From Veillonellaceae bacterium (lineage in GTDB: Bacteria; Bacillota; Negativicutes; Veillonellales; Negativicoccaceae): DNA of 64,000 bases. This document shows positions 1-64,000 of the stretch, in pieces. The stretch spans positions 1 through 64,000 of the forward strand of contig JALELM010000007.1 in NCBI GenBank assembly GCA_022771805.1, read 5' to 3'. The notes below the pieces were generated by a model. The model ran no database searches and had not been told where the DNA came from. It worked only from the letters and a program-made list of their open reading frames with translations. Position 1 is the stretch's first letter, and every line of letters begins with the position of its first letter. Position numbers and translations under genes: made by a program.

Positions 1-1
1 G

Positions 2-1035
<1,034 letters not shown>

Positions 1036-1036
1036 A

Positions 1037-1792
1037 ATGATTATTCTTCGCTCTTTGCGTGAGATCGCCAGAATTCAGGCGGCGGGCAAAATCGCGGCCG
1101 ACACGTTGACGCTCCTGAAGCGCCACGCGCGGCCGGGGATCAGCACGGCGGAGCTGGATCGTCTGGCGGAAGAGTACATCGTCAGTCAAGGAGCGATACC
1201 CGCTTGCAAGGGGTATCAAGGGTTTCCGAGCAGTGTGTGCATCTCGCCGAACGAAGGCGTTGTCCACGGAATTCCTTCCGAACGGAAAATACTTCGGGAG
1301 GGGGATATCGTCAGTTTCGACCTGGTCGTGGAAAAAGACGGCTTTATGGGCGATACGGCCATTACGGTACCCGTCGGCGAGGTCGATGCGGAATCCCGGC
1401 AATTGTTGGCGGTGACGGAAGGCGCACTGCAGGCGGGAATAGCCGCTGCACGGGCGGGAGCTCATGTCGGTGATATCGGGCATGCCGTCAGCGCATACGT
1501 CGCGCCTTATCGCTACGGTATCGTGCGTGACTTTGTCGGGCACGGTATCGGTACGGAAATGCATGCCGAGCCGCAAGTGCCGAATTACGGCAAACCCGGC
1601 AAAGGGGAGCGGCTGGAAGTCGGGATGGTACTGTGTATCGAACCGATGATCAACGCAGGCACGGCAAAAGTGAAAATGCTCCGTGACGGCTGGACGGTTG
1701 TTACGGCAGACAAAAAGCGCTCGGCGCATTTTGAACACACGATTGCAATTACGGCAGACGGTCCGATGATTCTGACGGAGCGTAGCGAATGA
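1037..1792 (+). CDS. map: Methionine aminopeptidase, type I
   Basis: This type I methionine aminopeptidase (251 aa from this start) removes the initiator methionine from nascent proteins. The five metal ligands of the pita-bread fold are visible at about Asp95, Asp106, His169, Glu202 and Glu233 (FVGHGIG, CIEPM and FEHT motifs). I chose ATG 1037 because family members begin MIILxSxxEIxxIxxAG. ATG 1028, which overlaps the adk stop, is an alternative. There is no N-terminal zinc-finger extension. It is followed directly by the KOW-domain gene through an ATGA overlap. Confidence 0.95.
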   Translation: MIILRSLREIARIQAAGKIAADTLTLLKRHARPGISTAELDRLAEEYIVSQGAIPACKGYQGFPSSVCISPNEGVVHGIPSERKILREGDIVSFDLVVEKDGFMGDTAITVPVGEVDAESRQLLAVTEGALQAGIAAARAGAHVGDIGHAVSAYVAPYRYGIVRDFVGHGIGTEMHAEPQVPNYGKPGKGERLEVGMVLCIEPMINAGTAKVKMLRDGWTVVTADKKRSAHFEHTIAITADGPMILTERSE

Positions 1793-2100
1793 TGGCGACG
1801 ATTCCCTATGGAACGATCGTGATTGTGACGGCGGGACGTACGGCGGGCAGCTGCTTTATGGTTGTCGGGACGACGGCGGAAGGATATCGACTGTTGGCCG
1901 ACGGACGTAAGTATCCGCTGCATCGTCCGAAACGTAAAAACGAGCGTCATCTGCGTCGTTTGCAGTTGCAACCGCAACTGCCGGAAGAGTGTCGGAACGG
2001 AAACCGCTCCGTGCGCGATGAAGAAATCCGCGCAGCAATAACCCAATGCCGATCGGCAAGCAAAGAAGGAGGCTCCGATGAGCAAGGAAGATGTCATTGA
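1789..2100 (+). CDS. KOW-domain RNA-binding protein (L14e-like)
   Basis: This small basic protein (103 aa) of the type encoded between map and infA in many Bacillota begins with a KOW-like segment (residues 3-50, with [20 protein letters not shown]). The segment resembles the SH3-like fold of ribosomal protein L14e, and the rest is rich in Arg and Gln. The start ATGATG overlaps the map stop by four bases, and the 3' end overlaps infA by 23 bases, so it is embedded in the translation operon. An RNA- or ribosome-related role is inferred from fold and context. The exact function is not established. Confidence 0.85.
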
Positions 2101-2296
2101 AGTAGAGGGGAAAGTTATCGAAGCGTTGCCCAATGCGATGTTCAAGGTCAAACTGGAAAACGGCCATATCGTATTGGCGCATGTATCCGGCAAAATGCGG
2201 ATGAACTTCATCCGGATCCTGCCGGGAGACCGGGTAACGATGGAACTCACGCCTTACGATTTGAATCGCGGGCGGATTACCTATCGCTTTAAATAA
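2078..2296 (+). CDS. infA: Translation initiation factor IF-1
   Basis: IF-1 (72 aa) is a single OB-fold protein that binds the 30S A site during initiation. The sequence matches the family over its whole length, including [17 protein letters not shown], the conserved [13 protein letters not shown] block and the end GRITYRFK. The start is preceded by AAGGAGG at about 2066-2072, which lies inside the upstream KOW gene. Length is the family norm. Confidence 0.98.
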
Positions 2297-2319
2297 CGCC
2301 CCGAAGAAGGAGGTTCAAA

Positions 2320-2433
2320 ATGAAAGTAAGACCGTCCGTAAAAAAGATTTGTGATAAATGCAAAGTCATTAAACGCAAGGGCCGTGTCATGGTCATTTGC
2401 GAAAATCCGAAACATAAACAAAGACAAGGTTAA
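2320..2433 (+). CDS. rpmJ: 50S ribosomal protein L36
   Basis: Ribosomal protein L36 (37 aa) starts at ATG 2320 after AAGGAGG (about 2307-2313). The translation begins [19 protein letters not shown]. It carries the zinc-ribbon ligands Cys11, Cys14, Cys27 and His32, so this is the zinc-binding (C+) paralogue. Its place between infA and rpsM is the standard one. Confidence 0.97.
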
Positions 2434-2450
2434 CAGGAGGTGGAGAGTAG

Positions 2451-2816
2451 ATGGCACGTATAGCCGGTGTAGACTTACCCCGTGATAAGCGCGTTGAGAT
2501 TGGCTTGACCTATATTTATGGTATTGGCCTCACTCTTTCCAAAGCAATTTTGGAAAAATCCGGCGTGAATCCGGATACCCGCGTTCGCGATTTGACGGAA
2601 GATGAAGTCGCTAAATTGCGTGATGCGTTGGATGAATATAAAGTAGAAGGCGATCTTCGTCGTGAAGAGTCGCTCAATATCAAACGTCTGATCGAGATCA
2701 ATTCGTATCGCGGCCGTCGTCATCGTTCGGGTTTGCCCGTTCGCGGACAGCGCACGAAAACGAATGCTCGCACACGTAAAGGTCCGAAGAAGACCATTGC
2801 CGGTAAGAAAAAATAG
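2451..2816 (+). CDS. rpsM: 30S ribosomal protein S13
   Basis: Ribosomal protein S13 (121 aa) sits in the head of the small subunit and contacts the P-site tRNA and the B1 bridges. The start [14 protein letters not shown], the [25 protein letters not shown] core (seen in parts) and the basic tail [12 protein letters not shown] are family-typical. The start follows AGGAGGTGGAGAG. It lies 17 bases after rpmJ. Confidence 0.98.
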
Positions 2817-2837
2817 TCTGTAAAGGAGGGGATTGAC

Positions 2838-3221
2838 TTGGCTAAACAACGTACAAAAAGAAAAGAAAAGAAACATGTAGAGTCCGGTGCGGCACATATC
2901 CGCTCGACTTTCAACAACACGATTGTCACCATTACCGATACGCAAGGTAACACCCTTTCCTGGGCTTCCGCAGGCGGTCTCGGCTTCCGCGGCTCGCGTA
3001 AGAGCACGCCGTTTGCCGCACAGATGGCAGCGGAACAGGCTGCGAAAGCGGCAATGGATATGGGCCTTCGCGAAGTGGAAGTGTATGTAAAAGGTCCGGG
3101 ATCCGGTCGTGAAGCGGCGATTCGCGCGCTTCAGGCTGCCGGTCTCGATGTCAATATGATCAAAGACGTGACGCCGATTCCGCACAACGGTTGCCGCCCG
3201 CCGAAACGTAGACGTGTATAA
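2838..3221 (+). CDS. rpsK: 30S ribosomal protein S11
   Basis: Ribosomal protein S11 (127 aa) is part of the 30S platform. It begins at a TTG codon placed seven bases after AAAGGAGGGG, and no in-frame ATG lies nearby. The conserved block with [15 protein letters not shown] is near residue 20, [14 protein letters not shown] near 50, and the end [13 protein letters not shown] is typical. rpsD, which follows rpsK in many Clostridia, is absent here and found separately at 30064-30657. Confidence 0.98.
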
Positions 3222-3264
3222 GCGTTTGACGGTAGTGACAGTTGTATAGGAGGAGGGTTTCCGC

Positions 3265-4245
3265 ATGATTGAAGAAAAAAGCTTTGACATCAATAAGGTG
3301 GAAGTATCTGAAGACGGAAGCTACGGCAAGTTTGTATGCGAACCGTTGGATCGCGGTTACGGTATTACCCTGGGTAACAGTCTGCGGCGAGTATTGTTGT
3401 CCTCGCTGGACGGCGTGGCCATTACCTCCATCAAGATCGATGGCGTGCTGCACGAATTTTCAACCATTCCGGGTGTTCGCGAAGATGTGACGGATATCAT
3501 CCTGAACCTGAAGAAAGTCTGCTTCCGTGCTTTTTCCGAAGCGGTATTGCCTTTGGAAGTGGTGGTGGATATCCAAAAGGAAGGCGAATTCAAAGCAGCC
3601 GATATCGTTGTGCCGTCGGAACTCGAGGTGCTGAACGGCGATTTGCACATCGCACAGCTCGATAACGACGCAAATATTCGGATGACCCTGACTATCGACC
3701 GCGGGCGCGGTTATGTACCTGCGGTAAAAAATAAACATGAGGATCAGGAAATCGGTGTGATACCCATCGACTCCATTTTCTCTCCTATCTTGCGAGCCAA
3801 CTATACCGTAGAAGACACCCGTGTCGGCAACGAGTTGGATTATGACAAGATGACGTTGGAAGTCACGACGGACGGTTCGATTGCCGCGGCGGATGCCGTA
3901 GCGAAATCGGCGACCATTCTGATGCTCTACCTGCGTAAATTCCAGAATATTGCAACCGATAAAGATATTATCGCTATCGGTAATGCACACGATGACACGC
4001 AGGAAGGGAACGAGAATCCGGAAATAGACTATACCGACGTGCGTATCGAGGAACTGGAGCTGTCCGTACGCGCTTTCAACTGCTTGAAGCGTGCGAACAT
4101 CAACACCTTGGGAGACTTGCTCGAACGTACCGAAGAAGATCTCGGCAAGGTTCGCAACTTGGGTAAAAAATCGATTGAAGAAATCAGGCAGCGCCTGGGA
4201 GATTATTCCGAAGGCCGCTTGGTTTTGAAGCAGAAGGACGAATGA
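3265..4245 (+). CDS. rpoA: DNA-directed RNA polymerase subunit alpha
   Basis: The alpha subunit of RNA polymerase (326 aa) nucleates core assembly through its N-terminal domain, about residues 1-230, with the GYGITLGNSLRRVLLSSL motif near 35-55. It contacts UP elements and activators through the C-terminal domain, about 255-310, with helix-hairpin-helix features in ELELSVRAFNCLKRANI and GKKSIEEI. An acidic linker near residues 235-250 separates them. The start follows AGGAGGAGGG. Gene order rpsK-rpoA-rplQ is standard. Confidence 0.98.
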   Translation: MIEEKSFDINKVEVSEDGSYGKFVCEPLDRGYGITLGNSLRRVLLSSLDGVAITSIKIDGVLHEFSTIPGVREDVTDIILNLKKVCFRAFSEAVLPLEVVVDIQKEGEFKAADIVVPSELEVLNGDLHIAQLDNDANIRMTLTIDRGRGYVPAVKNKHEDQEIGVIPIDSIFSPILRANYTVEDTRVGNELDYDKMTLEVTTDGSIAAADAVAKSATILMLYLRKFQNIATDKDIIAIGNAHDDTQEGNENPEIDYTDVRIEELELSVRAFNCLKRANINTLGDLLERTEEDLGKVRNLGKKSIEEIRQRLGDYSEGRLVLKQKDE

Positions 4246-4258
4246 GGAGGAATTGTAA

Positions 4259-4597
4259 ATGGCCTACAGTAAATTAGGGCGCAACAGCTCGGCGCGCAAA
4301 GCCTTGCTGCGCAGCTTGGTAACCTCCCTGCTCCAACATGAACGGATCGAGACGACCGAAACGAAAGCCAAAGAGCTTCGCCGCGTCGCCGATCAGATGA
4401 TTACGCTGGGCAAACGTGGCGATTTGCACGCCCGTCGTCAAGCGTTGGCGTTCGTCTTGGATGAAGGTGTGGTAGCAAAGCTGTTCGGCGAAATCGCGGA
4501 AAAGTATGCCGATCGCAATGGCGGCTATACGCGCATTCTGAAGCTCGGTCCCCGTCAGGGCGATAACGCTCCGATGGTAATCATCGAGTTGGTCTGA
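4259..4597 (+). CDS. rplQ: 50S ribosomal protein L17
   Basis: Ribosomal protein L17 (112 aa, short bacterial form) is the last gene of the operon. Typical features are the start [20 protein letters not shown], the central [18 protein letters not shown] and the end [10 protein letters not shown]. It begins 13 bases after rpoA, with GAGGAGG just upstream, and a strong terminator follows within about 10 bases. Confidence 0.98.
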
Positions 4598-4607
4598 TGT
4601 TGACCTG

Positions 4608-4632
4608 CCCCCGCTTCGGCGGGGGTTTTATT
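4608..4632 (+). terminator. Intrinsic terminator of the ribosomal/rpoA operon
   Basis: CCCCCGC (4608-4614) pairs perfectly with GCGGGGG (4619-4625) around a TTCG tetraloop and is followed by a T-rich stretch. It ends the secY-to-rplQ transcript. Confidence 0.93.
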
Positions 4633-4708
4633 ATGCCCGAACGAAGATTATCGTTACAGCCGAACGGCAAAGTATCGGAAAAGAAAAGAACGGCATCGTG
4701 CAAAATGG

Positions 4709-4714
4709 TATAAT
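4709..4714 (+). promoter_or_regulatory. Candidate -10 element for crcB
   Basis: A perfect TATAAT lies 29 bases before the crcB start and AAAGGAG follows it. No convincing -35 hexamer is seen 17 bases upstream. I looked for a fluoride (crcB-motif) riboswitch between 4633 and 4743 and did not recognise one. Confidence 0.5.
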
Positions 4715-4743
4715 GGAAATAGCAAAGGAGTGAAGCGTAGCGT

Positions 4744-5100
4744 ATGGAGTACATTTGGATTGCTTGCGGCGGTGCCTTGGGAGCCGTGCTGCGGCACGCA
4801 TGGGTGACAAGGCTGGCAGGCTATACATTTCCGTACGGGACGCTTACGGTAAATATCGCCGGTGTATTTTTAATCGGACTCGTCGTCTTCGGCTGGAATC
4901 GTGTCTGCGGTACGCAGGCAAGTGATTTATTTTTGCGTGTAGGACTTTGCGGCGGGTTTACGACATTCTCTTCGTTTACTTTGGATACGGTTGCCATGTT
5001 GGAGCGGGGAGATTTCATCGGTGCAGGCGGCTATATCATCACGTCGGTGGCCGGCTGTTTGCTGGCGTTGACGGCGGCTCGGTATTGTGTAGGAGGCTGA
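4744..5100 (+). CDS. crcB: Fluoride channel CrcB/Fluc
   Basis: This 118-aa membrane protein of the CrcB/Fluc family forms a dual-topology dimer that exports fluoride. Four hydrophobic segments can be seen. Family motifs are present: GGALGAVLRH at the N-terminus, PYGTLTVNIAG in helix 2, and GLCGGFTTFSSFTLD with the TTFSSF phenylalanine-box residues in helix 3. Only one copy is seen, so a homodimer is expected. It is followed by the ATP-grasp gene with a one-base gap. Confidence 0.95.
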   Translation: MEYIWIACGGALGAVLRHAWVTRLAGYTFPYGTLTVNIAGVFLIGLVVFGWNRVCGTQASDLFLRVGLCGGFTTFSSFTLDTVAMLERGDFIGAGGYIITSVAGCLLALTAARYCVGG

Positions 5101-5101
5101 A

Positions 5102-5860
5102 ATGCGGGCATTTTTGCGAAAAAATTCGGGCGGCGAATTATATGATTATCATATGCAGGCGGCTTATGAGGGGTTTCGTGCGTTGGGCGAAACGCAGTTT
5201 TATGCAACGGTGCATGCGTTGCGGGGTAATGATCCGGCGGCAGTCATTGTCGGCAGCTATGCGGATTTGAACTGGCTTTTTCAGGACTGGGGTATTACGA
5301 CGCCGACCTTGGATTATCCCGAAGAATTACACCCGTTCCTGGGGCGAAAAATTTGGACATCCACACTCTCTACCGTTGTCAACGACCCGAAAAAGTGGGG
5401 GATTTTTATCAAGCCGTTGACGGAGACGCGGCGTTTTACAGGGACCGTTCTGGCGGAAACGAAGGATCTCGTGAAACTCGGGGGCATGGTTACCGATCTC
5501 GATATTTGGTGCAGCGAGCGGGTGGATTTTCGCGCGGAATGGCGTGTCTATGTCCGTGACGGCGAGCCGATCGGTCTGCATTGGTATGCGGGCGATTGGC
5601 GCGTGCAGCCGGAGATTGCCGTCGTCGAGAGTGCGGTTGCGGCGTATCGCTCCGCGCCGCGGGGATATGCGATCGATTTCGGCGTCGATGCGAAGGGAAG
5701 AACGCTGCTCGTCGAAGTAAATGACGGCTACGGTCTGGGCAATTACGGCTTGCGGCCGCAGCCGTATGCGGAGCTTCTGGCGGCAAGGTGGGAGGAAATA
5801 ACCCGGGAAGCGGCAGCGGCATATGCGGCCAAAGTCCAAGCCGAAGCAGAAAAGAAATAG
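5102..5860 (+). CDS. ATP-grasp domain protein (DUF4343-like)
   Basis: This 252-aa protein appears to be a compact ATP-grasp ligase of uncharacterised substrate. The evidence is the C-terminal half, where acidic and Asn residues in a DFGVDAKGRTLLVEVNDGYG-type metal-binding motif (about residues 193-214) follow a FRAEWRVYVRDGEPIG strand pair near 140. The end KVQAEAEKK is a charged tail. It starts directly after crcB (TGA, then ATG one base later), so the two are probably co-transcribed. Similar proteins are annotated DUF4343/ATP-grasp. The substrate cannot be told from sequence. Confidence 0.75.
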   Translation: MRAFLRKNSGGELYDYHMQAAYEGFRALGETQFYATVHALRGNDPAAVIVGSYADLNWLFQDWGITTPTLDYPEELHPFLGRKIWTSTLSTVVNDPKKWGIFIKPLTETRRFTGTVLAETKDLVKLGGMVTDLDIWCSERVDFRAEWRVYVRDGEPIGLHWYAGDWRVQPEIAVVESAVAAYRSAPRGYAIDFGVDAKGRTLLVEVNDGYGLGNYGLRPQPYAELLAARWEEITREAAAAYAAKVQAEAEKK

Positions 5861-5910
5861 ACAGGAATTCGTGCGGCGGATCTGTCCGGGAGTACCGTGA
5901 TACGGCGAAT

Positions 5911-5942
5911 AAAAAGAGAGCGGTTTGGCCGCTCTCTTTTTT
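5911..5942. terminator. Bidirectional terminator between ATP-grasp gene and helicase
   Basis: AAAAAGAGAGCGG (5911-5923) pairs with CCGCTCTCTTTTT (5929-5941) around TTTGG. The A-run on one side and T-run on the other let it end transcripts from both convergent genes. Confidence 0.9.
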
Positions 5943-5970
5943 GTGAAACTGTTTATTTATGTTGAGACAG

Positions 5971-7488
5971 TCAGTCTCGGAAGTACGGCTCGAAGCCGGA
6001 TGTAAATTTTTTCTTTTTGCCGCCTTTTTCACCGCCGCGGGATTTGGTTTTGAATTTTCCTTTGCCGCTGAATTTCTTGCCGCTTTTTTTGCCGTCCCGC
6101 TCGTTTTTGCGGAAGGGCCGGCCGCCTTTACTGCTCTTGCCGCGCGAGAAACTCGTACGCTTACGATACAGAGGTCGTTCGGCGGTAATGTGAACGGGAG
6201 TGGTATCCGGTTCTTTGGTCAAAAGCTTAATGGCTGCGGCAACGAGAGCGACGGAATCGAGATCCCGCAGCAGTTCCTCCGCCGGAGCGTGGAAGCCTTC
6301 GAGATTGTCCTGTTCCGCCGTGCGAATGAGGCTGGTCAGTGCCTGGCGGCGATTGCCTTCGATGACTTCGGTGAGACTCGGTACCGAGCGACGAGTGATG
6401 CGCCGCCGGATGAGGTGCTCGATGGCGCGGAGGTGCTCCATTTCGCGCGGCACGACGAAAGTCGTCGCCCGGCCGGTTTTACCGGCGCGCCCCGTCCGTC
6501 CTACGCGGTGCACATAACTTTCCGGATCTTGCGGCATGTCGTAGTTGTATACATGCGTAACGCCGCTGATATCCAGTCCGCGGGCGGCTACATCGGTTGC
6601 GACCAGCAGATCAATCGTGTTTTCCCGGAACTGGCGCATGACATTGTCGCGTTTGGCCTGGGACAAGTCGCCGTGCAGACCTTCCGCGGTATAGCCCCGC
6701 TTTTTCAAGGCTTCGGTGACTTCATCGACACGGCGTTTCGTTCGGCCGAAAATAATCGCCAAGTCCGGTTCCTGCATATCCAGCAGGCGACACAGTACAT
6801 CGAACTTCTGATTTTCCGGCACTTCGATATATTCCTGGTCGATCAGGTCGATGGTGACTTGCGCCGCCTTCATGGTGACGTGTTCCGGATTCGTGAGGAA
6901 ACGGTCGGCCAATTCCCGAATTTGCGGGGGCATCGTGGCCGAGAAGAGCAGGGTCTGCCGTTCGTCCGGTACCTGTGCGAGAATGGTGTGGATGTCGTCG
7001 ATAAAGCCCATGTTGAGCATTTCGTCGGCTTCGTCCAAGACGATGATCTGAATATCGGCAAGTGAAATCGTGCCGCGCTCCATGTGATCCATCAGGCGCC
7101 CCGGAGTGGCCACGATCAGCGGGGGATTCTTGCGCAGGCTGCGCAATTGCCGCCCCATGTCCTGACCGCCGTAAATCGGCAATGCCCAATAGGGCAAGTA
7201 CTGCGCCAGGCGATTGATCTCCTCCGCCGACTGAATGGCAAGCTCGCGAGTCGGTGCCAGCACGAGGGCGAAGGGACCCTTGCCTTCCGGGCGGAGCCGT
7301 TGCAAGATCGGCACGCCGAATGCGGCGGTTTTGCCCGTTCCCGTCTGTGCCTGACCGATCAGATCGCGACCGGCGAGTGCCAGCGGAATGGAACTTCTCT
7401 GGATCGGGGTAGGTTCTTCAAAGCCCATTTCATTGAGTGCCTGCAGAATTTCTGCAGAGATTTGTAAATCTTTGAATGCTTGTAACAT
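5971..7488 (-). CDS. cshA: DEAD-box ATP-dependent RNA helicase (CshA-like)
   Basis: This 505-aa DEAD-box RNA helicase has the Q motif region FEEPTPIQ, Walker A AQTGTGKT near residue 48, the DEAD box IIVLDEADEML near 150, SAT in LLFSATMP, and motif VI HRVGRTGRAGKTG in RecA domain 2. The C-terminal 65 residues form a low-complexity Lys/Arg/Gly/Ser tail typical of CshA-like helicases. These act in mRNA turnover, ribosome assembly and cold adaptation. The start ATG at 7488 is preceded by AGGAGG on the minus strand. The cshA assignment rather than another DEAD-box paralogue is by overall architecture only. Confidence 0.9.
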   Translation of the reverse strand: MLQAFKDLQISAEILQALNEMGFEEPTPIQRSSIPLALAGRDLIGQAQTGTGKTAAFGVPILQRLRPEGKGPFALVLAPTRELAIQSAEEINRLAQYLPYWALPIYGGQDMGRQLRSLRKNPPLIVATPGRLMDHMERGTISLADIQIIVLDEADEMLNMGFIDDIHTILAQVPDERQTLLFSATMPPQIRELADRFLTNPEHVTMKAAQVTIDLIDQEYIEVPENQKFDVLCRLLDMQEPDLAIIFGRTKRRVDEVTEALKKRGYTAEGLHGDLSQAKRDNVMRQFRENTIDLLVATDVAARGLDISGVTHVYNYDMPQDPESYVHRVGRTGRAGKTGRATTFVVPREMEHLRAIEHLIRRRITRRSVPSLTEVIEGNRRQALTSLIRTAEQDNLEGFHAPAEELLRDLDSVALVAAAIKLLTKEPDTTPVHITAERPLYRKRTSFSRGKSSKGGRPFRKNERDGKKSGKKFSGKGKFKTKSRGGEKGGKKKKFTSGFEPYFRD

Positions 7489-7506
7489 GTAATTCCTCCT
7501 GTAACT

Positions 7507-7544
7507 AATCTATTATATCATAAAATTATATTTTATAATAGATT
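7507..7544. repeat. Perfect 11-bp inverted repeat in divergent intergenic region
   Basis: AATCTATTATA (7507-7517) is the exact reverse complement of TATAATAGATT (7534-7544), with a 16-base AT-rich spacer. It lies between the divergent helicase and secreted-protein genes. Each arm contains a TATAAT-like -10 for one strand, so it could be a double promoter or an operator. Confidence 0.6.
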
Positions 7545-7590
7545 GCAATTGCTGTTTACTATGATACACTGAAATCAAGGAGGGATGGAT

Positions 7591-8169
7591 ATGTATCGGA
7601 CAGGTCTGCTTGCTGCCGCCTTGGCCGTTTCCTGCCTGCTGACAGCGCAGGCATCCCTTTTCGGTGCGATCGGAATCGGCATCGGATCGGGCGGAAGGGT
7701 CGGCGGTTATGTCGGTACGGATGTTTTTCGTGACGGGTATTGGCCGGAAGTGCAACGGAGTGAATTGCCGCGCGCCGCTCGCAAAGCCTTGAAAGAGGCG
7801 AATATTGAATGGGAACGGGTCGGTACGGCCGCGTATGAAACGATTTGGGAGCGCACACCGCAGGATTTGGCGGAGAGCCTGGTGCAGGCATTGCGTGAGG
7901 AAGGCTACGAGGTCGACATGCGGCGCGAAGGTGCTTCCGACAAGGCGATGTATCGCATACGTTATTTGCCGCCGGTCGGGAAAGAGCGTTTCCTGCCCTT
8001 GGATTTACAAGTCGTGCTGCCGACACAGGTGCTGATCTACGAGGCCAAGGGCAAAACCCGGTTGTTGTTTTATGACATGGGATTTTTGGCGGGTGTGCAA
8101 GAGAATAGAAAAGAAAAAGAAGGCCGTCGCTTTGTCGAGGAGCTGGTCGACGTTTTGGTCAGCCTGTAG
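7591..8169 (+). CDS. Secreted protein of unknown function
   Basis: The product (192 aa) is exported but I do not recognise its family. The N-terminus has a short basic start and a hydrophobic core (residues 4-19) ending in TAQA-S, a plausible signal peptidase I site. A Cys at position 16 sits in a poor lipobox. A Gly-rich stretch follows, then a mixed alpha/beta region with acidic and basic residues. I chose ATG 7591 over ATG 7585 because AAGGAGG (7577-7583) is seven bases from the former and one base from the latter. It stands alone with its own upstream AT-rich promoter region. Confidence 0.7.
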   Translation: MYRTGLLAAALAVSCLLTAQASLFGAIGIGIGSGGRVGGYVGTDVFRDGYWPEVQRSELPRAARKALKEANIEWERVGTAAYETIWERTPQDLAESLVQALREEGYEVDMRREGASDKAMYRIRYLPPVGKERFLPLDLQVVLPTQVLIYEAKGKTRLLFYDMGFLAGVQENRKEKEGRRFVEELVDVLVSL

Positions 8170-8298
8170 TTTGTTGATTTGTTTACAATCCCCGCAAGGG
8201 GATTTTTTCTTTGCCTCAAGGCGGAAAAGCGATGCGGAAAACGATGTGTGACGCCCCGTTCTGTGGTAGACTTAAGAAAAGAAGTAAAGGAGCGGATC

Positions 8299-9432
8299 AT
8301 GCGATTTATACATACGGCAGACTGGCATTTGGGGCGGATTTTTTACGAGCGCTACCTGACGGAAGATCAGGCCTATGTGCTGGCACAGTTTTTGGAGTTG
8401 GTGCGCGAAGTGCGCCCCGACGCAGTGGTTATTGCAGGTGATTTGTATGACCGGGCGGTGCCGCCGGCGCAGGCGGTGGCGTTGCTGGATGATGTACTGA
8501 CGGAGCTTGCGGCGATGCGGGTACCGGTGGTGGCCATCAGCGGCAATCACGACAGCACGGAGCGCGTCGAGTTCGGTGCCCGGCTGATGGCAACCGGCGG
8601 CGTGCATCTCTACGGAATGGCGCGACCGGATACCGCGCCGCTGGTTTTGCGCGATGCGGCGGGGCCGGTGTATATCTGTCCGTTCGCGTTTGCCGATCCG
8701 GCAACGGTTCGGATCGAGTTCGGCGCGGAATCCGTCCGGGATTATGCGACACTGTTTGCGGCGCAGCATGCGCGTTTGCGGGCGCAGGTGCCGGCGGGAA
8801 ACCGGTCGGTCGCGGTGGCGCATGCCTTTGTCGCCGGCGGTGAGGAGTCCGCATCCGAACGGCCGCTTTCGGTCGGCGGTTCATCGCAGGTGCCGTGGAC
8901 GACTTTTGCGGAGTATGATTACACGATGCTCGGTCACTTGCATCGCCCGCAACAGGTCGGGCAGCCGTATATCCGCTACAGCGGTTCGTTATTAAAGTAT
9001 TCCTTTGACGAGGCGGAGCATCGTAAAGGCATTGATATCGTGGAGTTGGGGGCGGACGGTTCGGCGACACGGGAAAGCGTCGCGTTGCGACCGAAGTATG
9101 ATATGCGGATTTTGACGGGATCCTTTGCGGAGTTGATCGGTGAAGGAACGCCGTCCTGCGAAGATTATTTGCTGGTGCGTCTGACGGATGAAGGTCCGGT
9201 GCTGGATGCTATGGGGCGCCTGCGTGATAAATTCCCGCAGATTCTCGGGATCGAGCCGATCGGGTTGGCAGCGCCGACCGCCTCACGGGAGCGGGCTGAC
9301 TTGCGCCGCGTGGGGCAGGAGGAATTGTTTAACATGTTTGCGGAACGCTTGGGCGGGCGGCCGCTGAATGAAGCGGAGACCGCAGTTATGGCGGAGGTCT
9401 GGCGTGAATTACGAGAGGAGGATGAGCGATGA
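8299..9432 (+). CDS. sbcD: Exonuclease SbcCD subunit D
   Basis: SbcD (377 aa), the Mre11-type nuclease, pairs with SbcC to cut hairpins and DNA ends blocked by proteins. Phosphoesterase motifs are in order: DWHLG near residue 8, GDLYDRA near 48, SGNHDS near 82, HAFVAGG, and GHLHRPQ. I chose ATG 8299, preceded by AAAGGAG, over upstream alternative codons because the family begins MRFIHTADWHLG. Its stop overlaps the sbcC start by four bases. Confidence 0.97.
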   Translation: MRFIHTADWHLGRIFYERYLTEDQAYVLAQFLELVREVRPDAVVIAGDLYDRAVPPAQAVALLDDVLTELAAMRVPVVAISGNHDSTERVEFGARLMATGGVHLYGMARPDTAPLVLRDAAGPVYICPFAFADPATVRIEFGAESVRDYATLFAAQHARLRAQVPAGNRSVAVAHAFVAGGEESASERPLSVGGSSQVPWTTFAEYDYTMLGHLHRPQQVGQPYIRYSGSLLKYSFDEAEHRKGIDIVELGADGSATRESVALRPKYDMRILTGSFAELIGEGTPSCEDYLLVRLTDEGPVLDAMGRLRDKFPQILGIEPIGLAAPTASRERADLRRVGQEELFNMFAERLGGRPLNEAETAVMAEVWRELREEDER

Positions 9433-12400
9433 AACCGATCCGTTTGACGATGCAGGCATTCGGGCCGTATGTCGCCCGGCAGGAGATCGATTTCCGCCGC
9501 TTGGGCGAGCGTTCCTTCTTCCTGATCCACGGACCGACGGGAGCGGGGAAGACGACGGTCTTTGATGCGATTTGCTACGGCCTTTACGGCGTGACGAGCG
9601 GCGGGCGCGATGCGGTACAGATGCGCAGCGCGTATGCCGATGAAAATTTACTGACGGAAGTCAGACTGGATTTTTCTCTCGGCGATAAGTATTATCGTGT
9701 GATTCGCCAGCCGCGCCAAACGGTTGCCCGCTTGCGCGGCACGGGGACACGGGATTTCGGCGGCAAGACGGAACTGTTGGAGACGGATGCGGAAGGAAAC
9801 GAATTGCATTCGCTCGGCGATCGCCATGTGACGCAGGCGGTTACGGAGCTGATCGGTTTCAGTGTGGAGCAGTTTTGCCAGGTCGTGCTGCTGCCGCAGG
9901 GAGAATTTCGCCGTTTGCTGCTGGCGGGTTCCGATGAGCGGGAAAAGATTCTTGCGAAACTCTTTGCCACCGATGTCTACGCCAGAGTGGCGCAAAAACT
10001 GCGGGAAAAAGCGCAGGAGCTGCACGAGCGGTATGCGGCAAACGAACAGAGCCGGCGCGCGAATTGGGAAGCGGTCGGCGTGACTTCGGCGGCGGAATTG
10101 ACGGCGGCCGTTACGGCGCAAGCCGCGGCGATCAAGGCGGCGGAGGACGAAGTGCGGCGGACGACGGACGCACATACCGCGGCGCAACAGGCGGTCGGAG
10201 TCGGGACTGCCCTGGCCGCGCGTTTTGCGGAGCTGGCGGCGGTTCGGCGGGAACTGGCGCGTCTGGCGGCGGCCGAGGCAGCGGTGCGGGCACGTGCCGA
10301 AGACATTCGAAAACTGGAAGCCGCGGCGACGATGCGGGACCGCTATACCGAACTCGATCGTGTCCTGCAGGCGGGAACACGCTTGCGCAAGGAGTCCGAC
10401 GCGGCGGAATCCGACCGGGAGAAGAAGCGGCAGCGCGCGGAATTTTGGAACAAAGAAGAAACGGAATTGCGAGCCGGAAAAGAGGCACAGCAGCAACGCT
10501 TTCTGCTGAAGAAAGATTTGGCAGACATGGCGGAGCGCGTAGCTAAATTGCAGGAAGTACGGGGAAAGGAACGGAAGGCGCAAGCGACGGCGACGGCAAG
10601 CGCGACGCTGTTGGCAACGGCGGAAGCGGAATTTGTCCGAGCGGAAGCGGTGCTCAAAACGGCGCAGGAAAACCGTAATGCCGGTGAAATGGCGGCGGCA
10701 CAGACGGAGGCGAAGGAGAGAGCGTTGGAGCAGGCTCGCCAGGATTTAGCGGCCTTTGACGCCGGGGAAGCGCTTTGCGAACAGGCGAAAGCGGCGGCCG
10801 CAGCGGCGGAGGCGGCCGTTCGGGAAGCAACGCGGGCGGGAACGGCCGAGCGGGAAGCGGAAACGAATTACCGCCGCCTGGCTCTGCTGCGGGAGCAATA
10901 CGCGGCGGCGGCATTGGCGAACGGTCTGGTCGCGGGAGAAGCCTGCCCGGTTTGCGGTGCGACGGATCATCCCGCGCCCGCACAGATGGACGATATTGTG
11001 CCGACGGAGGCCGAGTGGCAAGCGGCGGAAGCTGCCTTGAGCGAAGCCCGTCAAACGGCACGGGAGCAGGGAAATATCGCTTCGCAGCGGTGCGAGCGCA
11101 GTAAGGCATTGGCCGAGCAGGCGGCACAAGCGGCGGCAAAGTTGCCGCCTGTTTCCCGGGAAGAATTGACGGCAAAACTGGCGCAAGCAGAGACTGCCCT
11201 GGAGGAAAATCGCCGGGCGATCGGTGAACCGGCTGCCCGGCAGCAAGCCGTCACGGCGGCGGAAAGCAGACTGGAAGAGCTGCGGGGCGAGTTGGCGCAA
11301 GCCCGGGCGACGGAAAAAGCCGCTTCGGAAGCGCTCGTTTCTTTGACGGAGCGGGCGGTCATGCTGGCGCAAAACGTTCCCGAAGCATATCGCGAAGGCA
11401 CGGGTTTGCAGACGGAATTGGCCAACGTAACGGCCGCCTGGGAGGACTATGACCGGCGCGAACGGGCGTATGCGACACAGGCGGATGCCGAGCGGGAAGC
11501 CTACCGCACCGTCGTACAAGAGCAGGAAGAACGCCAACGGCGTATCGAGGAATACCGGCAGGAATACGGCAACAATCGGGTTGAATTGCTGCAGAGGGCG
11601 GAGCAGGCGGGCATCGCCGACTTGACGGAACTGCGCACCCTGTTGGAGCGGACGGAAGAACTGGAAGAGCTGAAAGCGGCGGCGGAACGGGAGCGTGTCC
11701 ACGCGGCGCAACAGGAAAAGGCGCAAGAGAGCCTGGTCGCGGAATTGGCGAACCGGGAAGAACCGAATCTCGAAGCGTTGCAGCAGGCGGAGGCAGCTGC
11801 CCGGGAAGCGTATCGGACGGCTACGGAGGAACTGGCCGCGGCGCGGAGCCGGCAGGAAGGCTACCGGAATGCGGAAACGAAAGCGCAGGCGCTGGCGCAG
11901 GAGCTGGCGAGCATGGACGCAACGCAGGCGGTAGTCGGTCGGCTGGCGGCTTTGGCTGCGGGCGACGGGAATGCTGCGGATGCCCGCATCAGTTTTCAAC
12001 GCTACGTGTTGGCGGCGCTGTTGGAAGATGTGCTGCGTTCGGCCAACGAACGCCTGCGTCTGCTCAGCCACGGGCGCTACCGCCTGGAGCGCATGATCGG
12101 CACGACGGATCGCCGGCGCACGGCGGGGCTCGATCTCGTCGTCCTGGATTACTGGAGCGGGGCGCAGCGACCGGCGAATACGCTTTCCGGCGGCGAGACA
12201 TTCCTTGCCTCGCTGGCCTTGGCACTCGGACTGGCGGATACCGCTCAGGCGTATGCGGGCGGCATTCGACTGGACACGGTATTCATCGATGAAGGTTTCG
12301 GCACGTTGGACGGCGATGCGCTGAATGAAGCCTTACGCATTTTGACGGATTTGCGGGCGGGGGGACGACTTGTCGGGATTATCAGTCATGTCGAAGAGTT

Positions 12401-12476
12401 ACGGCAACGGATTGATACCCGTCTGGAAATTGTCAAGACGGAAAGCGGCAGCCGGGCGCACTGGGTACTCGGCTGA
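9429..12476 (+). CDS. sbcC: Exonuclease SbcCD subunit C
   Basis: SbcC (1015 aa) is the Rad50-type SMC-like ATPase of the SbcCD complex. Walker A GPTGAGKTT is at about residues 36-44. A long Ala/Glu/Arg-rich coiled coil follows, interrupted near residue 506 by the zinc-hook CPVCGATDHP. The signature LSGGETFLASLALALG near 920 and Walker B VFIDEGFGTLD complete the ATPase head. The coiled coil is extremely Ala/Glu-rich, which creates long antisense open frames that are not genes. Translational coupling to sbcD is shown by the ATGA overlap. Confidence 0.97.
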   Translation: MKPIRLTMQAFGPYVARQEIDFRRLGERSFFLIHGPTGAGKTTVFDAICYGLYGVTSGGRDAVQMRSAYADENLLTEVRLDFSLGDKYYRVIRQPRQTVARLRGTGTRDFGGKTELLETDAEGNELHSLGDRHVTQAVTELIGFSVEQFCQVVLLPQGEFRRLLLAGSDEREKILAKLFATDVYARVAQKLREKAQELHERYAANEQSRRANWEAVGVTSAAELTAAVTAQAAAIKAAEDEVRRTTDAHTAAQQAVGVGTALAARFAELAAVRRELARLAAAEAAVRARAEDIRKLEAAATMRDRYTELDRVLQAGTRLRKESDAAESDREKKRQRAEFWNKEETELRAGKEAQQQRFLLKKDLADMAERVAKLQEVRGKERKAQATATASATLLATAEAEFVRAEAVLKTAQENRNAGEMAAAQTEAKERALEQARQDLAAFDAGEALCEQAKAAAAAAEAAVREATRAGTAEREAETNYRRLALLREQYAAAALANGLVAGEACPVCGATDHPAPAQMDDIVPTEAEWQAAEAALSEARQTAREQGNIASQRCERSKALAEQAAQAAAKLPPVSREELTAKLAQAETALEENRRAIGEPAARQQAVTAAESRLEELRGELAQARATEKAASEALVSLTERAVMLAQNVPEAYREGTGLQTELANVTAAWEDYDRRERAYATQADAEREAYRTVVQEQEERQRRIEEYRQEYGNNRVELLQRAEQAGIADLTELRTLLERTEELEELKAAAERERVHAAQQEKAQESLVAELANREEPNLEALQQAEAAAREAYRTATEELAAARSRQEGYRNAETKAQALAQELASMDATQAVVGRLAALAAGDGNAADARISFQRYVLAALLEDVLRSANERLRLLSHGRYRLERMIGTTDRRRTAGLDLVVLDYWSGAQRPANTLSGGETFLASLALALGLADTAQAYAGGIRLDTVFIDEGFGTLDGDALNEALRILTDLRAGGRLVGIISHVEELRQRIDTRLEIVKTESGSRAHWVLG

Positions 12477-12478
12477 CA

Positions 12479-12507
12479 TTGCGCCGGTACGGAAACTGTG
12501 TTACAAT
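12479..12507 (+). promoter_or_regulatory. Promoter of the glyoxalase-tcdA-ppi-C39-cysK operon
   Basis: A -35-like TTGCGC (12479-12484) and a -10 TACAAT (12502-12507) are 17 bases apart, directly after sbcC and 47 bases before the first gene. Confidence 0.6.
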
Positions 12508-12553
12508 AGGGATATCGAAAAAAATCGTTTAATACACTGTGTAAGGAGCGACT

Positions 12554-12922
12554 ATGGAATTTGCATTCGCACATAATAATTTCAATGTGCTCGACTTGGA
12601 AAAAAGCCTGACTTTTTATCGTGAGGCGTTGGGACTTCGGGAAGTGCGCCGGTATGAAGCGGCAGACGGCAGTTTCATATTGGTCTACCTCGGCGACGGT
12701 CGCACGCCGCATCAGTTGGAGCTGACCTGGCTGCGTGATCGCACCGAGCCGTATAACCTCGGCGAAAATGAGTTCCACCTCGCTTTTGTGACGGAGGATT
12801 TCGAAGCGGCGCGCGAGAAACATCGTGCCATGGGCTGTATCTGTTTTGAAAATGAAGCGATGGGGATCTATTTCATCGAAGATCCGGATCATTATTGGCT
12901 GGAGATCGTGCCGGCGAAATGA
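12554..12922 (+). CDS. VOC-family glyoxalase I-like protein
   Basis: This small vicinal-oxygen-chelate protein (122 aa) resembles lactoylglutathione lyase. Both beta-alpha-beta-beta-beta modules are visible. Likely metal ligands are His8 or a neighbour, the Glu in HQLELTW, the His in ENEFHLAFV and the Glu in YWLEIVP. The substrate may be methylglyoxal adducts, but small VOC proteins have many functions, so the annotation stays at family level. AAGGAG precedes the start, and its stop overlaps the next start (ATGA). Confidence 0.85.
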   Translation: MEFAFAHNNFNVLDLEKSLTFYREALGLREVRRYEAADGSFILVYLGDGRTPHQLELTWLRDRTEPYNLGENEFHLAFVTEDFEAAREKHRAMGCICFENEAMGIYFIEDPDHYWLEIVPAK

Positions 12923-13626
12923 GTGAATTTACACAACGCACGCGTCTTTTGCTCGGCGACGGGGTCGAGCGGCTGGCGGCAGCCTCGGTAGCCGTATTCG
13001 GCTTGGGCGGGGTCGGCTCTTTTGCCGCAGAAGCGCTGGCGCGCGCCGGCATCGGCCGTCTGGTACTCATCGACGGCGATGTGGTGAGCGACAGCAATCG
13101 AAACCGCCAGCTGCCCGCGCTGGTCAGTACGGTCGGGCAGGTGAAAACCGCTGTCATGGCGGCGCGTATTGCGGATATCAATCCCGCCTGCCGGGTGGAA
13201 ACCCGCCGGGAAATGTATCGCCCGACGGAACGGGAATACTTGCGGAGGCTCGGCGTTGACTATGTGATTGATGCGATCGACGATGTCCCGGCGAAAGTCG
13301 GTCTTGCCGTTGAAGCGCAACTTGCGGGAATTCCGTTGGTTGCGGCGCTCGGCACGGGCAATAAACTGCAGCCGGAGCTGCTGGAGACGGCGGATATTTA
13401 CGAGACATCCGTCTGCCCGCTGGCGCGCGTGCTGCGGCGGGAACTTCGTCAGGCGGGCGTGCGGGCATTGCGCGTGGTATACTCGCGCGAGGAACCGTGC
13501 CGCCCCGTTTTTGCGCCCGGCGAAGAACGAGTGCCGGGCTCGGTCTCTTTTGTACCGCCGGTGGCGGGAATGCTGCTGGCGGGAGAAGTAATCCGGGCGC
13601 TGGCGGCTGTGAATAAGAAAGGATGA
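12919..13626 (+). CDS. tcdA: tRNA threonylcarbamoyladenosine dehydratase
   Basis: This E1-like adenylating enzyme (235 aa) matches the TcdA/CsdL branch of the ThiF/MoeB family, which cyclises t6A to ct6A in ANN-decoding tRNAs. The nucleotide-binding GLGGVGSFAAEALARAG is at about residues 30-46, followed by DGDVVSDSNRNRQ. The catalytic Cys region DIYETSVCPLARVLRRELR and the SREEP segment with GSVSFVPPVAG near the end are TcdA features. I chose ATG 12919 because it overlaps the upstream stop and family members begin with xxFxRTxxLLG. It is second in the operon. Confidence 0.92.
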   Translation: MSEFTQRTRLLLGDGVERLAAASVAVFGLGGVGSFAAEALARAGIGRLVLIDGDVVSDSNRNRQLPALVSTVGQVKTAVMAARIADINPACRVETRREMYRPTEREYLRRLGVDYVIDAIDDVPAKVGLAVEAQLAGIPLVAALGTGNKLQPELLETADIYETSVCPLARVLRRELRQAGVRALRVVYSREEPCRPVFAPGEERVPGSVSFVPPVAGMLLAGEVIRALAAVNKKG

Positions 13627-13632
13627 AAGCGA

Positions 13633-14061
13633 ATGCAGGCAAAAATTACGTTGGCAAATCAGGAAGTTGTCACTCTCGAATTGTATCCCGAAGAAGCACC
13701 GAAGACGGTGGAAAATTTTGTTTCCCTCGTCAAAAAAGGCTTCTATGACGGGTTGAAATTTCACCGGGTCATTCCGGGTTTTGTGGCGCAGACCGGTTGC
13801 CCTTACGGAACCGGTACGGGCGGGCCGGGCTATACGATCCCTTGCGAAACGGCAGGCAATCCGCACAAGCATGAGCGCGGGTCGCTTTCCATGGCGCATC
13901 GGGGGAAGGATACCGGCGGCAGTCAGTTTTTTATTTGCTATGAGCCGCAGCCGCATCTGAACGGCGTACACACGGTGTTCGGAAAAGTAACGGACAATAT
14001 GGAAGCGGTCGACCGCATTTTGCAGGGCGATCGCATGGAAAAAGTGGAAATCATTGAATAA
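13633..14061 (+). CDS. Cyclophilin-type peptidyl-prolyl isomerase
   Basis: This single-domain cyclophilin (142 aa) lacks a signal peptide and so is cytoplasmic. It catalyses cis-trans isomerisation of Xaa-Pro bonds in protein folding. Family motifs include [20 protein letters not shown] with the catalytic [24 protein letters not shown], then a GSLSMAH segment, [15 protein letters not shown] and HTVFGKV. It is third in a tightly packed operon, six bases after tcdA. Confidence 0.95.
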
Positions 14062-14071
14062 GGAGGCCGGT

Positions 14072-14686
14072 ATGCCGATCTATCAATTGCGGGAACCGCA
14101 GCGGCTGACCTTGTCAATGAACGGGACGGTTTGCTACGGCTACACGCAGGATTGGTACACGGACAGCTGGCAGGCGCGTGCGGGCTGCGGCCCGACGACC
14201 GCCACTTCCTTATTGGCATACCATCTCGTTCGTGACGGCTACTGGGAGGCACTCCCGACGCAGGCCGCGGTCTTGCGGCGGATGCAGGAAATATGGAATT
14301 ATGTCACGCCGGGTCACGGCGGTCTCTTCAAAACGCGCTGGCTCGTGCATGGTTTGCGCCGCTACTTGGCGGACTATCGCCTGCCCTACCGGGTGGACGC
14401 GCTGCCCGTTTCGGTGCGTTCGGCGCATCGCCCGGAACCCGCTGCCGTGAAGGCATTTATCGCCGAGGCGTTGGCGGCGGACTCGCCGGTGGCCTTTTTG
14501 AACCGGCATCGCGGTGCGGAGCCGATCGATACTTGGCATTGGGTGCCGATCGTCTCCTTCGACACGGAACAGGAGCCGGCCGTTGCGGAAATTTATGATG
14601 AAACGATACGGAAGTTTTTCGCGCCGGAAAAATGGGTGCGGGATACTCTTCTCGGCGGCGGCTTTGTCAGTATGCGTAAAATCTAG
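14072..14686 (+). CDS. C39-like cysteine peptidase family protein
   Basis: The product (204 aa) has the layout of a papain-like C39-type peptidase without an ABC transporter. Cys39 lies in ARAGCGPTTATSLLAY, His156 in PIDTWHWVPIV and Asp176 in AEIYDE, a plausible Cys-His-Asp triad. No signal peptide or membrane segment is seen, so it should act in the cytoplasm. I chose ATG 14072, six bases after AAGGAGG, over TTG 14054. Its function and substrate are unknown. It sits between cyclophilin and cysK in one operon. Confidence 0.7.
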   Translation: MPIYQLREPQRLTLSMNGTVCYGYTQDWYTDSWQARAGCGPTTATSLLAYHLVRDGYWEALPTQAAVLRRMQEIWNYVTPGHGGLFKTRWLVHGLRRYLADYRLPYRVDALPVSVRSAHRPEPAAVKAFIAEALAADSPVAFLNRHRGAEPIDTWHWVPIVSFDTEQEPAVAEIYDETIRKFFAPEKWVRDTLLGGGFVSMRKI

Positions 14687-14704
14687 AAAGACGGAAGGTG
14701 TGCG

Positions 14705-15643
14705 ATGATGCAAATATATTCTCAGCTTACCGAGCTGGTCGGCAAGACGCCGCTTCTGCGTTTGGGACGCTATAGCAGTCGGCGCGGTTTGGCGGCCGAG
14801 CTCGTTGTGAAATTGGAAAAGCAGAATCCGGCGGGATCCGTGAAAGACCGCATCGCGTTGGCGATGGTGGAAGAAGCGGAACGAACCGGGATGTTGCGCC
14901 CGGGGATGACGATCGTGGAGCCGACCAGCGGCAATACGGGTGTCGGTCTGGCTTTTGTCGGCGCGGTAAAAGGCTATCGCGTCATTCTTATCATGCCGGA
15001 GACGATGAGCGTGGAGCGGCGCCAATTGGCTCAGGCGTACGGCGCGGAAATTATTCTGACGCCCGGCGCGGCCGGCATGCAGGGAACGGTCGATAAAGCG
15101 CGTGAAATGCAGGCAGCGGATGACAATGTGTTCATTCCGCAACAGTTCACGAATAAGGCGAATCCGGCAATGCATGAACGAGCCACGGCGGAAGAGATTT
15201 GGGAGGATGTCGGCGGCGAGCTGGCGGCATTTGTCGCGGGTGTCGGCACGGGCGGTACCGTCACGGGTGTTGGGCGCGGCCTGAAAGCGCATGACGCCGC
15301 AATCCGGATCGTGGCGGTGGAGCCGGCCGCATCGCCGCTGCTTACGGCGGGGACGGCGGGACCGCATGCGATTCAGGGGATCGGCGCCAATTTTGTCCCG
15401 GAAGTGCTGGATCGGAATGTGTATGATGAAGTGCTGACGGTGACGAACGAAGATGCGATTGCCGCGATGCGGGCGCTTGCACGGGAGGAAGGACTCCTTG
15501 TCGGGATTTCGTCCGGGGCGGCGGTCGCCGCCGCAACCGAGTTGGCGAAGCGGCCGGAATTTGCCGGCAAACGCATTGTCGCTCTCTTGCCGGATACCGG
15601 CGAGCGGTACTTGTCTACAGGCCTTTTCGCTGTAAATAAATAA
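14705..15643 (+). CDS. cysK: Cysteine synthase A (O-acetylserine sulfhydrylase)
   Basis: This PLP enzyme (312 aa) makes cysteine from O-acetylserine and sulfide. The PLP lysine is in [11 protein letters not shown] near residue 45, and the substrate loop [13 protein letters not shown] follows near 75. The phosphate-binding glycines are in [14 protein letters not shown] near 180, and [10 protein letters not shown] is near 265. The operon ends with it and a strong terminator follows. Confidence 0.95.
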
Positions 15644-15647
15644 TAAT

Positions 15648-15676
15648 AAAAAGACTTCCCGAAGGAAGTCTTTTTT
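15648..15676. terminator. Bidirectional terminator between cysK and M18 aminopeptidase
   Basis: AAAAAGACTTCC (15648-15659) pairs with GGAAGTCTTTTT (15664-15675) around CGAA. A- and T-runs flank it, and the two adjacent genes converge on it. Confidence 0.92.
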
Positions 15677-15683
15677 TGTGCAA

Positions 15684-17054
15684 TCAATTGCTTTCAAAGA
15701 ATGCTTTGTAGGCGAGGAACGCCGTATAGGCATCGGATTTTTCCACCAATTCGAGCGGTGCGTGCATGCTGAGCATGGTGACACCGCAATCGACGACTTC
15801 GCAGCCCCAGGCCGCCAGGTACAAGGCGATCGTGCCGCCGCCGCCTTGGTCGACTTTGCCCAGCTCGCCGATCTGCCAAGGCACATTGGCGGCGTTGAAG
15901 ATCCGCCGTACCTTGGCGATGAACTCGGCGTTGGCATCGTTGCTGCCGGACTTACCGCGCGAGCCGGTATACTTCGTCAGAACGATGCCGTGCCCGGTGA
16001 GCGAGGCATTCGTCTTTTCCATCGTATCGGGGAAAGTCGGGTCGAACGATGCCGTCACGTCCGCCGAAAGAATTTCCGAGTTGCGAAGCGTGTCGCGCAG
16101 CGAGCGATGGTCTTCATGGCCTTGTAACGCCAACAAATCCATAATGAAATCGGGCACATAAGAAGAGGTCACGCCGGTGTTACCGTAGGAACCGATCTCT
16201 TCTTTGTCCGCAAAGAGCGCGACTTGTGTTTTTGCACCGGGCTCCGCCGCAAGAATCGCGGTGAGGTTGCCGTAGGAGCAGACGCGGTCGTCGTGACCGT
16301 GACCGAGGATGAAAGCGCGGTCGAGTCCGACGTCGCGAGCATTGTCGGCCGGAATGATTTCCAGTTCCGCCGTGGTGAAATCTTCATCTTCAATGCCGTA
16401 TTTTTTGCCGAACAGGGCGAGGACGGTTTCGCGTGCACTCTTTTTCCGTTCGCCGTGACCGCCGATGACCGGCAGCAGCATTTCACCGGTGACCGCTTCA
16501 CCGACTTTTTTCTGCGCCTGTGTCTGACCGAGGTGCGGCAGGATATCCGTGATGTAGAGGACGGGATCGTCCGGATCCAGACCGATTTCCACATCGACTA
16601 CACTGCCGTCTTTGCGGACGACGACACCGACCACGGCCAACGGTCGGCATACCCACTGGTATTTTTTGATGCCGCCGTAGTAATGCGTCCGGAAAAAGAC
16701 CAGGCCGTCTTTTTCATCGAGCGGATTCGCTTTCAGATCCAGCCGCGGGGAGTCGATATGCGAGCCGACGAGCTTCAAGCCCTTACGCATATCTTCTTTG
16801 CCGATGACGGCGAGAATCACGGACTTGCCTTTGTGATCGAGATAGACTTTGTCGCCGGCCTTGAGTTTGCGATACGCCGACAACGGCCGGAAGCCGGCCT
16901 TTTCCGCCTGACGAATGATTTCACGATTGGCCAGACGCTCCGTGCGAGCCCGGTCGAGAAATGCCTTGTACTCCTCGGCATAGGCGAGGCAGGCTTTGCG
17001 TTCTTTAGCCGTCCAGCGTTGCCAGACGGGTTTGGTACGACTGTATGTTTCCAT
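15684..17054 (-). CDS. M18 family aminopeptidase
   Basis: This dinuclear-zinc aminopeptidase of family M18 has 456 aa from this start. Metal-site motifs are LVGSHIDSPRLDLK near residue 80, the central FILGHGHDDRVCSYGN, DKEEIGSYGNTG around the catalytic glutamate, and the late VPWQIGELGKVDQGGGGT. The family releases N-terminal (often acidic or neutral) residues from peptides in large cytoplasmic oligomers. I chose ATG 17054, with AAAGGATG upstream on the minus strand, because the longer in-frame extension is GC-rich and unlike the family. The tauE-like gene lies upstream on the same strand 62 bases away. Confidence 0.92.
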   Translation of the reverse strand: METYSRTKPVWQRWTAKERKACLAYAEEYKAFLDRARTERLANREIIRQAEKAGFRPLSAYRKLKAGDKVYLDHKGKSVILAVIGKEDMRKGLKLVGSHIDSPRLDLKANPLDEKDGLVFFRTHYYGGIKKYQWVCRPLAVVGVVVRKDGSVVDVEIGLDPDDPVLYITDILPHLGQTQAQKKVGEAVTGEMLLPVIGGHGERKKSARETVLALFGKKYGIEDEDFTTAELEIIPADNARDVGLDRAFILGHGHDDRVCSYGNLTAILAAEPGAKTQVALFADKEEIGSYGNTGVTSSYVPDFIMDLLALQGHEDHRSLRDTLRNSEILSADVTASFDPTFPDTMEKTNASLTGHGIVLTKYTGSRGKSGSNDANAEFIAKVRRIFNAANVPWQIGELGKVDQGGGGTIALYLAAWGCEVVDCGVTMLSMHAPLELVEKSDAYTAFLAYKAFFESN

Positions 17055-17116
17055 ATGAGCACATCCTTTCATATATCTTCCAGTATAGTCCCTTCCCGTT
17101 TGTTCCGCAAGTGAAC

Positions 17117-17887
17117 TCAGCGGAGAATGATCAGGCGCAGGCCGAGTAAGAGCAGGGCGACGGCCAGCATCTGCAGGATCAGCTTGGCGCGCACATGTTT
17201 GGCGAGCAAGGCGCCGACTTGGGCGCCGACGAGGGCGCCGGCACCGAAGAGCAGGGCTTGCGGCCAATACACATGACCCTGTACGGCATGGGTAACCACG
17301 CCGATGAACGCGGACAGCGCCAAGACAAAATGGCTCGTCGCCGTCGCGACATGGGTCGGAAAGCCGAGCAGGTAAATCATTGCGGGAACGTGGATGACAC
17401 CGCCGCCGATCCCGAAAATGCTGGAGATAAAACCGACCGCCGTGCTGATCAGTGCGCCGCGCGTTTTGGAATATGTGAAGTCCATGCCGGCGCTTTCCTC
17501 AATCGCTCCTTTATGACGGGCGTTTTTCCACAGCATGAACAGAGCGAGAGCGGCGAGAAACGAGCCGAACGACAGCTTGAAGGTACTGCCACTGAAGTGG
17601 TCGGCGAGCAAGGCACCGCTGACGGCGCCCGGGACGGTCGCCGCTGCAAAAAGCCATGCCGCGTCATAGCGAACCTTGCCCTGGCGCATATAGGCGAAGG
17701 AGCCGGACAGCGCATTGCAAAAGACGATGGTAAGCGAAGTGCCGACGATAGCGGCCGGCGGCCAATCAAACAAAAAGAGAAAAAGCGGCACGAAAATAAT
17801 CCCGCCGCCCGCTCCGATCAGAGTACCGAAGGCGGCGACGAGAATACCCAGCAGGGGGTACAGTATGTACGCAGATGTAGTCAGCAT
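17117..17887 (-). CDS. TauE/SafE-family anion permease
   Basis: This polytopic membrane protein (256 aa) of the TauE/SafE family (DUF81) is thought to export sulfur-containing or organic anions. About eight hydrophobic segments are visible. The duplicated family motifs are GTLIGAGGGIIFVPLF near residue 20 and SSIFGIGGGVIHVPAMIYLLG near 155. I chose ATG 17887, preceded by GGAAGGAT on the minus strand, rather than the upstream extension, which is not membrane-like. It sits just before the aminopeptidase on the same strand. Confidence 0.9.
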   Translation of the reverse strand: MLTTSAYILYPLLGILVAAFGTLIGAGGGIIFVPLFLFLFDWPPAAIVGTSLTIVFCNALSGSFAYMRQGKVRYDAAWLFAAATVPGAVSGALLADHFSGSTFKLSFGSFLAALALFMLWKNARHKGAIEESAGMDFTYSKTRGALISTAVGFISSIFGIGGGVIHVPAMIYLLGFPTHVATATSHFVLALSAFIGVVTHAVQGHVYWPQALLFGAGALVGAQVGALLAKHVRAKLILQMLAVALLLLGLRLIILR

Positions 17888-18179
17888 ATAAAATCCTTCC
17901 CGTGAAGTGGTATGAAGTATAAAACTATTGTAACACAATTGAATAAAAACGCAGGGAAGATCGGGAAATAAGGATTCTTTTTTATTTCGGCAACAATCCG
18001 TCAAAAACTTATCCGAAAATTTGGTGGAGAGTGCGCAGCAGGCGGCATATCTTTGGGCGAAACGGGCGAAGGTGTTCGCGCGGATGATGCGGCGCAGTAT
18101 CATCGTTACCGGGCAGCGGGGCGGGTACATGATGGGATATATCCGATTCGGTTAGTTGTTGAGGAACAACAAAAAACGA

Positions 18180-19278
18180 AAAGAAAGTACAATATATCCG
18201 ACGGGCGGATTTGCTATTGTTATGATGTAATACCGGAAGACACTACACAGACAAAACAAAACGCAATAGGGCGACAAGAAAAGAGGCGACCACTCGGGAA
18301 GTGGGTTTTAAACCACATTATCGAGCCGGTCGTCTCTGATGCCATCACTATACACGATGTATTGCGCAGCGTCAAACAGTAACAGCCGGGATTGCTTTTG
18401 TATGATATGATCCCGGAAGAAAATACAAAAGCAGCTGCCACAGAGCGGGCTTTAACCGCCTGAGTGGGTCAGCTGCTTTTGATACCATCACTATACACGA
18501 TTTGTTGAAAAATGTCAAAGATGCTGATGAGAATGTCTGTTTCCAAGAAAGCCATAAACAGCGACAGCCGGAATTGATTTTGTATGATGTTATCCAGAAG
18601 AAAGAATGCAACAACAGTCCGGCCTAAGTAGCCATAATGCTACCTTAAAACCAGCGACTGTTGCTGCATCTGATGTCAGAATATCAGATTTATTGCGCAG
18701 TGTCAAGGGTGATGGTGGGAGCGTCTATTTCCAATAAAGCCGTAAACAGCGAGAGCCGGAATTGATTTTAGACACCAAGCCGATGTTGGATGACCGTCAT
18801 CTCGGAGTGCGTACATGACTTGCAATCCGTATAAAGAAACGGGATAACGGGACGTTTTTACTACGATACACAAAGTACGCAAATAAAAATTGCTGAGTCA
18901 TTATCAGCATCGTACGCCGGGAAAACAACCGTCGCCAACGATGCTGATGAACTCAGCAATTCTTCTACCATCAGTGTAGAGGAAATGCTGCAACATGTCA
19001 AGCCCGAAGAATGGATAGTGAGATGCGTCTTGAAGAAACGGGCGAACGGGACGTTCTACTATGATTCACAGGCAACAAAAATAGAAGCTGCTACCTGGCT
19101 CAAACCAGCCGGGGAATATAATTCCGCCGTAACTGATACCTCGATAGCAACTTCTTCTACCATCAGTGTAGAGGAAATGCTGCAACATGTCAAGTCCGAA
19201 GATCGGCCGCATGACGGTAACGGGACATTTGTACGTATCGGCTCGGTCTACGTATCGGCTCAACCTATGGTAAAATAA
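18180..19278 (+). repeat. Array of five diverged hairpin-bearing repeats with decayed coding motif
   Basis: Five units share the same layout: a YD-containing lead, a long imperfect hairpin with arms unique to each unit, and a tail coding ITIHDLLxxVK or a variant. Arm pairs are 18283-18291/18328-18336, 18427-18437/18470-18480, 18608-18619/18656-18667, 18888-18898/18951-18961 plus 18903-18913/18938-18948, and 19084-19093/19145-19154. The tails end in GTCAA at 18371, 18514, 18702, 18997 and 19189. Units 4 and 5 share 43 identical bases (18960-19002 and 19152-19194). Translated tails read IHDVLRSVK, IHDLLKNVK, ISDLLRSVK and VEEMLQHVK (twice). Frames are broken by stops and by a one-base shift near 18854. 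I do not recognise the family. Confidence 0.75.
18985..19278 (+). pseudogene. Remnant of repeat-protein gene, last two units
   Basis: This open frame (97 codons from an internal ATG) holds the two best preserved units, with EEMLQHVK occurring twice about 64 residues apart and a KKRANGTFYYDSQ segment between. Upstream the same reading continues in frame to about 18852, where one extra T separates it from a matching KKRDNGTF segment in another frame. Older units upstream contain in-frame stops. No ribosome binding site precedes the ATG, so I treat it as the tail of a decayed gene. It could still be expressed as a short peptide. Confidence 0.45.
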
Positions 19279-19324
19279 ATACCACCAAGAGATATCTTGA
19301 TACGGTTGAGTATGCTCGTGTTAT

Positions 19325-19450
19325 GTGCAGCTCGATATTATGGAGAAGGACGGGCTCACGGATACAGATGAAATGACGGAGATTGCTTGGCGGTTGAAGA
19401 CTGTGGTAAGAATTTGTTGTGATACCATTATTGTTTGCAAGAAGCAGTGA
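19325..19450 (+). pseudogene. Possible gene fragment upstream of cupin gene
   Basis: A 41-codon frame starting at GTG 19325 encodes an amphipathic, protein-like stretch (DGLTDTDEMTEIAWRLK near its centre). There is no good ribosome binding site and the family is not recognised. It follows the repeat array directly and may be another remnant of the same inserted DNA. Confidence 0.3.
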
Positions 19451-19470
19451 CTTGCGGAAAGAGGTGGCGT

Positions 19471-19920
19471 ATGCTGCGCAAACAGCATGAATATCGGTGG
19501 GAAGGCGTAGATCTGCTGCGGTATAAGGAGCAGGACGATACCTTTCGGGACGTGACGCGTCAGGTGTTATTCCGCAATGCGCCGGACATTCCCTGCGAGT
19601 GGCGGTATTTTGAGGTGGCGCCGGGCGGCTGGTCGACACTGGAGCATCACGAGCACACGCATTGGGTGGTCATTTTTCGCGGCCGCGGCGAGGCGCTCCT
19701 CGGTGATGAGGTGGTGGCGGTGGCGGCGGGCGATGCCGTCGAGATTCCGGCCTGGACCTGGCACCAGTTCCGAGCCAATCAGGGCGAAGAACTCGGCTTT
19801 TTCTGCCTGGTAAACAGCGTGCGGGACAAGGTGACCTTGCCGCGGGAAGAAGACCGGGCGCGTTTTCTGGCAAATCCGAAGATTCGGAAATTTTTGGAGG
19901 CGGACAATGGAGAAGAATAA
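19471..19920 (+). CDS. Cupin-domain protein
   Basis: This single cupin barrel (149 aa) has metal-ligand motifs in [19 protein letters not shown], giving two or three His and a Glu, and a second motif around [19 protein letters not shown] with His and Glu. The reaction is unknown. Proteins of this size may be metal-dependent isomerases, dioxygenases or sensors. ATG 19471 follows AAAGAGGTGG. Its 3' end overlaps msrB by 14 bases, so the two are translated together, which hints at a stress or redox role. Confidence 0.85.
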
Positions 19921-20347
19921 ACGGGAATTGAGCGAGATGGCGTATCGCGTCACGCAGGAAAACGCGACCGAGCCGCCGTTTCAAAATGAATATTGGGATC
20001 ACTTCGCCAAGGGACTGTATGTTGATGTGGTCACGGGGGAGCCGCTCTTTACTTCCTCGCGCAAGTTCGACTCGGGTTGCGGCTGGCCCGCTTTTGATGC
20101 GGCGCTGGAGGACACCTCGATTCATGAGGTGCGCGATACTTCCATTCCGTATATGCCGCGCACGGAGGTACGCAGCCGGGGCGGCCATTTGGGGCATGTA
20201 TTCCCGGACGGGCCGACCGCTACCGGTTTGCGATATTGCATTAACTCCGCCGCGCTGCGCTTTATCCCTTATGAGGAATTGGAGGCGGCCGGTTACGGAA
20301 TATATCGGGAGATTATTGACGCGGAAGAAACGGAAAACGGGAAATAA
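19907..20347 (+). CDS. msrB: Peptide methionine-(R)-S-oxide reductase MsrB
   Basis: MsrB (146 aa) reduces methionine-R-sulfoxide in proteins. The [11 protein letters not shown] motif near residue 60 includes a Cys, and the catalytic Cys is in [13 protein letters not shown] near 114. The [15 protein letters not shown] block is also present. The four zinc cysteines (two CxxC pairs) of one MsrB subgroup are absent, so this is the zinc-free form. The start overlaps the cupin gene, with GGAGG upstream. A hairpin terminator follows. Confidence 0.95.
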
Positions 20348-20357
20348 CGGCGGCAGG

Positions 20358-20386
20358 AAAAGAGCGATCAAATGATCGCTCTTTTA
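20358..20386 (+). terminator. Terminator after msrB
   Basis: AAAAGAGCGATCA (20358-20370) pairs with TGATCGCTCTTTT (20373-20385) around a very short loop, followed by a T-run on the plus strand. Confidence 0.85.
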
Positions 20387-20407
20387 TGATAGCGGTAATT
20401 AAAATCC

Positions 20408-20453
20408 TTGCGCTATACGGTCATTTGACGGTATGATAAAGAGTAATCTATCA
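20408..20453 (+). promoter_or_regulatory. feoA promoter with candidate iron operator
   Basis: TTGCGC (20408-20413) and TATGAT (20432-20437) are 18 bases apart. An inverted repeat TGATA (20434-20438) / TATCA (20449-20453) overlaps the -10. Placement suggests repression, and an iron regulator (Fur- or DtxR-type) is the natural guess, but the sequence is not a clear match to either consensus. Confidence 0.45.
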
Positions 20454-20468
20454 CAAAGGGGGTGGCAT

Positions 20469-20699
20469 ATGGCACAGACAACGTTGGCGGAATTGGCGCC
20501 GGGCGAGAGCGGCGTCATCGTTTCCGTTGCCGGCAGCGGAAATGTGCGGCATCGACTGGTGGATATCGGCGTTGTTCGCGGGACGCGGGTCACGATGGTG
20601 AAATCCGCCCCGTTCGGCGATCCGATCGAAGTGAAGCTGAAAGGTTTCAATCTCTCGTTGCGTAAGGCGGAAGCGGCAAGTATCACCATTGAACGGTAG
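20469..20699 (+). CDS. feoA: Ferrous iron transport protein A
   Basis: FeoA (76 aa) is a small SH3-like cytoplasmic protein needed for FeoB-dependent Fe(II) uptake. The sequence shows the usual layout: LAPGESGVIVSVAGSG, HRLVDIGVVRGTRVTMVKSAPFGDP (in parts) and EVKLKGFNLSLRKAEA. ATG 20469 follows AAAGGGGG. An upstream in-frame extension to 20433 lacks a ribosome binding site and crosses the -10. It lies 12 bases before feoB. Confidence 0.93.
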   Translation: MAQTTLAELAPGESGVIVSVAGSGNVRHRLVDIGVVRGTRVTMVKSAPFGDPIEVKLKGFNLSLRKAEAASITIER

Positions 20700-20711
20700 G
20701 AAGGGGGACGT

Positions 20712-23097
20712 ATGAGCACCATCAAGATTGCTCTGGCGGGCAACCCGAACAGCGGTAAGACCACGATGTTCAATAACATCACGGGCGCACGGCAACATGT
20801 CGGCAACTATCCCGGGGTCACCGTGGAACGTAAGGAAGGCCGCAAACATTTCAACGGCACGGAGATGGTTTTCATCGACCTGCCGGGAACGTACAGCCTG
20901 ACTGCCCGCTCGCTCGATGAAGTGGTGGCACGTAACACCATCATCAATGAAGAACCGGATGTCCTCGTGAATGTACAGGACGCATCCAATTTGGAACGAA
21001 ATTTGTATCTCACGGCACAGCTCGTGGAGCTCGGCGTTCCGACGGTCATCGCCCTGAACATGACGGATGTGGCGGAGCGCATGGGCATCCGGATCGATAT
21101 CCGGAAACTCTCCGAGCGTTTGGGGGTCACGGTAGTGCAAACTGTCGGCAATCAGAATCGCGGCACGCAGAATCTCCTGCTCGATGTCGCCCGGGCGGCA
21201 CAGGAGCGGCAGACACCGCAAGTCCGGATTGATTACGGGCCGACACTGGAACGTTTAATCGGTTTGTTGGAAGAAAGTATTCGCAAGCATACGGATGTCG
21301 AGTACCCGATCCGCTGGCTGGCAATCAAATTGCTGGAAAATGACAGCGAGGTAGTCGAAAAGCTGAGTTTGCGAAAGGGAATGGAAGACGTGTTGCATCT
21401 GGCGCAACGCTTACGTGAAGCCATCCCGGCAACGATGAATCCGGAATTCGTCTTTGCAGAAAAGCGCCACCAATTTGCAGTAGAAGTATTCAATTATGCC
21501 GTCACGGTAGCCGATCCCGCGGCGGAAACCGTGTCGGATCGAGTCGATCGCATTCTGACACATAAAGTCTTCGGCCTGCTTATTTTCGCCTTCCTGATGT
21601 GGGTGATGTTCAACGCGGTCTTTTACGCTCGGGGCGTACCCGCAGGATTGGCTGGATGCCCTCATCGGCGATTTCGGCACTTGGCTGGGCACGGTGTTGC
21701 CGGAAGGACAGATCCGATCATTGGTCGTGGACGGCATGGTCGGCGGGGTCGGTGCGGTACTGAGTTTTCTGCCGCTGATTTTGATCTTATTCATGGGAAT
21801 TGCCATTTTGGAAGACAGCGGCTACATGGCGCGGGCGGCATTTTTGCTGGATCGGCTGATGCGCGCCGTCGGTTTGCACGGGAAATCGTTCATTCCGCTG
21901 CTCCTCGGGTTCGGCTGCACGGTACCGGCCGTCATGGGAGCGCGTACGCTCGACAATCCGCGTGACCGCATGGTGACGATACTCGTTGCGCCGCTGATGA
22001 GTTGCGGCGCGCGCTTGCCGGTCTACACCCTGCTGATCGGCGCCTTCTTCACGGAGCAGTGGGCGGGAACGGTACTTTTCGGTATTTATATGTTCGGTAT
22101 CCTGCTGGCGATCGTGCTGGCGATGATCTTCCGGAAGTTCGTTTTTCCGGGCGAGACGGAGCCGTTTATCATGGAAATGCCGGAATACCACATGCCGACG
22201 CTGAAGGGCGTTCTCATTCATATGTGGGAACGGGCGGTACTCTACTTCAAAAAAGCGGGGACATTTATTTTGGCGGCCTCGATTGTCGTCTGGTTTATCA
22301 CCAGCTACCCGAAAGAAGTGCCGTACACGCAAGATTATGACGCGCTGCGGACACAGACGGAGACGACATTTACTGCCGCTACGGCGGAATTGCTGGCGCC
22401 GTTGGGACTGCAAGCCGTTGCGGACAGCGCGGAGTTGGCGGCGGTGAAGGAGCGGATCGAAACACTGGCCGCCGAGCACGCAGAAGCGGCGGCAGCGGCG
22501 GAGGAAGAAGACAACGCGGTCGAACGGGAGTCGTTGGCACGGACATTCACCGCCTTCGGGCGGGAATATCCGTTGGCCCTGCAGGCGGCTGCGAACGACA
22601 ACCCGATCCTCTACCCGGTGGCGCTGCAGTACTACGGCCTCGAACGGGAACGCGCTGCAGCCTTGGCCGACATCGAGCGGGCGGAAAAGGCGGACGCGCT
22701 TGCCGGCAGCTATGCCGGCCGTTTCGGCCGTTTCGTGGAACCGGTCATCCGTCCGCTCGGTTTCGATTGGAAGATCGGCGTGTCGCTGGTTGCCGCTCTG
22801 ACGGCGAAAGAAGTACTTGTCAGCTCGTTGGGGACAATTTACAGCCTGGAAGCGGACGAGGAAGACGACAGCGCATTGCGGGATCGCATTGCAGCGGATG
22901 AGGCCTTTGATCCGTTGGTGGCGATCAGCCTGATGATTTTTGTCCTGCTGTACTGTCCCTGCCTGGCGGTACTTGCCGTAATGCGGCGTGAGACGAACTC
23001 CTACCGCTGGCCGGCATTCGTCTTTGCCTATTGCACGGGACTGGCGTGGCTCTGCTCCTTTGTGGTGTATCAGGGCGGCCGCTTGTTGGGATTCTGA
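20712..23097 (+). pseudogene. feoB: Ferrous iron transporter FeoB, frameshifted as sequenced
   Basis: FeoB is the membrane Fe(II) transporter with an N-terminal GTPase. The first frame (from 20712) holds G1 GNPNSGKTT, G2 YPGVTVE, G3 DLPGTYSL and G4 NMTD, then the first membrane segment. At TTTT 21621-21624 the reading shifts. Dropping one T joins it to the frame ending at 23097 and restores a continuous protein of about 794 aa with AYPQDWLDALIGDF across the join. The second part has SGYMARAAFLLDRLM, PALLGFGCTVPA-like and GCGARLPVY segments. An Ala/Glu-rich insert lies at about 22440-22530. Whether the shift is a sequencing error, phase variation or true loss cannot be told here. Confidence 0.85.
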
Positions 23098-23106
23098 GGA
23101 GGAAAT

Positions 23107-23307
23107 ATGGAAACAATGGTCATTGCGCTCATCGTCATTGCGGCGGCAGTATACCTGACACGGCGTTTCTGGCGCGGCTTGCAGGAAACGAATTGCGCGG
23201 ATTGCCCGGGCTGCGATGCCGGCGGCTGTCCGGGCGCGAAGATGTCCTGCGGCTGCGGGGCGAAGAGAAACAAGAGCACCGGCTGCGGCTGTGCAAAACA
23301 TAACTGA
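23107..23307 (+). CDS. FeoB-associated Cys-rich membrane protein
   Basis: This 66-aa protein of the type often encoded after feoB has one N-terminal membrane helix (residues 4-18) and a Cys-rich cytoplasmic tail (about ten Cys, with NCADCPGC and SCGCG motifs). It probably binds iron or helps FeoB, as proposed for related FeoC-like partners. The start is nine bases after the feoB stop, with GAGGAGG in between. Confidence 0.88.
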   Translation: METMVIALIVIAAAVYLTRRFWRGLQETNCADCPGCDAGGCPGAKMSCGCGAKRNKSTGCGCAKHN

Positions 23308-23319
23308 ATAAGCGCATAC

Positions 23320-23353
23320 AAAAGCGGTCATTCCGGATGGAATGACCGCTTTT
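23320..23353 (+). terminator. Terminator of the feo operon
   Basis: AAAAGCGGTCATTCC (23320-23334) pairs perfectly with GGAATGACCGCTTTT (23339-23353) around GGAT. The A- and T-flanks could work in both directions. Confidence 0.9.
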
Positions 23354-23368
23354 CAGTCGAATTAAAAA

Positions 23369-23398
23369 CCCCGCAGTTTGGACCGGCTGCGGGGTAAA
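23369..23398 (-). terminator. Terminator of tRNA-Gln on the minus strand
   Basis: CCCCGCAG (23369-23376) pairs with CTGCGGGG (23387-23394). On the minus strand the stem is followed by a run of T (complement of 23364-23368) just past the tRNA. Confidence 0.85.
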
Positions 23399-23403
23399 AA
23401 GGG

Positions 23404-23479
23404 TGGTGGACCACCAGGGGGTCGAACCCTGGACACCCTGATTCAGAGTCAGGTGCTCTACCAACTGAGCTAGTGGTCC
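23404..23479 (-). tRNA. tRNA-Gln (anticodon CUG)
   Basis: A 76-nt cloverleaf reads on the minus strand. The acceptor GGACCAC pairs with GTGGTCC, the D stem is GCTC/GAGC, and the anticodon arm CCTGA-CTCTGAA-TCAGG has CTG in the anticodon position. The T stem CAGGG/CCCTG encloses TTCGACC, discriminator A follows, and CCA is encoded. CUG pairs with the Gln codon CAG. Confidence 0.95.
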
Positions 23480-23500
23480 ATGTCAAATTGTGATAGTCGT

Positions 23501-23529
23501 ATTTTAGCACTCTTTTGGGGCTCTGTCAA
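23501..23529 (-). promoter_or_regulatory. Promoter of tRNA-Gln
   Basis: On the minus strand TTGACA (complement of 23524-23529) and TAAAAT (complement of 23501-23506) are exactly 17 bases apart, 22 bases before the tRNA. Confidence 0.85.
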
Positions 23530-23600
23530 CGGGAAACAGACGACAGAGAAAAGAAAATGTGAATCTTTATCGCTTGAATGCGGGAAGAATTATGGAAAAT

Positions 23601-23628
23601 AAAAAAGTGCCCGACATGGCACTTTTTT
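23601..23628. terminator. Terminator after DsbA-family gene
   Basis: AAAAAAGTGCC (23601-23611) pairs with GGCACTTTTTT (23618-23628) around CGACAT, just past the stop of the minus-strand gene. Confidence 0.88.
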
Positions 23629-23632
23629 ATTA

Positions 23633-24217
23633 TTACTTTCCGTCGAGGAAGTCAGCCGTTTCTTCGTAGTGAAGAACGCCGGCGAGACGAATTTCGCCGT
23701 TTTCCTCCAGGGACGGGACATATTCCAGACCGATTTCCGCACAGTGCCGGTCATGATCGAGCAGCACGTCGGCATAGCGCTTGTCGTTCAGGACATCGTC
23801 GGCATTGGCGAGACTGATCGCATATGCCCAGGCAAGCAAGGTTTCGCGGTCGCTGATATCCGCGCCTTCCTGGAAGGAACCCTTGAAAACACGATCGACC
23901 CAGGCATCCGCTTTTCCCTGATGCTTGGCTTCCTCCAACAGGCGCAACGCAGCGTGGCTGGATGCATTCCAGCGGCGCTCGGTGGCATTGACTTCGGGCA
24001 CTTCACCGAGGGCGGCAAAATACTCGATATCGGCATCCGTATACTGAGTGGCGGTAGCCGGCTGTCCCTGCCGTTCCGGATGAATTTCCCAGCCGTACCA
24101 CTCGATTTCCGGGAGATCTTCCCGGGTGGCATGTTCCGCTTGCCAATGGCGGATATTCGCCCATTCATGGAAGCAATACGGGCAGACAAAATCAAAATAT
24201 ACACGGATTTTTCTCAT
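23633..24217 (-). CDS. DsbA/FrnE-family thioredoxin-fold oxidoreductase
   Basis: This 194-aa protein of the DsbA-like FrnE/2-hydroxychromene isomerase group has active site CPYC at residues 12-15 (FDFVCPYCFHEWANI). The helical insert typical of the family follows, with a late GLEYVPSLEENGEIRLAG strand carrying the cis-Pro (VPS). No signal peptide is seen, so it is cytoplasmic. Substrate is unknown. I chose ATG 24217 with GGAGGGAATCGAC upstream on the minus strand, rather than the eight-residue longer form. Confidence 0.88.
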   Translation of the reverse strand: MRKIRVYFDFVCPYCFHEWANIRHWQAEHATREDLPEIEWYGWEIHPERQGQPATATQYTDADIEYFAALGEVPEVNATERRWNASSHAALRLLEEAKHQGKADAWVDRVFKGSFQEGADISDRETLLAWAYAISLANADDVLNDKRYADVLLDHDRHCAEIGLEYVPSLEENGEIRLAGVLHYEETADFLDGK

Positions 24218-24346
24218 GTCGATTCCCTCCTTTTTCTTCATTCAGTATACCATAGTGACGAGTGAGAATATACCGCCGTCGCGGCAGGAATTAAACTGTT
24301 TGCCGCCTCCGTATGGTGTATAATAATTACTAAAGGAGGGGATAGC

Positions 24347-24703
24347 ATGTTGTTTATTCAGTACCCGCGTTGCGGCACCTGTCGCAAAGCCAAAGCCTGG
24401 CTCGATGCGCAGGGCGTTTCCTATGAAGAACGGCATATTACGGAAGAACCGCCGACAGCCGAGGAACTGTTGCGCTGGAGCAGGGACGGCGGACTGCCGT
24501 TGACACGTTTCCTCAACACGAGCGGCAGGAAATATCGTGAACTCGGTCTGGCGCAAAAGCGCAAGGAAATGAGCGACACCGAGCTGGCGGAATTGTTGGC
24601 GACCGACGGGATGTTGGTGAAGCGCCCGATTCTGATTGTCGATACGCATCATATCACGACCGGCTTCAAAGAAGATGTCTGGGCGGATCTGCTGAACAAA
24701 TAA
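24347..24703 (+). CDS. ArsC/Spx-family thioredoxin-fold protein
   Basis: This 118-aa protein of the arsenate reductase/Spx superfamily carries a CxxC pair, PRCGTCRKAKAWL (residues 9-12 in the CGTC region), as in Spx- and MgsR-like proteins rather than the single Cys of plasmid ArsC. The KRPILI segment near residue 91 is conserved. It could be a stress regulator binding RNA polymerase or a reductase, and sequence alone does not decide. TATAAT at 24319-24324 and AAAGGAGGGG precede the start. Confidence 0.85.
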   Translation: MLFIQYPRCGTCRKAKAWLDAQGVSYEERHITEEPPTAEELLRWSRDGGLPLTRFLNTSGRKYRELGLAQKRKEMSDTELAELLATDGMLVKRPILIVDTHHITTGFKEDVWADLLNK

Positions 24704-24712
24704 GGAGGAATT

Positions 24713-25237
24713 ATGGAACTGTACGAAGTACTCGCACGGCGCAGATCGGTACGTCGTTACACGGCGGAGCCGGTCGCCGCGAATGTGACGGAGCGGATCA
24801 CGGAAGCGGGACGAAGCGCGCCGATCTCGATGAGCCGGCATAACTCGTATCGCATCCTGGTGATCGACCGTCCGGAAGAAACGGCCGCCCTCGCGGAGGA
24901 ATGGCGGGAACAGGGGCACGAAGGAGATCCGGTGTACGGAGCGAAAATCCTGCTGGTCGTTCTCGGAGCGGAACAGGTACAGGAAAGTTTGCGCGGGGCG
25001 GATGCCGGCTGCATCATTGACCAGATGCATTTGGCGGCGACGGCGGAAGGACTCGGCTCGGTGTATATCTGCGGAGCGATCCGGGCGCTCGGGGCGCAAG
25101 CGCGTTACCTGCGAAACTTTGACATCCCGGCAGGATTTATTCCCTTGGGCGCATTGGCGCTGGGGCATACGCCGGAAGACTTGGCACCCGTGGTGCGGGA
25201 AAAGACGGTTCCGCTGCTGCGGCGCAACGGCGGCTGA
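24713..25237 (+). CDS. Nitroreductase-family flavoprotein
   Basis: This FMN-dependent nitroreductase-like enzyme (174 aa) is typical for the small two-domain subgroup. The N-terminal YEVLARRRSVRRYTAEPV has the Arg residues that hold FMN phosphate. AAEGLGSVYICGA near 105 and the end region PLGALALGHTPED match the family. Substrate is unknown. It follows the ArsC/Spx gene by nine bases and is probably in the same redox-related transcript. Confidence 0.9.
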   Translation: MELYEVLARRRSVRRYTAEPVAANVTERITEAGRSAPISMSRHNSYRILVIDRPEETAALAEEWREQGHEGDPVYGAKILLVVLGAEQVQESLRGADAGCIIDQMHLAATAEGLGSVYICGAIRALGAQARYLRNFDIPAGFIPLGALALGHTPEDLAPVVREKTVPLLRRNGG

Positions 25238-25238
25238 C

Positions 25239-25267
25239 TTGACAAGGAGTGCTTTATTCCGTATACT
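25239..25267 (+). promoter_or_regulatory. Promoter of tRNA-Ala
   Basis: A consensus TTGACA (25239-25244) and TATACT (25262-25267) are exactly 17 bases apart and lie two bases after the nitroreductase stop, 17 bases before the tRNA. Confidence 0.92.
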
Positions 25268-25283
25268 TGTATCGTTACTGAAT

Positions 25284-25359
<76 letters not shown>

Positions 25360-25365
25360 CAAAAT

Positions 25366-25400
25366 AACCCGTAACCCTTGCGGTTGCGGGTTTTGTTTTG
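25366..25400 (+). terminator. Terminator of tRNA-Ala
   Basis: AACCCG-T-AACC (25366-25376) pairs with GGTT-G-CGGGTT (25382-25392), followed by TTGTTTTG. Confidence 0.85.
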
Positions 25401-25547
25401 TCTAAACCGCCGGGAATCCGGTCGTGCGGACGGCGGGGAAGCGCTGCGGCAGGAAGGCCGTGTCCGCCAAGCGAAGAAGCCGACTTCGCGTTATAATGGA
25501 AGCATGAGTTATAATGCGGGACGCAGCAATCAACGGAGGATATAACG

Positions 25548-26021
25548 ATGATAAAAATTCTATTTGTTTGCCACGGCAATATTTGTCGCAGCACCATGGC
25601 GGAATCCGTTTTTACGGAAACGGTTCGGCGCTTGGGACGTGCGGACGAATTTGAAATCGCCTCCGCCGGTACGAGCCGCGAGGAAATCGGCAATCCCGTG
25701 CACCCGGGAACGGTACGGCAACTGCAGGCGGAGGGGATTCCGGTCGTACCGCATCGCGCCGTGCAAATGCAGGCGGCGGACGAACGGCGTTACGACTACC
25801 TCATCGGTATGGACAGCGCCAATATTCGCAATATGGAGAGAATTGTCGGCGGCAGCAGCCCGAAGATCCGCACTCTTCTCTCCTTTGCCGGAAGTTCTGC
25901 GGATATTGCTGATCCGTGGTACACGGGCGACTTCGCGGCGACCTATGCGGCGATCGTCCGCGGTACGAATGCATTGCTTGCCGCAATCGACGGGAAAGAG
26001 ATCGATAGCGATACGGTGTAA
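25548..26021 (+). CDS. Low-molecular-weight protein-tyrosine phosphatase
   Basis: This LMW-PTP (157 aa) carries the P-loop CHGNICRST with Cys8 and Arg14, and the general-acid motif IADPWYTGDF near residue 124. Such phosphatases dephosphorylate tyrosine kinases and sugar-modifying enzymes in capsule or stress control, but no partner kinase is nearby. It starts seven bases after GGAGGAT. Two TATAAT boxes lie upstream (25492-25497 and 25510-25515), neither with a good -35. Confidence 0.94.
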   Translation: MIKILFVCHGNICRSTMAESVFTETVRRLGRADEFEIASAGTSREEIGNPVHPGTVRQLQAEGIPVVPHRAVQMQAADERRYDYLIGMDSANIRNMERIVGGSSPKIRTLLSFAGSSADIADPWYTGDFAATYAAIVRGTNALLAAIDGKEIDSDTV

Positions 26022-26139
26022 GTGGCCTTTGGCGGTGGTGCCGGGGCTGCCGGCGGCGGAGATTTCCGGCAGGGCTGCTTGGCCGCCGCTGCGGGAATTG
26101 GGGACAATGGTAATATAACGGAATACGGAGAGCGGAAAT

Positions 26140-26688
26140 ATGTTGCAGGAAGTTATCGTAGTGGAAGGAAAATCGGATATCGCACGGGTTCGCCTGGCAG
26201 TCGATGCGGATCTCATCGCAACGGAAGGATTCGTGCTGAGTGAGCGAACCTTGGAGGCCATTCGCTATGCGTACGAAAAGCGCGGGATCATTATTTTAAC
26301 GGACCCCGACGGCGCGGGCGAGCGGATTCGGCGCTTCCTGACCGAGCGTTTCCCGCAGGCGGCGCATGCGTTCGTGCCGCGCGAAGAGGCGACCGCACAT
26401 GATGACATCGGCATTGAGCAGGCTTCGCCGGAAGCGATTCGGGCGGCGTTGGCGAAAGTCCGTACGCGGCAGTTTACACCGCAGAACGAGTTCACCGCGG
26501 CGGATTTGTGGCGGGCGGGTTTGACGGGGATGCCGACTTCCGCCGCCCGGCGTGCGCGGTTGGGGAAAATACTCGGGATCGGTTACGGCAACGCCAAGCG
26601 TTTTTTGGAGCGGCTGAATCATTACGGCGTTACCCGCGAAGAATGGCGCGAGGCCTGCAAAGAGGCGGAGGCAGAGGATGGAAACTAA
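26140..26688 (+). CDS. rnmV: Ribonuclease M5
   Basis: Ribonuclease M5 (182 aa) matures 5S rRNA. The N-terminal Toprim domain shows the catalytic Glu in EVIVVEGKSD and the acidic LTDPDGAGERIR near residue 53. The Arg-rich C-terminal half contains the conserved GIGYGNAKRFLERLNHYG. It overlaps rsmA by 11 bases, the standard rnmV-rsmA pair of Bacillota. Confidence 0.95.
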   Translation: MLQEVIVVEGKSDIARVRLAVDADLIATEGFVLSERTLEAIRYAYEKRGIIILTDPDGAGERIRRFLTERFPQAAHAFVPREEATAHDDIGIEQASPEAIRAALAKVRTRQFTPQNEFTAADLWRAGLTGMPTSAARRARLGKILGIGYGNAKRFLERLNHYGVTREEWREACKEAEAEDGN

Positions 26689-27529
26689 TTTGGCGAGCAA
26701 GGGAGCCGTGCGGCGGATCATCGGCCGTTTCGGCTTGCGGTTGCAAAAAAAATGGGGGCAGAATTTCCTCATCAGTCCGGCGACGGTCGCGCAAATTGTA
26801 GCGGCGGCGGACTTGACGCCCGGTGCTCCGGTACTGGAGATCGGGCCGGGGATCGGGACGCTGACGCAAGGCTTGGCGAAAACGGGGGCCGCGGTGACGG
26901 CGGTCGAACTCGATCCCGCGCTGCCGGCGATCTTGGCGGAGACGCTGGCACCGTACCCGAATGTGCGGATCGTTTCGGGCGATATCCTACAGACGGATAT
27001 TCCCGGCTTGATGGGAAACGAGCCGTTTACCGTTGCGGCGAACCTGCCGTACTACATTACGACACCGATTTTGCTGCATCTCCTGGAAGCGGGGCTGCCG
27101 CTGCGCCGGCTGGTGCTGATGATGCAGAAAGAAGTCGCCGAACGCCTGACGGCGACGCCGGGGACGAAGGCATACGGAGCCGTTACGGTGGCGGTGCAGT
27201 ACTATACGGAGGCGGAGATCCTTTTTGAAGTGCCGCCGGAATCGTTTCTGCCGCCGCCGAACGTGATCTCGGCCGTGGCGCTGTTCCGACCGCGCGCCGT
27301 GCCGCCGGTGAGCGTGCGGGATGAGCGGATGCTTTTTCGTATCGTGCGGCTGGCCTTTGCTCAACGCCGCAAAACGTTTCGGAACAATTTGCGCGCCGCC
27401 GGTTGGGATCCCGAAGCCTGCGACCGGTTGCTGGCTGCGGCGGGGATTGACGGAGCGCGCCGTGGCGAGACATTCAGCCTGGAAGAATTTGCCCGGCTTG
27501 CCGATGCGGCGGCTGCGCTGCAGGAATAA
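26678..27529 (+). CDS. rsmA: 16S rRNA dimethyladenosine transferase
   Basis: RsmA/KsgA (283 aa) dimethylates two adjacent adenines near the 3' end of 16S rRNA. Family features are KKWGQNFLI near residue 26, SAM motif LEIGPGIGTLTQ near 54, ELDPAL, and catalytic NLPYYITTP near 123. The C-terminal domain ends with AFAQRRKTFRNNLRAAG and a helical tail. Translation is coupled to rnmV. Confidence 0.96.
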   Translation: METNLASKGAVRRIIGRFGLRLQKKWGQNFLISPATVAQIVAAADLTPGAPVLEIGPGIGTLTQGLAKTGAAVTAVELDPALPAILAETLAPYPNVRIVSGDILQTDIPGLMGNEPFTVAANLPYYITTPILLHLLEAGLPLRRLVLMMQKEVAERLTATPGTKAYGAVTVAVQYYTEAEILFEVPPESFLPPPNVISAVALFRPRAVPPVSVRDERMLFRIVRLAFAQRRKTFRNNLRAAGWDPEACDRLLAAAGIDGARRGETFSLEEFARLADAAAALQE

Positions 27530-27727
27530 GCGGTAAACGGAACAGCAAGGCTGCGATCCTCGGGAACGCCGGGAGCGGGGGAATGTGTTCGCCTCGTGCG
27601 GCTGTCGGGGAAATGCGAAGCGCGCGGCAGGAGATCGGCGGGAGAACGGCCTCGCTGCACTGCTTGCCGCCGAGGACGGGCGGCAATTATCCGTTGCGGA
27701 TTTGCACCCGGCGAGATGGCGGTGTGG

Positions 27728-27733
27728 TATAAT
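27728..27733 (+). promoter_or_regulatory. Candidate -10 element for the class A PBP gene
   Basis: A TATAAT lies 45 bases before the start with GGTGTGG just upstream and a poor -35. The 249-base gap 27530-27778 otherwise shows only GC-rich sequence without a hairpin that I would call a terminator. Confidence 0.45.
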
Positions 27734-27778
27734 AAATTGATAGTTATTGTTTTAACTTATGTAATATAGGAGGATGTT

Positions 27779-29827
27779 ATGCGTCAGTCTACGCGCTGCA
27801 GAAAACAACGGCGTTCCAAGAAGCCCGTTTTATTTCTCGGCATCATTGTCCTGCTGATTATTTTACTGGGAGCCGGCTGCGGGTTCATCGGTGCGACGAT
27901 CGGTAATCTGCCGAGTGTCCGCGACACGGATCGACCTGTCGCCTCGTCGCAGGTATTTGACATCAAAGGACGTCTGATTCGTACCATTCACGCGGAAGAA
28001 AACCGGTTGCCGGTGGATTTGGAGCAGGTTCCGGTGCATTTACAGCAGGCGTTTCTGGCGGCGGAAGATATTCGTTTCTATGACCATATGGGCATCGATC
28101 CACGCAGTATCTTGCGCGCCGTTTGGGCTAATATCGGTCAGCAGGGAATTGCACAGGGCGGCAGTACGATTACACAGCAGCTGGCTCGTAACGCATTCCT
28201 GACACAGAACCGCACCCTGGAGCGTAAATTCCAGGAAGCGATCCTGGCCTTGCAAATCGAGCGCGAATACACAAAACCGCAGATTTTGGAAATGTACATG
28301 AACCAAATCTACTTCGGGCAGGGAGCATACGGAGTACAAACCGCCTCGCGAATTTATTTCGGCAAAGATGTAAGCGAGTTGAGCCTGGCACAGTGTGCCT
28401 TGCTCGCCGGTTTGCCGCAGAGCCCGAACTATTATTCGCCGTTCAACAACTTGGAGGCCGCCAAGTCGCGGCAGGCCACCGTGCTGAATCAGATGGCGAA
28501 GTACGAGTTCATTACCGCCGAAGAAGCGGAAGAAGCAAAGGAAGCGGATCTCGGTCTGCGGTCGCAAGAGACGCTGACCTCCGGCGGGGAAGCCGGCTAC
28601 TTTGTCAGCTATATCGAGCAGCTGATCAGCGAAAAATACGATGCGGAAGTATTGTATAAAGAAGGCTTGAAGATTTACACGACGCTCGATCTGGATATGC
28701 AGCGCGCAGCGGAGGAAGCACTGGCGGCAAATTTGCCGGATTATTACACCGATGAAAACGGTTTGCTGCAGCCGCAGGGCGCGATTGTCGCCATCAATCC
28801 GCACAACGGCTACATTCTCGCCATGGTCGGCGGGCGCGGTACGGATCATTTCAATCGCGCCGTGCAGGCGGTACGGCAGCCGGGCTCGGCATTCAAACCG
28901 TTCGTCTACCTGACGGGCATAGAAAAAGGGATGTCGCCGGGAACATTGGTCGATGATTCGCCGCTGACGATCGGCGGTTGGTCGCCGCAGAACTATTCCC
29001 GCAGTTTCAGCGGCAAGGTAACGCTGCGTTATGCGTTGATGCACTCCATCAACGTGCCGGTCGTGCGAGTCGCGCAGCAGGTCGGCATGCATAATGTATT
29101 GGCCAATGCGGAAAATATGGGGATTTCCACGCTGGTATTCTCCGGCGCTATGAATGATGACAACCTGGCCAGTGCCTTGGGCGGGCTGACGCAAGGGGTG
29201 ACGCCGCTCGATATGGCGGCCGCTTACGGCGTCATGGCAAACGGCGGGGTGCGGGTCGCACCTTCGGCGATCATTCGTGTCGTCGATCGCAACGGCAATG
29301 TCCTGGAAGAAAATAGCCCGAGGGAAACACAAGTCATCAGCGAAAAGACGGCCTATGTCATCACGAATATGCTGGAATCAGCAGTGTTGCACGGGACGGG
29401 CGGGAATGCCTACATCGGTCGTCCGATGGCCGGCAAGACGGGAACCACGGATGATACGAAAGATGCCTGGTTCGTCGGCTACACGCCGGATGTCTCCGCC
29501 GCGGTCTGGATCGGTGACGATTTCGACAGCAACTTGCAGGGTTTGACGGGCGGCACCATACCGGCGGCGATTTGGCGTGACTTCATGAGCCGGGCGGTGG
29601 CGGACATGCCGGCGACGAGCTTCACGGTGCCGCCGGGAGTGGACGGCATCGCTGCGGAAGGATTCCAGCTGCCTTCCAAGCCGGAAGACAAGGAGAAAAA
29701 AGACAAAGAGGATGCGGATTCCAAAGATAAAAAGAGTGGCGACAAGAGATCTCCGGCAGATGAAGTGAAGGAGACCGTCGAGAAAGTAGTGGGCAAGGTA
29801 AAAGGCGCACCCGCGGACGAGGAGTAA
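27779..29827 (+). CDS. Class A penicillin-binding protein (PBP1A-like)
   Basis: This bifunctional peptidoglycan glycosyltransferase/transpeptidase (682 aa) has one membrane anchor (about 17-42) after a basic N-terminus. The GT51 domain has catalytic Glu in AAEDIRFYDHMGID near residue 95 and QGGSTITQQLARN near 125. The transpeptidase domain has SAFK (PGSAFKPFVY near 371), SIN in MHSINVPV near 422 and KTGTT near 554. The last 50 residues are a Lys/Asp/Glu-rich tail. The start follows AGGAGG. It acts at the outer face of the cytoplasmic membrane. Confidence 0.95.
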   Translation: MRQSTRCRKQRRSKKPVLFLGIIVLLIILLGAGCGFIGATIGNLPSVRDTDRPVASSQVFDIKGRLIRTIHAEENRLPVDLEQVPVHLQQAFLAAEDIRFYDHMGIDPRSILRAVWANIGQQGIAQGGSTITQQLARNAFLTQNRTLERKFQEAILALQIEREYTKPQILEMYMNQIYFGQGAYGVQTASRIYFGKDVSELSLAQCALLAGLPQSPNYYSPFNNLEAAKSRQATVLNQMAKYEFITAEEAEEAKEADLGLRSQETLTSGGEAGYFVSYIEQLISEKYDAEVLYKEGLKIYTTLDLDMQRAAEEALAANLPDYYTDENGLLQPQGAIVAINPHNGYILAMVGGRGTDHFNRAVQAVRQPGSAFKPFVYLTGIEKGMSPGTLVDDSPLTIGGWSPQNYSRSFSGKVTLRYALMHSINVPVVRVAQQVGMHNVLANAENMGISTLVFSGAMNDDNLASALGGLTQGVTPLDMAAAYGVMANGGVRVAPSAIIRVVDRNGNVLEENSPRETQVISEKTAYVITNMLESAVLHGTGGNAYIGRPMAGKTGTTDDTKDAWFVGYTPDVSAAVWIGDDFDSNLQGLTGGTIPAAIWRDFMSRAVADMPATSFTVPPGVDGIAAEGFQLPSKPEDKEKKDKEDADSKDKKSGDKRSPADEVKETVEKVVGKVKGAPADEE

Positions 29828-29881
29828 AGTAAGCCGCGCTGCGGCGAAAAAGTTCTCAAACGAGAACCGGACAGATCACGA

Positions 29882-29918
29882 AAAAACTGCGTTTCGCATG
29901 GAGCGGAACGCAGTTTTT
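29882..29918. terminator. Terminator after the PBP gene
   Basis: AAAAACTGCGTTTCGC (29882-29897) pairs with GCGGAACGCAGTTTTT (29903-29918) with one G-U pair, with A and T runs on both sides. Confidence 0.9.
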
Positions 29919-30031
29919 GTTTGTGTCGTCGCGGCAAGTGTATCGCAAAGCAGGCCGGCAGGCGCATATGGCATGCACGGACGATTCGTTGCCCGTGCAT
30001 GCCGAAAAGCATAGGGCTTGTTTTAGGCAAT

Positions 30032-30057
30032 AAAAAAGATCCCCGTACGGGGATCTT
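30032..30057 (-). terminator. Terminator of rpsD
   Basis: AAGATCCCC and GGGGATCTT form a self-complementary stem around GTAC. On the minus strand a run of T follows (complement of 30032-30037), immediately after the rpsD stop. Confidence 0.88.
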
Positions 30058-30063
30058 GCTATC

Positions 30064-30657
30064 TTACTTGCTGTAGAGCTCGACGATGAGCGTTTCGTTG
30101 ATGTCGTTGGCGAAGGGGATTTCTTCCCGCAACGGCATGCGAACGAGGGTAACTTCCCATTTGTCGAAGTTCTTTTCTATATACGGAAGCTCGAAGGCGC
30201 GAATGTCCTGGAAGCTGCCTTTGTACAACTCGTTGCCGCGTTTTTCTTCCTTCAGCGCAATAACCTGCCCCGGCTTAACTCCGTAGGACGGGATATCGAC
30301 GCGTTTGCCGTCGACGAGGATCAGACCATGGTTGACCATCTGACGGGCCTGGCGGATCGAGCGGGCGAAACCGGCGCGATAGACCAAGCTGTCCAAGCGC
30401 GTTTCCAGCAGGAAGAGCAGGTTTTCACCCACGATGGCTTCCATTTTGCGCGCCTTGAGAAAGTAACGATAGAACTGACGCTCCAACAAATTGTAAATAG
30501 CTTTGACTTTCTGTTTTTCCATGAGCTGCATGCCGTATTCCGACATTTTGCGTTGCCGCTGCTCTTTCGGTTGCCGTTTTAACGCTTTCGGATGGCCGTA
30601 AATATTCAGACCGAACCGTCGGCTTGCCTTAAAACGTGCGTCTCGACGTGTTGCCAT
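30064..30657 (-). CDS. rpsD: 30S ribosomal protein S4
   Basis: Ribosomal protein S4 (197 aa), an assembly-initiating 16S-binding protein, has the S4 domain at about residues 85-150 with LDSLVYRAGFARSIRQARQMVNHGLI (in parts) and ends in NETLIVELYSK. The zinc-binding Cys of some S4 proteins are absent (C-minus form). I chose ATG 30657 with AGGAGTG upstream on the minus strand, since family members begin MARxRxxxxKxSRRxG. It is a single-gene unit away from the rpsM-rpsK-rpoA cluster. Confidence 0.97.
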   Translation of the reverse strand: MATRRDARFKASRRFGLNIYGHPKALKRQPKEQRQRKMSEYGMQLMEKQKVKAIYNLLERQFYRYFLKARKMEAIVGENLLFLLETRLDSLVYRAGFARSIRQARQMVNHGLILVDGKRVDIPSYGVKPGQVIALKEEKRGNELYKGSFQDIRAFELPYIEKNFDKWEVTLVRMPLREEIPFANDINETLIVELYSK

Positions 30658-30703
30658 TATATCACTCCTCTGAAAAATTTTTGCTGTCAAGTACAGCCTT
30701 TGT

Positions 30704-30733
30704 ATTGTAGCAAATAATACGGATGCTTGTCAA
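30704..30733 (-). promoter_or_regulatory. Promoter of rpsD
   Basis: On the minus strand TTGACA (complement of 30728-30733) and TACAAT (complement of 30704-30709) are 18 bases apart. The leader has a small hairpin GCTGT/ACAGC before the ribosome binding site. Confidence 0.8.
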
Positions 30734-30736
30734 ATC

Positions 30737-32827
30737 TTATTCTTTCAGCACATAGGCGAATAAACGCGGCCCGTCTGCGGTCGGACGAAGGTGCATACCC
30801 TGGATTTCCGGCTCGAAGCCGGGCAGGTTGCGGATTCCTTCTTCCAAGGCCGCAAAGTAGCGGCAGGCAACATCCGTCCAGCGTTCGCCGGGGACGACGG
30901 TCAGAATGCCCGGCGGATACGGCAAAGCGCCCTCCAGCGCAATGCGGCCGGCAAGCTTCGCGAGCGGCAGCAGCTCCCCTTCGCCGCGTTGGAACGCGAT
31001 ATTTGCCGCTTGCGCCGGCATGGCGATCGGCGGCAACTGATCCCGGGCAAAGAGCGCCTGCTGCAAGTGCGCGACATCGGCACGGCGATAGAAATCGTGC
31101 AACTCGCGGCACAGCCGGCGGATGCCGTAGTCCGCATACAGATCGCGATGCTTCTCCCAAATGGCGGGAATTACTTCACGCAGCGGCGTATCTGCATCCA
31201 GGTGTGCTTCCAATTCCGCCAGCAGGTCGACGAGGCGGGTCATTTTTTCCGCAGATTCGGCCGGGGTAATGAGGAAAAGCAACGAATTGAGATCGGATTT
31301 TTCCGGCGTGAGGTGACGGCTCTGCAAGTACTTGGAAACGACGGCACCGGGCACACCGAAATCTTCGTAGGCGCGATCCGCCACGCGGATTCCCGGAGTC
31401 GCCAACAGAATCTTGCAGGGGTCGAGGCAGTATTGGCCGGCGCGGATCCCGCTGAACCCGTGCCAGGTCGCTTCCGGATCGAGCGCAAAATGCTTGCGAT
31501 CCGCCAGGATCGTTTCCGTCGGGATATCCTCCCAAGCGATGCCGTCCACTGTCGGCGGCACGAACGGACGGAAGTACTTCAGCCGCCGCAGCATATCTTT
31601 TTTCGTTTCGGTGGCCATTGTCGCGGCCGCCAGCCAGAGTTCCTCGCCATGCGGCGCCTCGTGCAGCCCGGCATTCATGTCGAGCGAGGCGAAAAGAGGA
31701 TAGCTCGGGGAAGTGGACGCATGGAGCAGGTAGGCATTATTGAATTGATCGTGAGAAACACGGCGTGCCTGCCCCTGCAAATGCTTGTCTTTTTTATGGA
31801 TCTGCGAGGTCTGCGAAAAGCCCGCCAGTTGCTTATGCACGGACTGTGTCACGAGAATGCCCGGCGAACTTTCATCGAGCGCGAGAGTCAGCGGACTCAT
31901 TTCCGCCAGAATGGGGAGAAATTGTTCGTAGCCGACCCAGGCGCTGTCAAAGAGGATATAGTCGCAGAGATGCCCGACGCGTTCGAGAATTTCCGCGGCA
32001 TTGTAGAGAATGCCGTCATAGGTGCCCAACTGGAACACGGCAAGGCGGAACGGGCGCGCAACGTGTTGCCGCGCCGGATCGATTTCCGCCACGCGTTTAC
32101 GCAAGCTCTCTTCGTTCAGGCAATGACTCGGCATACCGCCGATAAAACCGTAGGCATTGCGTGTCGTTTCCAGGTACACCGGCGTGGCGCCGGCTTGGAT
32201 CAAAGCGCCGTGATGGACGGACTTATGATTGTTGCGGTCAAACAACACCAAGTCGCCCGGCGTAAGGAGTGCGTTCGTGCAGACTTTGTTGGCGGCGGAA
32301 GTGCCGTTCAGTACGAAGTACGTACGATCGGCATGAAACACCTTCGCCGCGTGCTCCTCGCCGGCGGCGGCCATGCCTTCGTGGGTCAGGATATCGCCGA
32401 GGCCGGCATCGGAGGACGAGATATCGGTACGAAAGATCGCCGGCCCGTAAAAATCATAGTACAGACGACCGGCGCGCGTGCGGCGGAAAAACTCCCCGCC
32501 ATGATGTCCCGGCGTGGCAAGAGAGGTCTGATCGCCGGCGGTGTAGCGCACGAGTGCGCTGACGAAGGGCGGCAGCAGGCTCTGTTCGTACGCCTCTGCC
32601 TGCGCCAGCACGCCCGCAAGCCTCTCGGCGGTGCATTCTGCCGGCGTGAGCACGCTGACGGGGACTTGCGCTGCTTCCCAGCGGGCGCGGGCGGGATCAT
32701 CCGCGGTGAGCACGGCGGCCGCCGCATCCGCCGTTACGGCGGAGTCGATCAGCACCGCTTCGGCGGGCAGAACGGCCCGTACGGCGGCTAGTAACGAGGC
32801 ACTGACAGCCAAAGGTGAAATAAGCAT
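30737..32827 (-). CDS. speC: Ornithine decarboxylase, SpeC/SpeF type
   Basis: This large fold-type I PLP decarboxylase (696 aa) has the N-terminal wing domain, about residues 1-110. The core includes SLATPGHHGGEFFRRT, FVLNGTSAANK, LFDRNNHKSVHHG, and the PLP-lysine motif TQSVHKQLAGFSQTSQIHKKD (in two pieces) near residue 331. The last motif and HASTSPSYPLFASLD match ornithine rather than lysine or arginine decarboxylases as I know them. It would make putrescine, a polyamine that in some Negativicutes is also linked to peptidoglycan. I chose ATG 32827, preceded by GAGAGGAG on the minus strand. Confidence 0.88.
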   Translation of the reverse strand: MLISPLAVSASLLAAVRAVLPAEAVLIDSAVTADAAAAVLTADDPARARWEAAQVPVSVLTPAECTAERLAGVLAQAEAYEQSLLPPFVSALVRYTAGDQTSLATPGHHGGEFFRRTRAGRLYYDFYGPAIFRTDISSSDAGLGDILTHEGMAAAGEEHAAKVFHADRTYFVLNGTSAANKVCTNALLTPGDLVLFDRNNHKSVHHGALIQAGATPVYLETTRNAYGFIGGMPSHCLNEESLRKRVAEIDPARQHVARPFRLAVFQLGTYDGILYNAAEILERVGHLCDYILFDSAWVGYEQFLPILAEMSPLTLALDESSPGILVTQSVHKQLAGFSQTSQIHKKDKHLQGQARRVSHDQFNNAYLLHASTSPSYPLFASLDMNAGLHEAPHGEELWLAAATMATETKKDMLRRLKYFRPFVPPTVDGIAWEDIPTETILADRKHFALDPEATWHGFSGIRAGQYCLDPCKILLATPGIRVADRAYEDFGVPGAVVSKYLQSRHLTPEKSDLNSLLFLITPAESAEKMTRLVDLLAELEAHLDADTPLREVIPAIWEKHRDLYADYGIRRLCRELHDFYRRADVAHLQQALFARDQLPPIAMPAQAANIAFQRGEGELLPLAKLAGRIALEGALPYPPGILTVVPGERWTDVACRYFAALEEGIRNLPGFEPEIQGMHLRPTADGPRLFAYVLKE

Positions 32828-33115
32828 AGGATACTCCTCTCTGCGGGAACATTCCGTCATGAAAGAATTCTGTCGGACAACACATGGTTCGGCTTCCCGA
32901 ACCTGTTCGTCCGTAGTACACTCTAATTATTATAACGCAAAGAGGATCGGAGCAGGAGCGGTAAAATAAATCCGAACGAAGACGGGCAAGCACCGTCTCT
33001 TGCGCTCGGAGCATATTTGCCGGCGCGGAGTATCGGCTGTACGGAGCGGTCTTCCTGCCCAAACCCCGTCACGATAACGACGGACGGAGTTTCCTTATGA
33101 AATGGGGATTTTGAC
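32828..33115. other. Intergenic region with 5' leader hairpin of the decarboxylase gene
   Basis: The region holds a minus-strand TATAAT (complement of 32928-32933). Between it and the start lies a strong hairpin at 32874-32913, with CGGAC/GTCCG outer and GGTTCG/CGAACC inner stems. A small stem GACGG/CCGTC lies at 32981-32997. No coding frame is supported. Confidence 0.5.
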
Positions 33116-33144
33116 TTGACAGTGCGACCAAAACCTATTAAAAT
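33116..33144 (+). promoter_or_regulatory. Promoter of rplM-rpsI
   Basis: TTGACA (33116-33121) and TAAAAT (33139-33144) are exactly 17 bases apart, about 90 bases before rplM. Confidence 0.88.
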
Positions 33145-33149
33145 AATAC

Positions 33150-33225
33150 GAGTGAGCTTTTGTCCTTACCCTTAGCCCCGGAAGGATGAAGTAAACGTTT
33201 TTGATTATGGAACAAGGAGGAGTTT
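33150..33225 (+). promoter_or_regulatory. 5' leader of rplM, possible L13 autoregulatory leader
   Basis: The roughly 80-base leader holds a stem TCCTT (33163-33167) / AAGGA (33182-33186) and then AAGGAGGAG. Bacillota rplM genes often carry an L13 leader RNA. I infer it from position and a small hairpin only, not from a matched consensus. Confidence 0.35.
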
Positions 33226-33231
33226 TTCAGT

Positions 33232-33672
33232 ATGAAAACCACGTTTATGGCCAATCCGAGCAATATTGAACGGAAATGGTACATCGTCGACGCGGAAGGC
33301 AAAACGTTAGGCCGTCTTGCCGCCGAAGTAGCGACCGTCTTGCGGGGTAAACATAAGCCTACGTACACGCCGCATCAGGATACCGGCGATTTTGTCATCG
33401 TGATCAATGCGGCAAAAGTGGCAGTCACGGGTAAGAAACTTTTACAGAAAAAATACTTCCGTCATTCCGGTTATCCGGGCGGCGGTCGTTTCATCGCACT
33501 GAGCTGGTTACTCGAGCATCGTCCGGAACAGGTCATCGAGATGGCGGTTCGCGGCATGCTTCCGAAAAACAGTCTCGGTCAGAATATGTATCGCAAACTG
33601 AAGGTGTATGCCGGTGCGGAACATCCGCATGCAGCGCAGCAGCCGGAAGTGTTGGAATTGGATCTTCGTTAA
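33232..33672 (+). CDS. rplM: 50S ribosomal protein L13
   Basis: Ribosomal protein L13 (146 aa) is an early assembly protein of the large subunit. It shows the conserved [19 protein letters not shown] near residue 15, [10 protein letters not shown] near 80, [12 protein letters not shown] near 105 and ends EVLELDLR. The start follows AAGGAGGAG. It is paired with rpsI as usual. Confidence 0.98.
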
Positions 33673-33693
33673 TACCGGAAGGAGGAACATTAC

Positions 33694-34086
33694 ATGGCAG
33701 TAGCACAATACTACGGCACCGGCCGCAGAAAAAAATCCGTTGCCCGCGTTCGTCTCGTTCCGGGTCAAGGTAACATCATTATCAATAATCGCAGCATGGA
33801 AGACTATTTCGGTCTGAAAACGCTGGAGCTGATCGTAAAGCAGCCGCTGGAGCTGACGAATACGACCGGCCAGTACGACGTTTTGGTCAATGTCCAAGGC
33901 GGCGGTTATACCGGCCAAGCCGGCGCAATTCGCCACGGCATCAGCCGGGCGTTGCTCGAAGTCGATGCGGATTTCCGCCAGTCGTTGAAAAAAGCCGGCT
34001 TCCTGACACGCGATCCGCGTATGAAGGAACGTAAGAAAAACGGCCTTAAGAAAGCTCGTAAGGCCAGCCAGTTCTCGAAACGTTAA
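33694..34086 (+). CDS. rpsI: 30S ribosomal protein S9
   Basis: Ribosomal protein S9 (130 aa) ends with the tRNA-contacting basic tail [12 protein letters not shown]. The sequence starts [21 protein letters not shown], with [18 protein letters not shown] near residue 70. It begins 21 bases after rplM, with GGAGG upstream, and a terminator follows. Confidence 0.98.
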
Positions 34087-34103
34087 GATACGGAACACGA
34101 AAC

Positions 34104-34130
34104 AAAAACAGCCCGTCCGGGCTGTTTTTT
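34104..34130 (+). terminator. Terminator of rplM-rpsI
   Basis: AAAAACAGCCC and GGGCTGTTTTTT pair around a GTCC loop directly after rpsI. Confidence 0.92.
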
Positions 34131-34165
34131 ATTGCCGAATTCGTTTGTATCGGTCGGTATCAAAT

Positions 34166-34214
34166 AAAAAAAGCACGACGGCAAGCAAGGGATTCTTGTT
34201 GCCGTTGTGCTTTT
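34166..34214. terminator. Long terminator after the carbonic anhydrase-like gene
   Basis: AAGCACGACGGCAA (34171-34184) pairs with TTGCCGTTGTGCTT (34199-34212) with one G-U pair. The stem is flanked by A- and T-runs, so it can end the minus-strand gene. Confidence 0.85.
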
Positions 34215-34258
34215 ATCGTACCGCGTTATTCGGAGCCGCTCACCGCGGCAGCCGGCGA

Positions 34259-34816
34259 TCAGATGATGTCGTCGCCGTTGTACCGTTCGCCCGGCGCATC
34301 CGGGTAGAGCCCGTATTCCACGGTCCACTCGTTCTTGTATTTCAGCGCCTGATTGTGCAGCGTTTGGATATTGTCCTGTGTGCGCACTACTTTGCCCGGG
34401 ACGCCGACGACGAGTGAATGCGGCGGGATCTCTTGGTTTTCCAGGACGAGCGCGCCGGCGGCAATGATGGAGCCGCGGCCGATCTTTGCGCCGGTCAGGA
34501 TTGTCGCGCCCATACCGACGAGGACATGATCCTCGATGACGCAGCCGTGAACCGTAGCCGAATGACCGATCGTGACATAGTCGCCGATAATGCAGGGGAA
34601 ACCTTTCGCCACATGCAGGCAGACCAAGTCCTGGACATTGGAATACTTGCCGACGGAAATATAATCGACATCGCCGCGGGCGACCGTATTGTACCAGAAA
34701 CTGCTCCACTCGCCGATGCGTACGTCGCCGACAACCTGAGCGCCCTCTGCAAGATATACATTTTCGTGGATTTGCGGGCGGATGCCCTTGAACTCCTTGC
34801 CTTCATAAGTATACAT
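34259..34816 (-). CDS. Gamma carbonic anhydrase-family protein
   Basis: This left-handed beta-helix protein (185 aa) belongs to the gamma-carbonic anhydrase/YrdA group. Hexapeptide repeats run through residues 18-135. Candidate zinc His are in DLVCLHVAKG and TIGHSATVHG. Many such proteins have no shown carbonic anhydrase activity, so the reaction is uncertain. The end is a helical tail. ATG 34816 has AAGGAG upstream on the minus strand. It is likely co-transcribed with fabK, which lies 36 bases upstream. Confidence 0.88.
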   Translation of the reverse strand: MYTYEGKEFKGIRPQIHENVYLAEGAQVVGDVRIGEWSSFWYNTVARGDVDYISVGKYSNVQDLVCLHVAKGFPCIIGDYVTIGHSATVHGCVIEDHVLVGMGATILTGAKIGRGSIIAAGALVLENQEIPPHSLVVGVPGKVVRTQDNIQTLHNQALKYKNEWTVEYGLYPDAPGERYNGDDII

Positions 34817-34852
34817 AGCGTGACTCCTTCCGGTGGGATCTGTTACCGCAGA

Positions 34853-35797
34853 TTACTCGACTAATTTCGGGGCATTACGCAGGAGCTCCGTCATTTCGCC
34901 GATGACTTCCTCCACAATTTCCTTTGCCGGCTGGATCCGATTCAGTCGATTCAGACCCTGCCCGACCTGGACGACTCCGTTCACGGTATCTCCCTCGACG
35001 GCGGCTTTGCGATTGGTGCCGCGCGCCAAGGCGATGAGGACTTCGTCGTCCGCTCCTTCGCGTTCCAGACGCAGGTATTCATCCGTGAATTTACTGCGCA
35101 GGCCGCGCACGTTGTTGTTTCGCGTAAAGCCGGTGATGACGGAATCGGTATCCGTCGCCGCGATGATGGCGGCTTTGGAATTCGGATGGACCTGGCATTC
35201 TTCCGCCAGAAGGAAACGCGAGCCCATCTGCACGCCGGAGGCTCCCATGAGCAACGCCGCCGCCATGCCGCGACCGTCGACGATCGAGCCGGCGACGACG
35301 ACCGGGATGTCGAGGATTTCCGGCAGCACATTCGTCATCAGCGCCAATGTCGTTTGCATACCGTCATGACCGCCCGCTTCAAAGCCCTCGATGACCATCG
35401 CATCGGCGCCTTTTTCCTGCACGCGCTTGGCAAGCTTCACGCTCGGCACGACCGGAATCGCCTTGACGCCGGCGGCGTGGAGCGGCTCGAAATACGGGAC
35501 GGGATTGCCTGCGCCGATCGTCGCAAAAGCGACTTTTTCCTCGCAGATAATCTCCAACACTTCGTCTTTATTCGGCGATTGCAACATCAGGTTCACACCG
35601 AACGGCTTATCCGTCATTTGTTTGGTGAGACGGATTTGCTCGCGAATATAGTCGCTCGTCTGGCCGCCGGTATTGATGACACCCGTCGCGCCCGCATTGG
35701 CAACGGCGGAGACCAGCTTCGACTCGGAAATCCAAGCCATCGCACCCTGAATGATCGGGTAGCGGATTCCCAGCAGTTCAGTCAGTTTTGTCTTCAT
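34853..35797 (-). CDS. fabK: Enoyl-ACP reductase II (FabK)
   Basis: This FMN-dependent enoyl-ACP reductase (314 aa) of the FabK/nitronate monooxygenase family catalyses the last step of fatty acid elongation. The sequence shows YPIIQGAMAWISESKLVSAVANAG at the N-terminus, then VIEGFEAGGHDGMQTTLAL near residue 145 with the conserved His, and GASGVQMGSRFLLAEEC near 195. FabK and nitronate monooxygenases are similar. The EGFEAGGH core and length favour FabK. I chose ATG 35797 with AAGGATG upstream. It stands apart from any fab cluster in the window. Confidence 0.85.
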   Translation of the reverse strand: MKTKLTELLGIRYPIIQGAMAWISESKLVSAVANAGATGVINTGGQTSDYIREQIRLTKQMTDKPFGVNLMLQSPNKDEVLEIICEEKVAFATIGAGNPVPYFEPLHAAGVKAIPVVPSVKLAKRVQEKGADAMVIEGFEAGGHDGMQTTLALMTNVLPEILDIPVVVAGSIVDGRGMAAALLMGASGVQMGSRFLLAEECQVHPNSKAAIIAATDTDSVITGFTRNNNVRGLRSKFTDEYLRLEREGADDEVLIALARGTNRKAAVEGDTVNGVVQVGQGLNRLNRIQPAKEIVEEVIGEMTELLRNAPKLVE

Positions 35798-35831
35798 AGG
35801 ACACATCCTTCCTAACTCCATCATTATAATA

Positions 35832-35885
35832 TTGATAATATTTAATATCTCAATTTATTATAGTATATATTTACCCATGCCGCAA
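35832..35885 (-). promoter_or_regulatory. fabK promoter with imperfect inverted repeat at the start site
   Basis: On the minus strand TTGCGG (complement of 35880-35885) and TATAAT (complement of 35857-35862) are 17 bases apart. A 22-bp imperfect inverted repeat with TTGA/TCAA ends covers 35832-35853, over the expected start point, as an operator would. Confidence 0.6.
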
Positions 35886-35925
35886 TAGGGATTGAGACGT
35901 TAAAAATGCAAAAAACGCAAGTAAA

Positions 35926-36339
35926 TTACAGGCGCTTCACCATGGTCGTATGCGGGCAACCTTCCTCGTCGTGCCGCTCGCCTGTTTCCTCGTAACCGGC
36001 TTGCAGGTAAAAGCCGCGGGCGCGGACTTGGGCGGAGAGGACGGCTTCCTTGCCGCCGGCTTTGCGGATACCCGTTTCGGCGGCCGCGAGAAGCGCAGCA
36101 CCGATTTGCCGCCCGCGATAGGCGGCGAGTACCGCCATGCGACCGATCCGATACCGCCCGGGAACGGTGTCCGGGAAAAAACGGCAGGTTCCGACGATCC
36201 GAGAACCGTCACGCCATACCACATGCGTTGCGACGGCATCCGTGGCATCGAACTCGTTGGTGAAGCCCTGTTCGCGGATAAATACTTCTTCGCGCACGGC
36301 ACGCGCACCGGCGGGAATTTCGGTATACAATTCAAGCAT
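35926..36339 (-). CDS. GNAT-family N-acetyltransferase
   Basis: This GCN5-related acetyltransferase (137 aa) has the acetyl-CoA motif A in RIGRMAVLAAYRGRQIGAAL near residue 65 and the ElaA/YjcF-like N-terminal REEVFIREQGF segment. The substrate is unknown. The start has AAGGATGTG on the minus strand. It is a single gene. Confidence 0.88.
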   Translation of the reverse strand: MLELYTEIPAGARAVREEVFIREQGFTNEFDATDAVATHVVWRDGSRIVGTCRFFPDTVPGRYRIGRMAVLAAYRGRQIGAALLAAAETGIRKAGGKEAVLSAQVRARGFYLQAGYEETGERHDEEGCPHTTMVKRL

Positions 36340-36477
36340 GCGAACACATCCTTTTCGTCAAAACACATAACTCTGCGGTACTGACCCTATCGTAGCATAA
36401 GATGTCGGCAGTGCCAACTGTACCGCCGCGGCGTTTTTTCGGGCGGATACGGTGCAAATACTCGCCGTTCTCCGTCC

Positions 36478-36506
36478 TTGAAAAAAGCCGTCGTTACAGG
36501 TATAAT
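36478..36506 (+). promoter_or_regulatory. Promoter of the glycolytic operon
   Basis: TTGAAA (36478-36483) and TATAAT (36501-36506) are exactly 17 bases apart, about 70 bases upstream of cggR. A CggR operator is expected downstream of it but I could not identify one with confidence. Confidence 0.8.
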
Positions 36507-36574
36507 AGTAATGGAAATTATATTTTTTTGCTCTTGGTTGGACGCAAATTGTCCCGCGGGCGGAGGTGAATGCG

Positions 36575-38612
<2,038 letters not shown>

Positions 38613-38616
38613 TCTC

Positions 38617-38641
38617 GAGGCCGCCGCCGGCGGCCTTTTTC
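38617..38641 (+). terminator. Hairpin with T-run between gapA and pgk
   Basis: GAGGCCGCC and GGCGGCCTT pair around a GCC loop and are followed by TTTTT, immediately upstream of the pgk ribosome binding site. It looks like an intrinsic terminator inside an operon, so it may reduce expression downstream or protect a processed end. Confidence 0.7.
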
Positions 38642-38653
38642 CGTGGAGGGTAT

Positions 38654-39841
38654 ATGCAATTACAAGATATTCACAAATTACCGGTAGCCGGTAAGACCGT
38701 CTATGTGCGGGTGGATTACAATGTCCCGTTGAACGATGCGGGGGAAATCACGGATGATACGCGGATCCGGGCGACATTGCCCACGCTGCAACTCTTGTTG
38801 GACGGCGGCGCGGCGCTGGTGTTGGCGACGCATCTCGGCCGGCCGAAAGGCGTGCGGGAGGAAAAATATTCCGTCCGTCCGGCAGGAATTCGTCTGGCGG
38901 AGTTGCTCGGTCGTCCCGTTCGTCAGGCGGCGGATTGTGTCGGCTCGGAAGTGGCGGCGCAGGCACGTGCTCTGCAGCCGGGCGAGGTGCTGCTCCTGGA
39001 AAATGTCCGTTTTCACCCGGAAGAAGAAGCGAACGATCCCGCCTTTGCCAAAGAACTCGCGTCACTGGCGGATCTGGCAGTCAATGATGCCTTCGGTGTA
39101 TCGCATCGGGCGCACGCCTCGGTGGTCGGCGTGGCGCAGCACCTGCCGATGGTTGCGGGACTGCTCGTCGCAAAAGAAGTGGAGTTTTTGGAGCGGGCGA
39201 CGGCTCGGCCGGAACGACCCTTCGTCGCCGTGGTCGGCGGGGCGAAAGTATCCGACAAAATCGGTGTCATTGCCCGCTTGCTGACGATAGCGGACACGGT
39301 GATTATCGGCGGCGGCATGGCCAATACGTTCCTCTTGGCGCAGGGGGTTGAAATCGGCACCTCGCTTGCGGAGCGGGATAAGGTGCAGGAAGCAAAGGAC
39401 TTGTTGACACAGGCCGAAACGAACGGCAAAAGCTTGCTCTTGCCGACGGATGTGGTGACGGCGGCGACATTTGCGGCATCTGCCGAACCGCTGACGGTAG
39501 CGGCCGCTGCGATTCCCGCCGACCGGATGGTTCTGGACATCGGACCGGAAACGGCCGCGCGGTATGCGGCGGCGTTGCAAGAAGCGAAGACCATCGTCTG
39601 GAACGGGCCGATGGGGGTATTTGAGTTTTCGACTTATGCCGCGGGAACGGCGGCCGTGGCACGTGCCGTTGCAGCGGCGGACGCCGTCTCCGTAGTCGGT
39701 GGCGGCGACTCGGTTGCGGCGGTTGCCCAATGCGGCGTGGCGGAGCAGATTTCACATATCTCCACGGGCGGCGGCGCATCACTGGAATATTTAGAAGGCA
39801 GAGAACTGCCCGGGATTGCCTGTCTGGCGAAGGAGGCGTAA
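38654..39841 (+). CDS. pgk: Phosphoglycerate kinase
   Basis: Phosphoglycerate kinase (395 aa) makes ATP from 1,3-bisphosphoglycerate. It shows VYVRVDYNVPL near residue 18, THLGRPKG near 60, VNDAFGVSHRAHAS near 148, then VVGGAKVSDKIGV near 195 and the nucleotide-binding SVVGGGDSVAAV near 350. ATG 38654 has GGAGGG just upstream. The start of the following gene tpiA comes one base after its stop. Confidence 0.97.
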   Translation: MQLQDIHKLPVAGKTVYVRVDYNVPLNDAGEITDDTRIRATLPTLQLLLDGGAALVLATHLGRPKGVREEKYSVRPAGIRLAELLGRPVRQAADCVGSEVAAQARALQPGEVLLLENVRFHPEEEANDPAFAKELASLADLAVNDAFGVSHRAHASVVGVAQHLPMVAGLLVAKEVEFLERATARPERPFVAVVGGAKVSDKIGVIARLLTIADTVIIGGGMANTFLLAQGVEIGTSLAERDKVQEAKDLLTQAETNGKSLLLPTDVVTAATFAASAEPLTVAAAAIPADRMVLDIGPETAARYAAALQEAKTIVWNGPMGVFEFSTYAAGTAAVARAVAAADAVSVVGGGDSVAAVAQCGVAEQISHISTGGGASLEYLEGRELPGIACLAKEA

Positions 39842-40596
39842 ATGCGAACACCATTGATTGCCGGTAACTGGAAGATGCACATGACGGGGACGGCGGCGGC
39901 GGAACTGGTAGCCGAGCTTCTGGAGACGGAGCTCAATACCGGCGCGCAAGTGCTGATTTGCCCGCCATTTACGGCGCTGGCGGCCGTTGCGGAAGTCTTG
40001 GAAGATGCGCCCGTACACCTCGGCGCGCAGAATATGCACTGGGAAGAACAGGGTGCGTACACCGGCGAAATTTCACCGGCCATGCTGGTCGATGCCGGTT
40101 GTGAATATGTCATTCTCGGCCACTCGGAGCGCCGTCAGCTTTTCGGCGAAACGGACGAAGGCGTGGCGCGTAAGGCGGCAGCGGCGTTTGCCCATCACCT
40201 GATTCCCGTGATCTGTTGCGGCGAAACGGAAGCGCAGCGAGACGCGGGCGAAACGGCCGCCCATATCCGCAGCCAGGTCACGGCTGCCGTTCGCGGCTTG
40301 CGTGCGGCGGACGCGGCGCAGGCGGTCATCGCCTATGAACCGATCTGGGCGATCGGTACGGGCAAGACTGCGACGACCGAGCAGGCGCAGGAAGTATGCC
40401 GCCTGATTCGGGAAGTACTGGCGGAAGTGCAGAATGAAGAAGTGGCACAGGCCGTGCGGATTCTGTACGGCGGCAGCGTAAAACCGGCGAATATTGCCGC
40501 GCTCATGGCGCAGCCGGATATCGACGGCGCACTCGTCGGCGGTGCGTCGCTCACGGCGGCGGATTTTGCCGGCATCGTCAATTACGGGGAGGAAGC

Positions 40597-40600
<4 letters not shown>
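39842..40600 (+). CDS. tpiA: Triosephosphate isomerase
   Basis: Triosephosphate isomerase (252 aa) interconverts dihydroxyacetone phosphate and glyceraldehyde-3-phosphate. The catalytic residues are Lys in GNWKMHMT, His in ILGHSERRQLFGE and Glu in VIAYEPIWAIGTGKTAT. The LYGGSVKPANIAAL phosphate loop is present. The gene begins immediately after pgk and overlaps gpmI by four bases. Confidence 0.97.
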
Positions 40601-43429
<2,829 letters not shown>

Positions 43430-43434
43430 ACCCG

Positions 43435-43466
43435 AAAACCCGTGCCTGGCAAGGCACGGGTTTTAC
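43435..43466 (+). terminator. Terminator of the glycolytic operon
   Basis: AAAACCCGTGCC (43435-43446) pairs perfectly with GGCACGGGTTTT (43453-43464) around TGGCAA, just after eno. Confidence 0.93.
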
Positions 43467-43577
43467 TTTACGTGCATATCCGCCGCAAGAGGCGATCTGT
43501 CGCTTTTGTCGCTGCCCGCTGCCGGTCTGTTTTGTCCGCATAGCACGGGAATGGGGTATAATAGCGGGGGAGGAATT

Positions 43578-43835
43578 ATGAACGAACTGGAACGATTACG
43601 CAGCGAGATTCGCCGTCTGGATACGGAAATGCGGGAGCTGTTTTCGGCACGCATGGACGCGGCGGCGCAGATCGGAACATACAAGCGGGCGCACGATTTG
43701 CCCGTATACGATGCCGAACGGGAGCGGGAGAACTTGGCGGCATTGAGCGCTGGGATCGGCGATGCGCGCCGGCGTGCACTCTATCGGGAATTTCTACAGA
43801 CGGTCATGGATTTGGCAAAACGGGAGCAGGTATAG
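43578..43835 (+). CDS. Chorismate mutase, AroQ class
   Basis: This small all-helical chorismate mutase (85 aa) converts chorismate to prephenate for Phe and Tyr. The ELERLRSEIRRLDTEMRELFSARM helix with catalytic Arg residues, the GTYKRAHDLPVYDAERE motif with Lys and Asp, and the late YREFLQTVMDLAK helix all match AroQ. ATG 43578 follows GGGGGAGGA; TATAAT lies at 43557-43562. Its stop overlaps the recD2 start by one base. Confidence 0.9.
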   Translation: MNELERLRSEIRRLDTEMRELFSARMDAAAQIGTYKRAHDLPVYDAERERENLAALSAGIGDARRRALYREFLQTVMDLAKREQV

Positions 43836-45976
43836 TGCAGGAAGATATGCAAATGATCACGGGGCGTGTGGGACGCATCCTGTTCGGCTCGCCGGACAGG
43901 CGCTACACCGTATTTACCCTGCGCCCGGAGCGGGGCGAAGCCGTGACGGTGACGGCGCGCCTGACAGCACCGACCCCGGGACGGTATGTCACGGTGACGG
44001 GGCGGCTGGTCGTGCATCCGCGCTACGGCCCGCAGTTTGAAGCGGTGGCGATCGAAGGCGGGACAGGAGCGGACACGGAGGGGCTCGTGCGCTATTTCCG
44101 TTCGCATCTGTTTCCGGGAATCGGAAATGTCCTGGCGCGGCGGATCGTCGAGGCATTCGGCGCAGAGGCGCTGCAAGTCCTGGCGCAAGAGCCCGAACGC
44201 CTGCTGGAGGTGCCCGGTATACGGGAGCGGCAGCTGGAACGAATGGTCGCCTCGTACAAGGAAAACCGGGACGTGCATGAGCTGTACGCGCACTTGGAGA
44301 CGGCGGGCGTTCCCGGCCGTTTTGCCGCACCGATCCATCGGCTGTACGGCGAATATGCGACGGACTTGGTACGGAACGAGCCGTATCGTCTGGTGCGGGA
44401 TTTGGACGGTTTCGGCTTCGGCATGGCGGACGCATTGGCACGCCGAGCCGAGTTGGACATGACCGCACCTTCCCGTTTGGAAGCCGGGCTGGAATATGCC
44501 TTGTGGACGGCGACGGCGGAGGGGCATTGCTGCCTGAAAGAGGACATGCTCCTGCGCCGTGCGACCGTTCTCCTCGGTCTCGGTGCGGATCTGTTGCGGC
44601 CGCTCTTGGGCGAGATGGTCGATTTCGGCGTGTTGCCGGTGAGCATGGCCGCCGGGGTGCCGTACATCTACCACCCGCAGGTGTATGAGGCGGAAACCGG
44701 TGCGGCCTACCATTTGGCGCGGTTGCAGCGGCGCGCTCCGGCACCGAGAATCCTCGCCGAGTCGAGCCTGCAGGCGCAGCGGATCGAGCCGTCACCCGAG
44801 CAGCGGGAAGCGATGAAAACCGTACTGACGGCGGCCGTTACCGTCATCACGGGTGGTCCCGGAACCGGGAAGACGACACTCGTCCGCGGGCTGCTGAGTT
44901 GCCTGCAGCAGGAAAATCTGCGTGTCGTATTGGCGGCGCCGACGGGACGGGCAGCAAAACGCCTGGCGGAAACGACGGGGCACCGGGCGGCGACGATCCA
45001 CAAATTGCTGGAAGCCGGGCGCGAGGAGGAGCGAGCCGTTTTTCGCCGGAACGGGGACAATCCCCTGAAGGGCGATGTATTCATCATCGACGAAGCTTCC
45101 ATGCTGGACATTTTCCTGCTGTACCGGCTGTTGGAAGCGTTGCCGTCGGGCGCCCGTCTGGTGCTGGTCGGGGATGTCGATCAGCTGCCTTCGGTCGGGC
45201 CGGGAAATGTCCTGCGCGACTGCATGGCGGCGACGGCTATCCCCGTCGTGCGCCTGCGGACGCTTTTCCGGCAGGAGGAGGGCAGCGGTATCGTGACGGC
45301 AGCGGGAGAAGTGCTGACGGGTACGGTGCCGCGGGAAAATGACGATGTCGTGTTATGCGAATGCACGGAAGAGGAAGGACGGGAAATCATTCTGAACCTG
45401 TGCCGCGCGGAAGATTATTTGACCCCGGAACGGCAATTTCGCTGTCAGGTGCTCTCGCCGATGCGTAAAGGAATCTGCGGGACGGAAGCGCTGAATGCGA
45501 CCTTGCAGCTTGCGGCCAATCCCGCTGCGGCGGACGGGGAGCAACATATCCGCATCGGCGACAAGGTCATGCAGATTGTGAATAATTATGAAAAAGATGT
45601 CTACAACGGCGACATCGGCACGGTCTTTGCCGTGACGAAGCAAACCGTCGCCGTGGACTTTCGCGAGCGCGAGCTGGTGTACGAAGGCTTGGAGCGGCTG
45701 GAACTGGAACCCGCCTATGCGATGACGGTGCACAAAAGCCAGGGGAGCGAGTACGACACGGTGATCCTGGCGCTGTTCGGCAGCCAGGCGCGTATGCTGC
45801 AGAGAAACTTGCTGTACACGGCGATCACGCGGGCGAAGAAGCGCGTCTACATCGTCGGCGAACGGGCTGCCCTGGCCAAGGCCGTGCGGACGCAATACCT
45901 GCAGGGGCGGCTCGGTCTGCTGCGCGAGCGCCTGTGCGGCGAGGTCGAGGATAATTGCATGACAAATTTTTCTTAG
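43835..45976 (+). CDS. recD2: ATP-dependent RecD2-type DNA helicase
   Basis: RecD2 (713 aa) is a 5'-3' SF1B helicase not tied to RecBC. The N-terminal OB-like domain (1-85) and helix-hairpin-helix region (about 90-180) precede the motor. Walker A is GGPGTGKTTLVRG near residue 339, motif II FIIDEASMLD near 420, then LVGDVDQLPSVGPGNVL and the C-terminal AMTVHKSQGSEYDTVILAL. The start is GTG 43835, overlapping the upstream stop. ATG 43847 is possible. It probably works in DNA repair. Confidence 0.93.
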   Translation: MQEDMQMITGRVGRILFGSPDRRYTVFTLRPERGEAVTVTARLTAPTPGRYVTVTGRLVVHPRYGPQFEAVAIEGGTGADTEGLVRYFRSHLFPGIGNVLARRIVEAFGAEALQVLAQEPERLLEVPGIRERQLERMVASYKENRDVHELYAHLETAGVPGRFAAPIHRLYGEYATDLVRNEPYRLVRDLDGFGFGMADALARRAELDMTAPSRLEAGLEYALWTATAEGHCCLKEDMLLRRATVLLGLGADLLRPLLGEMVDFGVLPVSMAAGVPYIYHPQVYEAETGAAYHLARLQRRAPAPRILAESSLQAQRIEPSPEQREAMKTVLTAAVTVITGGPGTGKTTLVRGLLSCLQQENLRVVLAAPTGRAAKRLAETTGHRAATIHKLLEAGREEERAVFRRNGDNPLKGDVFIIDEASMLDIFLLYRLLEALPSGARLVLVGDVDQLPSVGPGNVLRDCMAATAIPVVRLRTLFRQEEGSGIVTAAGEVLTGTVPRENDDVVLCECTEEEGREIILNLCRAEDYLTPERQFRCQVLSPMRKGICGTEALNATLQLAANPAAADGEQHIRIGDKVMQIVNNYEKDVYNGDIGTVFAVTKQTVAVDFRERELVYEGLERLELEPAYAMTVHKSQGSEYDTVILALFGSQARMLQRNLLYTAITRAKKRVYIVGERAALAKAVRTQYLQGRLGLLRERLCGEVEDNCMTNFS

Positions 45977-45982
45977 TATTTT

Positions 45983-46010
45983 CCCGCCCGGGAATCGGGC
46001 GGGATTTTCT
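45983..46010 (+). terminator. Terminator of recD2
   Basis: CCCGCCCG (45983-45990) pairs with CGGGCGGG (45996-46003) around GGAAT, then ATTTTCT. Confidence 0.88.
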
Positions 46011-46049
46011 ATGCATTCGCTGCGTGCCGGCGGAGAAAGCACTCGCTTG

Positions 46050-46314
46050 CGCCGACAAAGCAGCCGCGATATAAATGAGAATCGCTGGGAGATCGCTTCT
46101 CATTGACCAAGGAATATCTTAACTTTGCACAACTTGTACAAAATCAAGATGCAAGATGTATGTTATATTTCATATATAAACACTGCCGTTTTTGTTGTCA
46201 TCGTACAAAATCTATAATCGTCGCAATGACCGCCGTTATAGGCTTTTATATTTTCGCTTTCATCGTAGCGTTTTCGTTTTCATCGTTAAATTTTCCCCCA
46301 CCGTTCCCCCACGG
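46050..46314. other. Host-phage junction with probable integrase arm sites
   Basis: Composition falls from GC-rich to AT-rich near 46100, where the left prophage end probably lies. A hairpin ATGAGAA/TTCTCAT spans about 46076-46104. GTACAAAATC occurs at 46136-46145 and 46203-46212, and TTTTCGCTTTCATCG at 46251-46265 is repeated almost exactly (TTTTCGTTTTCATCG) at 46271-46285. Such direct repeats beside an integrase gene fit arm-type binding sites. The core att sequence cannot be defined without the right end. Confidence 0.45.
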
Positions 46315-47460
46315 TTACATTGATATCTCATCAAGTTTATCGGCAGCGTCCCGGTGCATTTTTTCGCTGGCGTGCGAATAAACGGCTAGCGTCGTTTTCG
46401 GATTGATATGCCCGACGCGTTCCATGATCGTTTTTAGTGGAACGCCTAACTCCGCCAACAAAAATATATGCGTATGCCGAAATACGTGCGTCGTGACATG
46501 GCGCGGCAATTTAAGCGAGCGGAGCGTGCGATTTATGTCGGAAAAGCGGATAGGGTTGCCCGTAGACGATGTAAAGAAGTAGCCTTTTTCTGTGTACTTT
46601 CGTTTTCCCCATGCGGCCGCCAATTTCAGGTTTTCAATCCGGATCTGTTTCAAAATTTCAATGGCTCGATTATTGAGGGCGACAGTCCGGAACGATGACA
46701 GCGTTTTGGGTGGCGTTTTTATTTCTTTGTCAGAAAACGGGACGGAGTGGGTGATCGTGCCGTTAATATCAATATTTCGCCCGTCAAAATCTTGATAACG
46801 CAAACCGGAACATTCGCCGGCGCGTAAGCCGGTAAGCGCTATAAATTCAAGCATGAGGGCGTATCTCGGCTTTACTTCGTTCACCTTTTGCAGTACTTCT
46901 GCCAACTCTTCGCGCGTCAAAAACTTTTCGCGTGCTCGTTTTACATCGTCTACCGTTTTAGGGCGTCCGGAAACCGTCATTTCGTGAATAAAACTTATAT
47001 CTTCAATATACTTCATGCGTTTAGCGTACTTCATCGATTGCTTGAAAAATGCGGCGGTCATGCTGACAGTGACGCCGGACAGGTCGCGCATTTTAAGAAA
47101 AGACCTTTGCACAACGGGCAGGGTAATGGCTGATATTAAAAGACCATCCGGAAATATCTTAACAAGCCGCTTAATCGAATCTGCATGCGCGCGCTGTGTT
47201 GACGGTCTAACATCGGGGCGGCGGTACTCCGCATGCTCTTTTAATAACTCCGCGAGCGTGATATTTTTCCCCGTTTTCGTTTCCTGCGCCTCGTCGATCT
47301 TTCGCTGCAGTTCGGCGGTTGCCCATTTCATGGTCGCATTCGTCTTTTTATCCATGGTGACCGACACGCGCCGACGCTTTCCGGTTAGCCTGTCAACATA
47401 CGTCTCGACGGCACGATACGACGTGCGGCCGCTTTTTGACTTCCGTTCCTCGATATACAT
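46315..47460 (-). CDS. Phage tyrosine integrase
   Basis: This tyrosine recombinase (381 aa) integrates and excises the prophage. The N-terminal AP2-like arm-binding domain (1-60) is followed by the SAM-like core-binding domain (about 65-175). The catalytic domain has Arg in ALTGLRAGECSGL near 212, His325 and Arg328 in HVFRHTH, His351 in RVGHINPKTT and nucleophile Tyr361 in LAVYSHAS. The start has AAGGAGGAAAAG upstream on the minus strand. It lies at the left end next to the presumed attL. Confidence 0.95.
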   Translation of the reverse strand: MYIEERKSKSGRTSYRAVETYVDRLTGKRRRVSVTMDKKTNATMKWATAELQRKIDEAQETKTGKNITLAELLKEHAEYRRPDVRPSTQRAHADSIKRLVKIFPDGLLISAITLPVVQRSFLKMRDLSGVTVSMTAAFFKQSMKYAKRMKYIEDISFIHEMTVSGRPKTVDDVKRAREKFLTREELAEVLQKVNEVKPRYALMLEFIALTGLRAGECSGLRYQDFDGRNIDINGTITHSVPFSDKEIKTPPKTLSSFRTVALNNRAIEILKQIRIENLKLAAAWGKRKYTEKGYFFTSSTGNPIRFSDINRTLRSLKLPRHVTTHVFRHTHIFLLAELGVPLKTIMERVGHINPKTTLAVYSHASEKMHRDAADKLDEISM

Positions 47461-47604
47461 GGCTTTTCCTCCTTATTATGGTATAATTAAACATACAGAA
47501 AACAGCCCATTTCGGGCGTGTTTCTGTCCGCGCCGTCGCTATGGCATCTCCTAATGCACGACGAGCGCGTCTCTCTGCGGGGCGTTACCAGCGCTCCGCT
47601 TTTA
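47461..47604. other. Intergenic region between integrase and repressor
   Basis: On the minus strand a stem GCCC/GGGC around GAAAT followed by TGTTTTC (complement of about 47497-47516) may weakly terminate the repressor transcript. An AT-rich stretch next to the integrase start (47475-47495) may hold its promoter. No gene is supported. Confidence 0.4.
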
Positions 47605-48288
47605 TTATTTAATAATACTTTGTTTGATGATAGCAATACCTAATACGCGGAAATCGTCGCAGTTATCGGCGTTAAATATCATGGGCGGGTAGGCGGGGTT
47701 TTCCGACTGTAAAATAACGCTTGCGCCGTTCCGATAGAAACGTTTAAGAGTAACGGCGTCGCCGTTGATGCGCACAACTACCACTTGACCAGGCTCGGCC
47801 TCTTTTTGCGACTTAACAAAAACTATATCGCCGTCGTAAATGCCTATGCCGGTCATGCTGTCGCCGTGAACGCGCAAGCAAAAATCGGCGTTTGCCGTTG
47901 TCCCGACATAGCCCTCAAAATGTTCATCTGACAATATCGGTTCGCCGGCAGCAGTTGTTCCCAATAAGGGGACTTTTTTTAATTGCGGAACGAAAACATT
48001 CGGGTCGTCTGGTATTGATGGCGCTATGTGGCCACCGGTATTTTCTTTGAATGTGATTGTTTGATCGTCATCAAGCATATCAAACAGATCGCTAGTACTT
48101 ATTTCCATTGCCTGCGCAAGCGCCTGCAGCGTATCAGCTGTAGGACTGATCGGTTGACCGGAGCGGGGGTTAATGCCACGCTCGATATATGAAATATATC
48201 CTTTGGAGCGCCCTGATAATTTCGCGAAGTCGTCCAGAGAAAGGCCGCGCGCTTCCCGAAATATTTTAATAATCTCTCCTAGTTTCAT
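47605..48288 (-). CDS. CI-like phage repressor with S24 peptidase domain
   Basis: This lysogeny repressor (227 aa) has an N-terminal HTH at about residues 5-65 (LSLDDFAKLSGRSKGYISYIERG) and a LexA/S24 autoprotease domain. The cleavage site Ala114-Gly115 (TTAAGEP), Ser144 (VHGDSMTG) and Lys182 (AVTLKRF) are all present, so SOS-induced self-cleavage is expected. ATG 48288 is read leftward from the operator region. It faces the Cro-like gene. Confidence 0.94.
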   Translation of the reverse strand: MKLGEIIKIFREARGLSLDDFAKLSGRSKGYISYIERGINPRSGQPISPTADTLQALAQAMEISTSDLFDMLDDDQTITFKENTGGHIAPSIPDDPNVFVPQLKKVPLLGTTAAGEPILSDEHFEGYVGTTANADFCLRVHGDSMTGIGIYDGDIVFVKSQKEAEPGQVVVVRINGDAVTLKRFYRNGASVILQSENPAYPPMIFNADNCDDFRVLGIAIIKQSIIK

Positions 48289-48337
48289 GCCGTTTTCCTT
48301 TCTTGCTATTTATGTATATTCCTTTGACATGTACATT

Positions 48338-48424
48338 GTACAACATAACGAACAAAAAAATCAACTTTTTGTTCAACATGCTTGACGCGATAAAAAATGC
48401 ATTGTATAATTCAACATGTAAGAC
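48338..48424. promoter_or_regulatory. Phage switch region: rightward promoter and operators
   Basis: The rightward promoter has TTGACG (48382-48387) and TATAAT (48405-48410) 17 bases apart. Related 16-bp sites are GTTCAACATGCTTGAC (48371-48386), which overlaps the -35, and ATTCAACATGTAAGAC (48409-48424), which overlaps the -10. A weaker site GTACAACATAACGAAC is at 48338-48353 towards the repressor. On the minus strand TACAAT with TTGATT 18 bases upstream may be the repressor's own promoter. Confidence 0.75.
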
Positions 48425-48447
48425 AAAACGGGAGAGGGGGTGAGAAC

Positions 48448-48636
48448 ATGTTTTCGATTAAAGAATTACGAGAGCAGTTTAACTTGACACAAGAAGAATT
48501 AGCGCGCCGCTCGCAAGTGTCGCGCACAACAATCGCAAAGCTTGAGAGCGGCGAAGAGGTAGTTACAACAACAAAGACATTAAATAAAATTGCGCAGGCA
48601 TTACATCCGCATTCGAGGGATATTTTTTTGCCTTAA
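48448..48636 (+). CDS. Cro-like HTH protein
   Basis: This 62-aa XRE-type HTH protein (FNLTQEELARRSQVSRTTIAKLESG) is the first rightward gene and divergent from the repressor, the position of Cro. ATG 48448 follows GGGAGAGGGGGTGAG. It probably binds the same operators. A third, best-formed operator lies immediately after it. Confidence 0.88.
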   Translation: MFSIKELREQFNLTQEELARRSQVSRTTIAKLESGEEVVTTTKTLNKIAQALHPHSRDIFLP

Positions 48637-48638
48637 AT

Positions 48639-48654
48639 GTTCAACATGTAGAAC
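48639..48654. promoter_or_regulatory. Operator site downstream of cro
   Basis: GTTCAACATGTAGAAC is almost a perfect palindrome (two mismatched positions) and is the closest match to the operators in the switch region. It lies three bases after the Cro-like gene and upstream of the next ribosome binding site. Confidence 0.7.
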
Positions 48655-48676
48655 AAGTAAAGGGGGTGAGGCAAAC

Positions 48677-48928
48677 ATGAAAATCAAGTGCACCATCGAG
48701 GAATGGAAAGAACTCATTAAAAAAGAGCCACGCGATAACGAGGCTCAAATAGAGAAACTACTCATACAGAATCTTGCGGCGAACTTGTGTCTGGAACGAA
48801 TCCTATTTTACGCCGTGAAACAGATGTATCCTGGCGCTTTACCGGGATTAAACAAAGATTTAGCTGAGATTGATGCACAACGAGATCAACTTTTGAGCCG
48901 TTTTCAAAATGCCCATAAAAAACAATGA
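48677..48928 (+). CDS. Small phage protein of unknown function
   Basis: An 83-aa frame begins at ATG 48677, with AGGGGGTGAGG upstream. The product is charged and helical (IEEWKELIKKEPRDNEAQIEK) and not recognised. Its last 167 bases overlap, on the opposite strand, the 3' end of the leftward gene 48762-49136. Its ribosome binding site is good, so I keep it. If only one of the two is real, the leftward gene has the better case. Confidence 0.5.
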   Translation: MKIKCTIEEWKELIKKEPRDNEAQIEKLLIQNLAANLCLERILFYAVKQMYPGALPGLNKDLAEIDAQRDQLLSRFQNAHKKQ

Positions 48929-49136
48929 TGTTTGGATTTTTAAATCCTATAGAGTCTACGATGATAGGTTTATTTGAAAACATGGCAACTGTTAAGGCTG
49001 AAATTTCATCATCATTCAATTCTGCTTCAAATTCATTGATGGTCTTAACTAAGCATTCATAAGTCCAATCCGCTAATTGATAGTCACGAATCCGTGCGAG
49101 TAGGTCAACGGGCGATTTTTCAACATTTTCATTCAT
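48762..49136 (-). CDS. Leftward phage protein, DUF6173-like
   Basis: This 124-aa protein is encoded against the early transcription direction. The INEFEAELNDDEISALTVAMF segment, SIGFKNPNIIVFYG and the late SRRKIGF resemble DUF6173 proteins of phages and plasmids as I recall them. This has not been checked by search. I chose ATG 49136, preceded by AGAAAGGGTG. A consensus promoter serves it alone. A lone, separately promoted gene in a lysogen suggests expression in the prophage state. Its function is unknown. Confidence 0.65.
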   Translation of the reverse strand: MNENVEKSPVDLLARIRDYQLADWTYECLVKTINEFEAELNDDEISALTVAMFSNKPIIVDSIGFKNPNIIVFYGHFENGSKVDLVVHQSQLNLCLIPVKRQDTSVSRRKIGFVPDTSSPQDSV

Positions 49137-49185
49137 AGTTTGCACACCCTTTCTGAAAAAATGATTTGTAAATCTATCCAAGGCG

Positions 49186-49214
49186 ATTATAGCGCCAAAC
49201 AGTTTATTGGTCAA
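49186..49214 (-). promoter_or_regulatory. Promoter of the leftward gene
   Basis: On the minus strand TTGACC (complement of 49209-49214) and TATAAT (complement of 49186-49191) are exactly 17 bases apart, about 50 bases before the ATG. Confidence 0.85.
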
Positions 49215-49250
49215 ACATATTTCACAAGATATAGGAGGTAAGGGGTGTAT

Positions 49251-49451
49251 ATGGGTCAACATTTTGTAGACGTGATGAAAAAGGCGCGAAATGAAAAAGG
49301 GTGGACACAGTACAGGCTGGCGAAAGAATGCGGCCTATCAAGGGAGATGATTTCAAAGTTGGAGCTGGAAATGCACTCTCCTATGATCAGCACGGTAGAG
49401 CGGATATGTTCAGCTCTGGAAATTGAAATCGTGTTTAAGAAAAAGAGTTAA
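49251..49451 (+). CDS. XRE-family HTH protein
   Basis: This 66-aa single HTH protein (KGWTQYRLAKECGLSREMISKLE) is typical of small phage regulators. Either ATG 49251 (AAGGGG five bases upstream) or GTG 49245 (AGGAGG six bases upstream) could be the start. The target is unknown. Confidence 0.8.
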   Translation: MGQHFVDVMKKARNEKGWTQYRLAKECGLSREMISKLELEMHSPMISTVERICSALEIEIVFKKKS

Positions 49452-49476
49452 GGAGGCGAAGCAGAGGTGATGAAAG

Positions 49477-49713
49477 TTGCGCGAGTATCTTAGAAAAATA
49501 CGTAAGCAAGCCGGATTTACACAGACGCAGGCGGCAACTAAATTACGGATTTCGCAAAACCACCTATCAAACATTGAAACGGGGGCGCGACAGAGTGAAA
49601 TTAAGTTGAGCACACTAATGTGTCTGGCTAAATGCTATGGCGTTCCGCTGACGGCATTAATCAAGGCGGAAACAGAGTACCAGAACGAAGCGAAAGGAGG
49701 CTTAAAAAAATGA
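49477..49713 (+). CDS. XRE-family HTH protein
   Basis: This 78-aa HTH protein (AGFTQTQAATKLRISQNHLSNIETGARQ) starts at TTG 49477, with AGAGGTGATG upstream. No in-frame ATG is available before the HTH. It ends overlapping the next gene (ATGA). The presence of several small HTH proteins in a row is common in early phage regions. Confidence 0.78.
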   Translation: MREYLRKIRKQAGFTQTQAATKLRISQNHLSNIETGARQSEIKLSTLMCLAKCYGVPLTALIKAETEYQNEAKGGLKK

Positions 49714-50087
49714 CGGCAACAGCCAAGCAATGGAAGATGTATCAAGTCGTGAAAGCGTCGCTCGAGCCGGACCAACAAAACGTACTATCAGAAATCGAGT
49801 TTTACATGGCGCGCACGGGACCGGGAGTTACGCTTGCAGAAGTTGAGGTTTTTAGTGACTACGTGAGCGATTGGCGCGGCCGAGACTACTCACCGGCCAC
49901 AAATCATCGTTTTTTAGCCGGGTTGGGAGAGGTTAATATCGGCGCCCCGGGTGAGCCGACCGTTCAAAAACTGTTCGACTGGGTGCGATTATATCGCGGG
50001 CTCGACGGGTGGAGATTAACAATTCGCCTTTCGGATTACTTTTCGGAGGAGATCGGCGCGTACATTCGCGACAAAGAGGAGGCGTAG
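49710..50087 (+). CDS. Phage protein of unknown function
   Basis: A 125-aa acidic protein, not recognised. ATG 49710 follows AAAGGAGG and overlaps the upstream stop. The sequence is rich in aromatic residues (YVSDWRGRDY, FDWVRLYRGLDGWRL). It sits in a series of small early genes, so an accessory role in replication or regulation is possible but not shown. Confidence 0.6.
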   Translation: MTATAKQWKMYQVVKASLEPDQQNVLSEIEFYMARTGPGVTLAEVEVFSDYVSDWRGRDYSPATNHRFLAGLGEVNIGAPGEPTVQKLFDWVRLYRGLDGWRLTIRLSDYFSEEIGAYIRDKEEA

Positions 50088-50090
50088 AAA

Positions 50091-50348
50091 ATGGCAGACG
50101 TTCAACTGATAGATGGTCCGGTGCTTATTTCCGCCAGCGATACCTGGTGCAAAACAAGTGGGCTAAAAAAATTCGTAGGCCTCGGCGATACAAAGATCAG
50201 AGAGCACGCGGCAATGATGGAAGCTAGCGGCAAATATGACGATAAAATCATCAGTTATCCGGGGATGCGGCTTATTAATGCGGGCGCATTCATTGATTAT
50301 CTTGTAGCGACGCAAAGCCTAAAAGCGAAAAAGAGGTTGGAAAAATGA
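50091..50348 (+). CDS. Small phage protein, possibly DNA-binding
   Basis: An 85-aa protein, not recognised with confidence. The central TKIREHAAMMEASGKYDDKIISYPGMRLINAGAFIDYL has the look of an excisionase/MerR-like winged-helix segment. The start follows AGAGGAGG, and the stop overlaps the next gene (ATGA). Confidence 0.55.
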   Translation: MADVQLIDGPVLISASDTWCKTSGLKKFVGLGDTKIREHAAMMEASGKYDDKIISYPGMRLINAGAFIDYLVATQSLKAKKRLEK

Positions 50349-50497
50349 CATTGTCGTTACTAGATCTGATTTTTATTCTGCTTCTATTCGGCGCGTTTTT
50401 CGTCGCCGCGGTGACTTCGGTAATGCTGGTGATAAAAAGCGAATGCGAGCGCCGGGGGGTCACATATAAAGGCGATGAAAGAGGTGAAAAGAAATGA
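50345..50497 (+). CDS. Small single-span membrane protein
   Basis: A 50-aa protein with one hydrophobic helix (MTLSLLDLIFILLLFGAFF... to about residue 28) and a charged C-terminal tail. It overlaps both neighbours by four bases, so translation is coupled. Function unknown. Confidence 0.6.
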   Translation: MTLSLLDLIFILLLFGAFFVAAVTSVMLVIKSECERRGVTYKGDERGEKK

Positions 50498-50754
50498 AAA
50501 GGCGTAGAAAATTGACCGCCGGTCAAAGGCTGGTATTAGCGCTGATTTTCATTCATGAGCATTGGCGGACTATCGGGGCGGCTATCGGCGGGGCGCTTAT
50601 GTTGATAGGCGCGGCGAACTTAATCACGGCCGACGTGGAGTTATACGTCGATTATTCGGTGGCGCTTAAGTATTTGGCGAAAAGCTGGGGCGCGATTATC
50701 GGCGGCGGTATTTTAACGAGCCTATGCGTCGATTTTGAGGAGGTGACGAGATGA
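50494..50754 (+). CDS. Small membrane protein, two hydrophobic segments
   Basis: An 86-aa protein with a basic start (MKRRRKLTAGQR), hydrophobic segments at about 28-48 and 62-78 and Gly-rich turns. It overlaps the previous gene by four bases, with GAGGTGAAAAG upstream. Function unknown. Confidence 0.6.
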   Translation: MKRRRKLTAGQRLVLALIFIHEHWRTIGAAIGGALMLIGAANLITADVELYVDYSVALKYLAKSWGAIIGGGILTSLCVDFEEVTR

Positions 50755-50795
50755 ATTGCGAGCATAAAAAAGGCGCCCGCGGCAACGGGCGCTAA
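50751..50795 (+). other. Micro-ORF overlapping a strong hairpin
   Basis: A 14-codon frame starts at ATG 50751 (GAGGAGGTGACGAG upstream) with ATGA coupling to the previous gene. Its end contains the perfect stem GCGCCCG (50773-50779) / CGGGCGC (50786-50792). The T-run needed for termination is on the minus strand only. It could be a leader peptide or simply hairpin DNA. Confidence 0.35.
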
Positions 50796-50843
50796 GAAAA
50801 ACTACTACATATTTAGTTTATCACGTTTAGGAGGAAATGACCA

Positions 50844-51269
50844 ATGATTGAAATCAAAATTACGGGCGAAAGCGCATTCGATGTAGTGGCTGAAATGCAG
50901 GGGCTGTTATGCGGCGCGTGGCTTACTGACAAAGACGCGAGCCAATCGGCGCGCGAAGCAGTCGCGATTGATACCGAGGTAAAAGCCGCCGCCAATGGCG
51001 CGGACGTGAAAAGCGTACCCACGCCGATGGGGCCGGAAGCAGTAAAAGCCATCGGAAAAGCTGTTGAAAAAACGGTTGAAAAAGCGATTGAAAAAGCGTC
51101 TGAACCAGCCGCCACCGCCGAGGACGTGCGCACGGCGTTCGGCGTAGCAATGGATCGCGTCGGCAAAGATAAAGTACAGGCTTTACTCGAAGAGTACGCG
51201 CCGAAGTTATCACAAGTAAAGCCGGAAGATTACGCGGCTTTGATCGAACGAGCCGAGGCGCTGGTATGA
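50844..51269 (+). CDS. Phage protein of unknown function upstream of DUF2800
   Basis: A 141-aa protein with an Ala/Lys-rich coiled-coil-like middle (EAVKAIGKAVEKTVEKAIEK, about residues 64-90). A C-terminal helical module (FGVAMDRVGKDKVQALLEEYAPKL) has a form often found in phage replication-region proteins. It starts after AGGAGG and overlaps the DUF2800 gene by four bases. Confidence 0.6.
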   Translation: MIEIKITGESAFDVVAEMQGLLCGAWLTDKDASQSAREAVAIDTEVKAAANGADVKSVPTPMGPEAVKAIGKAVEKTVEKAIEKASEPAATAEDVRTAFGVAMDRVGKDKVQALLEEYAPKLSQVKPEDYAALIERAEALV

Positions 51270-52420
51270 GCGGCCCCGGAGCGCACGCGACGCTATCCGC
51301 ATCGGGCAGCGCGCGCTGGTTAGCATGTACAGCCGCGCCGGAGCTTGAAGCGCAATATCCGGAAGAGCCCGCGTCGGAGTATGCGGCGGAAGGAACAGCC
51401 GCCCACGCGCTGGCGGAGTACAAACTGAACGCGCGGCTGCTCGATAACGAAGACCCGGACGAACTCGCCCGGATTAAAGAATCGGAGTATTACGGCCCGG
51501 AGATGGAACGGTGCACCGACGCCTACGCGGATTTTGTCGCGGAAACATTTCACGCGATGAGCAAGAACGACGCGGCGACGAAGCTATTCACCGAGACCCG
51601 CGTTGACTTTTCAAAGTACGTGCCGGACGGCTTCGGTACCGCCGACACCGTTATTACGAACGCGGACACCTTAACGATTATTGACTTGAAATATGGTAAG
51701 GGCGTCGCCGTTTCGGCGGAGAACAACAGCCAGTTAAGACTGTACGCGCTGGGCGCATACGAAGAGTACGGCTGGCTGTATGAGCCCGAAAAAATTCGCA
51801 TGGTGATTTTCCAGCCGCGCCTGGATCGCATCAGTGAGGAGACCGTATCGGTAAAAGACCTGATCGCCTGGGGGCGCGATTACGTCGCCCCGCGGGCACA
51901 AGCGGCCGCCACCGGCGCGGGCGAATTTGCCCCCGGTGATCATTGCCGCTGGTGCAAAGCCCGCGTGCAGTGCCGGGCACGGGCGGAGGCGTACAAACAG
52001 CTACTCGTACATGAATTTGATGATCCGGCACTGCTGACTGATGAAGAGATCGCGGAGATTATCCCGCTAGCCGACAAGTTGGCACAATGGGCTAAAGACG
52101 TCTATACGTGGGCCCAGGAAGAAGCCGTTAAGGGTAAAAAATGGCCCGGGTACAAGTTGGTCGAAGGCCAGCGCCGTCGGAAAATCACCGACGAGGAGGG
52201 CCTACTCGCCGAATTGCGCCGCCACCGGCAAAAGCTCGACGATATCGCGCCGCGTAAGTTGCTGACGATCGGAAAGCTTGAAAAAGTGGTTGGGAAAAAG
52301 AATTTTGCCGCATGGGCCGACGCTTATGTGGAAACACCGGCAGGGGCGCCGACACTGGTGCCGGCAACCGACAAACGGCCGGAGTGGAAAAGCATAGAAG
52401 ATGTTATTGATGAATTTTAG
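51266..52420 (+). CDS. DUF2800 family protein (PD-(D/E)XK nuclease-like)
   Basis: A 384-aa protein of the DUF2800 family found in phage replication modules. It begins SGPGAHATLSASGSARWLACTAAPELE. Nuclease-like residues are in FGTADTVITN and TLTIIDLKYGKGV (D and D-x-K), and a Cys cluster CRWCKARVQCRARAE lies near residue 230, as in RecB/Cas4-like nucleases. Its neighbour DUF2815 is a usual partner, suggesting a recombination or end-processing pair. Confidence 0.85.
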   Translation: MSGPGAHATLSASGSARWLACTAAPELEAQYPEEPASEYAAEGTAAHALAEYKLNARLLDNEDPDELARIKESEYYGPEMERCTDAYADFVAETFHAMSKNDAATKLFTETRVDFSKYVPDGFGTADTVITNADTLTIIDLKYGKGVAVSAENNSQLRLYALGAYEEYGWLYEPEKIRMVIFQPRLDRISEETVSVKDLIAWGRDYVAPRAQAAATGAGEFAPGDHCRWCKARVQCRARAEAYKQLLVHEFDDPALLTDEEIAEIIPLADKLAQWAKDVYTWAQEEAVKGKKWPGYKLVEGQRRRKITDEEGLLAELRRHRQKLDDIAPRKLLTIGKLEKVVGKKNFAAWADAYVETPAGAPTLVPATDKRPEWKSIEDVIDEF

Positions 52421-52433
52421 GGAGGATATACCA

Positions 52434-52982
52434 ATGTCAAAAAGCACGCGTTTAACTACCGGAGAAGTTCGTTTTAATTTCGTTCATGTATTCGAGCCGC
52501 ACTCTTTCGAAAATAACCCGCCGAAATACTCGGTAATGGTGTTAGTGCCGAAAAGTGACAACAAGACCTTAGAGCAAATCGCAAAAGCGATTGAAGCCGT
52601 GAAACGCAGCGATAAGGGCAAACAGAACCTGAAAGGCGTACGCGGCGAAGTGACCTTTTTACGCGATGGTGACGAGGAAAAAGCCGATCAATACCCGGAA
52701 TTTGCGGGGCACTACTTCTTTAACACCTCTTCCAAGGACCCGGTAATCGTTGTTGACCGAAATAAACAGGAAATCCTGGATCCGCGCGCTATTTATAGCG
52801 GCTGCTATGGTCGTGTTTCCATTGATGTTTTCTCGTACAATTCGCACGGTAACCGCGGCGTAACAACCGGATTGCGGGCCGTTCAATTACTGCGTGACGG
52901 CGAACCGTTGAGCGGCGTCTCGCCGGTGAACGTAGAAGCCGAATTTGACGACCTCGACGATGACGCCGATATGTGGGGCTAA
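52434..52982 (+). CDS. DUF2815 family protein (ssDNA-binding-like)
   Basis: A 182-aa protein of DUF2815, related to phage single-strand DNA-binding proteins with an OB fold. Typical features are the start TRLTTGEVRFNFVHVFEP, DPRAIYSGCYGRVSIDVFSY near residue 120 and an acidic tail (EFDDLDDDADMWG), which in SSBs contacts partners. The start follows GGAGGAT. A terminator-like hairpin separates it from the polymerase gene. Confidence 0.85.
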   Translation: MSKSTRLTTGEVRFNFVHVFEPHSFENNPPKYSVMVLVPKSDNKTLEQIAKAIEAVKRSDKGKQNLKGVRGEVTFLRDGDEEKADQYPEFAGHYFFNTSSKDPVIVVDRNKQEILDPRAIYSGCYGRVSIDVFSYNSHGNRGVTTGLRAVQLLRDGEPLSGVSPVNVEAEFDDLDDDADMWG

Positions 52983-52993
52983 TGAATGTTATA

Positions 52994-53021
52994 GGGGCGG
53001 GCAATGCGCCCGTCCCTTTTT
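52994..53021 (+). terminator. Hairpin with T-run before the phage polymerase gene
   Basis: GGGGCGGGC (52994-53002) pairs with GCCCGTCCC (53008-53016) with one G-T pair around AATGC, followed by TTTTT. It lies between two genes of one module and may act as a partial terminator. Confidence 0.7.
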
Positions 53022-53039
53022 CTACGCAAGGGAGAAACA

Positions 53040-54995
53040 ATGAAGCAATTATCGATTGATATTGAGACCTTCTCCGGCGCGGACTTGGGAAAGGTCGGCG
53101 TATACAAGTACGCGGAAAGCCCCGATTTTGAAGTGTTATTATTCGCGTACGCCTGGGGAAGTGATCCGGTTAAAGTAGTAGACTTTACCGCCGGCGAGGC
53201 GTTGCCCGATGACGTGTTTCACGCGCTGACGGATCCTGACGTTTTGAAAGCCGCGTTTAATGCTAACTTTGAGCGCGTTTGCCTGTCGCATTTCTTTCAT
53301 CTGTCGCTAACCCCGGAGCAGTGGGATTGCACGCGAGTGCGCGCATTAACGGCGGGGCTACCGTCGTCACTGAAAGGGGCGGGCGCGGCGCTCGGTATCG
53401 ACAAGGCGAAAATGGACGAAGGAGCGGGGCTAATTCGTAAGTTTTGTATGCCGTGTAAGCCGAGCCGCGCGAACGGAGAGCGGACGCGCTGCCGGTCCGC
53501 TGACGCGCCGGAGGATTGGGCGGCGTTTAAGAAGTACTGCGCCCGTGACGTCGAGGCGGAGCGGGAGATCCGCGAGCGCTTGAGCTACATCGAATACACG
53601 GAAGCGGAGCGAGAGCTGTACGTGCTGGATCAAAAAATTAACGATACGGGCGTTCGCATTGATCGCGCCTTTGTGGAGGCGGCGATTGCTGATGATACCG
53701 CATCGGCCGCGGCGACGCTCGCCAAGGCGCAGCAGCTAACCGGGCTTTCCAACCCGGGGTCAGTCTCACAGATGAAAGAATGGCTGAAAGAGCAACTGGG
53801 GCGCGCTGTTCCGTCGCTTACCAAAGCCGTGGTGGCGGAACTGATCCACGATGACGCGACGCCCGCGAAGGTAAAAGAGGCCCTGCAATATCGGCAGCGG
53901 CTCGGTAAAACGAGCGTAGCGAAGTACCAAAAAATGAAAGACGTTGCAGGTGAGGGCGACCGGATCCGGGGGCTGTTCCAATTTTACGGAGCAAACCGGA
54001 CGGGGCGCTTTGCCGGTCGGCTGGTGCAGTTACAAAATTTGCCGCGTAATTCGATCGAGCCGCTGGATCTGCTGCGGCGATTAGTGCGCCAGGGTGACGC
54101 GGACTTGGTCGAGGCGTGGTTTATGCCTCTTCCGGTGGCGTTGTCACAGCTCGTACGTACGGCGCTGGTCGCGTCGCCTGGTAATGTCTTGACCGTCTCG
54201 GACTTTTCCGCGATCGAGGCGCGCGTCATTGCCTGGTTAGCGGGCGAAACGTGGCGAAACGACGTGTTCGCGACGCACGGCAAGATTTATGAAGCGTCCG
54301 CGGCGCAGATGTTTCACGTGCCGATGGAGACGATTACGAAAGGCAGCGAACTACGCCAAAAAGGCAAGGTCGCGGAGTTGGCCTGTGGGTACGGTGGCGG
54401 CGTCGGCGCGTTAAAGGCGATGGGCGCCGACAAAATGGGCTTGAGCGATAACGAGCTGCAAGATATTATCACGCGCTGGCGGGCTAAATCGCCCCGTATC
54501 GTGCGGCTGTGGTCGGCACTGGAAGAGGCCGCGAAAATGGCGGTTAAAACGCGCGAACCGGTGCGAATCAGGCAAGGTATCACAATGTCCGCAACAGACG
54601 ATTTTTTACGGGTATTTTTACCGTCTGGGCGGTGTTTGTATTATGCCGAGCCAACAGTTGAGCCGGTGGCGAAATTCGGTAGGTTTATTGACACGGTTAC
54701 GTACATGGGCGTTAACCAGGCGACGAATAAGTGGGAACGGCAGGACACGTACGGCGGTAAGCTGACCGAGAACGTGGTCCAGGCCATCGCGCGCGACTGT
54801 TTGGGCGAGGCGATGCGCAGAGTGGATCGCCAAGGATACCGGATCGTGGCGCACGTCCACGATGAAATCATCATCGACGGGCCGCGCGGAATTTTAGGAA
54901 AGGTGAACGAGATCATGGCAGAACCGATCGACTGGGCGCCGGGGTTGCGATTGAGGGGTGATGGATATGAAACCGAATACTACCGCAAAGATTGA
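53040..54995 (+). CDS. Phage family A DNA polymerase
   Basis: A 651-aa DNA polymerase I-type enzyme. The N-terminal 3'-5' exonuclease domain shows SIDIETFSG (residues 4-12) and NANFERV. The polymerase has motif A SDFSAIEARVIAWL near 387, ending with motif C VAHVHDEIIID near 605. No 5'-3' exonuclease domain precedes it. ATG 53040 follows AAGGGAG. It should copy the phage genome together with the primase-helicase that overlaps its end. Confidence 0.92.
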   Translation: MKQLSIDIETFSGADLGKVGVYKYAESPDFEVLLFAYAWGSDPVKVVDFTAGEALPDDVFHALTDPDVLKAAFNANFERVCLSHFFHLSLTPEQWDCTRVRALTAGLPSSLKGAGAALGIDKAKMDEGAGLIRKFCMPCKPSRANGERTRCRSADAPEDWAAFKKYCARDVEAEREIRERLSYIEYTEAERELYVLDQKINDTGVRIDRAFVEAAIADDTASAAATLAKAQQLTGLSNPGSVSQMKEWLKEQLGRAVPSLTKAVVAELIHDDATPAKVKEALQYRQRLGKTSVAKYQKMKDVAGEGDRIRGLFQFYGANRTGRFAGRLVQLQNLPRNSIEPLDLLRRLVRQGDADLVEAWFMPLPVALSQLVRTALVASPGNVLTVSDFSAIEARVIAWLAGETWRNDVFATHGKIYEASAAQMFHVPMETITKGSELRQKGKVAELACGYGGGVGALKAMGADKMGLSDNELQDIITRWRAKSPRIVRLWSALEEAAKMAVKTREPVRIRQGITMSATDDFLRVFLPSGRCLYYAEPTVEPVAKFGRFIDTVTYMGVNQATNKWERQDTYGGKLTENVVQAIARDCLGEAMRRVDRQGYRIVAHVHDEIIIDGPRGILGKVNEIMAEPIDWAPGLRLRGDGYETEYYRKD

Positions 54996-57378
54996 CCCGG
55001 CGGCGACATATACCGTACGTATTAGCGTAGGCTCTAACCGTCAATCGAAAGCCTGGCGCGGGCGCGACTTCACCTGGGGCGAGCTCGCCGAACGACTGGC
55101 CGCGCCGACACGAACGGCGGAGACCATCGGCGCGTACCTTAAAATGAGCCGCGCCGAACAAGGCGACATTAAAGACGTCGGCGGCTATGTCGGCGGCGTG
55201 ATTCGCGGCAGCCGGCGGAAAAAAGGCGCGATGGCGTGGCGAACGCTCGTGACGCTTGACGCGGATTTTGCCGACGATACCTTTTTACCCACGGTAAGAG
55301 AGCATTTAGCGTGCGCTTGGGTCGCGCACACGACGCATAAGCACACGGCGCAGTCGCAACGGTACCGCTTAATCATTCCGACAAGCCGCCCGATGCAAAT
55401 AGACGAGTTCGCGTTTATTTCGCGCCGGATCGCGGCGGATATCGGCGTAGGGTACTTCGATAAGACGACGCACGCCCCGGAGCGGCTGATGTATTGGCCA
55501 TCGGTCGCAAGCGACGGCGTGTGGGATTACCAGCGGCGCGCCGGCGAGCTTTTGGACGTTGACGCGTTTCTCGCCGCCAACCCGGGCTGGGAAGATATGA
55601 GCGAATGGCGGAGCGAAGACGAGGTTAATTTTAAGCGGCTGACGCAAAAGCAGCAGGACCCGATCGAAAAGCGCGGGATCGTCGGCGTATTTTGCCGCGA
55701 GTATTCGATCACCGAGGCGATGGAGGTATTCTTGCCGGGCGTATACGCGCCGACAACGCAAGAAAACCGCTTCACGTACACCGACGGCTCGACCGCCGGT
55801 GGCGCGCTGTTGTTTGAGAATAAATTTTTATATTCGTTCCACGCCACCGATCCATGCAGTGAGCACCTGGTCAACGCGTTTGATATGGTCAGGCTGCATA
55901 AATTCGGCGCGCTGGACGAGGACGCTAAGGACGGCACGGTAACAACGAAATTACCATCATTTTTGGCGATGCAGGACATGGCGCGCGAAGATGGCCGGAT
56001 CAAGGTCCGGCTACACAAAGAGCAACTGGCCAATGTTGATGATGAATTTAGCGACGACGAGGACTGGTCCTGGGCGAAAAAATTAACGTTTGACCGCCTG
56101 GCCCGGCTGCTACCGACGGCCGCCAACTTCAAGTTGATCATGGAACATCACCCGCACGTGCGCGGCATGTTGATCTATAACGATTTTTCATCACGTTTTG
56201 AAGTTCTTCGACGGCCACCATGGCGCCCCGCGGCCGGCGTCGGCACGGAGCATTGGGGCGAGGCCGACGACGCGGGGCTAACGAACTGGCTTGAAGAGAC
56301 TTACCAGGTACGAAAGCCCAGCGTATTAAAAGACGTGCTGGCGGAGTACCGGTACATTCACCACTACCACCCGGTACGCGATTATCTGCGGGGGCTGGAA
56401 TGGGACGGCGAACCGCGCGCCGATACGGTCTTAATCGACTTTTTAGGCGCGGAAGATTCGGCGTATGTCCGGACGGTGACGCGAAAAATGCTTCTGGCGG
56501 CCGTCGCGCGTGTCTTTCAACCGGGGATCAAGTTTGATTACATGCTGGTATTTGTCGGCGGCCAGGGGATCGGTAAATCGTACTTCATTAAACGTCTAGG
56601 CGGCAAATGGGCCTCTGACTCGGCTACCAGCATGAGCGGCAAAGAAAGCTTTGAGCAACTACAGGGTAAGTGGATTCTAGAGTTCGGCGAACTTGCCGCC
56701 ATGCGGAAAATGGAGATCGAGCAGGTCAAGTTTTACATTTCCAAAGACACGGACAGCTTCCGCCCGGCGTACGGTTACCGCGTGGAAGATTACCCGCGGC
56801 AGTGCGTCTTTTTCGGCAGTACGAATAATCAATATTTTTTGAAAGATCCGACCGGAAACCGGCGCTTTTGGCCGGTGGAAGTCAACGAAGGTCATACGCG
56901 TAAACTGTTTGATGACTTTAACCAGGAGTACATCGACCAGGTATGGGCCGAGATGGTCCACGCCTGGGATAACGGCGAGCGGCGGCTTTATTTGGCGGAA
57001 GATGAGGAAAAAGAAGCCTTCGCACGGCAACAGGCGCACCGAGAAATAAGCGATAAAGCGGGCATGGTTGAGGTTTACCTCGATACACCGCTACCGGAAA
57101 GCTGGAACGACTGGGGCATTGAACAGCGACAGACGCAGTTTGACAGCGCGTCGGACGTACAAGTGGAAGGAAAGATCAGGCGCGATCGCGTCTGCGTTGC
57201 GGAGATCTGGACGGAGTGCTTCCAGGGCGCCCAGGGCAAAATGCAGCGCCGAGACGCTAACGAAATTCACGAGATCATGATGACGATGCCGGGTTGGGAA
57301 CGGTACACGGGCGGCAACAGTAAATTATGGTTTGGCCCGTATGGCCCACAGCGCGGATATGTCCGTATTGAGAAATAA
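54967..57378 (+). CDS. VapE-family primase-helicase
   Basis: An 803-aa replication protein. The N-terminal region has a primase-like acidic pair in LVTLDADF near residue 95 and a late His in HTTHKHTAQSQRYRLI. The C-terminal part is the virulence-associated E (VapE) ATPase, with Walker A GGQGIGKS near 533 and ILEFGELAAM, and TDSFRPAYGY and PTGNRRFWPVEV motifs. I chose ATG 54967, eight bases after GAGGGG, over GTG 54958 and ATG 54961. It overlaps the end of the polymerase gene. Confidence 0.88.
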   Translation: MKPNTTAKIDPAATYTVRISVGSNRQSKAWRGRDFTWGELAERLAAPTRTAETIGAYLKMSRAEQGDIKDVGGYVGGVIRGSRRKKGAMAWRTLVTLDADFADDTFLPTVREHLACAWVAHTTHKHTAQSQRYRLIIPTSRPMQIDEFAFISRRIAADIGVGYFDKTTHAPERLMYWPSVASDGVWDYQRRAGELLDVDAFLAANPGWEDMSEWRSEDEVNFKRLTQKQQDPIEKRGIVGVFCREYSITEAMEVFLPGVYAPTTQENRFTYTDGSTAGGALLFENKFLYSFHATDPCSEHLVNAFDMVRLHKFGALDEDAKDGTVTTKLPSFLAMQDMAREDGRIKVRLHKEQLANVDDEFSDDEDWSWAKKLTFDRLARLLPTAANFKLIMEHHPHVRGMLIYNDFSSRFEVLRRPPWRPAAGVGTEHWGEADDAGLTNWLEETYQVRKPSVLKDVLAEYRYIHHYHPVRDYLRGLEWDGEPRADTVLIDFLGAEDSAYVRTVTRKMLLAAVARVFQPGIKFDYMLVFVGGQGIGKSYFIKRLGGKWASDSATSMSGKESFEQLQGKWILEFGELAAMRKMEIEQVKFYISKDTDSFRPAYGYRVEDYPRQCVFFGSTNNQYFLKDPTGNRRFWPVEVNEGHTRKLFDDFNQEYIDQVWAEMVHAWDNGERRLYLAEDEEKEAFARQQAHREISDKAGMVEVYLDTPLPESWNDWGIEQRQTQFDSASDVQVEGKIRRDRVCVAEIWTECFQGAQGKMQRRDANEIHEIMMTMPGWERYTGGNSKLWFGPYGPQRGYVRIEK

Positions 57379-57379
57379 A

Positions 57380-57675
57380 GTATAGCCGATAACGGCTAGA
57401 TGTGTGTCCGTCGGCAATAGCACCGGCTATGTCAAAAGCGTTTAGGCATAGCCGTGCGTAGCCGATATAGCCGATTACGGCTACATAGAAAACGTTTGTG
57501 TAACAGTGCTTAATTAGTCAATATAGCCTATATAGCCGATAAATACCATAAAAGTATTTTTTAGGAATTATGAAGGCATATATAAACAAAAGCATGATTA
57601 TTTATTAATATGCCGTCATAAACCGTAAATAATATTTGTCTTCAATTTTTCGGCAATATCGGCTATGCGTTTGAT
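57380..57675. repeat. Repeat-rich, AT-rich region; candidate phage origin
   Basis: About 300 bases without a gene lie between the primase-helicase and the VRR-NUC gene. TAGCCGA/TCGGCTA-type words occur near 57382-57398, 57449, 57459-57483, 57531-57541 and 57658-57667, several as inverted pairs such as TAGCCGATTACGGCTA (57468-57483). A stretch of very high AT content follows (57540-57655). Repeats next to a helicase gene and an AT-rich block are the usual look of a replication origin. Confidence 0.55.
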
Positions 57676-57699
57676 GATATTGAGAACGGGGCGGTTGTG

Positions 57700-57990
57700 A
57701 TGATTGATGAAAGAGATGTTGAACGATACTTGATCAAGGAGTGCGAAAAGCGCGGCTGGTTATGTTGGAAGTTTGTATCACCGGGGCGGCGGGGCGTGCC
57801 GGATCGGATTGTCATTCGCCCCGGGTCCGTGGCTTTTGTAGAAGTAAAACGAAAAGGCGGGCGCGTATCGCCTTTACAGGTCCGGCGGATTGAGGAGCTG
57901 ACCCGGCTAGTGATTCCGGCCCGAGTGGTCGAGACGAAAGAAGATATCGACGAAATGATCAGAGAGTGGGAGGGCCGCGATGAAGTATGA
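57700..57990 (+). CDS. VRR-NUC domain nuclease
   Basis: A 96-aa stand-alone VRR-NUC (PD-(D/E)XK) nuclease as found in phage replication modules. The active site shows Asp35 in GVPDRIVI, then Glu48 and Lys50 in AFVEVKRKGG, and Gln60. Such proteins may cut branched DNA. ATG 57700 or GTG 57697 is the start. The stop overlaps the helicase gene by 11 bases. Confidence 0.9.
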   Translation: MIDERDVERYLIKECEKRGWLCWKFVSPGRRGVPDRIVIRPGSVAFVEVKRKGGRVSPLQVRRIEELTRLVIPARVVETKEDIDEMIREWEGRDEV

Positions 57991-59323
57991 TCCGCACGCG
58001 TACCAGGAATACGCCACACAACGCATTATCGATACGCCAAAGGTCGGGCTCTTCCTGGATATGGGGCTTGGTAAGACCGTATCGACGCTGACGGCGGTTG
58101 AGGAGTTAATAAACGACCGTTTCGCCGTTCGTAAGTGTTTAGTGATCGCCCCGCTGCGCGTGGCCAAGATGACGTGGACGGACGAGGCGGCGAAATGGGA
58201 TCATCTTCACCTGCGTATTTCACGTGTATTGGGAAGCGAGGCGGAACGTAAGCGGGCGCTTGCGACGGACGCTGACGTGTATACGATCAATCGCGAAAAC
58301 GTGCCCTGGCTGGTTACGTTGTACGGGCGGCGTTGGCCGTTCGATATGGTGGTAGTCGATGAATCGTCAAGCTTCAAAAATCATCGGGCGAAACGCTTCC
58401 GCGCGCTGCGTCAAGTGCTGGGATTGATTGATCGGTTAGTACTTTTAACCGGAACGCCAAGCCCGCGTAGTCTGATGGACTTGTGGGCGCAGATGTACTT
58501 GTTGGATCAAGGCGCGCGGCTGGGCAAAACCATCGGCGCGTATCGTGACGCGTATTTTAAGCCGGGTAAGCGTAACGGCTATGTAGTTTATGATTGGATC
58601 CTGCGCGATGGGGCGGGCGAGGCTATTTATCGTCATATCGGCGATGTCTGCGTGTCGATGACGGCGGACGACTGGCTGACGCTACCGGAGCGAGTGACGA
58701 ACCGGGTCGAGGTGGAGTTGCCGCCGGCCGCGCGGCGTACGTATGACCGATTGCTGCGTGATTTTACGGCGGAAATTGACGGTAACGAGGTAACAGCCGC
58801 CAATGCGGCGGTGCTTACCGGAAAGCTGTTACAGGTGGCCAACGGCGCGGTGTATGACGAAGACGGCGCCGTGTGCGAGGTGCACCGGGCGAAACTTGAC
58901 GCCCTGGCGGAAATCCGCGAAGAGTGCAACGAGCCTATGATTGTTTTTTACTGGTACCAACACGACATGGAGCGGTTAAAAAAAGCCTTTCCGGACGCCC
59001 GTTTTTTGGAGACGGAGGCGGACCTGGGCGCGTGGAACCGTGGCGAGATACCGATGTTATTGTTGCACCCGGCCAGCGCCGGGCACGGCTTAAATCTGCA
59101 AGAGGGCGGTCACGTGATCGTCTGGTACGGTCTGACCTGGAGCCTTGAGCTGTATCAACAGGCGAACGCCCGCCTTTATCGTCAAGGCCAAACTAAACCC
59201 GTGATCGTTCACCATCTCGTGGCTAAAGACACGATGGACGGCCGGGTATTGAACGCGTTAGCCGGGAAGTCCACCGGGCAGGACGCGTTAATTGCCGCAG
59301 TAAAAGCGGAGATTGGAGAGTGA
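57980..59323 (+). CDS. Phage SNF2-type DEAD/DEAH helicase
   Basis: A 447-aa SF2 helicase of the SNF2/Rad54-like branch common next to VRR-NUC genes in phages. Motifs seen are Walker A LDMGLGKTVSTL near residue 28, motif II VVDESSSFKNHRAKRF near 127, motif III LTGTPSPRS near 155 and motif VI QANARLYRQGQTKPV near 394. It probably remodels DNA during replication or recombination, with the overlapping nuclease as partner. Confidence 0.9.
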   Translation: MKYDPHAYQEYATQRIIDTPKVGLFLDMGLGKTVSTLTAVEELINDRFAVRKCLVIAPLRVAKMTWTDEAAKWDHLHLRISRVLGSEAERKRALATDADVYTINRENVPWLVTLYGRRWPFDMVVVDESSSFKNHRAKRFRALRQVLGLIDRLVLLTGTPSPRSLMDLWAQMYLLDQGARLGKTIGAYRDAYFKPGKRNGYVVYDWILRDGAGEAIYRHIGDVCVSMTADDWLTLPERVTNRVEVELPPAARRTYDRLLRDFTAEIDGNEVTAANAAVLTGKLLQVANGAVYDEDGAVCEVHRAKLDALAEIREECNEPMIVFYWYQHDMERLKKAFPDARFLETEADLGAWNRGEIPMLLLHPASAGHGLNLQEGGHVIVWYGLTWSLELYQQANARLYRQGQTKPVIVHHLVAKDTMDGRVLNALAGKSTGQDALIAAVKAEIGE

Positions 59324-59328
59324 TAAAG

Positions 59329-59856
59329 ATGACGGAACTTTTGTGGGCGCTGACGGCGCTTGCGGGCATCTGTATCGGCTACATGGCGGGACGTACGGAG
59401 CGACGCTTGGACGACGCGCGAAGTGGAAACGACATGGCCGATCCGGTCAATCATCCGGCGCATTATACGGACGGGCGGATCGAGACGGCGGACTATATCG
59501 AGAGCGGCCGCTACTCGTGGTGGCTGGGAAATGCGATCAAGTACATCTCGCGCGCGGGGAAAAAAGACCCTGCCAAGTACGGCGAAGACTTGGAAAAAGC
59601 GATCTGGTACTTGGAACGCGCCGCCGCGTGGGAGCGGTTGGGGAAAAAGAAGCGCCCGCGGCGTATATCCGCGGACGTGTATATCGTGGATAAGTGCTTG
59701 ACGGGGGCGCGTGCGCAAGCGCTGCATCTGATCGAAGACGCCGTGTGCGTACCTCATCATGCCGCGACGGATATACGCGTGCGGCGACTCTTTGCGTCGG
59801 AGCGGCTGTTTGAGGCGGCCGAAGTGCTGAAAGAAGGTGTGACAGATGGCGAGTAA
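59329..59856 (+). CDS. DUF3310 domain protein
   Basis: A 175-aa protein with a hydrophobic N-terminus (residues 3-20) and then a DUF3310 module, DPVNHPAHYTDGRIETADYI to LGNAIKYISRAGKKD and DLEKAIWYLERA. The module is common in phages. It is sometimes called a nucleotide-kinase-like protein but has no shown activity. I chose ATG 59329, eight bases after GGAGAG. The N-terminal membrane-like segment is unusual for the family and may be a fusion. Confidence 0.8.
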   Translation: MTELLWALTALAGICIGYMAGRTERRLDDARSGNDMADPVNHPAHYTDGRIETADYIESGRYSWWLGNAIKYISRAGKKDPAKYGEDLEKAIWYLERAAAWERLGKKKRPRRISADVYIVDKCLTGARAQALHLIEDAVCVPHHAATDIRVRRLFASERLFEAAEVLKEGVTDGE

Positions 59857-60271
59857 TGAAGACGCGCGCGCGGAGCTCGAGGGGCTGCGCGAAATGAACG
59901 CGCGGATCGACGCGTTAATCATGGAAAAAGAAAAGTTGGCCGCCCGCGCGACGAGCCTTGCCCGCCCGCTTTCTGAACCGGTATCCGGTACACGCCGATC
60001 AGACATAGCCAACGCGGCCGCTAAATTGGCCGATATGGGAAGAGAGATTAACCGGACTATTGATGATTACTACGAACGAAAGGATCGGATTTTAGAAAAA
60101 ATAAACGCACTTTCTGATGCCCGATACCGATTGCTTTTAAGCTGGTACTACGTACAAACGGAGCGGCTAACCTTGGAAGAGGTCGCCGATAAGATGGGCT
60201 ATCATCATCAATCTCTGCGCCGGTTGCACGTTTTAGCGCTTGACGCGTACCAGAAAAAGCACTTTTCATAA
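59846..60271 (+). CDS. DUF1492-type phage regulator
   Basis: A 141-aa protein with a long N-terminal coiled coil (about 5-95) and a C-terminal HTH resembling sigma-70 region 4 (LTLEEVADKMGYHHQSLRRLHVLAL). The layout is that of DUF1492 and ArpU/RinA-like late regulators. It lies just upstream of the packaging genes, so it probably activates the late operon. It overlaps the previous gene by 11 bases. Confidence 0.78.
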   Translation: MASNEDARAELEGLREMNARIDALIMEKEKLAARATSLARPLSEPVSGTRRSDIANAAAKLADMGREINRTIDDYYERKDRILEKINALSDARYRLLLSWYYVQTERLTLEEVADKMGYHHQSLRRLHVLALDAYQKKHFS

Positions 60272-60275
60272 AACC

Positions 60276-60376
60276 TGCTACAAAATGCTACATTAGAACG
60301 TGTTATTATGATAGTGTGGAAAACTAGAGAACAGGTTTCCTCCTTAAGAGCCGCCCGGTTGGACGGCTTTTTTATT
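60276..60376 (+). promoter_or_regulatory. Late-control region with direct repeat and terminator
   Basis: The 119-base gap holds a direct repeat TGCTACA (60276-60282 and 60286-60292), a TATGAT-like box near 60307, and a stem AGCCG/CGGCT followed by TTTTTT (about 60350-60376). It is a likely target of the upstream regulator or part of the packaging start region. Confidence 0.45.
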
Positions 60377-60390
60377 GCAAGGGGCAAAAT

Positions 60391-60549
60391 ATGAATCATG
60401 AACATTATCCTGACCCGACGGCCGACAAAGCGTGCGCGCGAGTGGATCGGGAAAAAAGAGAGATCGACCGGCTGATTAGAGTAGTAAAAGAGATATGCGC
60501 GTTAGCCGGATATGAGATCATCGGAGACATTCATATAAAAAAGAAGTAG
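60391..60549 (+). CDS. Small phage protein of unknown function
   Basis: A 52-aa charged helical protein (VDREKREIDRLIRVVKEICALAGYEIIG). ATG 60391 follows AAGGGG nine bases upstream. It lies directly before terS. A terminator-like stem overlaps its stop codon. Not recognised. Confidence 0.6.
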   Translation: MNHEHYPDPTADKACARVDREKREIDRLIRVVKEICALAGYEIIGDIHIKKK

Positions 60550-60572
60550 CGCCAATAGAGGGCGCTTTTTTA
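60548..60572 (+). terminator. Terminator-like hairpin before terS
   Basis: AGCGCC (60548-60553) pairs with GGCGCT (60561-60566), followed by TTTTT. Confidence 0.75.
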
Positions 60573-60591
60573 ATACAGAAAGGAGTTGCCC

Positions 60592-61023
60592 GTGGCGAAG
60601 CTGACAAGAAAACAAGAGTTATTTGCGACCGAATACGTACGCCTTAAGGGCAACGGTACACAGGCGGCTATTGCGGCCGGGTATAGCGAAAAAACGGCCT
60701 CGGTAATAGCAATAGAAAACCTAAGAAAACCTAATATAAAAAATCGTATTGAGGAGCTGACGAAAAAGGCAGACGCGGAGAAAATCGCCGACGCAAAAGA
60801 AGTATTACAGTTGCTGACGGAAATTGTCCGCGGCGAGATGAGCGAGGAAGTCGTCGCGATTAATCCGCAAGGCGAGGAAAGCCGGACGAATAGAAAGCCG
60901 ACGATTAAAGACAGAAGCAAAGCGCTTGAAATTCTTTCTCGTTGTCTCGGAATGACGCTGCCGGAGACACAGGTCAACGTTACTCCGGTCATCATCACCG
61001 GAGAGGATAAGCTCGATGAATGA
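60592..61023 (+). CDS. terS: Phage terminase small subunit
   Basis: A 143-aa terminase small subunit, which recognises the packaging site. The N-terminal HTH region LTRKQELFATEYVRLKGNGTQAAIAAGYSEKTA (in parts) is typical, followed by a helical oligomerisation segment. I chose GTG 60592, six bases after AAAGGAG, rather than TTG 60586. It overlaps terL by eight bases. Confidence 0.9.
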   Translation: MAKLTRKQELFATEYVRLKGNGTQAAIAAGYSEKTASVIAIENLRKPNIKNRIEELTKKADAEKIADAKEVLQLLTEIVRGEMSEEVVAINPQGEESRTNRKPTIKDRSKALEILSRCLGMTLPETQVNVTPVIITGEDKLDE

Positions 61024-62260
61024 GCGGCGCGTTTATCTTCCGAACGTAGTCGGTAAAGGCTACGGGGCCTTTTGGAAGTGGCGCGGACGCTATCGGGTAG
61101 TTAAGGGAAGCCGCGCCAGCAAAAAGTCAAAAACAACGGCGCTTTGGTACATCTATAACTTGATGAAGTACCCGGCGGCGAACTTGGTCGTTGTCCGGAA
61201 GGTGTTTAGAACTCTTCAAAACTCGTGTTTTTCGGACTTATGCTGGGCAATAGATCGGCTGGGCGTTAGCCCATACTGGAAAGCGACTAAAAGCCCGCTT
61301 GAAATCGTCTACATTCCGACCGGGCAAAAAATATTATTTGTCGGGCTCGATGATCCGTTAAAAATAACGTCCTTATCCGTGCCGCGCGGCGTTCTTTGCT
61401 GGGCGTGGATCGAGGAAGCCTACGAGGTGACATCAGAAGAGGCTTTCAACAGACTAGATGAATCCATTCGCGGGCAGTTGCCGAAAGATTTATTTACACA
61501 GTTAACGCTAACCTTTAACCCGTGGAGCAGCCGCCACTGGTTGAAAAAACGCTTTTTCGATGAGGAGAGCCCTCAAGTATTGGCGCTTACGACCGATTAT
61601 CGATGCAACGAGTTTTTGAGCGCGTCGGACTTGGCGCTATTCGAGGAAATGAAAAAGAATAAAAAGCGCTACCGGGTGGCGGGGCTCGGCGATTGGGGTA
61701 TTGTCGAGGGCTTAATTTATGATAATTGGAGTGAAAAAGCCTTTGATATTGACGCGTTACGCAAGCAAGAAGGAATCAACGCGGCGTTCGGGCTTGACTT
61801 CGGCTTTACGACCGATCCGGCGGCGCTATGGTGCGGGCTGGTGGATAAGGGAAAGCGCCTAATATACGTATTTGATGAACTGTACGAAAAAGGGCTGACA
61901 AATCAGGAACTATACAAGGCGATAGAGGCGCGCGGCTACGCGAAAGAACAGATCACAGCCGACAGCGCAGAGCCGAAATCTATCGAGGAACTGCGCCGGG
62001 CAGGATTAACAAGAGTGCGGAAAAGCCGCAAAGGCCCCGACAGTATCCGGCACGGCATACAACAGATACAGAATTTCCGGATTATCGTTCACCCGTGCTG
62101 CGTAAATACCTTGCGAGAGTTGTCGCTGTACGCGTGGGCAAAAGATAAATTCGACGAGTACACGGGCAAGCCGGAAGATGATAACAACCACTTAATGGAC
62201 GCTATGAGATACGCGCTAGCGGGCGCGCTCGGTAAAGAGCTGGTCGGCTTTGGAGGTTAA
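61016..62260 (+). CDS. terL: Phage terminase large subunit (PBSX family)
   Basis: A 414-aa terminase large subunit that packages DNA into proheads. The ATPase has a Walker A-like VVKGSRASKKSKTTAL near residue 30 and Walker B GVLCWAWIEEAYEV near 125. The C-terminal nuclease domain has NAAFGLDFGFTTDPAA near 250 with metal-binding Asp, and later the DDNNHLMDAMRYA motif. The portal gene start lies one base after its stop. Confidence 0.95.
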   Translation: MNERRVYLPNVVGKGYGAFWKWRGRYRVVKGSRASKKSKTTALWYIYNLMKYPAANLVVVRKVFRTLQNSCFSDLCWAIDRLGVSPYWKATKSPLEIVYIPTGQKILFVGLDDPLKITSLSVPRGVLCWAWIEEAYEVTSEEAFNRLDESIRGQLPKDLFTQLTLTFNPWSSRHWLKKRFFDEESPQVLALTTDYRCNEFLSASDLALFEEMKKNKKRYRVAGLGDWGIVEGLIYDNWSEKAFDIDALRKQEGINAAFGLDFGFTTDPAALWCGLVDKGKRLIYVFDELYEKGLTNQELYKAIEARGYAKEQITADSAEPKSIEELRRAGLTRVRKSRKGPDSIRHGIQQIQNFRIIVHPCCVNTLRELSLYAWAKDKFDEYTGKPEDDNNHLMDAMRYALAGALGKELVGFGG

Positions 62261-62261
62261 A

Positions 62262-63749
62262 TTGAGCATTTTACAAACGTTGCGGAACTTCGGGCGCGGG
62301 CAGACGCTCGTCAAGGAGGATAAAACGGTGCTTTTCAACGACGCAATGACCGAGGTTGAGTTTTTAGAGAAAGAGATCAAGGCTTTTTTGACGTCGGATA
62401 AACGGCGGCAGATGATCGAGGGCGAAGCCTACTATCAGGGCGTGCACGATGTCGCGGAAAAAGTCCGCACGGCAATCGGCGAAAACGGGCAGCCGGAGGC
62501 GATCCACAATCTACCGAATAACAGAGTAACGTACAACACGTACGCGAACCTTGTCGATCAAAAGGCTAACTACCTTTTAGCGAATCCGATCGAGCCGCAG
62601 ACGGACGAAAAAGAGTTCAAAGAGAAAGTCGCGGCTATCCTTGACACGGCCTTTGATAAGCGCATACGGGCGATCGGTGTCGACGCGCTAAATTGCGGTA
62701 TAGGTTATTTGCTCGTCTATGTAGCCGACGGCGAATTGAAGTATAAGCGGCTTAAACCCTACGAGGTATTGCCCTTTTGGAAAGATGAAGAGCACGAGGA
62801 GCTCGACGCGTTTATACGGATCTACGGGGTTGAGGAATACAAAGGGCGCGAAAAAAAGACCGTTCAACACGTGGAGTATTACACGCTTGACGGCGTTAAA
62901 TACTTTATCTATACGGATATGGGAAAACTCGAGCCGGATATTAGCCGTGAAGATGAAACGTACTTGACGTATAAGAGCGCGGAGGGGGTAAAGGGCTTTA
63001 ACTGGGCGCGCTTGCCCTTGATTGCTTTCAAGTACAACGCCAACGAGCAGCCGTTATTGGCGCGTGTGAAGTCGCTGCAGGACGCGTTAAACGACATGAT
63101 GAGCGGCGTGTTGGATAGAATCCAGGAAGACAGCCGCAACACGATTTTAGTCGTTAAAAACTACGAAGGCACCAAGGCCGACGAGTTCCGTCATAACCTT
63201 TCGCAGTACGGCGTCGTATTCGTCAGGACGGAAGACGGCGCGGAGGGCGGCGTGGATACTCTTCAAATTGAAGTTAATCCGGGCAATTATGAAATCGTTA
63301 TCAAGCTACTTAAAAAAGCGATTATCGAATGCGGCCGCGGCTATGACGCGAAAGACGACCGACTGGGCGGCAATGCTAACCAACTGAACATTAAAAGCAT
63401 GTATAGCGATATTGACCTAGACGCAGATAGCATGCAGCTTGAATTTTCCGTCGCCCTTGATCGGCTTTTATACTTCGTCGGCTTGGTCGCTGACGGCTTC
63501 CGCGTCGTTAAGCATAAGCCGGTACTCTGGAAGTTTAACCGCGACATCATCATCAACGAGGCGGACACGATCGCGAACGCCCGCGACAGCGTGGGTATTT
63601 TGTCTATGCGCACGATCGTCGCCAACCACCCGTGGACGGTCGACGCGAACGACGAACTGCGGCAGATCGAAAAGGAAAGATCAGAGACGATACCCGCCCT
63701 TGAAGACTATGCGAAACCGACGGAAACGGGCAAAAATGCAGAGGAATAG
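62262..63749 (+). CDS. Phage portal protein, SPP1 gp6-like
   Basis: A 495-aa portal protein, the dodecameric ring at the prohead vertex through which DNA enters. It has the N-terminal KRRQMIEGEAYYQGVHDV segment, NRVTYNTYANLVDQKANYLLANP near residue 95, and the later LQDALNDMMSGVLDRIQEDSR, all as in SPP1-type portals. The start is TTG 62262, five bases after GGAGG. ATG in this frame is absent near the N-terminus. Confidence 0.92.
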   Translation: MSILQTLRNFGRGQTLVKEDKTVLFNDAMTEVEFLEKEIKAFLTSDKRRQMIEGEAYYQGVHDVAEKVRTAIGENGQPEAIHNLPNNRVTYNTYANLVDQKANYLLANPIEPQTDEKEFKEKVAAILDTAFDKRIRAIGVDALNCGIGYLLVYVADGELKYKRLKPYEVLPFWKDEEHEELDAFIRIYGVEEYKGREKKTVQHVEYYTLDGVKYFIYTDMGKLEPDISREDETYLTYKSAEGVKGFNWARLPLIAFKYNANEQPLLARVKSLQDALNDMMSGVLDRIQEDSRNTILVVKNYEGTKADEFRHNLSQYGVVFVRTEDGAEGGVDTLQIEVNPGNYEIVIKLLKKAIIECGRGYDAKDDRLGGNANQLNIKSMYSDIDLDADSMQLEFSVALDRLLYFVGLVADGFRVVKHKPVLWKFNRDIIINEADTIANARDSVGILSMRTIVANHPWTVDANDELRQIEKERSETIPALEDYAKPTETGKNAEE

Positions 63750-63753
63750 CTAA

Positions 63754-64000
63754 ATGGCTTATAACTATTGGGAAGAGCGTTTCAAACGACTAAAAACGGC
63801 AGAAATGCGAAAGGCTGAACGAGCTAATGCCGATCTTGCCCGGGCGTACCGTGAAACGCTTCGCCAACTTCGGGCAGAGGTCGAACAATGGTATGACCGA
63901 TTTGCCAAGGAAAATAAAATAAGCCTTGCGGAGGCGCGGCGGATATTAGACAACAGAGAGCTAAAAGAGTTCAAAATGACGCTGGCGGACTTCATCAAGG
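63754..64000 (+). CDS. Phage minor head protein, start only (cut by window edge)
   Basis: The first 82 codons of a gene following the portal gene by four bases. It begins MAYNYWEERFKRLKTAEM and is strongly helical and charged (RANADLARAYRETLRQLRAEVEQWYDRF). Position and start match SPP1 gp7/MuF-type minor capsid or head morphogenesis proteins. The C-terminal MuF domain would lie beyond the window, so this is from context and N-terminus only. Confidence 0.75.
   Translation, partial: MAYNYWEERFKRLKTAEMRKAERANADLARAYRETLRQLRAEVEQWYDRFAKENKISLAEARRILDNRELKEFKMTLADFIK

What the first reader, a model, noticed from the sequence alone, without database searches (positions are those of the whole stretch)
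18180..19278. Array of five hairpins with unrelated arms but the same architecture, embedded in decayed coding repeats
Seen directly: five units each carry a long inverted repeat whose arms differ in sequence between units but stay complementary within each (for example AAAAGCAGCTG/CAGCTGCTTTT, and AATTGCTGAGT/ACTCAGCAATT with a second perfect 11-bp arm inside). Each hairpin is flanked by the same lead and the same tail. The tail is conserved at protein level (DLLxxVK or EEMLQHVK) more than at DNA level, so the units once coded, yet frames are broken. Conserved architecture with covarying arms is the sign of selected RNA or DNA structure. Possibilities are a structured RNA family, a repeat-protein gene whose spacers form hairpins, or a mobile element with palindromic variable parts. 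I cannot name the family.
Basis: partly seen in the sequence, partly recalled or inferred. Interest (0 to 1): 0.75.

Follow-up and report, generated by a model that had tools for sequence, protein, structure and literature searches.

The report
Nested antisense small-RNA genes from phage
The five hairpins are five small-RNA genes read from the opposite strand; in intact phages each such gene lies inside the end of a toxin-like domain gene, and bacteria keep loose copies and arrays of them, possibly as antidotes against those phage proteins.

Summary
Each of the five units is a complete small-RNA gene on the minus strand: a near-consensus sigma-70 promoter (TTGACR, 17 nt, TATAGT/TACACT/TATTCT), 7-9 nt, a 56-80 nt hairpin, then a U-run. 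The 'protein' tail DLLxxVK is the promoter read backwards (GTC-AA = TTGAC). The same unit follows the LPD3 domain (BECR-like RNase fold, weak support) inside intact giant phage polyvalent-protein genes: 59 of 61 LPD3 loci carry it. Stem mismatches are G.U in the antisense RNA and rarely A.C; all 21 modelled pairs covary. A covariance model built from four sequences of other genomes finds four of the five window units (E 6e-8 to 7e-5) and nothing else in 64 kb. Orphan copies and tandem arrays occur in chromosomes without the phage gene; between genomes only promoter, hairpin and U-run are conserved. In three relatives the window's two flanking genes are adjacent, without the array. No Rfam or literature match was found. 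Best reading: a new family of RNA antidotes (antitoxin or antisense immunity RNAs) to phage RNase-like modules, collected by the host as an array. Structure and genes are well supported; function is inferred.

The parts
18272..18375 (-). sRNA gene 1: -35 TTGACG 18375-18370, 17 nt, -10 TATAGT 18352-18347, hairpin 18337-18282, U-rich end
   Evidence: promoter 12.6 bits, gap 9; CM R1 E 2.4e-6, R2 E 5.9e-11; homologs in G002
18417..18518 (-). sRNA gene 2: TTGACA-17-TATAGT, hairpin 18481-18426 (AAAAGCAGCTG/CAGCTGCTTTT)
   Evidence: R1 E 5.8e-8, R2 6.6e-14
18597..18706 (-). sRNA gene 3: TTGACA-17-TATTCT, hairpin 18670-18605
   Evidence: not in R1 list at E<0.1; R2 E 1.4e-12; 15-bp P1
18876..19001 (-). 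sRNA gene 4: TTGACA-17-TACACT, hairpin 18964-18885 with a second inner 11-bp stem
   Evidence: R1 E 2.9e-5; RNAfold -45.1 kcal/mol, z -6.6
19073..19193 (-). sRNA gene 5: TTGACA-17-TACACT, hairpin 19155-19083, then UAUUUUUGUUG
   Evidence: R1 E 6.6e-5, R2 2.4e-15; the 189-nt stretch 19016-19204 is 85% identical to a stretch in the resident polyvalent gene G000:C7
18023..18092 (+). remnant of the phage polyvalent-protein gene (SAQQAAYLWAKRAKVFA)
   Evidence: 70 nt, 93% identical to the intact gene on contig C7 (L037)
18090..18250 (+). decayed C-terminal end of an LPD3 domain (YHRYRAAGRVHDGIYPIRLVVEE...YDVIPE)
   Evidence: ORF 18053-18382, compared by eye with the LPD3 proteins of L006/L007

Best explanation
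The locus is an array of five small-RNA genes transcribed from the minus strand (predicted). Each has its own sigma-70 promoter, starts at the foot of one long hairpin and ends in a U-run, giving a compact RNA of about 60-90 nt. They derive from a phage cassette in which this sRNA gene is nested, antisense, in the 3' end of the coding sequence of an LPD3 or related BECR-like domain within a giant, probably virion-injected polyvalent protein. Most likely the RNA is the antidote to its own RNase-like module. It is made constitutively in a lysogen or as soon as phage DNA enters, and it neutralises the cognate toxin module, either by pairing with its mRNA (type I-like) or by binding the RNase (type III-like). 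The bacterium has kept orphan copies as immunity RNAs. Shown by sequence: gene anatomy, strand, covariation, link to LPD3, orphan copies, empty site in relatives. Inferred: expression, toxicity of LPD3, the antidote role, the mode of neutralisation.
For: Promoter: 61 LPD3 loci, antisense score median 11.3 against 6.8 in controls and 5.6 on the sense strand, p 2e-29; fixed codon register 45 of 49; the codon under the -35 is almost always NNC followed by AA whatever the residue; GTC 14 of 14. Full device in 59 of 61 LPD3 loci. In three intact giant ORFs the device lies only at LPD3/BECR-like tails, none on the sense strand, about none in codon shuffles. Strand: as read in the antisense RNA, G.U 56 vs A.C 11, controls 71 vs 75; inner stem positions 35:7 embedded and 26:3 orphan/tail set. 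Fold: 92 RNAs, mean z -4.6, antisense more stable in 82. Covariation: 12 of 16 pairs on a MAFFT alignment, slid controls far lower; 21 of 21 pairs, 261 double-change cells vs 74 shuffled. Model R1, built without window sequence, finds four of five units and nothing else in the window. R2 matches in 73 of 380 genomes of the class, including complete genome G002: seven sRNA genes, no LPD3 hit, no PBECR3/4 hit, and the giant protein matches only at an sRNA remnant. Orphan pairs: hairpin 84-93% identical, flanks near random. LPD3 model: best rows are BECR RNase toxins, Z 5.6-4.3.
Against: No expression data and no toxicity or protection assay. BECR fold of LPD3 is weakly supported (no Foldseek E < 1e-3; middling Z). 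Orphans were found with profiles that include the promoter, so intact promoters are favoured by the search. The window array could be a recently decayed phage gene whose sRNA genes have not yet decayed. Unit 1 has an A.C mismatch in its stem. Seven PBECR3 domains in giant ORFs have the promoter, but only three show the full device by my stem rule.
Confidence: 0.6

Rival explanations
1. The sRNA is only a cis-antisense regulator of the phage polyvalent gene (silencing it in the lysogen through RNase III or transcription interference). Orphans in chromosomes are relics of decayed phage genes without function.
For: Location antisense to the toxin-domain mRNA; strong constitutive-type promoter; window array contains remnants of the polyvalent gene; orphan L003 (G000:C18) has a damaged -35, CTGGCA.
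Against: Orphans in intergenic host DNA keep promoter, stem and U-run while everything around has diverged, with compensatory changes and G.U rather than A.C; tandem orphan pairs and arrays exist.
Confidence: 0.25
2. The sRNA gene itself is the mobile unit: a very small non-autonomous element that spreads as promoter plus hairpin.
For: Homologous blocks between loci end exactly at the -35 and U-run; six identical weak matches in G009.
Against: Arms are unrelated between units, unlike a spreading element with a shared sequence; 59 of 61 LPD3 loci have it at the same place and codon register.
Confidence: 0.08
3. DNA-level recombination hairpins (attC-like) used to shuffle BECR domain cassettes.
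For: Hairpin at the 3' end of a domain cassette that is present or absent between relatives (compare L037 and L038); structure on one strand.
Against: A promoter with 17-nt spacing, start 7-9 nt before the stem and a U-run are not expected of a recombination site; single orphan genes are conserved without cassettes.
Confidence: 0.04
4. Ordinary decayed coding repeats with chance palindromes.
For: Units 1, 4 and 5 still read partly as the coding tail.
Against: Searches exclude chance.
Confidence: 0.01

Closest known systems
Type I toxin-antitoxin pairs with 3'-overlapping antisense RNA (txpA/RatA, bsrG/SR4; from general knowledge)
   Same: Separate antisense sRNA gene overlapping the 3' part of a toxin gene, structured RNA, own promoter and terminator.
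   Different: Here the toxin-like part is a folded RNase-like domain inside a giant phage protein, the sRNA gene lies wholly within the open frame, arms are unrelated between copies, and orphan arrays exist.
Type III toxin-antitoxin (ToxIN, CptIN, TenpIN)
   Same: RNA partner of an endoRNase; repeated RNA units.
   Different: Type III RNA repeats lie upstream of the toxin on the same strand with one promoter; here each unit is antisense with its own promoter, and the domain is LPD3/PBECR, not ToxN-like.
Polyvalent proteins with PBECR and LPD3 domains (Iyer et al. 2017, PMC5512222)
   Same: These are the host genes of the embedded sRNA genes.
   Different: A search of the paper's text for palindrom, inverted repeat and RNA structure found none, and its hairpin hits shown are protein hairpins; no sRNA is described there.
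Rickettsia palindromic elements (from general knowledge)
   Same: Palindromes inside reading frames and between genes.
   Different: RPE copies share sequence; here arms are unrelated and a promoter and U-run flank the stem.

Membership tests
Rfam RNA families | match to any of 4227 covariance models | tested here: not met
   Searches (window region; 15 loci): no relevant match
LPD3-associated antisense sRNA family (defined here) | sigma-70 promoter, 3-12 nt, covarying hairpin, U-run, antisense to an LPD3/BECR tail | tested here: met
Type I toxin-antitoxin | antisense RNA gene overlapping the toxin gene | tested here: met
   (embedded loci; the window array has lost the domain body)
Type I toxin-antitoxin | toxin is a small hydrophobic peptide | tested here: not met
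   LPD3 is a folded domain of about 115 aa in ORFs up to 9186 codons
Type I toxin-antitoxin | RNA represses toxin synthesis | not testable with these tools
   needs a bench assay
Type III toxin-antitoxin | RNA repeats upstream of and on the same strand as the toxin | tested here: not met
   device lies 3' of the domain on the opposite strand
Type III toxin-antitoxin | RNA binds and inhibits the RNase | not testable with these tools
   needs a binding assay
BECR RNase fold for LPD3 | structural match to barnase/RelE/colicin-type RNases | tested here: inconclusive
   VIA-align Z 5.6 (6cp9), 5.2 (7m5f), 4.3 (RelE 1wmi); no Foldseek E < 1e-3
Integron attC | conserved R boxes GTTRRRY/RYYYAAC at the stem base | not tested
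   no scan was run

The most novel reading that the evidence does not exclude
Bacteria collect orphan hairpin RNAs from phage RNase modules into chromosomal arrays that give sequence-specific, RNA-only immunity against virion-injected phage toxins: an RNA counterpart of the poly-immunity gene arrays of polymorphic-toxin systems.
Probability: 0.35. Interest if true: 0.95.

Novelty: new variant of a known kind. Interest (0 to 1): 0.85.

Why it matters
It reveals an sRNA gene hidden inside the 3' end of LPD3 modules of phage polyvalent proteins and offers a testable answer to how such toxin-like modules are tolerated without an immunity protein. Orphan arrays would be a new form of RNA-based phage immunity. 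It also shows that a seemingly conserved protein motif (DLLxxVK) can be an antisense promoter.

Tried and rejected
Chance palindromes and coding constraint: rejected by codon shuffles, control windows and codon choice. Sense-strand RNA: rejected by G.U/A.C asymmetry. Known Rfam family: none. Searches that gave nothing: tblastn of phages or plasmids with LPD3/PBECR3 proteins, genome contigs, one viral-contig scan; A3 was not conserved enough for a scan. led to Helicobacter jhp1044-like proteins, which have similar antisense hairpins, but the sigma-70 model is not fit to judge them and R2 does not find them. Stand-alone PBECR3 (14) and PBECR4 (17) genes lack a convincing device. Literature searches found no report. 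An anticodon-loop decoy role for the apical hairpin was considered; there is no test.

Full report
Observation. The region 18180-19278 holds five hairpins whose arms differ between units but pair within each. Two further copies in the same genome were found by DNA search: one inside an intact 3026-codon gene on contig C7, just after Pfam domain LPD3 (L002), and one remnant on C18 (L003). The copy in the intact gene has a perfect 14-bp stem although the frame is open, so the hairpin is not a product of decay.

The hairpin belongs to LPD3 modules. LPD3 was found in 41 of 380 genomes of the class and in a few genomes of other classes of the phylum. In 61 tails a stem of score 10 or more was found in 43%, against 4% of control windows and 1.2% of codon shuffles.

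The structured strand is the antisense strand. Departures from Watson-Crick in the stems, as read in the antisense strand, are G.U 56 and A.C 11; control repeats give 71 and 75 (Fisher p 1e-6). Leaving out the outer four and the innermost pair the ratio is 35:7 for embedded copies and 26:3 for the orphan and other-tail set.

The conserved tail is a promoter. Read on the minus strand, the tail is TTGACA, 17 nt, TATACT. Over 61 loci the antisense promoter score has median 11.3 against 6.8 for control windows, and 5.6 for the same stretch on the sense strand (p 2e-29). The codon register is fixed in 45 of 49 distinct tails; the codon under the -35 is almost always NNC followed by AA although the residue varies. 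In tails defined by protein pattern alone, Val is GTC in 14 of 14 against a baseline of 16%, a chance of about 6e-12. The distance from the -10 to the stem is 3-12 nt, in the window 7-9 nt, which is where transcription should start. T makes up 56% of the 12 nt after the stem. 59 of 61 loci carry the whole device.

Specificity. In three intact giant genes (L036, L037, L038) the device is found twice, twice and once, always at an LPD3 or BECR-like tail, never on the sense strand, and about never in codon shuffles. PBECR3 domains inside giant genes have the promoter in 7 of 7 and the full device in at least 3. Stand-alone PBECR3 and PBECR4 genes do not have a convincing device.

One RNA family. 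RNAalifold on 18 related sRNAs gives 16 pairs, 12 with compensatory changes; paired cells 89.9% against 39-42% in slid controls. Model R1, from four sequences of other genomes, finds window units 2, 1, 4 and 5 (E 6e-8, 2e-6, 3e-5, 7e-5), all on the minus strand and nothing else in 64 kb. Model R2 adds unit 3 (E 1e-12; R2 was built with four of the window units as members). On the R1-derived alignment all 21 pairs covary, 261 double-change cells against 74 in shuffles (this alignment is fitted to the structure). 92 RNAs fold with mean z -4.6, mostly as a single long hairpin with lower, middle and apical helices. Rfam has no match.

Orphans and arrays. R2 finds matches in 73 of 380 genomes. Arrays occur in G242 and G243. 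G002, a complete genome, has seven sRNA genes; no LPD3, PBECR3 or PBECR4 was found, and the giant protein matches it only at an sRNA remnant. A PBECR5 search was also empty but uninformative. Its orphans lie between ordinary chromosomal genes. Compared between genomes, hairpins are 84-93% identical, promoter hexamers nearly invariant apart from the damaged C18 copy, and flanks near random, while ordinary neighbouring genes of G000 and G002 are 67-71% identical. Compensatory changes occur in non-coding copies, for example GTGG/CCAC to GCGG/CCGC in unit-1 homologs.

The window locus. Remnants of the polyvalent gene precede the array (18023-18092). In three relatives the flanking TauE/SafE-like and cupin-like genes (named from sequence) are adjacent without an array: an insertion in this lineage. 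Unit 5 is close to the sRNA of the resident polyvalent gene on C7.

What it does. The gene models, strand, fold and LPD3 link are sequence evidence. The following is inference. Polyvalent proteins are thought to be packaged and injected, and PBECR domains are predicted RNases (PMC5512222). The LPD3 model resembles BECR toxins only weakly. An sRNA with a strong promoter tied to the toxin-like module but kept without it is best explained as its antidote. Whether it acts by antisense pairing or by binding the protein is open: outer arms diverge freely, which fits antisense, while inner hairpins recur within subgroups (GGGG-GAATTGGA-CCCC-GGCGG in L149 units), which hints at protein recognition.

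Limits.

Noticed in passing
window 20712-23097: feoB appears split into two overlapping frames (ORFs 20712-21965 and 21694-23097), a frameshift or sequencing error.
   Followed up: no
window 15637-15688, minus strand: Weak R2 match (E 0.014), probably an ordinary terminator.
   Followed up: no
L206 (G009): Six R2 matches of identical score (E 2.9e-4) in one genome, possibly carried by an insertion sequence.
   Followed up: no
L149, L161, L148, L162: Another module type (tail ..GKLIYANKxKA...EEDLV) has its own antisense device with a recurrent inner hairpin GGGGGAATTGGACCCCGGCGG; the domain is unnamed.
   Followed up: partly
L003: Orphan sRNA remnant with damaged -35 lies near what looks like a tRNA-Ser gene, a common phage attachment site.
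   Followed up: no
L116: Helicobacter himalayensis prophage polyvalent gene has an antisense hairpin after its PBECR3-like match (5359-5494).
   Followed up: partly
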